A stretch of DNA of 47,359 bases from Candidatus Colinaster equi (GTDB taxonomy: Bacteria; Bacillota; Clostridia; Lachnospirales; Lachnospiraceae), in contig JAGHVF010000055.1 in assembly GCA_018064425.1 (NCBI GenBank), positions 1 to 47,359 of the forward strand, read 5' to 3'. The notes below the pieces were generated by a model. That model worked only from the letters and a program-made list of their open reading frames with translations. It had not been told where the DNA came from and did no database searches. The position numbers were made by a program, and so were the translations under genes. Below, piece after piece: positions 1 through 47,359 of this stretch. Within the stretch, counting starts at the first letter, position 1, and each line of letters starts with the position of its first letter.

Positions 1-44
1 ATATGTAAGTATATGTAATACATATAAACAGAAAGCGTGATGTA

Positions 45-1223
45 ATGGAAAAGAAGAGAATCTATTTGGCTTCACCTACGATGCATGGCGAAGAACAGGA
101 ATTCATTAAGGAAGCATTTGATACCAATTGGGTAGCACCGTTGGGACCGAATGTTAATGCATTTGAAAAAGAGATGTGTGAATACACAGGATGTAAACAT
201 GCAGCAGCATTATCTGCCGGAACGGCAGCACTTCATCTTGCGATGCGTTGTCTTGATATAGGTGAAGGAGATGTAGTATTCTCAACCGACCTTACTTTTG
301 CGGCAACATGTAATCCGGTAACTTATGAAAAAGCAAAGCTTGTATTCATTGATTCGGAATATGATACCTGGAACATGGACCCGGAAGCACTTAAGCGTGC
401 ATATGAAGTATATCCTAATCCGAAGGCTGTATTGGTGGCACATTTGTACGGTACACCTGCCAAGATGGATGAGATAATGAAGATATGTGCAGAGCACGGT
501 ACACCTGTGATTGAGGATGCGGCAGAGGCCCTTAGCTCCACATATAAAGGCAAGCAGTGCGGACTGTTTGGTGATATCGGAGTATATTCTTTCAACGGTA
601 ATAAGATAATCACAACATCCGGCGGCGGAATGATGGTATCCGATAATGAGGATTATACAAAGAAAGCAGTATTCCTTGCGACTCAGGCAAGAGAACCTGC
701 CAGATATTATCAGCACAATACTGTGGGATACAATTACAGAATGTCCAATATTGTAGCAGGCGTAGGACGTGGACAGCTGTTACATCTGGAAGAGCATAAG
801 GCTAAAAAGGTGGCTATATATAAGCAATATGAGAAAGCATTTGCGGATATAGATGAGATTAGTATGAATCCTCTTAATCCCGACGGTGATGCCAATTGCT
901 GGTTGTCGGGAATGATTATTGACAAATCTTGTAAGGTAACCCCCGATGCTGTAATGGATGCATTGCAGGCAGAGAATATAGAGAGCAGACCTGTATGGAA
1001 ACCTATGCATTTGCAACCTGTATATGCCGATAATGATTTCTTTACGGCAAAAGGATTGCAGAAGAATGTTGCTCCCACAAAGGGCGACAATGGTGTCGGC
1101 TGGGATGAAAGCGTCGGTGGTGATATTTTTAGAAGAGGCTTATGTCTGCCGAGTGATATCAAGAATACAGAAGAGGATATGGAACTGATTATTAAGACAA
1201 TTCGAGGTTGCTTTGGCAAATAG
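45..1223 (+). CDS. pglE: PglE-like NDP-sugar aminotransferase (DegT/DnrJ/EryC1/StrS)
   Basis: A 392-residue PLP enzyme of the DegT family, full length. Seen: SAGTAA at about 57-62 (PLP phosphate site), EDAAEA at 157-162 with the cofactor Asp158, the Schiff-base lysine K187 in SFNGNK followed by a Gly-rich stretch, and GYNYRMSN at 228-235. The pattern APLGP near residue 31 and FNGNKIITTSGGG resembles UDP-4-keto-6-deoxy-GlcNAc aminotransferases (PglE), which make the 4-amino sugar of bacillosamine. The partner 4,6-dehydratase and acetyltransferase are not in the window and may lie to the left. WbpE-type 3-amino transfer is an alternative. The ribosome site is weak. A perfect 7-bp inverted repeat (10-16 with 20-26) sits upstream. 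Confidence 0.88.
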   Translation: MEKKRIYLASPTMHGEEQEFIKEAFDTNWVAPLGPNVNAFEKEMCEYTGCKHAAALSAGTAALHLAMRCLDIGEGDVVFSTDLTFAATCNPVTYEKAKLVFIDSEYDTWNMDPEALKRAYEVYPNPKAVLVAHLYGTPAKMDEIMKICAEHGTPVIEDAAEALSSTYKGKQCGLFGDIGVYSFNGNKIITTSGGGMMVSDNEDYTKKAVFLATQAREPARYYQHNTVGYNYRMSNIVAGVGRGQLLHLEEHKAKKVAIYKQYEKAFADIDEISMNPLNPDGDANCWLSGMIIDKSCKVTPDAVMDALQAENIESRPVWKPMHLQPVYADNDFFTAKGLQKNVAPTKGDNGVGWDESVGGDIFRRGLCLPSDIKNTEEDMELIIKTIRGCFGK

Positions 1224-1240
1224 GAATTGCGATTTGGGAT

Positions 1241-2332
1241 ATGAGACATACGGATAAGAATGAAAAAATCAATCATGTCATATTTGTAACAATATCTATG
1301 ACCGGTGGCGGAACAGAGCGAGTTATTGCAAACCTTGCCAATCATTATGTCGGTATCGGAGTGAAGACAACGATACTTATGATTGGCGGTGATGATATTG
1401 CTTATGAATTGGATGATCGTGTGGATATCAGATGCTTGTCGGGCAGGACAGGCGGCAGCTTGAGCGGTAGACTTGGCAGAATAAAAGCAATGCGCGGTGC
1501 TTTCAAAGAAGAAGATGGTGCTGTAATAATTGCGATGGGAACTGTGGCATCAATGTTTGCGGTACTTGCCAATACAGGATTGAAAAAACGCGTGATTGTG
1601 TCGGAGCGTAACGACCCAAACAGATTGAATCACAGACCTATCAAATCATACGAGAAAATGTTGCGTAATATGTTGTATCTAAGAGCTGACAAATTGGTAT
1701 GCCAGACTCCTGATGCAATGGAAAGCTTTCCCAAATGTATACGTAATAAGGCGGTCATTATTATGAATCCGCTTAATGAAACAGGTGTCGTTAGTAAAGC
1801 CGGTTATCAGAGAGAGAAGATTGTGATGACTGCGGGAAGACTGACAGCACAGAAGAATCACAAATTGTTGATTGATGCTTTTGCGAAATTTGCAAAAGCT
1901 TATCCTGAGTATCGCTTGGAAATATATGGTAAAGGCGATATGGAGGAGGAACTCAGAGAATATATTGGCGACCGTAATCTGTCACATTGTATTAAGATGT
2001 GCGGATTCACAGATGCACTCGGAGACAGACTCAGTGAGGCGATGATGTATGTATCATCATCCGATTGGGAAGGCATCTCCAATTCTTTGATGGAAGCACT
2101 CTCATCGGGAATTGCCGTGATTGCCACGGACTGTCCGATGGGTGGCAGCAGAATGCTAATTGAAGACGGAGTGAACGGTCGACTTGTTCCTGTTAATAAC
2201 GTTGATAAATTGGCAGAAGCCATGGAAAGTCTGGCGGATTCTTCAAGCCTTTGGGATAAGGTGAGCGCGAATGCTGTAAGGATACGGGATATAGCAGCGG
2301 TGGATGAAATAGCTAAGCAGTGGCTTGCGTAA
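1241..2332 (+). CDS. GT4 glycosyltransferase (GT-B fold)
   Basis: A cytosolic retaining glycosyltransferase of about 363 residues. Seen: a GGGTER loop after the first beta strand, a nucleotide-sugar-domain opening (TAGRLTAQKNHKLLIDAF region), and the EX7E motif in EGISNSLME followed by ALSSG. I prefer ATG 1241 because the family core (MTGGGTER) begins soon after. An in-frame TTG at 1208 would overlap the aminotransferase gene by 16 bp and add 11 residues. It closely resembles the GT4 at 5218, sharing the NHKLLIDAF stretch, so the two are probably paralogues adding related sugars. The donor is not predictable. Confidence 0.88.
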   Translation: MRHTDKNEKINHVIFVTISMTGGGTERVIANLANHYVGIGVKTTILMIGGDDIAYELDDRVDIRCLSGRTGGSLSGRLGRIKAMRGAFKEEDGAVIIAMGTVASMFAVLANTGLKKRVIVSERNDPNRLNHRPIKSYEKMLRNMLYLRADKLVCQTPDAMESFPKCIRNKAVIIMNPLNETGVVSKAGYQREKIVMTAGRLTAQKNHKLLIDAFAKFAKAYPEYRLEIYGKGDMEEELREYIGDRNLSHCIKMCGFTDALGDRLSEAMMYVSSSDWEGISNSLMEALSSGIAVIATDCPMGGSRMLIEDGVNGRLVPVNNVDKLAEAMESLADSSSLWDKVSANAVRIRDIAAVDEIAKQWLA

Positions 2333-2346
2333 AATATAGTAATAGA

Positions 2347-2394
2347 TTGATAAATGTGTTATACTAAATCGTTAGTATGTAGAAATAGTATAAT
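2347..2394 (+). promoter_or_regulatory. possible promoter with overlapping palindrome
   Basis: In the 108-bp gap before the dehydrogenase gene there is an extended -10-like TGTTATACT at 2357-2365 and a second TATAAT at 2389-2394, neither with a good -35. A perfect 7-bp inverted repeat (ATACTAA at 2361-2367 with TTAGTAT at 2372-2378, 4-nt loop) overlaps the first -10. This could be an internal promoter with an operator, or a weak RNA hairpin. There is no T-run, so it is unlikely to be a terminator. Confidence 0.35.
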
Positions 2395-2440
2395 TGCTTA
2401 GGCAAGAAAATACACATACAAAAGGAAAGAAGGATAAGTC

Positions 2441-3757
2441 ATGAGTTTGTATGAGAAGATAGTAAAAGGTGAAGAGAAGATTGCTCTTGTAGGTCTTGGA
2501 TATGTAGGTATGCCAATCGCGGTTGCTTTTGCCAGAAAGGTTGGAGTAATCGGTTATGATTTGAATGCCGCCAAGATTGATTTGTATAAAAAGGGAATCG
2601 ACCCGACAAACGAAGTAGGTAATGATGTGATTAAGAACACAAAGGTTGAGTTCACATCGGATGAGGCAAAGCTTAAGGAAGCAAAGTTCCATATCGTAGC
2701 AGTACCTACACCTGTTAATGATGATCATACTCCGGATCTTACACCGGTTGAGGGTGCAAGCAGAATTCTTGGACGTAATTTAACAAAGGGTTCGATTGTT
2801 GTATTCGAGTCAACAGTTTATCCCGGTGTAACAGAAGATGTATGTGTTCCGATTTTGGAAAAAGAGTCAGGACTTAAGTGTGGTGTTGATTTCAAGATTG
2901 GTTATTCACCTGAGCGAATCAATCCGGGCGATAAAGTTCACAGACTTGAGACTATCACCAAGATTGTATCAGGTATGGATGCAGAGACACTTGATGAAGT
3001 TGCACATGTATATGAGCTTGTTGTAGATGCAGGCGTTCACAGAGCTGAGTCAATCAAAGTAGCAGAGGCTGCAAAGGTTATTGAGAACAGCCAGAGAGAC
3101 ATTAACATTGCATTTATGAATGAGTTGTCAATTATCTTTGATAAGATGGGCATAGATACTAAGGCAGTCCTTGAAGCAGCAGGAACAAAGTGGAATTTCT
3201 TAAAATTTGCTCCCGGTCTTGTAGGAGGTCACTGTATCGGAGTTGATCCGTACTATTTGACATATAAGGCTGAACAGCTGGGATATCATAGCCAGATTAT
3301 TTTATCAGGTCGTAGAATTAATGATGATATGGGTAAGTATGTGGCAGAGACAGTAGTAAAGAAGCTTATTGCAGCTGATTTGTCCGTAAAGGGTGCTAAG
3401 GTTGCCATTCTTGGATTCACATTCAAAGAGAATTGTCCTGATACTCGTAATACCAAGATAATAGATATATATAATGAACTTAAGGAGTTTGGTATTACAC
3501 CTGTCGTTGTTGATGAGACTGCTGATGCAGACGAAGCGAAGAGACTTTATGGTATCACATTCGGTACTATGGATGATGTCAAGAATATGGATGCAGTTAT
3601 TCTTGCTGTAGCACACGATGCATTTGCTGATTTGAATAAGGCTACAGTAGACGGATACTTCAACAGCAACAACAAGAAGAAAGTACTTGCAGATATCAAG
3701 GGTATACTTGATAAGTCTGAGTATGCAGGTAGTGATTACATCTATTGGAGACTGTAA
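2441..3757 (+). CDS. UDP-HexNAc/UDP-hexose 6-dehydrogenase (WbpO/TviB-type)
   Basis: A 438-residue NAD-dependent nucleotide-sugar 6-dehydrogenase that converts a UDP-hexose or UDP-N-acetylhexosamine to the uronic acid by two oxidations. Seen: Rossmann motif GLGYVG at 18-23, ESTVYPG at 123-129, SPERINPGDK at 156-165, and the catalytic cysteine C265 in GGHCIGVDP. The NPGDK and LSGRRIND patterns fit the UDP-GlcNAc/GalNAc branch better than classical Ugd, but substrate choice is inference. ATG 2441 follows AAGGAAAGAAGGA. Length is normal. Its product is the likely substrate for the AsnB-type amidotransferases nearby. Confidence 0.93.
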   Translation: MSLYEKIVKGEEKIALVGLGYVGMPIAVAFARKVGVIGYDLNAAKIDLYKKGIDPTNEVGNDVIKNTKVEFTSDEAKLKEAKFHIVAVPTPVNDDHTPDLTPVEGASRILGRNLTKGSIVVFESTVYPGVTEDVCVPILEKESGLKCGVDFKIGYSPERINPGDKVHRLETITKIVSGMDAETLDEVAHVYELVVDAGVHRAESIKVAEAAKVIENSQRDINIAFMNELSIIFDKMGIDTKAVLEAAGTKWNFLKFAPGLVGGHCIGVDPYYLTYKAEQLGYHSQIILSGRRINDDMGKYVAETVVKKLIAADLSVKGAKVAILGFTFKENCPDTRNTKIIDIYNELKEFGITPVVVDETADADEAKRLYGITFGTMDDVKNMDAVILAVAHDAFADLNKATVDGYFNSNNKKKVLADIKGILDKSEYAGSDYIYWRL

Positions 3758-3783
3758 GGCTATTACATTAAGTAAATCATATT

Positions 3784-3826
3784 GTGTATATGCCACGACT
3801 GAGAATACAGGTTGTGGCATATGCAT
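3784..3826 (+). promoter_or_regulatory. intergenic RNA hairpin at the start of the next gene
   Basis: A perfect 9-bp inverted repeat (ATATGCCAC at 3788-3796 with GTGGCATAT at 3814-3822) extends by wobble and Watson-Crick pairs to 3784 and 3826, leaving a 17-nt loop. No T-run follows, so it is not a canonical terminator. The right arm covers the ATG at 3821 and ends just before the GAGGAA ribosome site at 3830, so it could influence translation or RNA processing. Confidence 0.6.
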
Positions 3827-5206
3827 ATTGAGGAAATATTATTGAATAATAACAAAGCTAAGAAATACGACATTATAAGAAATATCTGTACATTTTTGTT
3901 TATATTCATGTGTCACTTTGTGACTTTTTTTTCTGTTTTTCCGGGAATATGCTATTATGATTTGAATGAACAAATCAATCAGTATATACTACGTGAATTC
4001 TGTACAAATCATCCTATTATTCATACACTGTTCGAAGGATTCTTTTATTCTCAATTTGAAAATCATAATACCGGATATGCGTTTGCTACGATTATCCAGT
4101 TGCTTATTGTAGATGGTGCTATGGTATATGCCCTGTCATTTTTATGGAAGAAGTTGGGCAAAAAATGGCTATATTATCTTGCAATCGTATTCTATGCTAT
4201 GTGGCCGCTGAATTCGTTGCTTGCAGTATCGCATACAAAGGATATTCTCTTTTCGGCGTTTGCGTTCCTATTGTTTATCGATATCTATAGATATATGTTT
4301 GATGAAGGCGTTAAGACGAAATGGTGTATGGCGCGCATTGTAGCGTGGAGTGTTTGTGCATCGTTTTTTAGAAATAATGCGATATATGCGACTGCGGTAA
4401 TGGCGGTAGTATTACTTATAGTAGTATTCGTCGGATATAAGAGACATAATTCGGACAAAAAGACAGTGCAATTGACTGTAACGATAGCCGTAAGCTGTGT
4501 TGTGGCAATAATGGCCGGCAAACTTGTGGTATTTGCTACGGATGGCGCCGCAGGAACCAACCAGGAGATGATGAGTGTTCCGTGTCAGATTATGGCACGC
4601 ATATATAATACAACCGCAACCGATGAGGAAAAGGAAATCATTACTCAATATATTGAAGAACCGGCGGAATATGAGTATTATTTGTCGGATGGAATAAAAA
4701 AACAACTTCCGTTTTCGACATTTGATTCCAAGTGCAAACATTTTTTGCTGGACAGTACAATAATTGCGCTTCATCATCCGATTCAGAGTATTGAAGCGGT
4801 GTGGTTTAATGTTCAGGGATTCTTTGATCCGTTTCATATGCCTTACGGATATGAGCATTTCTTTTTAGCTACTTGCGATTATAGGGGAGGAGCAACGGCA
4901 GACTCTAAACTGGCGAGACTGGGCAATTTCTATTATCAACATTTTAGAGTGACGACAGATTATAGAAGTAACCCTATAATTATTCTTTTGAATATTGGTT
5001 TCTATATTTGGCTTGTAATTGTAGCCATGATTATTGATATTAGAAAAGGTAATGGCGGTATAATTCCGTACTTGTTTCCTATGTTATATTTAGGAACCCT
5101 TTTACTGGGACCGGGAGCTATAGCGCGTTACGGATATTTATTCATTATGATGGCACCGATAGCAATGGGACTGGCGATAAGTCGCAAGTCCGGAGACAAA
5201 GATTAG
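3821..5206 (+). CDS. multi-spanning membrane protein, DUF6020/GT-C-like
   Basis: About 461 residues with roughly ten hydrophobic helices spread along the protein. After the first helix comes an acidic extracytoplasmic loop with YYDLNEQINQ and then NHPIIHTL, the layout of the DUF6020 family, thought to be GT-C-like enzymes using polyprenyl-phosphate sugars. Function is inference. The start is uncertain. ATG 3821 lies inside a hairpin and has little ribosome-site sequence, whereas TTG 3842 (giving an NNNKAKKYD start) has GAGGAA 6-7 nt upstream. The end abuts the next GT4 gene. A T8 run at 3925-3932 is read through in frame. Confidence 0.75.
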   Translation: MHIEEILLNNNKAKKYDIIRNICTFLFIFMCHFVTFFSVFPGICYYDLNEQINQYILREFCTNHPIIHTLFEGFFYSQFENHNTGYAFATIIQLLIVDGAMVYALSFLWKKLGKKWLYYLAIVFYAMWPLNSLLAVSHTKDILFSAFAFLLFIDIYRYMFDEGVKTKWCMARIVAWSVCASFFRNNAIYATAVMAVVLLIVVFVGYKRHNSDKKTVQLTVTIAVSCVVAIMAGKLVVFATDGAAGTNQEMMSVPCQIMARIYNTTATDEEKEIITQYIEEPAEYEYYLSDGIKKQLPFSTFDSKCKHFLLDSTIIALHHPIQSIEAVWFNVQGFFDPFHMPYGYEHFFLATCDYRGGATADSKLARLGNFYYQHFRVTTDYRSNPIIILLNIGFYIWLVIVAMIIDIRKGNGGIIPYLFPMLYLGTLLLGPGAIARYGYLFIMMAPIAMGLAISRKSGDKD

Positions 5207-5217
5207 TGAGGGAGAAA

Positions 5218-6318
5218 ATGGCTCGAATTACATTTGTGACGCTGTCATTGCAAAGAGGAGGAGCCGAGGGCGTAATAGCCAGGCTGTGCAATGATGAACT
5301 GATTAAAAATCATGAAGTAAACATTGTAATGTGTATGTGCCGTGAGGTGCAGTATGAACTTGATCAACGTATACGCTTGTTCAGAGTAGATGACGGTGAG
5401 ATACAGTATGCCAATATGGCATCAAGATTTGCCGTAAGGAGAAAGCGGCTTGATGCTATTTTGCAGGAGCTGAATTCCGATGTGATAATAAGCTTTCTGC
5501 CGGAGCCTAATTTCCTTGTGCTCAGTATGCGACGTAAAGTCGGATGCCCTGTAATAATATCGGTTCGTAACGATCCGGCAAGAGAATATGCCAACAAGGC
5601 ATACAATATTATGATGAAGCAATTATATCCGAAAGCTGACGGATATGTGTTCCAGACAGAGGATGCTAAAGCGTATTTTTCATGTTGCAATAAAATAACA
5701 GACAGAGGTGTTGTAATCCCTAATGCTTTGACAAGAAGTCATGAGAACATGACACCTGTGTCACAACGAAAGAAAAGCATCGTGCATGTCGGAAGACTGG
5801 ACAGACAAAAGAATCATAAATTGTTAATAGATGCATTTATTGATATAGCTGACAAGTACCCGGAATATACACTTGATTTGTATGGAGAAGGGGCTTTGGA
5901 AAATGATTTGCGGAAGTACATTGGTACGTATGCCGTTGAGGACAGAATCATTTTTCACGGAAATGTTAAAAATCTTCATGAGAAAATCAAGGATGCAAGC
6001 ATGTTTGTGCTTACGTCCGATTATGAAGGTATGCCTAACGCTTTGATGGAGGCTTTGGCGCTTGGAATCCCTTGTATCGCAACTGATTGTCCGTGCGGAG
6101 GACCTAAGGCGCTCATAAAGCATGAACACAGCGGTCTGCTTGTGCCTGTGGGTGATCAGAAGGCACTTATGTCAGCGATGGAACGCTTGCTTGACAATCG
6201 TAGCGAAGCAGAGGAAATGGCAAAGAATGCGATTGATTCTATGCATGATTATTATGCTGATATAATACATGCAAAGTGGGCGAAGTATATAGAAGATATT
6301 ATTGCAAAGAAGGATTGA
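5218..6318 (+). CDS. GT4 glycosyltransferase (GT-B fold)
   Basis: About 366 residues, a cytosolic retaining glycosyltransferase. Seen: RGGAEGVIARLCN near the N-terminus, ISVRNDPAREY in the middle, VGRLDRQKNHKLLIDAF opening the C-terminal Rossmann domain, and EX7E in EGMPNALME. ATG 5218 has GAGGGAG just upstream. An in-frame GTG at 5206 is less likely. It is paralogous to the GT4 at 1241. It follows the membrane protein gene after a gap of 11 bp and is followed at once by asnB, so the genes are probably co-transcribed. Confidence 0.88.
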   Translation: MARITFVTLSLQRGGAEGVIARLCNDELIKNHEVNIVMCMCREVQYELDQRIRLFRVDDGEIQYANMASRFAVRRKRLDAILQELNSDVIISFLPEPNFLVLSMRRKVGCPVIISVRNDPAREYANKAYNIMMKQLYPKADGYVFQTEDAKAYFSCCNKITDRGVVIPNALTRSHENMTPVSQRKKSIVHVGRLDRQKNHKLLIDAFIDIADKYPEYTLDLYGEGALENDLRKYIGTYAVEDRIIFHGNVKNLHEKIKDASMFVLTSDYEGMPNALMEALALGIPCIATDCPCGGPKALIKHEHSGLLVPVGDQKALMSAMERLLDNRSEAEEMAKNAIDSMHDYYADIIHAKWAKYIEDIIAKKD

Positions 6319-6323
6319 ACAAT

Positions 6324-8222
6324 ATGTGCGGTATTGCCGGTTTTGTAAGTAAAAAAGTAAATAATAGAGAAGTCATACTGAAAATGAATGAGCAGATGCT
6401 TCACAGAGGACCGGACAGTGGGGATATCTATATAGACGAGAAAAACGGAGTAACCTTGGGACATCGCAGACTTGCAATTGTTGATTTGAACACGACGGGT
6501 GCTCAACCGATGATATCTCATTCGGGAAGATATGTGATGGTATATAACGGAGAGATATACAATGCATCCAAGATACTTAAACAACTGCAAGAAGATGATT
6601 CGACTTTTGGATTGAAAGGTTCGTCTGATACGGAAGTTCTGTTGGAGGCAATAGAAAAGTATGGCATTAAGAATGCACTGCAAATGACAAAAGGAATGTT
6701 TGCTGTTGCATTATATGACAGACAGACCGGAGCGATTGTTTTAACAAGGGACCGTGTTGGCGAGAAGCCATTATATTACGGACATATTAACGGTGATTTT
6801 GTATTTGCTTCGGAACTTGCGGAAATATGCGTGTATCCGGGATTTGATAAACGCCTTAGTAAAGAAGCGGTAGACAGATATTTAAGATACAGTTATGTAC
6901 CGACACCATTGTCAATATATGAAGGGATATATAAGCTTAAGCCCGGAACATATATGACATTTATGCCTCCGTATAATGAAGGAATTACTGAGGCATATTA
7001 TGATATTGAAGAAGAATATGCTGCAGGAATTGAGAATCCTTTTGCCGGAACATATGATGAAGCGGTAGAGCAGCTTGATAATACACTTAAAGAAGCAGTA
7101 AGAAGCCAATTGATGAGTGATGTTCCGCTCGGCGCATTTTTGTCAGGCGGAATCGACAGTTCTACAATTGTTGCTTTGATGCAATCTATAGTAGACAATC
7201 CGGTCAAGACTTTTACGATTGGATTTGAAGATGAAAGATATGATGAATCCGAGGCGGCAGACAGTATTGCAAAGCATTTGGGAACAGACCATACCTCGCT
7301 TACCATTACGGAACGGGAATTGCAGGATATTGTGCCGAGACTGCCACGTATATTCAGCGAGCCGATGGCTGATTCTTCACAGATACCGACATATCTTGTC
7401 AGCAAGTTGGCAAAAAGCAAAGTGACGGTATCGTTGAGCGGAGATGCAGGTGATGAGCTGTTTGCGGGATATAATACATATTGGAAGACTGCAGCTGCTT
7501 ACAATAAAGCAATGAAAATACCATCATGTGCCCGACATTTGCTCGGTGGTATTGTGACTGCAGGAAGCGGTGCAGGATATCATAATGCCAATCCGTTATC
7601 AAGAACCGGTCAGTTATACAGAGCGGGCAAATGTTTGTTATCTGACAGCATTGCGGATTTTCATGAATCGGTATGCTACGATATGACATATCTGTGCGGA
7701 GAACATATCCCACAGAAAAGTCTGTTAGAAGGCATTGGTACTATTACCGATGAGATGATGATTAGAGATCTTATGCATTACCATCCTGATGATATTCTTG
7801 TGAAGGTAGACAGAGCAGGTATGGCGGTTTCTTTGGAAAACCGTGTTCCTATGCTTGACAAAGATGTACTTAAACTGGCATTTTCATTGCCTTTGGAATA
7901 TAAACTTACAAGGATTGAAGAAAATGGTGATAAGCTCGTATCGAAGAGAATACTTAAGGATGTATTGTACAAATATGTTCCGAGTAAGATAATGGACAGA
8001 CCTAAGAAAGGATTTTCTGTTCCGATTACAAAGTGGCTCAATGAGGGCAGCATCTGTGAATGGTCGAAAGAGCTTATGCTAAACAGTCGCCTGGTTGCCG
8101 ACGGAGTGCTTGACAAAGAGTATGTCCGCACAGTCAGCGAATCATTCTATAAAAAAGGGATTAATAAAGGATTATTATGGAACATAATCGTGTTAGAACA
8201 GTGGTATCGCGAATATTGTTAA
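6324..8222 (+). CDS. asnB: AsnB-type glutamine-dependent amidotransferase, copy 1
   Basis: A 632-residue class II glutamine amidotransferase/asparagine-synthase-like enzyme. ATG 6324 puts the nucleophile at Cys2 (MCGIAG) and has AAGGA upstream. Seen: HRRL at 47-50, NGE at 75-77 and D102 for glutamine binding in the N-terminal domain; the ATP-pyrophosphatase loop SGGIDSS at 274-280; and RPKKGFSVP near the C-terminus. AsnB homologues inside polysaccharide loci often amidate uronic acids rather than aspartate. With a 6-dehydrogenase gene 2.5 kb upstream, uronamide formation is a reasonable inference, but ordinary asparagine synthesis cannot be excluded. The next gene overlaps its end by 46 bp. 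Confidence 0.9.
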   Translation: MCGIAGFVSKKVNNREVILKMNEQMLHRGPDSGDIYIDEKNGVTLGHRRLAIVDLNTTGAQPMISHSGRYVMVYNGEIYNASKILKQLQEDDSTFGLKGSSDTEVLLEAIEKYGIKNALQMTKGMFAVALYDRQTGAIVLTRDRVGEKPLYYGHINGDFVFASELAEICVYPGFDKRLSKEAVDRYLRYSYVPTPLSIYEGIYKLKPGTYMTFMPPYNEGITEAYYDIEEEYAAGIENPFAGTYDEAVEQLDNTLKEAVRSQLMSDVPLGAFLSGGIDSSTIVALMQSIVDNPVKTFTIGFEDERYDESEAADSIAKHLGTDHTSLTITERELQDIVPRLPRIFSEPMADSSQIPTYLVSKLAKSKVTVSLSGDAGDELFAGYNTYWKTAAAYNKAMKIPSCARHLLGGIVTAGSGAGYHNANPLSRTGQLYRAGKCLLSDSIADFHESVCYDMTYLCGEHIPQKSLLEGIGTITDEMMIRDLMHYHPDDILVKVDRAGMAVSLENRVPMLDKDVLKLAFSLPLEYKLTRIEENGDKLVSKRILKDVLYKYVPSKIMDRPKKGFSVPITKWLNEGSICEWSKELMLNSRLVADGVLDKEYVRTVSESFYKKGINKGLLWNIIVLEQWYREYC

Positions 8223-9625
8223 TGGGGTTGCCCTTTGCATTTTATATTTTCTTTTGGGCATATGACGGCGTTGTGATATGTGCTGATAGTGAGACCTACA
8301 TTGATATGGCATATAGCAGGGAACCACTTTATCCTATGTTTCTTGCATTGTGTAGGACCATCTTCGGTACACAGGCATATCTGAAAGTGGCAGTACTTAT
8401 TCAGAGCGTATTGGCTGCAGAGGCCACACTTTGTATTACGATATATCTGAAAGAAAAATTTGATTTGTCGACATTTTGGACATATGCAGTCATGGCTATG
8501 CCCATGGCAACATCGCTTTTGTGCAGATTTGCGGCAGGTCGTGCTTCGATGTATTCCAATTCCGTTTTGACAGAGGGTATTACTATAAGCCTTTATCTGT
8601 TTTTTATAAGGTACGTCTTGGAGTATTTGGAAAAAGGTGACAGACGTTCGCTTTTTATTCTTTCAACAATTGCAATACTTGGGATATCAACAAGGAAACA
8701 GATGTATGTAATGCTTATAATGATAGTAGTGGGCATTATATATAGATGTATATTTGAGTGTAAATATGCAGGAAGTGCGTATATTCATACGGCGAAAGTG
8801 CCTAATGCGGAACATGGTGTTAAGGTAGACAGAAAAAGATGTATATTCAGATGCATATATACATTGGTAGTTACGGTGTTTGCCGTAACGGCTATTTCGA
8901 CACTTGTTGATTGTACCTATAATTACGTATTACGAGGTCAATTTGGCAGACACACAGAGGATAACAGATTCATAACTACTGTGGCAATGTACACGGCAGA
9001 GCGTGACTATGTGGAATATATTGAACCGGAATACAGGGATGTTTTTTTACAGATATATGATGAATGTGAGAAGGAAGGATATCTGTTAAACAGTGAACCT
9101 GAAGGATGGTATGATGCCGCAACGCATTTTGCCGATCATTATGATTTGATACAGCTGGATACAATGGAGAATATGTTACAGCAGTATGTGGAAAACGGAC
9201 AGTGGGATGATGATATGCCGGTTCTTGACAGAATGGATGTCATAAGAAAATCATTCAATAAGTCATTGATTCCTCATGAAATCGGAGACTGCATTCATGT
9301 GTTTATTAACAATTTCTTTGTCGGACTGGTAACAACTGTGGCTACCAGAACCCCGATACTATGTGTATATACAGTAGCAGTATATCTTATTTATGTTGTC
9401 TTATTGATTATGTGTATTGTGGGAATCAAAGACAGAAATAGGAAGTATAAAGTGACACTTGTGTCAGCTGTAACATTGATTAGCATATGTATAAATGTCG
9501 GATTGGTTAGCGCTGTAATATTTGCTCAAACAAGATACACAATATACAATATGCCGTTATTCTATATTGCTATGATAATTATGATATCGGAGCTAATAAA
9601 CTTGCGAAGAGGTAATGATGAATAA
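8177..9625 (+). CDS. multi-spanning membrane protein, GT-C-like
   Basis: 482 residues with about nine to ten hydrophobic segments. After the first helix the sequence has ADSETYIDMA and then REPLYPMFL, a layout seen in GT-C glycosyltransferases where an early acidic loop is catalytic. A soluble acidic stretch lies around residues 265-370. I chose ATG 8177 because AAAGGA precedes it, giving a 46-bp overlap with asnB. ATG 8222 (TAATG junction) is the alternative but has no ribosome site. It resembles the membrane protein at 40292. The probable role is external transfer of a lipid-linked sugar; not proven. Confidence 0.75.
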   Translation: MEHNRVRTVVSRILLMGLPFAFYIFFWAYDGVVICADSETYIDMAYSREPLYPMFLALCRTIFGTQAYLKVAVLIQSVLAAEATLCITIYLKEKFDLSTFWTYAVMAMPMATSLLCRFAAGRASMYSNSVLTEGITISLYLFFIRYVLEYLEKGDRRSLFILSTIAILGISTRKQMYVMLIMIVVGIIYRCIFECKYAGSAYIHTAKVPNAEHGVKVDRKRCIFRCIYTLVVTVFAVTAISTLVDCTYNYVLRGQFGRHTEDNRFITTVAMYTAERDYVEYIEPEYRDVFLQIYDECEKEGYLLNSEPEGWYDAATHFADHYDLIQLDTMENMLQQYVENGQWDDDMPVLDRMDVIRKSFNKSLIPHEIGDCIHVFINNFFVGLVTTVATRTPILCVYTVAVYLIYVVLLIMCIVGIKDRNRKYKVTLVSAVTLISICINVGLVSAVIFAQTRYTIYNMPLFYIAMIIMISELINLRRGNDE

Positions 9626-11231
9626 GAATTTGGTATACAGAATCGTATGTATAATTGAATTGATACTTCTAATCGCTGTAATGTGTTTGTATTGTCGATA
9701 TGACGGAGTCAGGGCTGATGAAGTATTCACAATCGGCTTTTCAAACAGTTCACGGACGACGTTTTTGTCTGAAGGAATATTTGAGCAGGACGGACATAAC
9801 GGTTGGCTGCCCGGAGACTATATTAGATCATATCTGTCAATTGATGAGGGCGAGAGATTCAATCCGATAGTGCCCGCAAGGAATGCAAGAGCAGATGTAC
9901 ATCCGCCGCTCTATTTCATTATGGTAAATGTTATGTACAGCTTTTGCCCGGGGTATGCAGGCGCTTTGCCCGGACATATTCTGCAGATTATATGGGGAAT
10001 CGTAATAGTTGTATTTTTATATCTTATTACAAGACGTATTGTTAAGGATAAAATCGTAGCATTGATTACGCCTGTATTATGGATGTTAAGCGATGTCGGT
10101 TTTGCTATGACAACATATATCAGAATGTATATTGCTTTGGCGGCAATGGTACTGGTATCGCTGTATATATATACACTATTATTTGAAGACGGAAAAAAGA
10201 AAAAGACATATGTTGCTTTGGCGGCGGTGTCGTGTGTCGGAACCTGGATACATTACTATTTCATAATATATTGCATTTTATCGGCTATACTGTTTGGCAT
10301 CTATCTGTTAATCAAAAAAAGAAGTAAAGATGTGATAGGACTATCGTTATCGATGGTTGCGGCAGCGGGAGTATCAATTGTTGTATGGCCGTATTCGATA
10401 AAGCATCTGCTATACAGTGACAGAGGTATGGAGGCTACGGGATATCTTGCCTCTACCGACGGCTCATGGTATACAGCTTTGTTAAAAGAATATGTGAAGC
10501 TTATTAACGACTCTGCATTCAATGGCAGATTCCTAATATATTTAGTCGTGTTTACAGTATGTGTACTCGGATTGTTTGCAGTTAAAAAGTGCTTCAAAAC
10601 AAAGATATCCGAAGGAGAGGCAACATACTTTACGCCGTTAGGAAAAGAAATCTGCGTATATATTGTGATATGTATGATTGCATATCTTGCGATTCTGTTT
10701 AAGATATCGTATTCGTGTAAGTCGACATATACTATTCCTTTCTTTGTGATGTTTGACATTGTATTGGTGACTTTGGCAGGAAAGGTGTTGTGCAGTATAT
10801 CAAAGACAGGCGGAGAAGTAACACTTGGCGCCATAGTTGCGGTACTCGGAGTCATATATCTGATTCAAAATATGAATTATACGGCTGAATTATACAACAC
10901 GCGCAAATCGGTTGCATCGGATATTGTCGCGAATACAGCGGATGCAGATGTTATCTTTATAAATGAAGAATGGAATCCGACAGCGGATAACCATTTGTAT
11001 GAATTACAGGCGTATGACGAGGTGTATATGTTAGACAGAGACAGCCTGGATGCAGCGGATTATTCGGATATAATCGAAGGCAGAGCTACGGATGGGGAAT
11101 TGCGTTTGTTTATGGATCCATATATGCCGGAGAGAGATGAGATTGTGAATGATGTAGCAACGGCTTATGGAGCAAGGGACACTGAGGTTGTGTCATGGTA
11201 TGAATATGTGGTATATAGATTTGTAAAGTAA
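9618..11231 (+). CDS. GT39/ArnT-like membrane glycosyltransferase (GT-C)
   Basis: About 537 residues with at least ten hydrophobic helices. Seen: RADEVFTIG after helix 1 (the acidic catalytic-loop position), DVHPPLYF further on (the D-HPPLYY hallmark of PMT/ArnT-type enzymes), and YIRMYIAL. The C-terminal 80 residues are hydrophilic. Such enzymes transfer a sugar from polyprenyl phosphate on the outer face of the membrane. ATG 9618 sits 6 nt after AGAGG; ATG 9615 is adjacent in frame. It overlaps the previous gene by 8 bp. Confidence 0.82.
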   Translation: MNKNLVYRIVCIIELILLIAVMCLYCRYDGVRADEVFTIGFSNSSRTTFLSEGIFEQDGHNGWLPGDYIRSYLSIDEGERFNPIVPARNARADVHPPLYFIMVNVMYSFCPGYAGALPGHILQIIWGIVIVVFLYLITRRIVKDKIVALITPVLWMLSDVGFAMTTYIRMYIALAAMVLVSLYIYTLLFEDGKKKKTYVALAAVSCVGTWIHYYFIIYCILSAILFGIYLLIKKRSKDVIGLSLSMVAAAGVSIVVWPYSIKHLLYSDRGMEATGYLASTDGSWYTALLKEYVKLINDSAFNGRFLIYLVVFTVCVLGLFAVKKCFKTKISEGEATYFTPLGKEICVYIVICMIAYLAILFKISYSCKSTYTIPFFVMFDIVLVTLAGKVLCSISKTGGEVTLGAIVAVLGVIYLIQNMNYTAELYNTRKSVASDIVANTADADVIFINEEWNPTADNHLYELQAYDEVYMLDRDSLDAADYSDIIEGRATDGELRLFMDPYMPERDEIVNDVATAYGARDTEVVSWYEYVVYRFVK

Positions 11232-11265
11232 TTCTTTTATGATGTCACATGGAAATGAGGAGCAT

Positions 11266-12231
11266 ATGCAGAAGGTAATTATTACAGGAGGAACAGGCTT
11301 TATCGGTTCTCACCTTGTAAAAGAGATGATAATGAATGACATTGGTGTCATAATGTTTGTAAGAAACAAAGACAACAGTGTGGAGAAACTCAAAACAACA
11401 ATATTTTCAAACGAAGACACAAGGGATGATTTTACCGATAAGTTAGAAAATTTGCTTGAAGTTATAGAGTATGATTCGTCGGAATATGATGAATTGCTGA
11501 TGTCGGGCGCAAAAATTGATGCATTTTATCATCTTGCATGGGGCGGAGTGTCCAGTGAAGATAAGAACAATTCCGAGATTCAGCTTGAGAATATCAGCTT
11601 GGGTATTAAGATGTTAGAGTATGCGTCGGTACTTAACTGTGACAAATTTATCGGTATCGGAACAGTAGCCGAATATTGTTTTTGCGAAGACGTGATGGAT
11701 GTAAATGCAAAACAGACACCAAATGATATGTACGGAGCTGCTAAAACCGCTGCACACTATTTGATGGAGACAAGGGCGAGATTACTGAAATTGCCGTTTA
11801 TATGGACTGTTGTACCAAGTACGTTTGGAGAGGGCAGACGTGACAGCAACATTCTGACATATACAATTACAACATTACTAAAAGGTGAGAGACCGTCGTA
11901 CGGATTTCTTAAACAGATGTGGGACTTTTTGTATGTGGGAGAAGTGGCCAGAGCATTACGTATGATAGGTGAAGACGGACATCCCGGTAAGACATATGGT
12001 ATAGGAAGCGGTATATACAGACCGTTACGTGAATATATTGAAGATATCAGAGATATGATTGATACATCACTTGAATTGGGAATCGGTGATATTCCAAGCC
12101 AGTCGGATAAGGCTTTTAGTTCATGTGTAAATATAGATGAGCTGAAACGTGATACCGGTTTTGAACCAAAGGTCACATTTGAAGACGGTATGAAGGGTAC
12201 TATCGAATACTATAAACAAAGGATGAAATAA
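11266..12231 (+). CDS. NAD(P)-dependent NDP-sugar epimerase/dehydratase/reductase (extended SDR)
   Basis: 321 residues. Seen: GGTGFIG at 8-14 (dinucleotide binding), T133, and the catalytic pair Y156-x3-K160. ATG 11266 follows GAGGAG; earlier in-frame ATGs at 11239/11242 are less well placed. The short length and the FYHLAWGG region recall 4-keto-sugar reductases such as CDP-abequose or paratose synthases, but I cannot assign a substrate. It would pair logically with a 4,6-dehydratase, none of which is visible here. Last gene before a strong terminator. Confidence 0.85.
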   Translation: MQKVIITGGTGFIGSHLVKEMIMNDIGVIMFVRNKDNSVEKLKTTIFSNEDTRDDFTDKLENLLEVIEYDSSEYDELLMSGAKIDAFYHLAWGGVSSEDKNNSEIQLENISLGIKMLEYASVLNCDKFIGIGTVAEYCFCEDVMDVNAKQTPNDMYGAAKTAAHYLMETRARLLKLPFIWTVVPSTFGEGRRDSNILTYTITTLLKGERPSYGFLKQMWDFLYVGEVARALRMIGEDGHPGKTYGIGSGIYRPLREYIEDIRDMIDTSLELGIGDIPSQSDKAFSSCVNIDELKRDTGFEPKVTFEDGMKGTIEYYKQRMK

Positions 12232-12235
12232 GTGA

Positions 12236-12265
12236 ATGGGCAGCCGTTATCGGTTGCCCATTTTT
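12236..12265 (+). terminator. rho-independent terminator
   Basis: A perfect 11-bp stem (12236-12246 with 12251-12261, one G-T pair), loop TTAT, followed directly by a T-run. It ends the 5' transcription unit just after the SDR gene. Confidence 0.92.
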
Positions 12266-12287
12266 CTGCCACAATGAGAGTTTTTTA

Positions 12288-12296
12288 TGGTATAAT
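12288..12296 (+). promoter_or_regulatory. extended -10 promoter
   Basis: TGGTATAAT lies 22 bp after the terminator and about 46 bp before the next start codon. The -35 region (around 12267-12273) is poor, so recognition would rely on the TGn extension. Its place between a terminator and a gene supports it. Confidence 0.55.
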
Positions 12297-12342
12297 AATA
12301 TGATATTTTGTGCGTATGTTGCCCGAAAGGCAGGTAGTATAG

Positions 12343-13107
12343 ATGTTTTCAACATGCAGAGTGCGCCACGGAGTGCATTTTTATAAGGTTTGGTTTGCAA
12401 AAGAACCATTCAAAAAAAGCGGAATAATTGCATATTATCAGGCATCTTTTAAGGATTCCAGGGTGCAAGTAAACAACTATGACACGATAGTCAATGATTT
12501 GACCCCTGCTCCGGAGGAGATTAAAGCTCAATTCTCCAAGAGCTGCAAATATAAAGTTAACAGGGCGGCCAGAGAAGATGTGCAGTTGACTATTAAGGAC
12601 AGTAAAGATATTACTGATAAAGATATAGATGAATTCTTAAAGTTTTTCAAGGAGTTCTGGGAAAGTAAGGATGTAGAATTCAATAACAGTACAAGCGTAA
12701 GACAGGATCTTGTTGAATATAGAGCCGGTAATAATCTTACACTTGCTTATGCTGTTGTATGTGGTGAAAAGGCAATCTATCACACTCATGTATATGATGA
12801 TACAACCGCCAGACTGTTACACTCGGCGTCACTTTACAGATTGCAGGGTGATGCAGAGGGAACCAATAAGAATCTTATCGGTATGGCCAATCGATATATG
12901 CACTATGAGGAGATGCTACATTTCAAGCAGATGGGCAAGAGCGTATATGATTGGGGCGGTGCCGGAAGAGGAGAAGATGTGATAAATATCACTGAGTTCA
13001 AAGAGTCATTCGGCGGTGAATTGAAACAGGATTACAATTTTGAAGTAACAAATGGTATTGTGGCAAGGATTTTTAGAATTGTTGCAAGACTTTGCAAGAA
13101 GTCGTAA
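12343..13107 (+). CDS. FemAB/GNAT-like acyltransferase
   Basis: 254 residues, soluble. Seen: KSCKYKVNRAAREDV near residue 65 (the basic helix typical of FemAB-like and related acyltransferases), YHTHVYDD in the central sheet, and EFKESFGGEL near the end, where FemAB-type proteins often have a K-x-FGG-type motif. It could transfer an amino acid or acyl group to an amino sugar or peptidoglycan precursor; the substrate is unknown. First gene after a terminator/promoter pair. The ribosome site AGG lies about 8 nt upstream of ATG 12343. Confidence 0.72.
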   Translation: MFSTCRVRHGVHFYKVWFAKEPFKKSGIIAYYQASFKDSRVQVNNYDTIVNDLTPAPEEIKAQFSKSCKYKVNRAAREDVQLTIKDSKDITDKDIDEFLKFFKEFWESKDVEFNNSTSVRQDLVEYRAGNNLTLAYAVVCGEKAIYHTHVYDDTTARLLHSASLYRLQGDAEGTNKNLIGMANRYMHYEEMLHFKQMGKSVYDWGGAGRGEDVINITEFKESFGGELKQDYNFEVTNGIVARIFRIVARLCKKS

Positions 13108-13155
13108 AGGGAAGGCGACAAAGCTAAATTGCTTTTTATAAAAAGAGGGAAGCAG

Positions 13156-14004
13156 ATGGAATGTATTATTCGATTGGATGATATTACTCCTGATATGGAC
13201 TGGGAGAAGTTCTATCATGTAAAAGATATACTCGATAAATATAATGTTAAGCCGTTAATTGGTGTGGTGCCCGATAATCAAGATGGGACATTGCATTTTG
13301 GTGAGCCGGAACCGGATTTTTGGGAGATAATACAGGGGCTTGCAGACAATGGTTGGGTAATTGCGCAGCATGGAACAACTCATGTGTATGAAACAACGGA
13401 TGCAGGAATCCTGGGAATTAATCCGTTTAGTGAATTTGCGGGATTGCCGTACAGCAAGCAATTGGGTAAGTTGCGTGCCGGCCAGAAAATATTGTCGGAG
13501 CATGGTATTGAGACCGATATATTTATGGCTCCGGGGCATACATTTGATGATGAGACCATTGAAGCACTCAAAGAATGCGGCTTCAGCGCGGTGACGGATG
13601 GTTTGTATACAAACAGCTATTTGTATAAGGATGTTTTGTTTGTTCCGTGCAGCTTGGGAAGCAAATATGAGATTGAGGGAATTGACACAATATGTTTGCA
13701 TACCAATCTGATGAAGGACGACGAATTTGATAAATTGGAAAGCTTTTTGCAATTACATCAGAGTGAAGTAGTGACCTTTGAACCTGACATATTGAGATTA
13801 AAAGCCATTCTGTGGAACAGTCGTGTGCGCAAATATGAGCGAAAGAAAGTGGCAGACAGAAAACGTAAAGCGAAGGTAGCAGCTTCGGGTAAGTTATCCT
13901 GGTATATGAGTTATACCAATGATAAAAACAGCAAGGTTAAGTGGATGAAAAGAGTGCTGTATCTACCGCTACTTGCAACGAACAAATATAAGAAATCTAA
14001 TTAG
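13156..14004 (+). CDS. DUF2334-type polysaccharide deacetylase
   Basis: 282 residues. Seen: the D8-D9 pair in RLDDIT (catalytic/metal Asp), the HxxxH metal motif at H72 and H76 in QHGTTH, and PGH at 126-128, all in the order of NodB-fold deacetylases. The C-terminal 60 residues are strongly basic (RKKVADRKRKAK). No signal peptide, so it probably acts in the cytoplasm on a sugar nucleotide or lipid-linked sugar. ATG 13156 follows AGAGGGA; an in-frame TTG at 13129 is less likely. Confidence 0.8.
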   Translation: MECIIRLDDITPDMDWEKFYHVKDILDKYNVKPLIGVVPDNQDGTLHFGEPEPDFWEIIQGLADNGWVIAQHGTTHVYETTDAGILGINPFSEFAGLPYSKQLGKLRAGQKILSEHGIETDIFMAPGHTFDDETIEALKECGFSAVTDGLYTNSYLYKDVLFVPCSLGSKYEIEGIDTICLHTNLMKDDEFDKLESFLQLHQSEVVTFEPDILRLKAILWNSRVRKYERKKVADRKRKAKVAASGKLSWYMSYTNDKNSKVKWMKRVLYLPLLATNKYKKSN

Positions 14005-14051
14005 TAAAGTCTGTAATAACAGGCTTGTATGAAACGAGGAATACGAAGCAG

Positions 14052-15941
14052 ATGTGTGGATTGACAGGCATTGCAGCTTATAAGAGAAATCCTATAGAGA
14101 ATATTAAAGCAATGAATCTGGCCATTATTAAGCGGGGCCCTGATGCGGACGGTCATTGGTTGGATGAAGGTGCAAGAGTGGTATTGGGACACAGAAGACT
14201 GTCAATCATTGATCTGTCTGAGGCAGGTGCGCAGCCGATTGTATCTGATGATGGCAGATATGTGCTTGTATATAACGGTGAGATATATAATGCCGAGGCA
14301 ATAAGGGAAGAGCTTGACCGCGAATGTAACGTTAAGATAACCTGGCATGGACATTCCGATACGGAAGTGTTGCTTAATGCGATAGAAGTGTGGGGAGTAG
14401 ATAAGACTTTGGGCAAATGCAGAGGTATGTGGGCATTTGCATTGTATGACCGTGCTAACAAAGCAATCACATTGTCGCGTGACAGAATGGGAGAAAAACC
14501 ACTGTATTACGGCACGGTTAACGGTCAATTTGTGTTTGCCTCCAACATTGCGGCAATTAAAGCTATAGACGGATTTGATAATCGACTTAATACAGCAGTG
14601 CTGGATACATATTTTACATACGGATATATTCCTGCACCGTATTCGATATATGAAGGTATATATAAATTACCTGCCGGTGAGATACTGACAATTGTGTCAC
14701 CTTTTACAAAATGGGAGACACGTAAAATTTACGATATTGAGCAGGTGGCTTTAGACGGACAGGCACATCCGTTTACCGGCACAGAGCAGGAAGCTGCCGA
14801 TGAATTGGAAAGATTGCTAAAAGGGGCAATCAAAGGGCAGATGATGAGTGATGTACCGCTTGGTGCATTTTTATCGGGAGGTATTGATTCCTCTTTGACA
14901 GTGAGCTTGATGCAATCACTCAGTGATATTCCTATTAGGACATTTACTATAGGATTTGATGAAGAGAAGTATAATGAGGCAGAATATGCAAGTCAGACTG
15001 CAGCACATTTGGGTACAAAACATACTCAGATGTATGTAGGATATGATGATGTAATGGAGATATTACCCTCTTTGCCGCAAGCATTCGGAGAACCTTTTGC
15101 CGACAGTTCGCAGTTGCCGACGATGCTAGTCAGTAAGATGACCAAACAGCATGTTACGGTATCGTTAAGCGGCGATGCAGGCGATGAATTCTATTGCGGA
15201 TACAATACTTATCGATGTGCGCAGAACAATATGGGAGTTATGCGTGGAAAAATTGGGATGTTGAAAGACCCATTGCGCGGCACCATTGGAAATGCTCTGT
15301 TAAAAAGTCCGCTGTCACAGAATGCATTGATTAGAAAGACAGGCAGATGCTTAAGTGTTTCAAATGTGGAAGACTATTACAGAATGGTGCTTGATAGTGA
15401 TGTGAGAATGCATCGGTTGCCATTGGGCTTATCGAAAGCTTTACCGACACAGATGTCAGAATATGTACCCGGCACATTATCTACGCCGGAGTCCAATCTG
15501 ATGCTAATGGATATGAAACAATATTTGCCGGATGATATATTGGTAAAAGTGGACAGGGCGGGAATGCAGTATTCACTTGAGACTCGTATTCCTCTGCTGG
15601 ATGCTGATGTAATGCAGTTTGCATGGTCACTACCACTTGAGTACAAGATGAAAGACGGTGTGACTAAGAGACCGCTACGCAATATTTTGTACAAATATGT
15701 ACCGGAAGAAATGATGAACAGACCTAAGAAGGGCTTCTCCGTACCTGTGGGAATATGGCTTCGAGAAGGTCAAATGCGTGAATGGGCAGAGAGCATTATT
15801 GAAGATGCAAAAGTAGTTGCAAAAGACTATATTGATACAAAGCTTGTAGACAGAATGTGGCATGACTATATAGCCGGAGGTGAGTACAGTGTGCTTATCT
15901 GGTATGTACTTATGCTTGAGCAGTGGATGCTGCAGATGTGA
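14052..15941 (+). CDS. asnB: AsnB-type glutamine-dependent amidotransferase, copy 2
   Basis: 629 residues, with the same architecture as the protein at 6324. Seen: Cys2 nucleophile (MCGLTG), HRRL at 47-50, NGE at 75-77, SGGIDSS at 275-281, and RPKKGFSVP near the C-terminus. Both the glutaminase and synthetase sites look intact. Two intact copies 6 kb apart suggest different acceptors, for example two uronic acids or an amino-acid substituent. GAGGAA is about 12 nt upstream of ATG 14052. An in-frame start at 14025 would displace the catalytic Cys and is wrong for this family. Confidence 0.9.
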   Translation: MCGLTGIAAYKRNPIENIKAMNLAIIKRGPDADGHWLDEGARVVLGHRRLSIIDLSEAGAQPIVSDDGRYVLVYNGEIYNAEAIREELDRECNVKITWHGHSDTEVLLNAIEVWGVDKTLGKCRGMWAFALYDRANKAITLSRDRMGEKPLYYGTVNGQFVFASNIAAIKAIDGFDNRLNTAVLDTYFTYGYIPAPYSIYEGIYKLPAGEILTIVSPFTKWETRKIYDIEQVALDGQAHPFTGTEQEAADELERLLKGAIKGQMMSDVPLGAFLSGGIDSSLTVSLMQSLSDIPIRTFTIGFDEEKYNEAEYASQTAAHLGTKHTQMYVGYDDVMEILPSLPQAFGEPFADSSQLPTMLVSKMTKQHVTVSLSGDAGDEFYCGYNTYRCAQNNMGVMRGKIGMLKDPLRGTIGNALLKSPLSQNALIRKTGRCLSVSNVEDYYRMVLDSDVRMHRLPLGLSKALPTQMSEYVPGTLSTPESNLMLMDMKQYLPDDILVKVDRAGMQYSLETRIPLLDADVMQFAWSLPLEYKMKDGVTKRPLRNILYKYVPEEMMNRPKKGFSVPVGIWLREGQMREWAESIIEDAKVVAKDYIDTKLVDRMWHDYIAGGEYSVLIWYVLMLEQWMLQM

Positions 15942-15947
15942 GAGATT

Positions 15948-17006
15948 ATGAAGAAATGGATTAGGACATTTACCATTATTTCAGTCTTACTGTTGATTTT
16001 CTTTGGAACGGTTACTGTTATAGTGGATCCGTATTTTCATTATCATGGCCCTATTGATGGGATGAGTTATCGACTTGATGATGAAAGATATATTAATGAC
16101 GGAATAAGCAGACATTTTGAATATGATGCAATAATTACCGGCGATTCTATGACTCAGAATTTTAAGACCACACAATTTGATGAATTGTTTGGAACAAAGA
16201 GTATTAAGATACCGTATGCCGGTACCAGTTACAAGGAATTATGGGATGCAATTGACAGAGCCCTTGACAGGAATAAGGATGTAAAAACCGTACTGGTTAA
16301 TATGGATGGTGATTCGATGGCTCAGGAAGATTACATGAGGTATGAATCATATCCTGAATATCTGTATGATGATAACCCATTTAACGATCTTAACTATATT
16401 TGGAATAAGAGTATATTCATGTACGGTACGTTGCACAATATCCGGGCAACATTAACCGGTGAGACATCGACAACATTTGATGAGTATGCTTCATGGGAAC
16501 ATGAAAAAGGCTATGATAAGATGATGGGTTCGATTGAGAGAATAGATTCACCGATTACGCAGGATACAGATTTTCATGATGGACGTAAGTATCCGGTTAT
16601 TAGCAATATTTGTAATAATGTGATTAGTGTTACAGAGAAGTATCCGAATACCGAATTTGTTATATTTATTGCACCGTCAAGTATTGCAAAATGGTGTGAG
16701 CTGTATGAGCAGGAAGCCCTTTATTACAGAATCAAGCGTTATGAGACTGCGCTTGAACTGTTAACAGCTGAAGGTAATATACGGGTATTTGGATTCCAGG
16801 ATTGCTTTGATATAGTCGACAAGCCGGATCTGTACAGCGACGCGGTACATTATGACAGTCAGATTAATGAGAGAATTCTGCAGATGATTCATGACGGAGA
16901 ACATGAATTAACAGCAGATAATTATATGGATTATATAAACAGTCTGCATGAGTATTATGAGAATTATGATTATGTAGAATTGTGCCATAGAAAAAGTGAG
17001 AATTAG
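15948..17006 (+). CDS. membrane-anchored SGNH-like protein, paralogue 1
   Basis: 352 residues: a short cytoplasmic N-terminus, one hydrophobic anchor at about 8-26, then VDPYFHYH and a large extracytoplasmic domain. Seen: GDSM at 65-68 with candidate nucleophile S67, and D298-x-x-H301 (DAVH) near the C-terminus. This is the block I and block V arrangement of SGNH hydrolase/acyltransferase-type proteins (compare AlgJ/AlgX/DltD partners of MBOATs). It probably adds or removes acyl groups on exported polysaccharide. A paralogue is at 43821, 3.5 kb from the MBOAT gene. Specific activity is inference. Confidence 0.7.
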   Translation: MKKWIRTFTIISVLLLIFFGTVTVIVDPYFHYHGPIDGMSYRLDDERYINDGISRHFEYDAIITGDSMTQNFKTTQFDELFGTKSIKIPYAGTSYKELWDAIDRALDRNKDVKTVLVNMDGDSMAQEDYMRYESYPEYLYDDNPFNDLNYIWNKSIFMYGTLHNIRATLTGETSTTFDEYASWEHEKGYDKMMGSIERIDSPITQDTDFHDGRKYPVISNICNNVISVTEKYPNTEFVIFIAPSSIAKWCELYEQEALYYRIKRYETALELLTAEGNIRVFGFQDCFDIVDKPDLYSDAVHYDSQINERILQMIHDGEHELTADNYMDYINSLHEYYENYDYVELCHRKSEN

Positions 17007-17018
17007 AAGAGGATAGTA

Positions 17019-18773
17019 ATGTCACGAAAAGTATTAAAGCAGTTATCGGCAATACTCGATAAAGGACAAAAAATACAAATAGCAGGATTGCTTGTGATGA
17101 TTCTTATAGCAGGTGTTCTGGAGATGCTCAGTGCATCAATGGTAGTACCGATTGTGGAAGCGGTGTTGGACGAAGAGACTTTTGGACAGAAGTGGTACAC
17201 CGTAATTATTATGAATGTATTACATGAGACAGATATGAAACGCATTATTTATATCATGCTTTTTGCTGTCATGGGTGCATTCATATTTAAGAATGCATTC
17301 ATAATATGGCAGACATATATGCAAGCAAGATTCGCCAATCGTAACAGAGCCAGATGTACTACAAACCTATTGTGGCAGTATCTTCACAGACCGTATGAAT
17401 ATTATCTGTATGCCGAGACATCAGATATTATCAGAACAATCTATGGCGATATGGACAATATCTTTAATATGCTGCTCGTATGTATGAATCTTGTGGCAGA
17501 GGTAGTAGTATCGGCATGCTTGGGATTGTTTCTTCTTATTCTGGACTGGAAAATGACAGTGCTTGTAGTAGGATTGCTGGGATTGCTTACTTTGATGGAG
17601 ATTAAGATAATCAAGCCGCATCTAAACAAATCCGGTGAAGGTTCGCGTATTACACAGGCAGGAATGTATAAGTGGATACTCCAATCGGCAGCAGGCATTA
17701 AGGATGTTAAGACATTACATAAAGAATATTATTTTACGAAGCAGTATTCGGAGAGCGCGGAAGGTTATGCGGATCACCAGGTAGTAAATAATGTATTGTC
17801 CAATTTGCCGCGACTTCTTATTGAATGTGTAGCTATTGTAGGAATACTTGCATATGTTCTTATACGAATTGCTACCGGCAGTTCGATGTCGACAATGTTA
17901 CCGACCATATCAGGTTTTGCAATAGCTGCAATGAGATTGTTGCCCAGTGTTAACAGAATGAATACATATATTGCGAACATAGCATATTATGAACCGGCAT
18001 TGCAGTATATATACGATAATGTCAATACAAAGGGACTCAGCGAAGAGAATGCGCTTATCATACATAGAGATGATGATGCCAAATGTGTGCATACAATTAC
18101 TATGGAAGATAAGATTGAATTGGATAACATCACTTTTGCGTACCCGAATACGGATAAAAACATATTCACAGAAGCCAATATGGAAATACCTGTAGGTAAA
18201 TCGGTCGGTGTTGTGGGACCTTCGGGTTCAGGTAAGACCACAATAGTGGATATATTGCTTGGTTTGTTAAAGACACAGGGTGGAGCGATAACCTGTGACG
18301 GCGTAGATATTAATGATGACTATACCGGATGGTTATCTCATATAGGATATATACCGCAGAATATATATATGTTGGATGATACGGTCAGAAAGAATATTGC
18401 CTTCGGTGTACCGGATGAGGATATTGACGATGAACGTATCTGGAAGGTACTTGAAGATGCACAGATGAAGGAATTTGTTGAAGAATTACCGGATAAGCTG
18501 GATGCTGCAATAGGTGAACGCGGTATACGTATTTCGGGTGGTCAGAGGCAGAGACTTGGTATAGCCAGAGCGCTGTATCATAATCCTGAGTTGCTTATAT
18601 TTGATGAAGCCACATCTGCACTCGACAATGATACCGAGACGGCAATTATGGAAGCAATTGACAGATTGCACGGCGAAAAGACGATGGTTATTATCGCACA
18701 CAGGCTTCGTACTATCGAGAATTGTGACATGATATATGAAGTTAAAGATGAAAAGATTAACAGACAGAGATAG
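17019..18773 (+). CDS. PglK-like ABC transporter/flippase (permease-ATPase fusion), copy 1
   Basis: 584 residues, an exporter half-transporter with about six N-terminal helices. Seen: Walker A GPSGSGKTT at 400-408, Q-loop in IGYIPQ, signature SGGQ at 506-509, Walker B LLIFDE at 525-530, H-loop H561. It acts as a homodimer, or as a heterodimer with the similar protein at 21301. The resemblance to PglK/WlaB lipid-linked oligosaccharide flippases and the position beside the Wzy-like and sugar-transferase genes imply translocation of an undecaprenyl-linked intermediate. AGAGGA precedes ATG 17019. Confidence 0.88.
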   Translation: MSRKVLKQLSAILDKGQKIQIAGLLVMILIAGVLEMLSASMVVPIVEAVLDEETFGQKWYTVIIMNVLHETDMKRIIYIMLFAVMGAFIFKNAFIIWQTYMQARFANRNRARCTTNLLWQYLHRPYEYYLYAETSDIIRTIYGDMDNIFNMLLVCMNLVAEVVVSACLGLFLLILDWKMTVLVVGLLGLLTLMEIKIIKPHLNKSGEGSRITQAGMYKWILQSAAGIKDVKTLHKEYYFTKQYSESAEGYADHQVVNNVLSNLPRLLIECVAIVGILAYVLIRIATGSSMSTMLPTISGFAIAAMRLLPSVNRMNTYIANIAYYEPALQYIYDNVNTKGLSEENALIIHRDDDAKCVHTITMEDKIELDNITFAYPNTDKNIFTEANMEIPVGKSVGVVGPSGSGKTTIVDILLGLLKTQGGAITCDGVDINDDYTGWLSHIGYIPQNIYMLDDTVRKNIAFGVPDEDIDDERIWKVLEDAQMKEFVEELPDKLDAAIGERGIRISGGQRQRLGIARALYHNPELLIFDEATSALDNDTETAIMEAIDRLHGEKTMVIIAHRLRTIENCDMIYEVKDEKINRQR

Positions 18774-18788
18774 GAATAGCAGGATAGG

Positions 18789-19913
18789 ATGCAGATAATC
18801 AAGGGAAAAGAAAAAATAGGAAATATCCTGTTCATAATAGGAATATCACTTGAATTGTTGGTGATGCTAACGGGACACTGCTCTTGGATAACCTTGCCTT
18901 ATTCCGGCAGAATAGTGCAGGCGGCTTTTATTTTGTTTGGTTGTAAAGTGCTTTTTACGCGTTATGAAAAGCGTGATCTGATTGTGATATTTATCCTGGG
19001 AATATTAGGTGTGATATCTTATCTGACATTGCATGATGAGTATGTTATCAGGGCAGTGATGTTAATTGCGGCAGCCAAGGATATTGATGATAATCGTATT
19101 GTAAAGATAATATTCTATTCGTCTTTGGCAGCAACAATATTTATTGTCGTGATGGCTTTACTTGGAATACGTGGGCAGGTAATGGATGTAAGAGATTACG
19201 GACGTGGCGGTGTGGAAGCCAGATGGTGTATGGGATTCAACCATGCCAATAATGTACATTGTATGTATTGGTATCTTACAGTGTTGTTCTTATATATGAA
19301 AAAAAATGCATGTAAGATATGGTGGTATATTGTGATACTTGCAGGGGATGTAGGGTTGTATATATTGACTGCTTCCAAAACAGGTCTTATAGCTACGGCA
19401 TTGGTGGTCATAGCCATGGCTGTTTGTGATAAGTGGCCTATGTTAAAGCAAAAGAAATGGCCATATATTGCAGGTGTCGCTTCTGTTGTGGCATGTATTG
19501 CAATGACAATACTTGGTGCTGCATACGGTAATGCCAATGCTGTCAGCAGATTTTTGGATAAGTTCCTTAATCAACGTCTTAATATGTGCCATGATATTGC
19601 ATATATCGGAGATTGGAAGCTTTTCCCGGGTGCCCGAGAGATGGAAAAAATAGTTGATAACGGTATGGGGAATTTTGTATATACCTACGGTATTGTAATG
19701 GTACTCGTGATGATAGGCGCAATTGTATATCTGATTATCAGGGCATATAAAGAGCGCAACGCCTTGTTACTTGTGATTGTTGTGACATATACGTACGTGT
19801 GGTTTATGGAATCGTCGTTCGCAATCAATACATCGTTATTGTGTACGATTATGTATATTATGTTATTTAATAGGTGGAATAAGCAAAGTGAACTCATTTT
19901 ACAGGAAAAATAA
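18789..19913 (+). CDS. Wzy-like polysaccharide polymerase
   Basis: 374 residues, about ten to eleven hydrophobic helices. Seen: GFNHANNVHCMYWYL (the GF.H.N motif of O-antigen ligase/polymerase proteins) after a large loop, then LTASKTGLIAT in a helix, the S-(R/K)-T-G signature of the family. It would join repeat units on the outer face. An A8 run at 19299-19306 is in frame here. The end overlaps the sugar transferase gene by 26 bp, so the two are probably translationally coupled. Confidence 0.78.
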   Translation: MQIIKGKEKIGNILFIIGISLELLVMLTGHCSWITLPYSGRIVQAAFILFGCKVLFTRYEKRDLIVIFILGILGVISYLTLHDEYVIRAVMLIAAAKDIDDNRIVKIIFYSSLAATIFIVVMALLGIRGQVMDVRDYGRGGVEARWCMGFNHANNVHCMYWYLTVLFLYMKKNACKIWWYIVILAGDVGLYILTASKTGLIATALVVIAMAVCDKWPMLKQKKWPYIAGVASVVACIAMTILGAAYGNANAVSRFLDKFLNQRLNMCHDIAYIGDWKLFPGAREMEKIVDNGMGNFVYTYGIVMVLVMIGAIVYLIIRAYKERNALLLVIVVTYTYVWFMESSFAINTSLLCTIMYIMLFNRWNKQSELILQEK

Positions 19914-21300
19914 CTTAATACAGACATATACATTGCTACTGATTGATATGGTGACGGTAGTACTGGCTTACCTTGCCGCTTTTTGGCTCAGATATCGTTC
20001 CTATAAGGGATTTGATGAGAATGCCATAATGACGGGAGCATTGCTGTTGCTTTTCTGCGTTCTTAATGTGGTAGTACTGGATTGGAATCATTACATATTT
20101 AAGCGTGGATATTTTGATGAATTGGTGGCAGTGTTTAAATATGATGTGATTTTGCTGATTGCTTTGGGATTTTGCATTTTCCTGTTGCGACAGGGTGAAT
20201 ATTTCTCACGTCTTGTGTTTGGATATTTCGGAGTGTTAGTGTATATTCTGACATACGTGTCACATATCCTTTTCAAGAAGTATATGATTAATTATTATAG
20301 ACGAAGCAATAGTGCAGATAAATTATTGCTGGTTACCAGACGTGAGTATGTACAGAGTATTTTGGCTGATATGAGGATGGCGAGCGAGTGGAGCTATCAC
20401 GTGTCGGCAATTGCATTACTTGGTGATTGTGATGAGACACAGATAGACGGTATACCTGTTATTGCGTGTGGCGATAATATGGAAGAGGGCTTGACGAGGG
20501 CAACAATGGATACAGCTTTTCTCTATTTGCCTGATGAGAGCAATGAAGTGATAGAACGGTATGTGAACTATTTTGATACGATGGGCGTTGATTGTTCGCT
20601 CAGTGTCGCCAATGTGCACGGAGTGACGGCAACAAAGAGCGTTGGCACGGTGGCAGGTCATGTTGTAGTGACATACAGCAATAGAGTAATAGATTACAGA
20701 AGAAGATTCGTAAAGAGAGCATTTGATATTGTAATCTCATTTATCGGTTTGTTGATTACATTGGTGTTTACACCTTTTATTGCATTGGCGATTGCGATTG
20801 ATTCGAGAGGCCCTGTCATCTATTCGCAGAACAGAGTAGGCAGAAACGGTCGTGTTTTCCGTATGTATAAGTTCCGCTCAATGTATACGGATGCGGATGA
20901 ACGTAAAAAAGAACTGATGAAAGATAATGAATTGAGCGGTCCTATGTTTAAGATGGAGAATGATCCGCGAATAACAAAAGTAGGACGATTCATCCGTAAG
21001 ACAAGTATTGATGAATTACCGCAGTTTTATAATATTCTCAAAGGCGATATGAGTCTTATCGGTACCAGACCGCCGACTGTGGAAGAGTTTGAGCAGTATA
21101 ATATGCATTACAGGCGCAGACTCAGTATAACACCGGGATTGACCGGATTGTGGCAGGTAAGCGGCCGCAGTGATATAGAAGATTTTGACGATGTTGTGAA
21201 GTTGGATTTGGAATACATTGACAACTGGTCGTTAGCATTGGATGCTAAGATTTTTTTACAGACTATCGGAGTAGTATTACTTAGAAAGGGATCGAAGTAA
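19888..21300 (+). CDS. undecaprenyl-phosphate sugar-phosphate transferase (WbaP/CpsE-type)
   Basis: 470 residues, the likely priming enzyme. Seen: four N-terminal helices to about 128, a CoA-binding-like region at 145-260, then the catalytic sugar-transferase domain: the membrane hairpin at 277-305, KFRSMYTDAD at 328-337, the D375-E376 pair in SIDELPQ, GTRPP at 392-396 and PGLTGLWQVSGR near 416-427. It transfers a sugar-1-phosphate to undecaprenyl phosphate. The start is GTG 19888, with AGGTGGA about 9 nt upstream. The donor may be the bacillosamine-type sugar made by the first gene, but the sequence does not show this. Confidence 0.93.
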   Translation: MNSFYRKNNLIQTYTLLLIDMVTVVLAYLAAFWLRYRSYKGFDENAIMTGALLLLFCVLNVVVLDWNHYIFKRGYFDELVAVFKYDVILLIALGFCIFLLRQGEYFSRLVFGYFGVLVYILTYVSHILFKKYMINYYRRSNSADKLLLVTRREYVQSILADMRMASEWSYHVSAIALLGDCDETQIDGIPVIACGDNMEEGLTRATMDTAFLYLPDESNEVIERYVNYFDTMGVDCSLSVANVHGVTATKSVGTVAGHVVVTYSNRVIDYRRRFVKRAFDIVISFIGLLITLVFTPFIALAIAIDSRGPVIYSQNRVGRNGRVFRMYKFRSMYTDADERKKELMKDNELSGPMFKMENDPRITKVGRFIRKTSIDELPQFYNILKGDMSLIGTRPPTVEEFEQYNMHYRRRLSITPGLTGLWQVSGRSDIEDFDDVVKLDLEYIDNWSLALDAKIFLQTIGVVLLRKGSK

Positions 21301-23052
21301 TTGGGTGATTTAAAGAAGATACGTTATATATTTGACCGAGGTCAGAAGACAAGACTGGTATTGCTGGGATTCATAATTATTATCGGTTCATTGTGCGAAT
21401 TGCTTGGTGTAACAGCCATACTTCCGTTTATTGAAGTGGCAATGGACGAAAACAGCGTATTTAAGAATAAGTGGTTACGTATGGCATATGAGATGCTGCA
21501 TATGCAATCTGCCACGGAGTTTTTGATATTCCTGGCAGTAGCATTGATAGTTATCTATGTTGTAAAAAATGTATATTTAGGTTTTATGAATTATGCAATA
21601 TACAGATACACATATAACAATCAAAGAAGAATAGCCGTACGTATGCAGAGTGCATATATGAAGCAACCATATACATTTTTCCTGGGACATAACAGCTCCG
21701 AACTGGTGCGTAATGTAGATACGGATACATCGATGTTATTTGATACAGTGCTTTCGGCGCTACAGCTTATGGTGGAGCTCATTGTGTGCTTACTGTTGCT
21801 TGTATATCTTATGATTATGGACAAGACCATTACTATTGCTGTCGGTATTGTTATAGTAATTGCCTTTTTGGCTGTAGTCAGAACTCTTAAAAAGGACCTA
21901 AAGCAAAGAGGACAGACTGTACGTGAATGTCGAGCCGATATGAGCAGATGGCTGTATCAGTCTTTTGGTGGAATTAAGGAAACAAAGATATCCGAAAGAG
22001 AAAGCTATTTTGTTGATACATACGATGGCATATATTCTAAGTTTGCGCACAATCATTGTATATATCAGACTTTTTCGTATATACCAAAGCCGCTTATGGA
22101 GACTTTGTGCGTATGTTCGTTATTGGCGGTGGTAGCTTTTAAGTTGTTTAGAGGAGTTGATTCTTCGTATTTTGTTACGACAATGTCGGTTTTTGCCGTA
22201 GCAGCTTTCAGATTGTTACCATCATTTAACAGGATTACAGGATATGTGTCACATATATTGTTCAATCATACGGCAGTAACTTCTATCTATAATGATTTGA
22301 AAGAAATAGAGAGATTGGAAGCCGAGAATGCAAAACGTCAGAATATTGATGAAGAGCTTCCGTTTACCGATGAAATACGAATTAATGATATATGTTTCCA
22401 TTATCCGGGCATAGAAGAGAACGTATTGGAGAAGATTAACCTGACTATTCCAAAGAATAAGTCGGTTGCTCTTATCGGACCGTCGGGAGCCGGAAAAACA
22501 ACAATAGCAGATATAATTCTTGGCGTGCTGTCACCACAGGAAGGACAAGTACTTGTAGACGGCATTGATGCAGGAACTCATATGAGTAAGTGGCATGCCA
22601 AGCTTGGATACATCCCGCAGACCATATATCTGAACGACGATACAATTAAACATAATATTGCTTTTGCACTTAATGATAAGGATATTGATGAAGCAAGATT
22701 GCAAGAGGTGATTAAGGAAGCACAGCTTGAGGAGTTCATTGCATCACTTGAGGATGGTGTAGATACTGTAATCGGTGAGAGAGGTGTGAGACTTTCCGGT
22801 GGACAGAGACAGAGAATCGGTATAGCTCGTGCACTTTATGATAATCCTGAGGTGTTGATATTGGATGAAGCAACGTCAGCACTTGATTCGGAGACGGAGA
22901 CTGCTGTTATGGATGCGATTGATTCCCTGGCAGGTAAAAAGACATTGATTATTATTGCCCACAGATTAACAACTATACGTAACTGTGACATTGTGTATGA
23001 GATAAGTAATCATGTCGCACAGGCAAAGAATAAAGCAGAAGTAATTAAGTAA
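21301..23052 (+). CDS. PglK-like ABC transporter/flippase, copy 2
   Basis: 583 residues with the same layout as the protein at 17019: about six N-terminal helices, Walker A GPSGAGKTT at 393-401, Q-loop IGYIPQ-type, LSGGQRQR signature, Walker B LILDEATS, H-loop IIAHRL. TTG 21301 directly abuts the upstream stop codon and has AAAGGGA about 9 nt before it. The two ABC genes bracket the polymerase and priming transferase, which suggests either a heterodimer or two flippases for two different lipid-linked sugars. Confidence 0.88.
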   Translation: MGDLKKIRYIFDRGQKTRLVLLGFIIIIGSLCELLGVTAILPFIEVAMDENSVFKNKWLRMAYEMLHMQSATEFLIFLAVALIVIYVVKNVYLGFMNYAIYRYTYNNQRRIAVRMQSAYMKQPYTFFLGHNSSELVRNVDTDTSMLFDTVLSALQLMVELIVCLLLLVYLMIMDKTITIAVGIVIVIAFLAVVRTLKKDLKQRGQTVRECRADMSRWLYQSFGGIKETKISERESYFVDTYDGIYSKFAHNHCIYQTFSYIPKPLMETLCVCSLLAVVAFKLFRGVDSSYFVTTMSVFAVAAFRLLPSFNRITGYVSHILFNHTAVTSIYNDLKEIERLEAENAKRQNIDEELPFTDEIRINDICFHYPGIEENVLEKINLTIPKNKSVALIGPSGAGKTTIADIILGVLSPQEGQVLVDGIDAGTHMSKWHAKLGYIPQTIYLNDDTIKHNIAFALNDKDIDEARLQEVIKEAQLEEFIASLEDGVDTVIGERGVRLSGGQRQRIGIARALYDNPEVLILDEATSALDSETETAVMDAIDSLAGKKTLIIIAHRLTTIRNCDIVYEISNHVAQAKNKAEVIK

Positions 23053-23103
23053 ATATTGATAATCTTATATATGTATAAGCAAAAATAAGTATGTGGAGGG
23101 ACT

Positions 23104-23880
23104 ATGAAGGTAGTAATCTTAGCAGGTGGATACGGAACAAGAATAAGTGAAGAGAGTCATCTGAAACCTAAGCCGATGGTAGAAATAGGTGAAAAACCGA
23201 TTCTTTGGCATATCATGAAAGAGTATTCGCATTATGGATTTAATGAATTCATTATTTGTTGCGGATATAAACAGCATGTTATCAAGGAATGGTTTGCCGA
23301 TTATTATCTGTATAATTCGGATGTAACTTTTGATTTTGCAGATGATAACAAGATGACAGTGCATCAGAATGTGGCTGAACCGTGGAAGGTAACTCTTGTT
23401 GATACAGGCCTTAATACTATGACGGGCGGACGTATAAAGCGTATACAGAAGTATGTGGGCGATGAGACCTTCATGCTGACATATGGAGACGCAGTAAGTG
23501 ATGTGGACGTTAATAAGGTCCTTGAGTTCCATAAGGCTCATGGCAAATTGGCAACAATCACAGCTGTATCCGTCGATCAGAGATTTGGTGTATTGGATAT
23601 TGATGAAAACGATTCCATTAATGAGTTTCGAGAGAAAAATGCCGAGACCGATGGTTCAAGAATCAATGCCGGATATATGATAATGGAGCCAAAAGTATTT
23701 GATTATATTGAAGGTGACAGTACGGTGTTTGAAAAAGCACCGCTTGAGAGACTGGCAAGAGAGAACAATCTGAAAGCATATAAGCATAACGGTTTCTGGC
23801 AGTGTATGGATACAAAGAGAGAAAAGGATAGACTTGACGCTATGTGGGAAGCCGGAAATGCACCATGGAAGGTATGGTAA
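23104..23880 (+). CDS. rfbF: glucose-1-phosphate cytidylyltransferase
   Basis: 258 residues, full length. Makes CDP-glucose from glucose-1-phosphate and CTP. Seen: AGGYGTR at 7-13, KPKPM at 21-25, YGDAVSDVD (metal Asp), RFGVLDID, INAGYM, and the ending FWQCMDTKREKD...APWKVW, which is diagnostic of RfbF/DdhA. GGAGG lies just upstream of ATG 23104. In known loci it is followed by CDP-glucose 4,6-dehydratase (RfbG) and RfbH. Neither is in this window; a ThDP enzyme and an aldolase follow instead. Confidence 0.95.
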   Translation: MKVVILAGGYGTRISEESHLKPKPMVEIGEKPILWHIMKEYSHYGFNEFIICCGYKQHVIKEWFADYYLYNSDVTFDFADDNKMTVHQNVAEPWKVTLVDTGLNTMTGGRIKRIQKYVGDETFMLTYGDAVSDVDVNKVLEFHKAHGKLATITAVSVDQRFGVLDIDENDSINEFREKNAETDGSRINAGYMIMEPKVFDYIEGDSTVFEKAPLERLARENNLKAYKHNGFWQCMDTKREKDRLDAMWEAGNAPWKVW

Positions 23881-23912
23881 TCAGTATATAGAAGCGTTAA
23901 AAGGATAGGATT

Positions 23913-25775
23913 ATGAAAATCAGACTTGCAGATTATGTTGCGGATTTTTTGGTGAATAAAGGCGTTACAGATGTATTTTCTGTAGTAGGTGGCGGTGCGA
24001 TGCATCTGAATGATGCGCTCGGACATAACAAGTCACTCAAGGTGACATATAACCATCATGAACAGGCTTGTGCTATGGCGGCAGAGGCGTATGCCAGACT
24101 TGATAATAAAATAGCTGCCGTATGTGTAACAACCGGACCGGGTGGAACTAATGCTTTAACCGGTGTAGTGGGTGGATGGCTTGACTCGATTCCTATGTTT
24201 GTTATATCCGGACAGGTCAGATATGACACAACTGCCAGATACGCACTTGAGTTTACGGATGTGCCGTTGCGCGCAATGGGTGATCAGGAATATGACATTG
24301 TAAAATCTGTAGCACCGATGACAAAGTATGCCACTATGATTGAAGATCCTATGGATATCAGATATGCACTTGAGAAAGCATGGCATCTTGCAACAACCGG
24401 CAGACCGGGACCTGTGTGGATAGATATACCGGTCAATTATCAGGGAATGTATATTGAGACTGATGAACTTAGAGGTTATAGCGAGGCACAGCAGCAAAAT
24501 GACGATGCTGCAATGTTACCGCCTGCTGTAAGCGAAGATACGATAATACAAGTGCTGGAGATGATTAAAAATGCCAAGAGACCTGTATTTCATGCAGGAT
24601 ACGGTATTAGATTGTCCGGCGGATATGAGGCGTTCAGACAATTGGCCGATAAGTTGCAGATCCCGATAGTAACTTATTGGAATGCGGTCGATCTTATTGA
24701 GGATGACAACGAATTGTATTGCGGACGTGCCGGCAATATGGGAGACAGACCGGGTAACTGGGCTATACAGAATGCTGACCTGATATTGGCAATAGGTACG
24801 CGTATATCAATAAGACAGGTTGGATACAACTGGAAAACATGGGCCAGAGCAGCTAAGGTTGTAATGGTAGATATTGATCGTGCTGAACTAAAGAAACCAA
24901 CTTTGCATGTAGATGTTCCCGTATGGGCAGATGCAAAAGATTATATGACATGCATGTCAGAATGTATTGCCAAGACCGGATACAATACAAACGGTGTTCA
25001 TGCCGATTGGTTAAAGACTTGCAATGACTGGAAACACAACTATCCTGTAGTACAAAACAGGCAGTGGGAAGAAAACGGACAGACTGCAAATGTTTATGCG
25101 TTTGTAAAATATCTTAGCAGCAGTTTGCCGGATAACAGCCTTACAGCCGTATCAAACGGTGCTTGTTGCGTGGTAGGTAATCAAACATACGTAATACAAA
25201 AGGGCAGCCGTATGGCTAATAACAGTGCTATAGCCAGTATGGGTTACGGATTGCCGGCGGCAATAGGTACCTGTATAGCCGGAGGAAGAGCAAGAACCAT
25301 ATGTCTTGAGGGAGATGGAAGTATCATGATGAATCTGCAGGAATTGCAGACTATTGTAACGAATAAGTTGCCGATTAAGATATTCCTAATTAATAATAAC
25401 GGATATCATTCTATAAGAATTACACAGGGTAATCTTTTTTCGGAACACTGTAAGGTGGGAATAGGACCTGAATCTTCGGATTTGGGATTCCCTGAGTATA
25501 AAAAAATTGCAGATGCGTTTGGGATTCCGTATTACGAAGCTCATAGCAATGCACAGATGAAACAAGCAGTAGACAAAGTACTTGCCATAGATGACAGTGA
25601 AGGCCCGATATTCTGTGAGATATTTACAGATACGGCACAGGTGTGGGAACCAAAGTCCGGAACAAAGAAACTTGAAGACGGTACATTGGTTAGTCCTCCG
25701 CTTGAGGATTTGGCACCGTTCTTATCAAGAGAAGAACTAAAGAAAAATATGATTATTCCACTGATTGATGAATAA
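23913..25775 (+). CDS. ThDP-dependent acetolactate-synthase-like enzyme
   Basis: 620 residues with the three-domain acetolactate-synthase fold. Seen: the activating glutamate E50 in NHHEQACAMAAEAYAR, GPGGTN at 75-80, a central domain at about 205-350 with GYGIRLSGG, and the ThDP/Mg motif GDGS at 467-470 ending in NNNGY at 494-498. It decarboxylates a 2-oxo acid and transfers the two-carbon unit, or cleaves it. Placed after rfbF it recalls YerE, which attaches an acetyl branch to a CDP-4-keto sugar. Ordinary acetolactate synthesis is less likely here because no small subunit or ilv gene is near. AAGGA precedes ATG 23913. Confidence 0.87.
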   Translation: MKIRLADYVADFLVNKGVTDVFSVVGGGAMHLNDALGHNKSLKVTYNHHEQACAMAAEAYARLDNKIAAVCVTTGPGGTNALTGVVGGWLDSIPMFVISGQVRYDTTARYALEFTDVPLRAMGDQEYDIVKSVAPMTKYATMIEDPMDIRYALEKAWHLATTGRPGPVWIDIPVNYQGMYIETDELRGYSEAQQQNDDAAMLPPAVSEDTIIQVLEMIKNAKRPVFHAGYGIRLSGGYEAFRQLADKLQIPIVTYWNAVDLIEDDNELYCGRAGNMGDRPGNWAIQNADLILAIGTRISIRQVGYNWKTWARAAKVVMVDIDRAELKKPTLHVDVPVWADAKDYMTCMSECIAKTGYNTNGVHADWLKTCNDWKHNYPVVQNRQWEENGQTANVYAFVKYLSSSLPDNSLTAVSNGACCVVGNQTYVIQKGSRMANNSAIASMGYGLPAAIGTCIAGGRARTICLEGDGSIMMNLQELQTIVTNKLPIKIFLINNNGYHSIRITQGNLFSEHCKVGIGPESSDLGFPEYKKIADAFGIPYYEAHSNAQMKQAVDKVLAIDDSEGPIFCEIFTDTAQVWEPKSGTKKLEDGTLVSPPLEDLAPFLSREELKKNMIIPLIDE

Positions 25776-25799
25776 GCAGTGACTTTGAGGAAGATGTAG

Positions 25800-27386
25800 A
25801 TGAGTAAAGTATATCTGTTAGACTGCACGCTACGTGATGGCGGATATGTGAATAGTTGGCGATTCGGTGAAGAAGCTATAAAAGGATTCTCACGTAAGAT
25901 TGCGATGACCGGAATTGAGCTGTATGAAGTTGGATTCTTAAAGGGTGATGAGTATGATCCGGATTGTTCGATTTTTCCGGATGTGGAGTCATTTAAGAAT
26001 GTTATTGAGCCCAAAAACGAGCGTATGCTATATGTTGGAATGCTGGATATGAGTGCGCCGGTACCTATATCAAGAATCCCTGCGTATGACGGAACGTCTA
26101 TTGATGTAATCAGAGTAATATTTAAGAAAGATAAATTGGATGAAGCCTTTGAATACTGCAAAAAGATAATGGAGCTGGGATACAAGGTATCTGTCAATTT
26201 TGTAAGTACAGATCTCTACAGCGACGATGAATTCATTGCAGGTATTAGGAAATTCAATGAGATTAAGCCATATGCAATAGCTATTGTAGATACGTTTGGC
26301 TTGATTAAGCGTAAGCAGTTCCTGCGTCTGTGTTATATAGCAGATAACAGTATGCATCCGGACGTGATACTCAGCTACCATGCACATAACAATCTGCAGC
26401 AGGCTTTTGGTAATGCAGAGGCGCTTGTGGAAATGAATCTTAAGCGAGATATAAGTATTGATGCCTGTGTATTCGGTATGGGACGAGGCGCAGGTAATCT
26501 CAATCTTGAACTTTTTGCCGATTACATGAATGAAAACTACAATACTGATTATCGAATAGAACCAATGCTTGAAATCATGGATGAGTATCTGAATGATATT
26601 TTCAAGGAGAAATTCTGGGGATATTCGCTTCCGTTGTATCTGTCGGCTACAGCAGGCGTGCATCCCAATTATGCGATATATTTGGCAGAGAGAAATACTC
26701 TTACGGTCAAGTCTTTCAATGAGATACTCGGTACAATACCGAAGGACATGAAAGAACGCTTCAGCAGAGAGAATGCGGAGAAGGTATATAAGGAATACCA
26801 AGAAAAGTATGTGGATGATAGAGAGTGCATTGAACGCTTATCAAAAGAATTAGCCGGTAAAACCGTTGTGATGTTGGCTCCCGGTAAAAGCTTGAATACA
26901 TGCTCGGATATGGTAAATGCATATATTGAAAAGATAAAAACGACAGGTGTGTCGGTAATTGCTGTTAATTGTATTGCAAGCGAGTATGAGCCTGAGTATC
27001 TGTTCTCAAGTAATATGAGACGTTTCTCCAAGATGCAGGGTCAGACAAATGCAAAGTGCATTATTACTTCCAATATGAAGGAGGCAACGCAAAGCGATTA
27101 TGTATTCAATTTTTCCAGCTATTCACTCAGAGAGCCTGAGATAATCGACAATGCCGGATTGATGATGATAAAAATTCTGTGTGCATGCGGTGTGAAAAAG
27201 GTGGCAATAGCGGGAATGGACGGTTATTCGGCAGACTACAGCAATGATTATTACGATAAATCGTTGGAATTCGACTATTCAAAAGAAGCTTCGTACAGAA
27301 ATGCATTGATTTCCGAGAAGCTTAGTGAATTGTCCAAACAGATAGAGATAGAGTTTATTACCGAAACGGAATATTGGAAATGTTGA
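25800..27386 (+). CDS. DRE-TIM metallolyase-type aldolase with extra C-terminal domain
   Basis: 528 residues. The N-terminal part (1 to about 320) is an HMG-CoA-lyase/4-hydroxy-2-oxovalerate-aldolase-like TIM barrel: LLDCTLRDGG at 6-15 (metal Asp and catalytic Arg-Asp), EVGF at 43-46, and H194-x-H196 in YHAHNN supplying metal ligands. The C-terminal part (about 345-528) starts with VMLAPGKSLN and reads as a separate alpha/beta domain, perhaps related to DUF115/MptE-like folds; that relation is a guess. The gene lies 24 bp after the ThDP enzyme with GAGGAAG upstream, so the two probably act on one pathway: one makes or uses a short carbonyl compound and the other does the aldol step. Confidence 0.82.
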   Translation: MSKVYLLDCTLRDGGYVNSWRFGEEAIKGFSRKIAMTGIELYEVGFLKGDEYDPDCSIFPDVESFKNVIEPKNERMLYVGMLDMSAPVPISRIPAYDGTSIDVIRVIFKKDKLDEAFEYCKKIMELGYKVSVNFVSTDLYSDDEFIAGIRKFNEIKPYAIAIVDTFGLIKRKQFLRLCYIADNSMHPDVILSYHAHNNLQQAFGNAEALVEMNLKRDISIDACVFGMGRGAGNLNLELFADYMNENYNTDYRIEPMLEIMDEYLNDIFKEKFWGYSLPLYLSATAGVHPNYAIYLAERNTLTVKSFNEILGTIPKDMKERFSRENAEKVYKEYQEKYVDDRECIERLSKELAGKTVVMLAPGKSLNTCSDMVNAYIEKIKTTGVSVIAVNCIASEYEPEYLFSSNMRRFSKMQGQTNAKCIITSNMKEATQSDYVFNFSSYSLREPEIIDNAGLMMIKILCACGVKKVAIAGMDGYSADYSNDYYDKSLEFDYSKEASYRNALISEKLSELSKQIEIEFITETEYWKC

Positions 27387-27403
27387 AGAAGAGATATTGC
27401 ACG

Positions 27404-28615
27404 ATGAAGAAAAGTAATCCGCTTAAGATATTACACATCACAACTGTAGATATCGGAGGAGCATACAAGGCAGTTGAACGTCTGTCGGAGGCTCTTAATA
27501 CAAGTGACAAATATGAATCGAAAATACTGTTGCGCAATAAAGTAAATGAATCAAATTGCGGTGAAGTATATTTGGATAATCCGGTTAAAACGATTGTATC
27601 TAAATTTAAAAATGCGATTAATCTTGTGTCTACACATGGTGAAGTAACTATCGATATCCTGGGCAGTGATGTATCGAAGCATCATATGGTGCAGGAAGCG
27701 GATATAATCGTGATTCACTGGATTAATTCTTTTCTTAATGAAAAGTCCATTGAAAAGATAATTAACCTTGGAAAACCAACATATATAATGCTTCATGATA
27801 TGTGGCATTTTACAGGCGGATGTCATAGTGACGGTTATTGCGGCGGATATGAGCGAGGCTGTTATGAATGTCCGCATCTAAAAAAGGGAAGCAAGGCAGC
27901 ACATAACAATTTGCTTAGAAAGATGTCGCTTTATAAAGATAAGGATGTCGTTATATTATCTCCAAGTAACTATGAAGCGAATGCAGCAAAATCAAGCCCG
28001 GTTTTTGAGAAAAATGACATACGTGTCATAGGCAATTGCGTCAATACGGATATTTTTAGAAAAGTGGATGATATCAGCGTGTCCGATATACCGGGTGTTA
28101 TAACAGACAAGCCTCTTGTATTATTCACAGCTGTGTCGGCAGGTAAGTCAAATGCCAATAAAGGATTTGAGTATCTGATGGATGCGCTTGGAAAACTGCA
28201 TGAAGATGAAGTGCATCTGTTAATACTGGGAAATATTGATGATGAAAGCCTGCGCGGTATTAAGCAGACATATACAAGACTCGGATATATAATCGATGAA
28301 AAGATGCTTGCAAAAATATATAACATCGCAGATGTGACGGTAGTGCCTTCGCTTCAGGAGTCTTTTTCGTATTCAGTGTGTGAATCTTTGGCATGCGGTA
28401 CGCCGACTGTATCTTTTGCAGTGGGCGGAATACTTGATCAGGTAGTGCATAAAGAAAACGGATATTTGGCAAAATATAAGGATACGGATGATTTGGCCAA
28501 AGGAATTAGATATTGTGTGGAGCATGGGGATGCAATGCAGAGCAGGTGTATAGATAAAGCTAAGCAGTTTTCCTATGATAGTATTGTGAAGAAGTGGGCT
28601 GAAGCAGGTATTTAA
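27404..28615 (+). CDS. GT4 glycosyltransferase (GT-B fold)
   Basis: About 403 residues. Seen: ITTVDIGGAYKAVERL near the start, a Cys/Gly-rich segment (GGCHSDGYCGGYERGCYECPH) around residue 150 that resembles the HDxWxxTGxCH-CxxCP element of WcaC/AmsD-type transferases, and EX7E in ESFSYSVCE. ATG 27404 has AAGAAGAG upstream. An in-frame ATG at 27380 overlapping the aldolase stop would add 8 residues. The cysteines (at least four) may bind a metal; this is typical for the subfamily. Confidence 0.85.
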   Translation: MKKSNPLKILHITTVDIGGAYKAVERLSEALNTSDKYESKILLRNKVNESNCGEVYLDNPVKTIVSKFKNAINLVSTHGEVTIDILGSDVSKHHMVQEADIIVIHWINSFLNEKSIEKIINLGKPTYIMLHDMWHFTGGCHSDGYCGGYERGCYECPHLKKGSKAAHNNLLRKMSLYKDKDVVILSPSNYEANAAKSSPVFEKNDIRVIGNCVNTDIFRKVDDISVSDIPGVITDKPLVLFTAVSAGKSNANKGFEYLMDALGKLHEDEVHLLILGNIDDESLRGIKQTYTRLGYIIDEKMLAKIYNIADVTVVPSLQESFSYSVCESLACGTPTVSFAVGGILDQVVHKENGYLAKYKDTDDLAKGIRYCVEHGDAMQSRCIDKAKQFSYDSIVKKWAEAGI

Positions 28616-28652
28616 CATATAGACGTAGCCCAGTGAAGAAGGATAGTGAATA

Positions 28653-29684
28653 TTGATAGTGAAAAAGTACAAGGAATACGCACCGGTAGTAATTCCTACA
28701 TTATCGAGATGGAATCATCTTGAAAGATGCATTGATTCGTTAAGACAAAATGAATTAAGTGAATTTACCGAATTGTATATCGGATTGGATTATCCTCCCA
28801 ACGAAAGCTATATGGAAGGATATGAAAAAGTAAAGGCATATTTGGAAAATGGTATAGATGGTTTTTTGAATGTAAATGTTTTTGTGCATAGCAAGAATAT
28901 GGGCCCGGGCGGGAATTTGGATTTCTTAAGAGCCGAAGTGAAAAAGAAATATACCAGATTTATTGAGACAGAGGATGATAATGAATTTGCGCCCTCTTTT
29001 TTAAGTTATATCAATGATTGTTTGGAAAAATATGAAGCAGATGACAGTGTTGTTGCGGTTGCAGGATACAATTATCCGATTGACACATCAGATTTTGCAG
29101 GGAATACATATTATGATGATTGCTATTTTGCTGCTTTCGGATTCGGAACCTGGGTAGATAAATTCCAAACAATGCGAGATACAATTACTTATGAAGAATT
29201 TTGGAGATTCTATAAGAATCGTCAAATGATGAGCAGATTTTGCAAATACTATCCCAATCAGTATTGCAACATGGTGAAAGCCGCATTGGGATATGGGATG
29301 CAGGTAATACGCGGCAACGATATTTGGAAGATGGACATGACATACGGATTGTATATGTTCTCGCATAATAAGAAAATGATATATCCAACGATTTCAAAAG
29401 TAAGAAATTGGGGATATGACGGTAGCGGAGAAAATTGTGACGAAATCGTTTGTGATACAACAAAAAAAGTGACGCATAGGAATTTTTCTTTTGAGTGTCA
29501 GCAGTTGGACTTACAAAAATGGAGTGGTGAAATAGTATTGACCGAGAATATATCATATGACAACATTGCAAGGAGATTAGATTCGTATTTTGAGATACCT
29601 GTTGTTGAATTGTATAAGGTTAAAGCTGCGTATTATATTTCGAGAATTATCGGAGTAGATAGAGCAAGGAAATTGTTGACTTAG
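28653..29684 (+). CDS. GT-A type glycosyltransferase, unassigned
   Basis: 343 residues, soluble. Seen: VVIPTLSRWNHLERCIDSL (GT-A opening), YIGLDYPP, KNMGPGGNLDFL, an acidic metal motif E107-D108-D109-N110 in ETEDDNEF, then RNWGYDGSGENC near residue 250. The order resembles GNT-I/POMGNT-like GT-A enzymes more than ordinary GT2, but I cannot name the family securely. TTG 28653 is the best start, with AAGGA 9 nt upstream; GTG 28659 is possible. It lies in a run of transferase genes. Confidence 0.72.
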   Translation: MIVKKYKEYAPVVIPTLSRWNHLERCIDSLRQNELSEFTELYIGLDYPPNESYMEGYEKVKAYLENGIDGFLNVNVFVHSKNMGPGGNLDFLRAEVKKKYTRFIETEDDNEFAPSFLSYINDCLEKYEADDSVVAVAGYNYPIDTSDFAGNTYYDDCYFAAFGFGTWVDKFQTMRDTITYEEFWRFYKNRQMMSRFCKYYPNQYCNMVKAALGYGMQVIRGNDIWKMDMTYGLYMFSHNKKMIYPTISKVRNWGYDGSGENCDEIVCDTTKKVTHRNFSFECQQLDLQKWSGEIVLTENISYDNIARRLDSYFEIPVVELYKVKAAYYISRIIGVDRARKLLT

Positions 29685-29694
29685 GAATTGGAAG

Positions 29695-30783
29695 ATGAAC
29701 AGTAGAAAAAATGATTATATCGAATTGCTTCGAGTAATATTGACTTTGTTTGTATGCCTTCATCATATGCGTGCAATTTCGGATAGTATGCCATATGGTG
29801 GGGCATCTATTTGCGTTGACGGATTCTATCTGCTAAGTGGATTCTTTTTGATTATTTCGTTGCGAGCAAGGTATGCAAGCGGCAAGATGTTAACTATACG
29901 AAGATATGCGGTAAGCCGATACGAGAGAGTCTTTACATCCTTTTTGGTAGCTTACGTGGTAGCTGTGCTGCTTAGAATAGTAGTGCTAAAGGAATTCTTT
30001 AGAGGTAGTGTTGTTGGAAATGTTACCGAGCTTTTTTTATGTGAAATATATGCCAATTCAGCCGGCGACAGGATTATTCCTCCGGGATGGTATTTGGGCT
30101 ATTTGCTGCTTGGGCAGATAATAGTATATGCTGTGTTGTATTTGTATCTAAAGAAACAGAAACCCACCGGAAATAAGGTGCTATCTGTGTTAATCAGGAC
30201 GCTATTAGCAGTTGGAGGCTATGGATATCTGTGTATCAAATATGGACATATATGTGTTTATCCTGCACAGGAGGGATTTATTGCCATTGATGTATTAATC
30301 AGAGCTGTTGCGGGTATCGTGTTAGGTACGTTAACTGCCGATTGGTGCATACATACTGAGAAAACCCCAAATAGCACATGTCGAAAAGTCGTGTTTGGTA
30401 TTGCATCTGTGTTGCTGCTTGGAATGATCTGTGTGTATATCATCTTTAACAATGGCTGGACCAGAGCAGACTATCTTATGATTATTTTCTTGGTTTTGCT
30501 CGTCGTATCTTTGTATATATATTCGAACCATGTATGTTTGCACAAGAAGATATCTGCGATTATTCATTGGTTGGGAAATGTGTGTTTTACAACATATCTG
30601 AACCACTATGTCATTATTCATATCTTTGAAGAGAAGGGAGTAGCAAGAAACTGGGATTGGAAAGCCATATCGACATTGTTGTTTGCGGTAGTATTGTTAT
30701 TCTCAATAGCTATTTTCTGTATTGAGACAGTGCTTAGAAAGGGCTTTTTGAAGATACAATCTTTATGTAAAATAAAACAATAA
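29695..30783 (+). CDS. acyltransferase-3 family membrane O-acyltransferase
   Basis: 362 residues with about ten helices. Seen: YIELLRVILTLFVCLHH in helix 1, with R13 and H23/H24 as the conserved AT3 Arg and His, VDGFYLLSGFFL in helix 2, and LGNVCFTTYLNHYVI near the end. It acetylates (or acylates) polysaccharide during export, like OafA. GGAAG precedes ATG 29695. It is the last gene before the promoter at 30790. A truncated relative is at 46429. Confidence 0.87.
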   Translation: MNSRKNDYIELLRVILTLFVCLHHMRAISDSMPYGGASICVDGFYLLSGFFLIISLRARYASGKMLTIRRYAVSRYERVFTSFLVAYVVAVLLRIVVLKEFFRGSVVGNVTELFLCEIYANSAGDRIIPPGWYLGYLLLGQIIVYAVLYLYLKKQKPTGNKVLSVLIRTLLAVGGYGYLCIKYGHICVYPAQEGFIAIDVLIRAVAGIVLGTLTADWCIHTEKTPNSTCRKVVFGIASVLLLGMICVYIIFNNGWTRADYLMIIFLVLLVVSLYIYSNHVCLHKKISAIIHWLGNVCFTTYLNHYVIIHIFEEKGVARNWDWKAISTLLFAVVLLFSIAIFCIETVLRKGFLKIQSLCKIKQ

Positions 30784-30789
30784 GTATGT

Positions 30790-30818
30790 TTGACCGTAAA
30801 AAGATATAAAGGTATAAT
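30790..30818 (+). promoter_or_regulatory. sigma-A promoter for the downstream transferase/ligase unit
   Basis: TTGACC at 30790-30795 and TATAAT at 30813-30818 are separated by exactly 17 bp, the best promoter in the window. Transcription should begin near 30825, inside the following palindrome. Confidence 0.78.
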
Positions 30819-30850
30819 ATTATGGAGTGTGCGCATGCATGCTCCATAAT
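30819..30850 (+). promoter_or_regulatory. palindrome/hairpin overlapping the transcription start
   Basis: A 14-bp stem (30819-30832 with 30837-30850, two G-T pairs) with a 4-nt GCAT loop. It begins right after the -10 box, so a transcript starting near 30825 would carry the distal part of the hairpin at its 5' end. It could also be a repressor site or end upstream transcription. The sequence after it is only weakly T-rich. Confidence 0.65.
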
Positions 30851-30881
30851 GTTTATATAATAGTTTTACAGGGGATAATTA

Positions 30882-31829
30882 ATGAAAAAAATCAGTGTAA
30901 TGGTGCCTTGTTACAACGAGGTTGAAAATGTTGAATTGATGAGTAAAACAATAATCAACGTAATGGAAGAGGCACTGCCGGATTATGATTATGAAATACT
31001 CTTTATTGATAACAGTTCTACGGACGGAACAAGGGATGTAATTGAAAAGATATGTGCCGAGAACAAGAAGATTCGTGCGATTTTCAATGTGACCAATTTT
31101 GGCCAATTCAATAGTCCGTTCCATGGATTGTGTGAGACAACAGGGGATTGCGCGATATCAATGTGTTGTGATTTTCAGGATCCGGTAGAATTGATTCCTA
31201 AGTTTGTGGAAGAGTGGGAGAAAGGACATAAGATTGTAAGCGGCATTAAGACTTCAAGCAAGGAAAATCCGTTTATATATTTCCTGCGTTCCGTATATTA
31301 CAAGATGATAAAGAATATGTCGGATGTGAAGATGATTGAGCATTTCACAGGCTTTGGCTTATATGATAAGACATTCATTTCTCTGCTTAGAGAATTGGAC
31401 GATCCGATTCCGTTTATCAGAGGTATTGTGGCTGAGTATGGCGCGGGATTCAATATGATAGAAGTGGAATACGAGCAAGCCAAGAGACGTGCCGGAAAGA
31501 CACACAATAATTTTTATACATTATATGATGCAGCAATGCTTAGCTTTACATCATATACCAAAGTGGGATTGCGAATAGCAACTTTCTTAGGATTTATTGC
31601 ATCAGGAATAAGTCTGTTGATTGCACTTATATATTTGGTGCTTAAGTTGACACACTGGTATAGCTTTAATGCCGGTAATGCTCCGATGATGATAGGTATA
31701 TTCATTATCGGTTCGTTGCAGTTATTCTTTATCGGATTGCTGGGTGAATACATATTGAATATTAACACGCGAGTTATTCATCGACCGATTGTTGTTGAGG
31801 AAAGAAGGATCAATTTTGATAACGAATAA
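30882..31829 (+). CDS. GtrB/ArnC-like polyprenyl-phosphate glycosyltransferase (GT2), copy 1
   Basis: 315 residues. The GT-A domain has VPCYNEVENV, FIDNSSTDGT at 41-50 and the metal motif DFQDP at 97-101. Two C-terminal helices lie at about 228-290, followed by an amphipathic tail ending in RRINF. Such enzymes load a sugar onto undecaprenyl phosphate for later use by GT-C transferases outside. AGGGGA precedes ATG 30882, about 57 nt after the predicted transcription start. A paralogue is at 37866. The usual DLQDPP is DFQDPV here. Confidence 0.88.
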   Translation: MKKISVMVPCYNEVENVELMSKTIINVMEEALPDYDYEILFIDNSSTDGTRDVIEKICAENKKIRAIFNVTNFGQFNSPFHGLCETTGDCAISMCCDFQDPVELIPKFVEEWEKGHKIVSGIKTSSKENPFIYFLRSVYYKMIKNMSDVKMIEHFTGFGLYDKTFISLLRELDDPIPFIRGIVAEYGAGFNMIEVEYEQAKRRAGKTHNNFYTLYDAAMLSFTSYTKVGLRIATFLGFIASGISLLIALIYLVLKLTHWYSFNAGNAPMMIGIFIIGSLQLFFIGLLGEYILNINTRVIHRPIVVEERRINFDNE

Positions 31830-32808
31830 CGACTTAATATCAATTGTAGTACCTGTATATAATGCACAAGCATATTTGGAGCGTTGCATTTGCAGCATTC
31901 AAAAGCAGACATACAGTAATTGGGAATTGATAATTGTTGATGATGGTTCGACGGATGATTCTGTTAAAGAAGCATACAGATGTATCAAGGATGATAGGCG
32001 ATGCATAGTTGTTACGCAGCAGAATATGGGACCGGATGCAGCAAGAGGCAGCGGCGTCAAAGCTGCAAAGGGCAAGTATCTGATGTTTGTCGATGCGGAT
32101 GATTATATCGACGAGCAGGCACTTGAGAAGATGTATGAAGATATAACAGCAGCTGATTACGATATTGTGTCATATAGAATTACAAGATTCAATGATGACG
32201 GTAAATGCTGGATAACCGATGCGGGCGGAGACACAGATATGGCATGCCTGTCGGTAGAGGAATCAATGCGCCAATTCTTTGTTACCAGAAGAATATCGGG
32301 GTCATATCCGGGAAAATTATTCAAGACATCAATATACAAGGATTATCCATTCAAAAAGGATACACTTATCGGTGAAGATATCTCCGGAATATTATATGCG
32401 TTGGGGTGCTCCGGAAAAGTACTTGTGTCCAATAGGGCATATTACAATTATTATTGGAATACAAATAGTATTTCGCATTCGAAATACACAAAGAGACATT
32501 TGTATTCGCTAAAGAATTATATAGATGTTTGCAAGAAACAACTTGCGTTAGGATATTTGGAACAGAAAGCAATTGTAGGATATTTTGCTGAATTTGAGAT
32601 GGCTGTGGCGACTGCGATGGCCAGGGCAAATGTATTTGATAAGGAGGCTGCCTGCTTATTGCGCGGTGATATTCGCTCAAAGTGGAAGCTTATCAGAAAG
32701 AATATATCTACTCCTGCATATATGAAAATGAGTATGTTGATATTCATTGTTTGTCCAAGGGTATTTCTTTTACTCTATAGGATTCTGTATTTGTGCACAG
32801 GTAGATGA
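31816..32808 (+). CDS. GT2 glycosyltransferase
   Basis: About 330 residues. Seen: ISIVVPVYNAQAYLERC, IIVDDGSTDDS, GPDAARGSG and FVDADDYID (metal DxD), i.e. a WcaA/EpsJ-type inverting transferase. No membrane anchor except a hydrophobic patch in the last 35 residues. The start is probably TTG 31816, since AAGAAGGA lies 6-7 nt upstream. Earlier in-frame TTGs (31789-31795) lack a ribosome site. It overlaps the upstream gene by 14 bp. Confidence 0.87.
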   Translation: MITNNDLISIVVPVYNAQAYLERCICSIQKQTYSNWELIIVDDGSTDDSVKEAYRCIKDDRRCIVVTQQNMGPDAARGSGVKAAKGKYLMFVDADDYIDEQALEKMYEDITAADYDIVSYRITRFNDDGKCWITDAGGDTDMACLSVEESMRQFFVTRRISGSYPGKLFKTSIYKDYPFKKDTLIGEDISGILYALGCSGKVLVSNRAYYNYYWNTNSISHSKYTKRHLYSLKNYIDVCKKQLALGYLEQKAIVGYFAEFEMAVATAMARANVFDKEAACLLRGDIRSKWKLIRKNISTPAYMKMSMLIFIVCPRVFLLLYRILYLCTGR

Positions 32809-32829
32809 GAAGTGAGATAATTGGAACAT

Positions 32830-33570
32830 ATGAAAAAGAAAATCACTGTTATAACGGTGTGCTTCAATGCGAGAGAGACGATTGAGGATACTATCAATTC
32901 TGTTGTTGGCCAGGATTATGACAATATTGAATATATAATTGTTGACGGTGCATCTACGGATGGCACCACGGACATTGTACGCGGATATATTGAAAAAGGA
33001 TGTGATATTCAGCTTGTATCAGAGCCTGACAAAGGTCTGTATGATGCAATGAATAAGGGAACAAATCTGGCTACGGGTGAGTATATTGTCTATATGAATA
33101 GCGGTGACATATTTGCTGACAATACGGTATTGTCTCATATGGCAGAATACCTGGATGCAGATATAGTGTACGGTAATGTCATACGTATCAAAAAGACAGG
33201 ACGCATCACGGAACGATACAAAGGGGTAAATATTAAACAGCTTTTGTTGAGAGGCAGAATGATTTGTCATCAGGCTATGTTTATTAATACGCAGTTGATG
33301 AGAAAATACAACTATGATTTGAGCTACAAAATCACCGCTGATTTTAACTTTTTATGCAGATGTGTGAGGGACAATTGCACACTACGATACATAGATAGGG
33401 ATATTGTAATAATGGATAATATTGACGGTATCAGTTCGGATGATGCGAATCTCTGGATTATGCGTACGGAAGATGACAGGAGCATCAAGGAGTGTTTTCC
33501 GATATGGTATCAGTTGTTACGTCCTCTAAAATGTATTGTAAGAAGAAAAAATGGAAGTGTGAGGAAATAG
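32830..33570 (+). CDS. GT2 glycosyltransferase (small, WfgS-like), copy 1
   Basis: About 246 residues. Seen: ITVITVCFNARETIEDTINSV, VDGASTDGT, EPDKGLYDAMNKG and MNSGD in place of a DxD, the pattern of the short GT2 transferases common in Firmicute and Bacteroidetes polysaccharide loci. ATG 32830 is 4-5 nt after TTGGA; an in-frame TTG at 32821 is the alternative. A paralogue is at 37076. It abuts the ATP-grasp gene. Confidence 0.86.
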   Translation: MKKKITVITVCFNARETIEDTINSVVGQDYDNIEYIIVDGASTDGTTDIVRGYIEKGCDIQLVSEPDKGLYDAMNKGTNLATGEYIVYMNSGDIFADNTVLSHMAEYLDADIVYGNVIRIKKTGRITERYKGVNIKQLLLRGRMICHQAMFINTQLMRKYNYDLSYKITADFNFLCRCVRDNCTLRYIDRDIVIMDNIDGISSDDANLWIMRTEDDRSIKECFPIWYQLLRPLKCIVRRKNGSVRK

Positions 33571-34764
33571 ATGAAGAAAGCATTGCTTCTGTGTACTAGT
33601 CACAATGATCTTGGATTAGTAAAAGCTTTAAAAAAACTTGGTTATTTTATTGTTGCGACCGGTAATCGTGATAATTCACCGGGTGAAAAATGGGTAGATA
33701 AGTGGGTTAGAGCAGATTATTCCGATAAAGAATTGATATTGCAGATTGCTAAAGACGAGAAGATTGATGCAATATGTCAATGCTGTAATGATTTTGGAGT
33801 ATATACGGCTTCATATGTTGCGGAGCAGTTGGGATTGCCGGGTTATGACAGTTATGAAACGACACTTACTTTGCATAATAAAGATCGATTTAAGGCTTTT
33901 GCCAAGGACAACGATATTATATCGCCTGTGTCCGTAGGCTTTGATGAAGAAGAAAAGGCAATAGATGCAATACGCACTATGGAACTGCCGCTAATTGTTA
34001 AACCGGTTGATTGCAGCGCGGGTAATGGAATAAGCGTAGTGGAAAATCTTGAAGATGCAGAAGCGGCAATAAGATTGGCATTTTCAAAATCTCGCTTGGG
34101 CAGAATCGTTGTTGAACCGTATTTGAAGGGTACACAACATGGTTTTTGTACTTTTTTGTACAACAAAAAAGTAGTGGCATGGTGCTCGAATGATGAGTAC
34201 TCTATCGTTAATCCGTACAGAGTTGAGATAGATACTTTTCCGGCAACAGGTTGGGAGAAGTGCTATAAGATATTGATTGAGCAAATAGAGAAGATTGCGG
34301 ATATTCTTGATTTGAAGGATGGAATATTCCATTTGCAATATATATATGCCGATGGTAAACCGTGGATAATAGAAGTAATGCGAAGGATACTGGGCAATAT
34401 GTATCATGTTCCGTCAAATGAGTTCTCCGGATTCTCATGGGAGTATTGGGAGACAAAAGCCAGATGCGGTTTGGATTGCAGTGATTTTCCAAGTGGCGTT
34501 CAGGGAAAAGGATGCTTTGGATATAAAACTATTCTTGCACCGCATAACGGGGAGATTACCGATATTACAATTCCTAAAGAATACAGCAAGTATATATATG
34601 ATTCATTCTACTTGATGAATGTCGGTGAAGTAGTAAAGAATTATAAGCAGGAACCGGTTGGATTTCTGTTTATGATGTTTGCAAATGATGAAGAGATGCA
34701 TAGAGTACTTATTGATGAGTATCGTAATGATTTGGTAGGGGTTAAGGAGTGTGCGGATGAATAA
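33571..34764 (+). CDS. ATP-grasp ligase
   Basis: 397 residues, soluble. Seen: an N-terminal pre-ATP-grasp domain (ALLLCTSHNDLGLVKAL), PLIVKPVDCSAGNGISVV at 140-157 (nucleotide lysine K144 and glycine loop), the hinge VEPYL at 181-185, and EVMRRILG at 268-275. The last is the E-x-N-x-R metal motif with Met270 where Asn is usual. The family joins a carboxylate to an amine or thiol through an acyl phosphate. Substrate unknown. GAGGAA precedes ATG 33571. The end overlaps the Gfo/Idh gene by 8 bp, so the two are probably coupled. Confidence 0.83.
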   Translation: MKKALLLCTSHNDLGLVKALKKLGYFIVATGNRDNSPGEKWVDKWVRADYSDKELILQIAKDEKIDAICQCCNDFGVYTASYVAEQLGLPGYDSYETTLTLHNKDRFKAFAKDNDIISPVSVGFDEEEKAIDAIRTMELPLIVKPVDCSAGNGISVVENLEDAEAAIRLAFSKSRLGRIVVEPYLKGTQHGFCTFLYNKKVVAWCSNDEYSIVNPYRVEIDTFPATGWEKCYKILIEQIEKIADILDLKDGIFHLQYIYADGKPWIIEVMRRILGNMYHVPSNEFSGFSWEYWETKARCGLDCSDFPSGVQGKGCFGYKTILAPHNGEITDITIPKEYSKYIYDSFYLMNVGEVVKNYKQEPVGFLFMMFANDEEMHRVLIDEYRNDLVGVKECADE

Positions 34765-35938
34765 AAAGGGTGAGATATGTTTGGGAATGGCCGGTGCAGG
34801 AAGAGCAACGGAGTTACATATTAGCGCATTGTTGCGTTATACAGGTGTACCGGTGTGCTTGAAAAGAATTGTTGCACGTAGATTTGAACAGGTTGAAGAG
34901 GCAAAGAATCGATTTGGATTCTTGGAAGCTTCTTTGGATTTTGATGACTTAATCAATGATGATGAAATAGATATTATTGATATCTGTACACCTCCATATG
35001 CTCATGAGCAGATGATTGTAAAGGCGTTAAATCACGGCAAGCATGTCATCTGTGAGAAACCGTTAAGCGGATATTTCGGTAAAGAAGGTGATCCGACACC
35101 TATCGGAACTCAGGTTTCAAAAAAAGTAATGTATGATGAATTGTTAAAGAATCTCGAGTCTTTACGAGAAGTGGTCAAAAAGGCTCCGGGTAAGTTCATG
35201 TATGCAGAGAATTTTGTTTATGCACCTGCGGTTACAAAAGCTGCAGAGATTATAACAAAGAAGAAAAGTCGAATATTATATGCCAAAGGAGAGGAAAGTC
35301 TTAAGGGGTCAAGTTCACCTGTGGCAGGAGAATGGTCTAAGACAGGCGGCGGTACATTTATCAGAACAGGTGCACATCCGCTGGCAGCAGTATTGTGGCT
35401 TAAATCCAAGGAATCCGAATGGCGTGGTGAGGAAATAAAAGTTGTGTCTGTTTTTGCTGATATGAGTTGTGTGACAAGCAAACTTACACCATATGATCAC
35501 AGACATATAGCGGCATCTCCATACGACGTCGAGGATTGCGGAACTGTTATACTTACTTTTTCCGATGGTTCCAAGGCTACTATTATTGCGACGGATCTAT
35601 TGCTTGGCGGAAGTAGAAACTATCTGGAACTGTATTGTAATGATGCTGTTATAAATTGCAATATTACAATGTCAAATATGATGAGCACATATTTCCCGGA
35701 TGAAGAGCGATTGGATGATGTATACATTTCCGAAATGCTTCCTAACAAAATGGGATGGAACAATCCGTTCCTTGAAGATGAGATAATTCGAGGATATTGT
35801 GATGAGATGCGCGATTTTGTAGAGTGTGTATATTATGATAAAGAACCCAAAGCAGGATTTGATCTGGCCTATGATTGTATAAAGATAATATATGCGGCAT
35901 ATTTATCAGCAGAGATTGGAAAAGCAGTAGAGATGTAG
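34757..35938 (+). CDS. Gfo/Idh/MocA-family NAD(P)-dependent oxidoreductase
   Basis: 393 residues. Seen: the dinucleotide loop GMAGAG at 10-15, DICTPPYAH at 75-83, EKP at 100-102 (catalytic Lys), and RTGAHPLAAVLW in the C-terminal sheet domain. The segment at about 103-125 (GYFGKEGDPTP) is an insertion relative to the compact family form. Likely oxidises a sugar hydroxyl, for example C3 of a nucleotide sugar as in WbpB or RifL. AAGGAG is 7 nt before ATG 34757. A GTG at 34751 is less likely. Confidence 0.86.
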   Translation: MNKKGEICLGMAGAGRATELHISALLRYTGVPVCLKRIVARRFEQVEEAKNRFGFLEASLDFDDLINDDEIDIIDICTPPYAHEQMIVKALNHGKHVICEKPLSGYFGKEGDPTPIGTQVSKKVMYDELLKNLESLREVVKKAPGKFMYAENFVYAPAVTKAAEIITKKKSRILYAKGEESLKGSSSPVAGEWSKTGGGTFIRTGAHPLAAVLWLKSKESEWRGEEIKVVSVFADMSCVTSKLTPYDHRHIAASPYDVEDCGTVILTFSDGSKATIIATDLLLGGSRNYLELYCNDAVINCNITMSNMMSTYFPDEERLDDVYISEMLPNKMGWNNPFLEDEIIRGYCDEMRDFVECVYYDKEPKAGFDLAYDCIKIIYAAYLSAEIGKAVEM

Positions 35939-35952
35939 TGTTATTTATAACA
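35939..35952 (+). repeat. AT-rich palindrome
   Basis: TGTTAT/ATAACA, 6-bp arms with a TT centre, right after the oxidoreductase stop codon. Too weak for a terminator. It may be an operator or chance. Confidence 0.3.
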
Positions 35953-36001
35953 AATGAGAATAATAAGAATCTAAGCTGACTATACAGACTGTGAGGATAT
36001 T

Positions 36002-37027
36002 ATGAAATATATTAGAAAGTTGCCTGAGGCAGAGGAATTGTTTGATGAGTATTCGCTTACTCCAAAGCAGATTGTTAACAGGCAGGAATTTGTTGGACAA
36101 ATTAGAGATATTATATCCGGCAAAGAGAATCGCAAGTTATTGCTTGTAGGACCTTGTTCGGCGGACAGAGAGGATTCGGTCCTTGATTATGTGGCCAGAC
36201 TGGCTAAGTTAAATGATGAAGTTAAGGAAAAATTCCTGATAATCCCGCGTGTATATACGGGTAAACCGCGTACAAGCGGAATGGGATATAAAGGATTGCT
36301 TCATCATCCATACATCAATAGCGAAAATGATGATTTGCTTGATGGAATAATTGCAGCCAGACGATTGCATTATAGAGTAATACAAGAGACCGGGTTGTTT
36401 TGTGTAGATGAAATGTTATATCCGGAGAGCATCTACTATTTTGTGGACTTACTGGCATACATTGCGGTGGGAGCCCGTTCTGTTGAAGATCAGTCTCATA
36501 GAATGACAGCAAGCGGAATTGATGTGCCGGTGGGCATGAAAAATCCGGTTGGCGGAGATACAACTGCATTACTTAATTCTATTCTTGCAGCTCAGAATAA
36601 GCATCTTATGAGTTATCGTGGATATGAGGTGCAGACAGAGGGCAACGACTATGCTCACGCAATATTGCGCGGGTATGTGGATAACAACGGGAAAAATCAT
36701 TCAAATTATCACTATGAAGATTTGTGCGATTTTCATGACAAATATGTCGGTTTTAATCTAAAAAATATGGGAGTTATTATTGATTGTAATCATAGTAATT
36801 CCGGAAAGCAGTATAACGAACAAATAAGAATAGCGAAAGACGTATTTCATTCATGTAAGTTGAATGTGGCAATTAATAGTATGGTTAAAGGTCTGATGAT
36901 TGAGAGTTATATCGAAGACGGCAATCAGATTGTGGGCGAGAAAATCTACGGCAAATCAATAACCGATGCATGCATTGGTTGGGAGAAGACCGAGCGACTA
37001 ATTAGGGAACTTGCCGAGAGTGTATAG
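36002..37027 (+). CDS. 3-deoxy-7-phosphoheptulonate (DAHP) synthase, AroG/F-type
   Basis: 341 residues, matching the AroFGH type I family over its length. It condenses phosphoenolpyruvate with erythrose-4-phosphate. Seen: the metal ligands C52 (GPCS), H264 (NHSNS), E301 (IESY) and D322 (SITDACIGWE), plus KPRT at 88-91, GYKGL at 95-99, GARSVEDQSHR at 157-167 and K180. All catalytic positions are intact, so it looks active. It sits between an oxidoreductase and a glycosyltransferase with no other aromatic-pathway gene nearby, after a 63-bp gap with GAGGA before ATG 36002. Either a shikimate gene stranded in the locus or a source of a 3-deoxy-ulosonate. Confidence 0.92.
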   Translation: MKYIRKLPEAEELFDEYSLTPKQIVNRQEFVGQIRDIISGKENRKLLLVGPCSADREDSVLDYVARLAKLNDEVKEKFLIIPRVYTGKPRTSGMGYKGLLHHPYINSENDDLLDGIIAARRLHYRVIQETGLFCVDEMLYPESIYYFVDLLAYIAVGARSVEDQSHRMTASGIDVPVGMKNPVGGDTTALLNSILAAQNKHLMSYRGYEVQTEGNDYAHAILRGYVDNNGKNHSNYHYEDLCDFHDKYVGFNLKNMGVIIDCNHSNSGKQYNEQIRIAKDVFHSCKLNVAINSMVKGLMIESYIEDGNQIVGEKIYGKSITDACIGWEKTERLIRELAESV

Positions 37028-37075
37028 AAATATTAGGAATGTAAGTACGCTTTGGCTATAGTAGGAGACGAAAAG

Positions 37076-37831
37076 GTGGAAGATATCAAGGTGTCTGTTA
37101 TAACGGTATGTTATAACTCGGAGAATACTATTCGAAGAACAATTGAAAGTGTGCTTAAGCAGACGTATTCGAACATAGAATATATTATTGTTGACGGTGC
37201 TTCGGTTGATTCAACTCTTGATATTGTCAAAGAATATGAAGAAAGCTTCGGCGGGAGACTAAGATTCATATCCGAGCCTGATGGCGGAATATATTTCGCG
37301 ATGAATAAGGGTATCTCAATGGCAACCGGCGAGTTGATCGGAATGATTAACAGTGATGATTGGTATGAACCGGATGCTGTTAAGGTTATGGCAGAGGCAT
37401 ATAGTGAACAGTTAAGCGTGTCGGGTGGTAAACCGTATCAAATATTGTATGGAAAGACACGTAGCGTAAGAGATGGCGAGGAAGTATCGATATCAGAAAG
37501 TGATCATACGAGATTGAGAGAAGAGATGATATCGCATCCGTCTTCCTTTGTGAGCGCGGCGCTATATCGAGAACTTGGGGCATATGATACAAAGTTCATC
37601 TCGGCAGCAGATTATGATTTTATGTTGCGAATGTATGCTAAAGATGATGTGGTGTTTACAAGAGTAGATGAGCTGATAGCTAATTTCACTTTGGGCGGTA
37701 TGTGCGCATCAAGCAAGGCATATTATGATTTGTTAAAAGTAAGAAAAAGGCATGGCATAATATCCGGCTTGGAATATCTGATAACAGTATGCAAGTGCAG
37801 AATATATGATACTTTGCACGGAGCAGTATAA
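37076..37831 (+). CDS. GT2 glycosyltransferase (small, WfgS-like), copy 2
   Basis: About 251 residues. Seen: VSVITVCYNSENTIRRTIESV, VDGASVDST, EPDGGIYFAMNKG, INSDDWYEPDA (metal DD) and ISAADYDFMLRMY. Paralogue of the protein at 32830. GTG 37076 is preferred because AGGAG lies 8 nt upstream and the resulting N-terminus aligns with the paralogue. An in-frame TTG at 37052 has no good ribosome site. Confidence 0.85.
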   Translation: MEDIKVSVITVCYNSENTIRRTIESVLKQTYSNIEYIIVDGASVDSTLDIVKEYEESFGGRLRFISEPDGGIYFAMNKGISMATGELIGMINSDDWYEPDAVKVMAEAYSEQLSVSGGKPYQILYGKTRSVRDGEEVSISESDHTRLREEMISHPSSFVSAALYRELGAYDTKFISAADYDFMLRMYAKDDVVFTRVDELIANFTLGGMCASSKAYYDLLKVRKRHGIISGLEYLITVCKCRIYDTLHGAV

Positions 37832-37865
37832 AAAGCGTTGAGCGACAGGATGGTATTAAAAAACG

Positions 37866-38822
37866 ATGAAGACAATAACGATAGTAGTACCTACGTATAA
37901 TGAGGAAGCAAATATAGCTTCAATATATGAAAGAGTATGTAAGCTTTTTAATGAGCAATTGGCAGGTTATGAGATGCAGCTCCTTTTTGCGGATAATGCA
38001 TCAAAGGACAATACACGTCAATTGATTAGAGAATTGGCTAAGAAAGATACTCGCGTTCAGGCAATATTCAATGCTACCAATTTTGGTTTCTCAAAGTCCT
38101 CATTCTATGGACTGTCTCAGGCGGAGGGAGATGCGGCAGTACTCATGTATGCCGATATGCAGGACCCGCCGGAAGTTATTCCACAGATGGTGAAAAAATG
38201 GGAAGAGGGATATAAGATTGTTGTAGGTATCAAGTCAAAGAGTCGTGAGAACAAACTGATGTATGCGATTCGCGGAATCTACTATAAGCTGATATCCAAG
38301 ATATCCGAGACAGAACATATCGAACAATATGATGGGTTCGGTCTGTATGATCAAGACTTCATTAAGGAACTGCGCGCGCTTAATGACCCGCTTCCGTATC
38401 TAAGGGGGCTGGTGGCTGAGATGGGTTATGAGAGAGCCGAAGTGGAATATGAGCAGGAAGTAAGAAAAAAGGGAAAATCGTCTTTTAATCTGATGGGATA
38501 CTATGATGTGGCGATGTTAGGCCTGACTTCATCATCAAGAGCTGTAATGAGAATGGCAACATTCTTAGGCCTTGGTCTGTCTGCTATATGTGTAGTGATA
38601 GCATTGGTAACTCTTATCCTGAAGATTGTAAATTGGGAATACTTTGATGTAGGAACTGCGGCAATAATCATCGGAATATTCTTTGTGGGTGGAATACAGA
38701 TATTTTTCCTGGGCTTCTTAGGAGAATATATAGCCAATATTAATGTCAGAACAATGAATCATCCTGTTGTTGTGGAAGACATGAGAATCAATATGACGAG
38801 GGATGTAAGTAAGAAGGAATAG
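37866..38822 (+). CDS. GtrB/ArnC-like polyprenyl-phosphate glycosyltransferase (GT2), copy 2
   Basis: 318 residues, same layout as the protein at 30882: VPTYNEEANI, FADNASKDNT, metal motif DMQDPP, two C-terminal helices at about 233-290 and a tail ending near MRINM. It would make a second undecaprenyl-phosphate-linked sugar. The shared GFGLYDQDFI/GFGLYDKTFI stretch supports a common origin by duplication. The ribosome site AGGA lies about 14 nt from ATG 37866. Gene end and the MBOAT start are only 2 bp apart. Confidence 0.87.
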   Translation: MKTITIVVPTYNEEANIASIYERVCKLFNEQLAGYEMQLLFADNASKDNTRQLIRELAKKDTRVQAIFNATNFGFSKSSFYGLSQAEGDAAVLMYADMQDPPEVIPQMVKKWEEGYKIVVGIKSKSRENKLMYAIRGIYYKLISKISETEHIEQYDGFGLYDQDFIKELRALNDPLPYLRGLVAEMGYERAEVEYEQEVRKKGKSSFNLMGYYDVAMLGLTSSSRAVMRMATFLGLGLSAICVVIALVTLILKIVNWEYFDVGTAAIIIGIFFVGGIQIFFLGFLGEYIANINVRTMNHPVVVEDMRINMTRDVSKKE

Positions 38823-38824
38823 AG

Positions 38825-40286
38825 ATGCAGTTTAATTCATATATATTTATCATGGCCTTTTTGCCGTTAATGTTCATTGGATATTTTGGCGCAAATAGAA
38901 TAAACAGCAAGGTGGGAGAAATATTCCTTATTATTGCAAGTGCTGTATTCTACATATATGCCGGATGGCAAATGGCTGCAATACTCGGTGTAAGTATTGT
39001 GCTCAATTATGCCGTTATTACGGTAATGAAGAAATGGAATAAAGCAAGCAAAGCGATGCTTATTATAGGATTGTGTGTTAATGTGGCTGCATTGCTTTAT
39101 TTCAAATATTTCAATTTCTTCATTAATACATCTAACAGCTTTTTGGGAACTCATATAGAGACAAAGGAGATATTACTTCCGCTTGCGATAAGCTTCTATA
39201 CTTTTAGTCAGATTGCATATCTGGTGAATGTATATAAAGGTATCGGGGGGGGATACAATTGTAGATATAGATGTTCTGGATTACCTGTTCTACATACTGT
39301 ATTTCCCAAAGATTATCAGTGGACCGATTGTCGAGCCGAAAGCACTTATTGAACAAATACACGATGAAGGTCGTAAACATATCGAGTGGGATAATGTGGC
39401 AAGCGGTGCAAGAATATTCTGTTACGGACTTTTTAAGAAGATGTTACTTGCGGATACTTTTTCAAAAGTAGTGACATATGGCCTGGGCAACATAGAGACA
39501 TTAACTGCAATGGATATTTTCATTGTAATGTTATCGTACACATTTGAGATATATTTTGATTTCTCGGGATATTCCGATATGGGTGTCGGTATATCGCAGA
39601 TGATAAATATTGAACTGCCTATCAATTTTGATTCGCCATATAAGGCCTTATCAATACGAGATTTTTGGAAGAGATGGCATATATCGCTTACGTCTTTTCT
39701 GACAAAGTATATATATATACCGCTTGGGGGCAGCCGCAAGGGAAAGGTACGTACATATATCAATACGATGATTGTATTTGTTGTAAGCGGTATATGGCAC
39801 GGAGCTAATTATACATTTATTTTGTGGGGAATATTGCACGGAGTATTCAGTATTGCTGATAGATTGACAGAAAAAATTCAAAGTAAAATCTTTGATGCCG
39901 TCAGATGGGTAGTCACATTTGGAATAGTAAATGTGTTATGGTTGCTGTTTGCATCCGAATCCATAAGTCAATGGAAATGGATGATTATGAAAATGATTGA
40001 GATGAAGAGCACTGAGATAAGTGAGAGTATTCTTAATCTATTCGTATTGCCTGAGAGCAATTGGATACAAGATGTATTACATCTGAATGACGTCGCATAT
40101 GTTATCAGAGGCTTCTGGTTCTTGCTGTTTATGTTTGCAGCATTCTTCATATGCCTTATTCCGGAGAATAATTATAAGATGCGTAAGAGGGTATCATATG
40201 TTGGCGCTGTTGTGTCAGCAGTAGCATTTGTGTGGGCATTCTTGTGCCTGGGTACCGAGTCAACGTTTGTATATTTTGGGTTTTAG
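38825..40286 (+). pseudogene. MBOAT O-acyltransferase, frameshifted at a G8 tract (possibly phase-variable)
   Basis: AlgI/DltB-type membrane-bound O-acyltransferase in two frames. The first part (38825-39352, 175 residues) covers the N-terminal helices. Its last ~35 residues after the G-run are non-homologous read-through. The second frame carries LDYLFYILYFPKIISGPI directly after the G-run, then FDFSGYSDMG, RDFWKRWH and GIWHGANYTF with the catalytic-type His. Removing one G (G7) joins the parts into one 486-residue protein of normal length. With G8 as given, no full protein is made unless the tract slips. Partner SGNH-like proteins are encoded at 15948 and 43821. AAGGA precedes ATG 38825. 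Confidence 0.85.
39245..39252 (+). repeat. homopolymeric G8 tract
   Basis: Eight consecutive G inside the MBOAT coding region, exactly at the point where the reading frame must change by one base. Such a run is conspicuous in AT-rich DNA and is the only G or C run of this length I noticed in the window. Confidence 0.95.
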
Positions 40287-40291
40287 AATCT

Positions 40292-41623
40292 ATGAAAAAA
40301 AGCAATTGGTTTGAATTAAGAAAAATAATTGAAATATTGGTAATAGCGTGTATCCTTGTGATTTCATATTGGGCTACGGGCGGAATCAAAAAATCAGCGG
40401 ATACAGATGTATATTTGCAATTCTTAGATTGGGTACCGCCGGTATATCCTGTATTTATAAGAATTATCTCATTTATCGCACCGCAGCATTATGAAATATT
40501 GGCATTCGTATTGCAGGCGATGTTGGCTATATATGCAACAGTATACGCTACCGATGTATTTTGTAGACATTATGGGATTGACAGATTCAGAGTATTGGTA
40601 ATGCTGTGTGTGCTAGTTACATATTTTAAGGCAGATGAGCATGGTACATCAGCAAGTGCATGGTTAATGACAGAGGGATTGGCATATTCCATGTTTATTA
40701 TCTTGGCGGCCAATATGGTGTCGTACTATTTTACATTGAATAGAGCGTATTTTATTAGAATCCTAATTGATGTTACATTGTTAACACTTTGCAGAAGTCA
40801 ATTCGCAGAATTGTATATCATCATAGCAATATATTTGGTAATAATAGCGTTAGTAAAAGAATACTCGATAAAGAGAAACGCACTAATTGTTGTAGGAATT
40901 ATAGCAAGTGCTCTTATATGGATGGTTGGACAAAAGATATATGAGCAAAATGCCGTACCTGACAGAGTACATTCATATGGAAAATCTCAAGTAACTTCAC
41001 ATTTGCTATATTATATGGAAGATGGCGACCTTGAAGAAATAGCGGATGCTAAAGTTAAAGTACATATGATGGACATATATACGGATATGAAACAAGCCGG
41101 TATGTCATATGCGGACAGACCTGATGATTGGCTGGGTACTGCCGAACATTACAAGGAAGCTGCCAATTATAATCGAATGATGATGATGAAGAAAAATAAG
41201 GCATACTTTGGTGATGAGTATACAGATCTTGCTGAGTCGGAGTTGTTGGATGTGGAGAAAAGTGTACTTGCAAAATACTACGTCAAGTGGATAGGTGTAT
41301 CGTTATTACAGCTTCCGATTAGTGTATCAAGAAGTATTTCATTGTATTATCCACCGCTTGGTATACTGTTCTTGATTGCCAATACTATACTGCTTGTAGT
41401 TTACCTTGGGTTAAATATCCTTGAGATTAGGAAAAAGGGCAGTATACAACCTGAAAATGTAATGTGTATGCTAATACTGATGTTAGTGGTAGGTAATGCC
41501 ATCGGGACGGGCTTTTTGATTCGTTCCATAACTCGGTATCTTGCGTACCCGTTTGGTATTTTTTATGTATCATTTCTAATTGTTTTGGTTAAATATGTTG
41601 AAGAAATTAAGAGAGCTAATTGA
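40292..41623 (+). CDS. multi-spanning membrane protein, GT-C-like
   Basis: About 443 residues with some nine to ten helices. After helix 1 come KKSADTDVYLQFL and VPPVYPVFIR, equivalent to the DSETY...REPLYP loop of the protein at 8177, so these are likely distant paralogues with an acidic catalytic loop. A soluble acidic stretch lies around 225-330. ATG 40292 is 5 bp after the MBOAT stop. The reading frame extends upstream to a TTG at 40232, but that part overlaps the MBOAT gene. The ribosome site is weak, which suggests coupling to MBOAT translation. Confidence 0.73.
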   Translation: MKKSNWFELRKIIEILVIACILVISYWATGGIKKSADTDVYLQFLDWVPPVYPVFIRIISFIAPQHYEILAFVLQAMLAIYATVYATDVFCRHYGIDRFRVLVMLCVLVTYFKADEHGTSASAWLMTEGLAYSMFIILAANMVSYYFTLNRAYFIRILIDVTLLTLCRSQFAELYIIIAIYLVIIALVKEYSIKRNALIVVGIIASALIWMVGQKIYEQNAVPDRVHSYGKSQVTSHLLYYMEDGDLEEIADAKVKVHMMDIYTDMKQAGMSYADRPDDWLGTAEHYKEAANYNRMMMMKKNKAYFGDEYTDLAESELLDVEKSVLAKYYVKWIGVSLLQLPISVSRSISLYYPPLGILFLIANTILLVVYLGLNILEIRKKGSIQPENVMCMLILMLVVGNAIGTGFLIRSITRYLAYPFGIFYVSFLIVLVKYVEEIKRAN

Positions 41624-42866
41624 AGCGCAAGCTGACTATATATGGAATTACATAAGTGTTGTTATATTAGCAGCATGCGGATTCGCACTTAATGTGATAA
41701 TTGCATATGCATACGGTGAGGAAGTATTAGGTACTTTTAATCAGGCATATGCATGGTACACGGTTATTTCGCAGATTGCAGTGTTGGGAATCCATAATGC
41801 TGTAACAAAATATGTTGCGGAGTATATTGATGAAAAAGAACTTGTTGGTAATTACTACTCTGTTTCCGTGATATCCGTAACAGTCATTTCTATCGTTATT
41901 ACAGTATTAACGGAGCTGGTTATATATGCATTGAATAATAAGGGGATGATTAGTAACCCATTGGCAATAAGCATGTTGTTGATTATGCTGGGATTACCTT
42001 TTTTTTCCATCAATAAAGTTATTCTTGGCTATATTAATGGAATATCGGAATTCAAGGCATATGCCATATATCAGTCGTTGCGATATATATTGCTCCTTGT
42101 AATGTTGGGAATAATTATTATATGTGACTGGGGCGGAGAATATACAGCACTTGTTTTTCCGATTGAGGAAATGGTGTTACTATTGGTTATGCTGATAAAA
42201 TACAGCGTTCCGCTGAAGTATGACAGAGAGGTCAACAAGAATGTTTTGACATTTGGAGTAAAATCTCTTCCGAGCAATATGGTTTCGCAGATTACACCCA
42301 AAGTAGATATTCTAAGTCTTAGCTTAATGCAGATTGATGCGGGACTTATAGGTGTGTATTCGTTGGTTACTTCATTCTCTGATGGATTTTATCAGTTATA
42401 TATTGTTCTTAGAAAAAAAGTCAATCCGAGTCTTTCGTACAATTATTCCAAGAATATAGGATATAACGAAGGGAAAGATTGGAAGAGCATTAAGATGTAT
42501 GTATACGCATTACTTCCGATAGGAGGAGCTTGTGTAATAGCTGTGTATATTTTCTTGTGTAAATTCATCCTGGGAGACGCCTACAGTGGAGGAATTCCAT
42601 CAATATGCATATTGATAATATGCGCAATATTGAATGGAAAATGGATAGCATACGGCAATATGTTTTCGCAATACGGATATCCAAGTATAGAGTCAATAAT
42701 AAATGTGGTAACACTACTTGTTAATGTATTATTTAATATTGCACTTATTTGGAAAATAGGTGTGATAGGTGCAGCAATAGCTACAGGAATATCATATTTT
42801 GCATATTCCATTCTTATGAGTGTAACATACAGAAAGAGATTTGCGAATAAAAGAGGGACAAAATGA
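41595..42866 (+). CDS. Wzx-like polysaccharide flippase (PST family)
   Basis: About 423 residues with roughly twelve helices over the whole length. Seen: LNVIIAYAYGEEVLGTFNQAYAW near the start and long conserved-looking helices with GIGAAIATGISYF-type ends (VIGAAIATGISY), typical of the MATE/PST oligosaccharide flippases. It moves undecaprenyl-linked repeat units across the membrane. The start is ATG 41595, overlapping the previous gene by 29 bp, with only a weak ribosome site. This is a third candidate translocator after the two PglK-like ABC proteins. Confidence 0.85.
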   Translation: MLKKLRELIEAQADYIWNYISVVILAACGFALNVIIAYAYGEEVLGTFNQAYAWYTVISQIAVLGIHNAVTKYVAEYIDEKELVGNYYSVSVISVTVISIVITVLTELVIYALNNKGMISNPLAISMLLIMLGLPFFSINKVILGYINGISEFKAYAIYQSLRYILLLVMLGIIIICDWGGEYTALVFPIEEMVLLLVMLIKYSVPLKYDREVNKNVLTFGVKSLPSNMVSQITPKVDILSLSLMQIDAGLIGVYSLVTSFSDGFYQLYIVLRKKVNPSLSYNYSKNIGYNEGKDWKSIKMYVYALLPIGGACVIAVYIFLCKFILGDAYSGGIPSICILIICAILNGKWIAYGNMFSQYGYPSIESIINVVTLLVNVLFNIALIWKIGVIGAAIATGISYFAYSILMSVTYRKRFANKRGTK

Positions 42867-43843
42867 AAAAGTGTATAGTATTAATTCCGGCATTAAATGA
42901 AGAAAAAACAATAGGAGACGTAATCAGAGCGGTTCCAAATGAATTGACAGTTGCCGGTGAACATGTACAAATAAGTGTGTTAGTGGTGGACGATGGTTCT
43001 ACAGATGGTACTGCACAGATATCACGTGATAATAATGCATATGTAATAAGCAATCAAAAGAATATGGGAGTGGGTTATTCATTCAGCAGAGGAATTGATT
43101 ACGCATTAACACAAAAGGTAGATTATGTTGTAAATATGGATGCTGATGGTCAGATGAATCCAATAGATATACCTAAACTGTTAGAGCCGATTATCACAGG
43201 CGAGGCAGATATGGTGACTGCTTCAAGATTCTGCAATGAAGAAGTGATTCCGCAGATGCCGAAGGTAAAATTGTGGGGTAACAGAAAAGTGGCAGGCTTG
43301 GTAAGCCGTATAGTGGGAAAACAATATTATGATGTTGCATGTGGCTATCGTGCATACAATAGAGAAGTATTATTACGTATGAACCTGCGTGGTAAATATA
43401 CATATACTCAGGAAACAATAATAAATCTGTCGATGAAACCAAGTATTAGAATAGTGGAAGTACCTGTTGTAATACGCGGAGTGAGAGAATTCGGTAAGAG
43501 CAGAGTGGCAAACAGCGTATTAAAATATGCATGGAAAAGCGGAACAATAATACTTCGTGCCATGAGAGACTATAAACCGGTGATGTTGTTTGGAACAATC
43601 GCAACTATTTTTGCGTTGCTTGGTGTTGGATTTGAAGTACTCTTTTTCATACATTTCTTTATGACCGGTAAATTCTCGGGATATTTATTTGCCGGTATTG
43701 GTGGCGGCTTCTTATTATTGGTTGCATTGATAGCATTGGTATTGATGATTGTGCAGGATTCTATATCCAGAGTAGTGTACAATCAGGAAGAGCAATTATA
43801 TTATCTGAAGAAAAGCGAGTATGATAAGCCGAATGAAGAATAA
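42863..43843 (+). CDS. DPM1-like GT2 glycosyltransferase with C-terminal membrane helices
   Basis: 326 residues. Seen: VLIPALNEEKTIGDVI, VVDDGSTDGT, NMDADGQMNP (metal DxD), DVACGYRAYNR, and two helices at about 232-300. It resembles dolichol/polyprenyl-phosphate mannosyltransferases and differs clearly from the two GtrB copies. The ATGA overlap with the flippase stop (4 bp) and GAGGGA upstream show tight coupling to wzx. Confidence 0.88.
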   Translation: MKKCIVLIPALNEEKTIGDVIRAVPNELTVAGEHVQISVLVVDDGSTDGTAQISRDNNAYVISNQKNMGVGYSFSRGIDYALTQKVDYVVNMDADGQMNPIDIPKLLEPIITGEADMVTASRFCNEEVIPQMPKVKLWGNRKVAGLVSRIVGKQYYDVACGYRAYNREVLLRMNLRGKYTYTQETIINLSMKPSIRIVEVPVVIRGVREFGKSRVANSVLKYAWKSGTIILRAMRDYKPVMLFGTIATIFALLGVGFEVLFFIHFFMTGKFSGYLFAGIGGGFLLLVALIALVLMIVQDSISRVVYNQEEQLYYLKKSEYDKPNEE

Positions 43844-44912
43844 AGCAATTGTATGTATATTAATAAATCTAATAATAGTAATCTCGCTACTTGCAATTGT
43901 GGCTTACAATGTCATATATGTGGATCCATATATGCATTATCATTATCCACATACGGATAAGTATTTCTATACATTAACCAATGAACGTAGTATGAATGAC
44001 GGAATAATGCGCCATTTTGATTATGATACTGTTGTTACCGGCACGAGTATGACAGAGAATTTTAAGACCTCGGAAGTGGATGAAATATTTGGAGGTAAGT
44101 CTGTTAAGGTGCCTTTTTCGGGAGGAACATATAAGGAAATTGATAGTATACTGAGAACTGGGTACAAATCAGGGAAAGAGATAAGAACAGTGATTAGATG
44201 CCTGGACTATAATCGCCTTGTCGATGATAAGGATGCAATGAGATATGATTTAGGGCGATATCCAGCATATTTGTATAATAATACTATTATTGACGATGAG
44301 GAATATTTATTTAATAGAGAACTTCTCTTTGGTACCGTACATTCAATGAAGAGTTCTCATAGTCAATCAAAATTTCAACCGGGGATAACTTCTTTTGATA
44401 AATATGCTAATTGGATGAAAGGACAAAAATTTGGACGCGACGCAGTATACGAAAACGAAGAGATAGCGCAAAATGTAAATGTTAGGCAGTCAAGTAATAC
44501 AGCAGATGAATTAGAAAAGGTTTCTGCAAATGTTGAGCAGAATGTTGTGGAGTTAGCAAAGGAACACCCGGAAACAACATTTTACTTATTCTTTTCACCG
44601 TATTCAATAGCATATTGGCAAGATTCCTTGGGAAAGGGAGTGTTTAATAAACACATTGAAGCAGAAAAATGTGCTATTGAACAAATGCTGGAATGTGAAA
44701 ATATATATTTGTTTTCGTTTGATACAAATCTGGAATTGACGGCCAATTTAGATAATTATAAAGATTCAAGGCATTATGGTGAGTGGGTAAACACATGGAT
44801 GTTGGAAGAAATGAAAAATGAGAGATATCGTTTAACAAAGGAGAATTATTTAACATATTTGAAGGATAAAGAAGAAAAATATGTACAATATGATTACACC
44901 AGTATGAATTGA
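43821..44912 (+). CDS. membrane-anchored SGNH-like protein, paralogue 2
   Basis: 363 residues, collinear with the protein at 15948: one anchor helix at about 8-30, VDPYMHYHYP at 34-43, GTSM at 74-77 (S76 at the nucleophile position, with Thr replacing the Asp of GDS), and D315-x-x-H318 (DSRH). Shared signatures include SMNDGIMRHFDYD/YINDGISRHFEYD and TENFKTSEVDE. Acts outside the membrane, perhaps with the MBOAT encoded 3.5 kb upstream. ATG 43833 is an alternative start; neither has a good ribosome site. It overlaps the GT2 gene by 23 bp. Confidence 0.7.
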   Translation: MISRMKNKAIVCILINLIIVISLLAIVAYNVIYVDPYMHYHYPHTDKYFYTLTNERSMNDGIMRHFDYDTVVTGTSMTENFKTSEVDEIFGGKSVKVPFSGGTYKEIDSILRTGYKSGKEIRTVIRCLDYNRLVDDKDAMRYDLGRYPAYLYNNTIIDDEEYLFNRELLFGTVHSMKSSHSQSKFQPGITSFDKYANWMKGQKFGRDAVYENEEIAQNVNVRQSSNTADELEKVSANVEQNVVELAKEHPETTFYLFFSPYSIAYWQDSLGKGVFNKHIEAEKCAIEQMLECENIYLFSFDTNLELTANLDNYKDSRHYGEWVNTWMLEEMKNERYRLTKENYLTYLKDKEEKYVQYDYTSMN

Positions 44913-44937
44913 TTAAAATAAGGTAAGGGTTAAACAT

Positions 44938-46398
44938 ATGGTATCAAGTGATGAATTTATAGAAATAGAGTATAAATATGGTTTGAATAAGAAAGAACAA
45001 CGAGGAATCAACTATTGGACATATATTAGGTTTGAATTGTGGAATAATGCAATATATTCTGAGCTTTTAGATTATAAGAAGATTAAGGAAAGCTTTGGAT
45101 TAAAGTTAACAAAAGAACTTCAGAGAATAAATAATTTTTTTCGTTACAGTATGAAGGGGAAACAGCATGATATGTTGGTTCTGTGTCATCCACGGCGTGT
45201 ATTTGAGGGAGATTTGTACAAGTGTATATATACGGATGATGTTGTGAACAACTATTATGATGCTTTGTTTTTGAGTGAATCATATCGCGGAAAGCATTAT
45301 TCACCTATAATGTCACAAGAAATTACATATAACGATCGAGTGGTCATTGGAGCAAATTTGTTCTATAAATTTTTTTGTTTGATAAAGCGCAAGGAAACGT
45401 CGACAATAAGAAAGGCAATTATTAATGATATTGCGTCTCCAATAAAAGAGATTAATGAGAAGTATCATACAAATCTTTCGGTTTCTGATATAGCACAAAA
45501 GGCATTGAAGTTAGTAATTCGCTGTACGTATGAGAAGAGAAAATATGAGAAGTTGATTTTGCAGGTAAAACCTAAACTTATATTGGAAGTTGTGCATTAC
45601 GATAGAAAATGTATGTTGATTAATGAAATTGCAAAAGAAAGAGCAATACCTATTATCGAGTTGCAACATGGTACAATATATGAGGGACATATGGCATATC
45701 AGTATGATAGAAGAGAAAAGATATTACAATTGCCTAATGTAATTTTGCTTTTTTCAGATTTTTGGAAAAAAAGTATTAACCTACCACTAGATGCAACTGA
45801 ACTGATTTCTACGGGCTCGACAAATTTCGAGAGCAAAGTAAATACATATAGAAAGAAATGTAATAGAGATAGTCGATGTACAGTATTGTTTATTTCGCAG
45901 GCAACAATTGGGGAACAATTAAGCACGTTAGCTCTGAATTTGGAGCAAGTTGTTGACGAGTCAGAGGTTAGAATTATTTACAAATTACATCCGGCTGAGT
46001 ACTCTATTTGGAAGGAAAATTATCCATACTTATTGCGAAGTAATATAGAAGTAATCGATTCAAATAGAATTGATTTATATGAATGTTTTGCTGTTAGTGA
46101 TTTTCAAGTTGGGGTATATTCAACTGCTATTTATGAAGGCGTAGGCTTTGGATTGGATACAATGATCTTGGCGGTTGGTCAATATGAAGCGATGCAAATG
46201 CTTGTTGATGAAGGTTATGCGACATTAATTGATTCGGTTAATGATATTGTTAATTTTATAAATAAAAAAAACATATCTACAGATAGGATTAGTCATTCAA
46301 AATTGTGGGAATGCAATTCATTAGAGAATATTCGCAATGAAATAGACAACGTGTTAAATGGAAAAATAGTAGAGTCTCGTGAAAGAAGTGATAGTTAG
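44938..46398 (+). CDS. capsule-type GT-B protein (polysaccharide biosynthesis)
   Basis: 486 residues, soluble. Seen: VKPKLILEVVHYDRKCMLINEIAKE, IELQHGTIYEGH (Q-H-G-x motif), KLHPAEY and GVYSTAIYEGVGFG, an arrangement found in capsule-synthesis and CDP-glycerol glycerophosphotransferase/sialyltransferase-like GT-B proteins. I cannot name the donor. AAGGG precedes ATG 44938. The gene is more AT-rich than most of the locus (about 30% GC in a line counted by hand), consistent with separate acquisition. Confidence 0.72.
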   Translation: MVSSDEFIEIEYKYGLNKKEQRGINYWTYIRFELWNNAIYSELLDYKKIKESFGLKLTKELQRINNFFRYSMKGKQHDMLVLCHPRRVFEGDLYKCIYTDDVVNNYYDALFLSESYRGKHYSPIMSQEITYNDRVVIGANLFYKFFCLIKRKETSTIRKAIINDIASPIKEINEKYHTNLSVSDIAQKALKLVIRCTYEKRKYEKLILQVKPKLILEVVHYDRKCMLINEIAKERAIPIIELQHGTIYEGHMAYQYDRREKILQLPNVILLFSDFWKKSINLPLDATELISTGSTNFESKVNTYRKKCNRDSRCTVLFISQATIGEQLSTLALNLEQVVDESEVRIIYKLHPAEYSIWKENYPYLLRSNIEVIDSNRIDLYECFAVSDFQVGVYSTAIYEGVGFGLDTMILAVGQYEAMQMLVDEGYATLIDSVNDIVNFINKKNISTDRISHSKLWECNSLENIRNEIDNVLNGKIVESRERSDS

Positions 46399-46428
46399 TA
46401 GATATAATTGTATAAAAAGGTTTGACAA

Positions 46429-47268
46429 ATGGAGATGTTGGTAAAAAAATCAGACAGGCAGACGATAATAGATATTCTTAAAGGTATTAGTATTATTTTT
46501 GTTATTATTACACATTATGGTTGGAATGAGGACCAACGATTAGCGGCTCTTTTTCCCTATTACATAGATATGGCAGTGCCTACATTTATGGTTATATCAG
46601 GTTATGTGTTTTCTGCATCATATTTGAAAAAAGGAATTATTCATTTTGAAGATGCATATGAATTGATACATGTAGTGAAAAGGGTGATTAGATATACAAT
46701 TCCATTTTTGGTGGCGTATTTACTTGAAGTGGGGTTTACGCTTTATAATAATAACGAAATCAGTTTTAGTGGTTTTGTAATAAATTTTCTTAAAGGAGGT
46801 TTTGGACCAGGGAGTTATTATTATCCGGAAATGATTCAGTTGACCTTTTTTTTGCCAGTTATTCTTTTTTCTATGAAAAAAGTCCCCAAAATAGGATTGT
46901 GTTTTTGGTTCGTTTTCAACATGTTTTATGAATTAATTAAGACAGTTCTGTGTCTTGATCCAGAGATATATAGATTGTCATTATTTAGATATACTTTTTT
47001 AATTGCATTTGGGTGTTATATATATTTACGGAGAAATGAACGTGTAAATCGAGTGATATTGGGCTCATTGTTTATCGTAGGAAGCATATATATATATTTA
47101 GTAAGGTATTGTGGATATACTTCGAAGATTATCAATTATTGGTGTGGAACAAGCTTTGTGGCAGCGTTGTATATTGCGCCTTTATTAATGGTAATAATAT
47201 ATAACTTTGGTTCACTTTCTTTTAGACCTTTGGAGTTAGTTGGAAAAGCATCGTATAACATAGAGTAA
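46429..47268 (+). CDS. acyltransferase-3 family protein, C-terminally truncated
   Basis: 279 residues. Seen: IIDILKGISIIFVIITHYGW (AT3 helix 1 with the conserved His), VPTFMVISGYVFS, and eight to nine helices. It stops at LVGKASYNIE, exactly where AT3 proteins normally continue with a helix (SYxIFLxQ). Compared with the 362-residue AT3 at 29695, about 70-80 residues and two helices are missing. The stop is followed by unrelated sequence, so I infer breakage by insertion or rearrangement. Whether it still works is doubtful. Confidence 0.8.
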   Translation: MEMLVKKSDRQTIIDILKGISIIFVIITHYGWNEDQRLAALFPYYIDMAVPTFMVISGYVFSASYLKKGIIHFEDAYELIHVVKRVIRYTIPFLVAYLLEVGFTLYNNNEISFSGFVINFLKGGFGPGSYYYPEMIQLTFFLPVILFSMKKVPKIGLCFWFVFNMFYELIKTVLCLDPEIYRLSLFRYTFLIAFGCYIYLRRNERVNRVILGSLFIVGSIYIYLVRYCGYTSKIINYWCGTSFVAALYIAPLLMVIIYNFGSLSFRPLELVGKASYNIE

Positions 47269-47280
47269 AATAATAGTTGG

Positions 47281-47317
47281 CAAAAATAAATATGGGAAGA
47301 GGAAAAACCCCTTCCCA
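47281..47317 (-). terminator. probable minus-strand terminator
   Basis: A hairpin (47293-47302 with 47308-47317, one mismatch, A5 loop) whose minus-strand continuation is T-rich (complement of 47281-47292). On the plus strand no T-run follows. It therefore points to a leftward gene ending here whose body lies beyond the window. The remaining bases to 47359 hold no gene I can see. Confidence 0.6.
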
Positions 47318-47359
47318 AACATACAGATAAATCTTAGTATTTAATTTGCGACAAAAAAG

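Follow-up and report, generated by a model that had tools for sequence, protein, structure and literature searches.

The split MBOAT gene and its surroundings

The window, meaning the whole stretch of DNA analyzed here (contig JAGHVF010000055.1, 47,359 nucleotides), carries an MBOAT acyltransferase gene in two ORFs that overlap across a run of exactly eight G, as read directly from the sequence. The relevant features, all on the + strand, are as follows.

45-47268, +: surface-polysaccharide biosynthesis cluster (Pfam scans of all 39 listed ORFs)
29695-30783, +: acyltransferase-3 gene (Pfam scans of window ORFs)
37866-38822, +: glycosyltransferase family 2 gene, directly upstream of the MBOAT gene with a 2 nt gap (Pfam)
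38825-39352, +: MBOAT gene, first half; 175-aa ORF, N-terminal membrane part
39228-40286, +: MBOAT gene, second half; 352-aa ORF with the RWH and WHG histidine motifs
39236-39278, +: loop between conserved VY and DY codons, holding the tract (alignment of relatives)
39245-39252, +: G8 homopolymer tract, the proposed slippage site (sequence count)
40292-41623, +: downstream gene, 443 aa from the ATG at 40292; multi-pass membrane protein by eye, no family match
41580-42866, +: flippase-like protein (Pfam scans of window ORFs)
46429-47268, +: acyltransferase-3 gene, short (Pfam scans of window ORFs)

About 140 codons of the first half are homologous to relatives, and the remainder, past the tract, is an out-of-frame tail that reaches a stop 32 codons beyond the G8 run. 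The downstream frame is +1 relative to the upstream frame; it is already open 5 codons ahead of the tract and stays open for 343 codons beyond it. The conserved VY ends at 39235 and the conserved DY starts at 39279, and homology puts the frame break between them, where the tract sits. This loop measures 43 nt in the window; 29 of the 30 aligned rows have 9-10 residues there and the remaining row has 17. The 30 rows include duplicates (over the part displayed, L196, L197 and L198 appear identical to L065, L060 and L066) and the near-identical pair L051 and L052. The tract thus belongs to an expanded loop between conserved segments, which would be tolerant of length changes and in which extra glycines may be acceptable. 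A homopolymer of switch-capable length, set at seven or more G or C after the available part of PMC6321876, thus occupies a frame-determining position inside a reading frame, and the gene is otherwise intact on both sides of it.

The second half matched the Pfam MBOAT family (PF03062) at 1.7e-32, with 113.5 bits against a gathering cut-off of 27. The first half alone gave no Pfam match; its residues 1-139/141 align with the N-termini of the same MBOAT relatives. Among solved structures the nearest to the second half was DltB (PDB 6bug, 8.2e-23), and like DltB/AlgI-type acyltransferases this half aligns to DltB chains and keeps both the RWH and the WHG motif. Nevertheless, its match to the DltB model TIGR04091 (2.2e-44) reached 152.2 bits against an equivalog cut-off of 375, and the DltB name was dropped. 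The locus further differs from DltB/AlgI-type systems in that no Dlt-named Pfam match occurs among the 39 window ORFs and no recognized periplasmic acyltransferase adjoins the MBOAT gene. A periplasmic partner was sought, and none of the 39 ORFs gave an SGNH-type Pfam match up to the contig end at 47359.

Besides the genes listed above, the cluster contains a UDP-sugar dehydrogenase, an initiating sugar transferase (Bac_transf), several glycosyltransferases, a DUF2334/deacetylase and two ABC transporters. The glycosyltransferase family 2 gene and the MBOAT gene presumably belong to one operon, and a closed MBOAT frame could possibly cause polarity on 40292-41623 and beyond. The sequence-only reading had described a gene intact in two frames with the break exactly at G8 39245-39252, on which the ORFs and the homology agree. 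Its naming of an MBOAT O-acyltransferase was borne out by the PF03062 score, and the polysaccharide context that it proposed was confirmed by the Pfam scans. The acyltransferase-3 ORF at 46429-47268 stops at 279 aa, at profile position 280 of 326 and near the contig end, and is possibly a truncated gene.

Relatives of the MBOAT gene

The two halves were searched separately against 112 loci. Both were present in 110, one of these being the window itself, and the second half alone in 2. In 108 of the 109 other loci the halves share one frame. The sole exception, L071 (Syntrophomonas palmitatica), is similar to the first half over residues 1-62 only. Judged from the alignment, L071 has no frame change at the tract site, so that its break is elsewhere. 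A search of 397 family genomes at E<=1e-90 found 13 places in 12 other genomes, all open and encoding 478-509 aa; the sequence-only reading had put the continuous protein expected with seven G at 486 residues. No relative in the 112 loci or the 397 family genomes was split at the tract position, which argues against conserved recoding. The G8 run was absent from every relative examined, the longest G run joining the halves being 6.

A second genome of the species was also sought. The best-scoring DNA match in 20 genus genomes was 73% over 321 bases, the best protein identity was 60% among genome contigs (best 80 loci of more) and 61% in the 397 family genomes, and plasmids gave 2 weak matches only. 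Viral contigs held 0 exact matches to the 22-base tract flank.

Consensus quality and gene integrity

All 22 A/T runs of 7-8 bases in the window lie within open ORFs, none of which is shorter than 254 aa. Two of these runs (at 46443 and 46846) are in the acyltransferase-3 ORF that falls short of its family profile, and the end of that ORF is not at those runs. Conserved columns of the MBOAT alignment were defined as those kept in 95% or more of the other rows, leaving out L071; the window differs at 3 of 88 such columns and the 29 intact rows differ at 0-11. Two of the three deviations (G to A, Q to S) fall in the first half and the third (A to G) falls in the second half. Over the 343 codons of the second half no sign of decay was seen in these columns, where a decaying gene would be expected to deviate more often. 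Decay of the second half had been named in the sequence-only reading as a sign against switching. Its main alternative, a sequencing or assembly error at the homopolymer, is likewise weakened by the A/T runs. Since these runs are all in open ORFs and the second half is free of decay, a consensus error or an old pseudogene appears less likely than a switch.

Long G runs in the genome

The window is contig C18 of a draft genome of 2.33 Mb in 79 contigs that is 83.7% complete. By a first-order Markov model of the window, the + strand should carry 0.23 runs of at least eight G; one G8 run is therefore unremarkable alone and constitutes weak evidence. What does stand out is that the window contains no G6 or G7 run and that the whole genome has just five runs of at least seven G (lengths 10, 9, 8, 7 and 9), where the same model predicts about 53. 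Such runs are thus depleted, and the G8 run of the window is the only one of the five in a gene, the other 4 lying between long ORFs. Under the same model, the probability that no more than one of five such runs has a length of exactly 7 is 0.0098. Most long G runs thus seem to be kept out of the genome, and the retained ones are long.

With long runs depleted and no other run in a gene, the genome is not a Campylobacter-like phasome. The Campylobacter system is similar in that tracts of at least seven G, most of them within ORFs, serve it as translational on/off switches; nevertheless, 1,944 G/C tracts, mostly G9-G10, were counted in 77 Campylobacter genomes, against the five tracts, one of them in a gene, found here (figures from the accessible part of PMC6321876).

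G tracts across the genus

Tracts of G8 or longer occur in 14 of 20 genus genomes, the window's included, and all 36 genus tracts outside the window's genome were fetched and their contexts read. At a chemoreceptor locus shared by two genomes (L171 and L172, from G005 and G007; 99.5% identical), 3,699 aligned bases contain 17 mismatches and one indel. This sole indel lies in a G tract (G8 in one copy, G9 in the other) behind a TTGACG box, some 120 nt ahead of the chemoreceptor gene, and, on comparison of the two copies, it appears to be the clearest slippage evidence in the genus. Such near-identity across two species-level genomes may reflect transfer or mis-binning; the two sequences are distinct either way. 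A search with the chemoreceptor-upstream DNA returned G007 itself, G005 and a weak G018 match, and nothing else. Chemoreceptor-like genes in four genus genomes (L169, L171, L172 and L193) have upstream G8/G9 tracts after a TTGAC box.

Tract length also varies between tandem FecR-like genes in G007 (L173), where one copy has G9 and is closed (3023-3031) and the other has G8 and is open (4919-4926). Each tract is placed 17 codons from the start of its gene, and the roughly 180 columns aligned around it contain a single further difference. Varying tract length is therefore found elsewhere in the lineage, at L171/L172 and in these FecR copies.

Twelve genus tracts, again including the window's, were judged coding, with 5 genes broken at the tract, 5 in frame and 2 ambiguous (L170 and L190). 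Breaks at the tract were seen in a membrane protein gene with G9 (L167, PMT_2 match below cut-off), in a DUF4956 gene with G10 near its 3' end (L181) and in an acyltransferase-3 gene with G8 (L183). The genes in frame at the tract are L162 (FliB-like), the second FecR copy, L180 (FkbM), L187 (MurE) and L191. Four loci were set aside as clean parallels: L183 has a second, downstream break and looks decayed, L190 has competing start frames, the L170 tract is at the gene end, and the MurE gene is in frame. The MurE tract probably encodes a constrained peptide, so that not every coding G tract would be a switch.

Of the other genus tracts, some precede genes, some are close to terminators or to contig ends, and the rest fit no class. 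A scaffold gap separates two G runs at L169:960-1024, and several contigs of the family genome G079 (L263, L266, L268 and L271) stop no more than a few bases from a G10-G11 tract. The assemblies are broken at these tracts, through read heterogeneity or poly-G read failure.

Interpretation of the split gene

Slipped-strand phase variation of a predicted surface-glycan acylase, the MBOAT gene being open or closed in each cell at the G8 tract, is the reading that we favor and consider reasonably probable. Slipped-strand mispairing in replication would alter the length of the G tract within the length-tolerant loop. In the closed state, which is that of the consensus, translation would stop before both histidine motifs, and no enzyme would be expected. 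In the open state the membrane O-acyltransferase would acylate the polysaccharide made by the surrounding cluster, passing acyl groups to the glycan as assembled there, and acylated and non-acylated surface sugar would occur side by side in the population. Slippage at the tract, its reversibility and an effect on the glycan are all three what we infer from the tract and its relatives. The candidate phase variation of the sequence-only reading accordingly keeps its status as a candidate at this locus, and it is the best-supported reading in view of the break at the tract, the lack of decay and the length differences in the genus. Against it, G8 is at the short end of tract lengths and no relative carries the tract. 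According to the portion of PMC6321876 available, some Campylobacter jejuni genes are switched by tracts of at least eight G, and Campylobacter tract lengths are 53% G9 and 26% G10.

The closed consensus might instead reflect a recent fixed loss of function, in which one slippage closed the gene in this lineage, with no reversion and with decay to come. We regard this as unlikely. It would fit a single consensus that has only the closed state, the searches having given no other genome of the species, and the two acyltransferase-3 genes of the cluster could make the MBOAT enzyme dispensable. Nevertheless, the break sits at a reversible homopolymer, the 343 codons are without decay, and two of the three deviating conserved columns are in the first half. 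A sequencing or assembly error, the true tract keeping the gene open, is given a low probability. The genome is a draft in 79 contigs, G tracts elsewhere coincide with contig ends or a scaffold gap (L169, L263, L266, L268 and L271), and G tracts are hard to read, such that database lengths can be wrong (available part of PMC9187656). The integrity of ORFs at all 22 A/T runs argues against such an error, and a true repeat would be expected to sit, as this tract does, in a loop longer than that of 29 of 30 aligned relatives.

RNA polymerase can slip on a homopolymer, and the downstream ORF opens at 39228, just ahead of the tract; expression of the MBOAT protein despite the break, whether the polymerase slips or the ribosome shifts frame at the G run, was therefore weighed as well and is judged very improbable. 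Ordinary -1 ribosomal frameshifting was ruled out because the downstream frame is +1 and so out of reach for a -1 shift on the G run, and no relative examined has a gene split at the tract position.

Comparison with known switches

The pneumococcal wciZ gene has a dinucleotide repeat and belongs to an enzyme family other than MBOAT, and the staphylococcal icaC gene also differs from the window's gene in family and repeat. Nevertheless, Streptococcus pneumoniae wciZ (serotype 15B/15C) resembles the favored phase-variation reading as a Gram-positive capsule O-acetyltransferase gene with reversible slipped-strand switching, which is demonstrated there, whereas for the window's MBOAT gene we infer it; Staphylococcus aureus icaC encodes a membrane protein thought to O-succinylate an exopolysaccharide and undergoes slipped-strand inactivation (both after the accessible text of PMC4432689). 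The Gram-positive gut commensal Bifidobacterium breve has a pilus switch (bbr_0113 and bbr_1889) in which two ORFs are parted by a coding G tract; unlike the window's gene, this concerns a pilin and not a glycan enzyme, and the length mixture was measured by deep sequencing in B. breve and not for the window (PMC9187656, in the part available).

Slipped-strand switching is thus already known as a kind. Homopolymeric tracts in 99 genomes are treated in the accessible part of PMC2831843, and the part of the review PMC11868660 that was available yielded no mention of Lachnospiraceae. We found no earlier report of poly-G phase variation in Lachnospiraceae or of a phase-variable MBOAT gene in the literature searched, which largely excluded subscription journals. 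If the phase-variation reading is true, a single population would contain surface sugar in different acylation states, with possible consequences for phage attack, antibody recognition and glycan-degrading neighbors.

Poly-G tracts and promoter-like sites across the family

Tracts of G9 or longer are present in 70 of 100 family genomes. The sequence-only reading had called such tracts little described in Lachnospiraceae-type loci; this fits the literature searched, but the tracts themselves are common. Very long G runs were seen in G126 (23 bases, contig 17:48954-48976) and in G062 (18 bases, contig 7:56594-56611).

All 33 tracts of G9 or longer in the genome G079 were fetched, and 5 of them lie in promoter spacers of the form TTGAC-N-Gn-TAGANT. 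In a promoter-spacer test of 83 fetched tracts, which was not blind in that the motif had been seen before the test was written, 7 passed, against a mean of 0.16 in 2,000 flank shuffles (maximum 3) and 1 on the other strand. None of the 10 tracts fetched from G103 (15 listed) passed. Among the chemoreceptor loci L193 passed; L169, L171 and L172 failed and are called upstream tracts and not promoters. The strict-spacing promoter pattern occurred at 1 place in the 20 genus genomes. In a cleaner test across the 397 family genomes, the looser pattern TTGAC-N(7-11)-G8-TANNNT was found at 29 places (L283-L311) in 22 genomes and 21 genera, with 0 for the backwards control; leaving out G079, where the motif had already been seen, 26 places in 21 genomes remain. 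The tracts of G8 or more at the 29 sites sit directly before the -10 box. Of the 28 ORFs downstream of these sites (one site has none), 21 look secreted when judged by a rough signal-peptide criterion, compared with 192 of 511 ORFs in an unmatched control set from loci L051-L130 (Fisher p = 1.1e-4).

On these grounds we lean slightly toward the view that poly-G switching is widespread in the family, is largely undescribed and comes in two architectures. One would consist of coding tracts in genes for glycans, chemotaxis and the envelope, the MBOAT gene among them; the other would consist of "slipping promoters" of the form TTGAC-N-Gn-TANNNT, with the tract abutting the -10 box, mostly before predicted secreted proteins. 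The main value of the split MBOAT gene is as a pointer to this wider poly-G layer. Phase variation in gut bacteria has mostly been sought as DNA inversions. If real, the poly-G layer would be missed by inversion-seeking methods and partly lost in assembly, yet countable in high-accuracy reads.

The window's own genome has no match to the family pattern TTGAC-N(7-11)-G8-TANNNT. It does contain a near-match on contig 64 (L021:5024-5032), where a G9 run lies exactly between TTTACA and TATAAT with an 18-nt spacer, 38 nt upstream of a PilZ-like gene whose PilZ score is just under the cut-off; this site is a candidate slipping promoter. An intergenic element, GGGGTATAGC...TATAATACCCC, is alike in two species, with a G7 run at L020:4992-4998 and a G9 run at L182:3046-3054.
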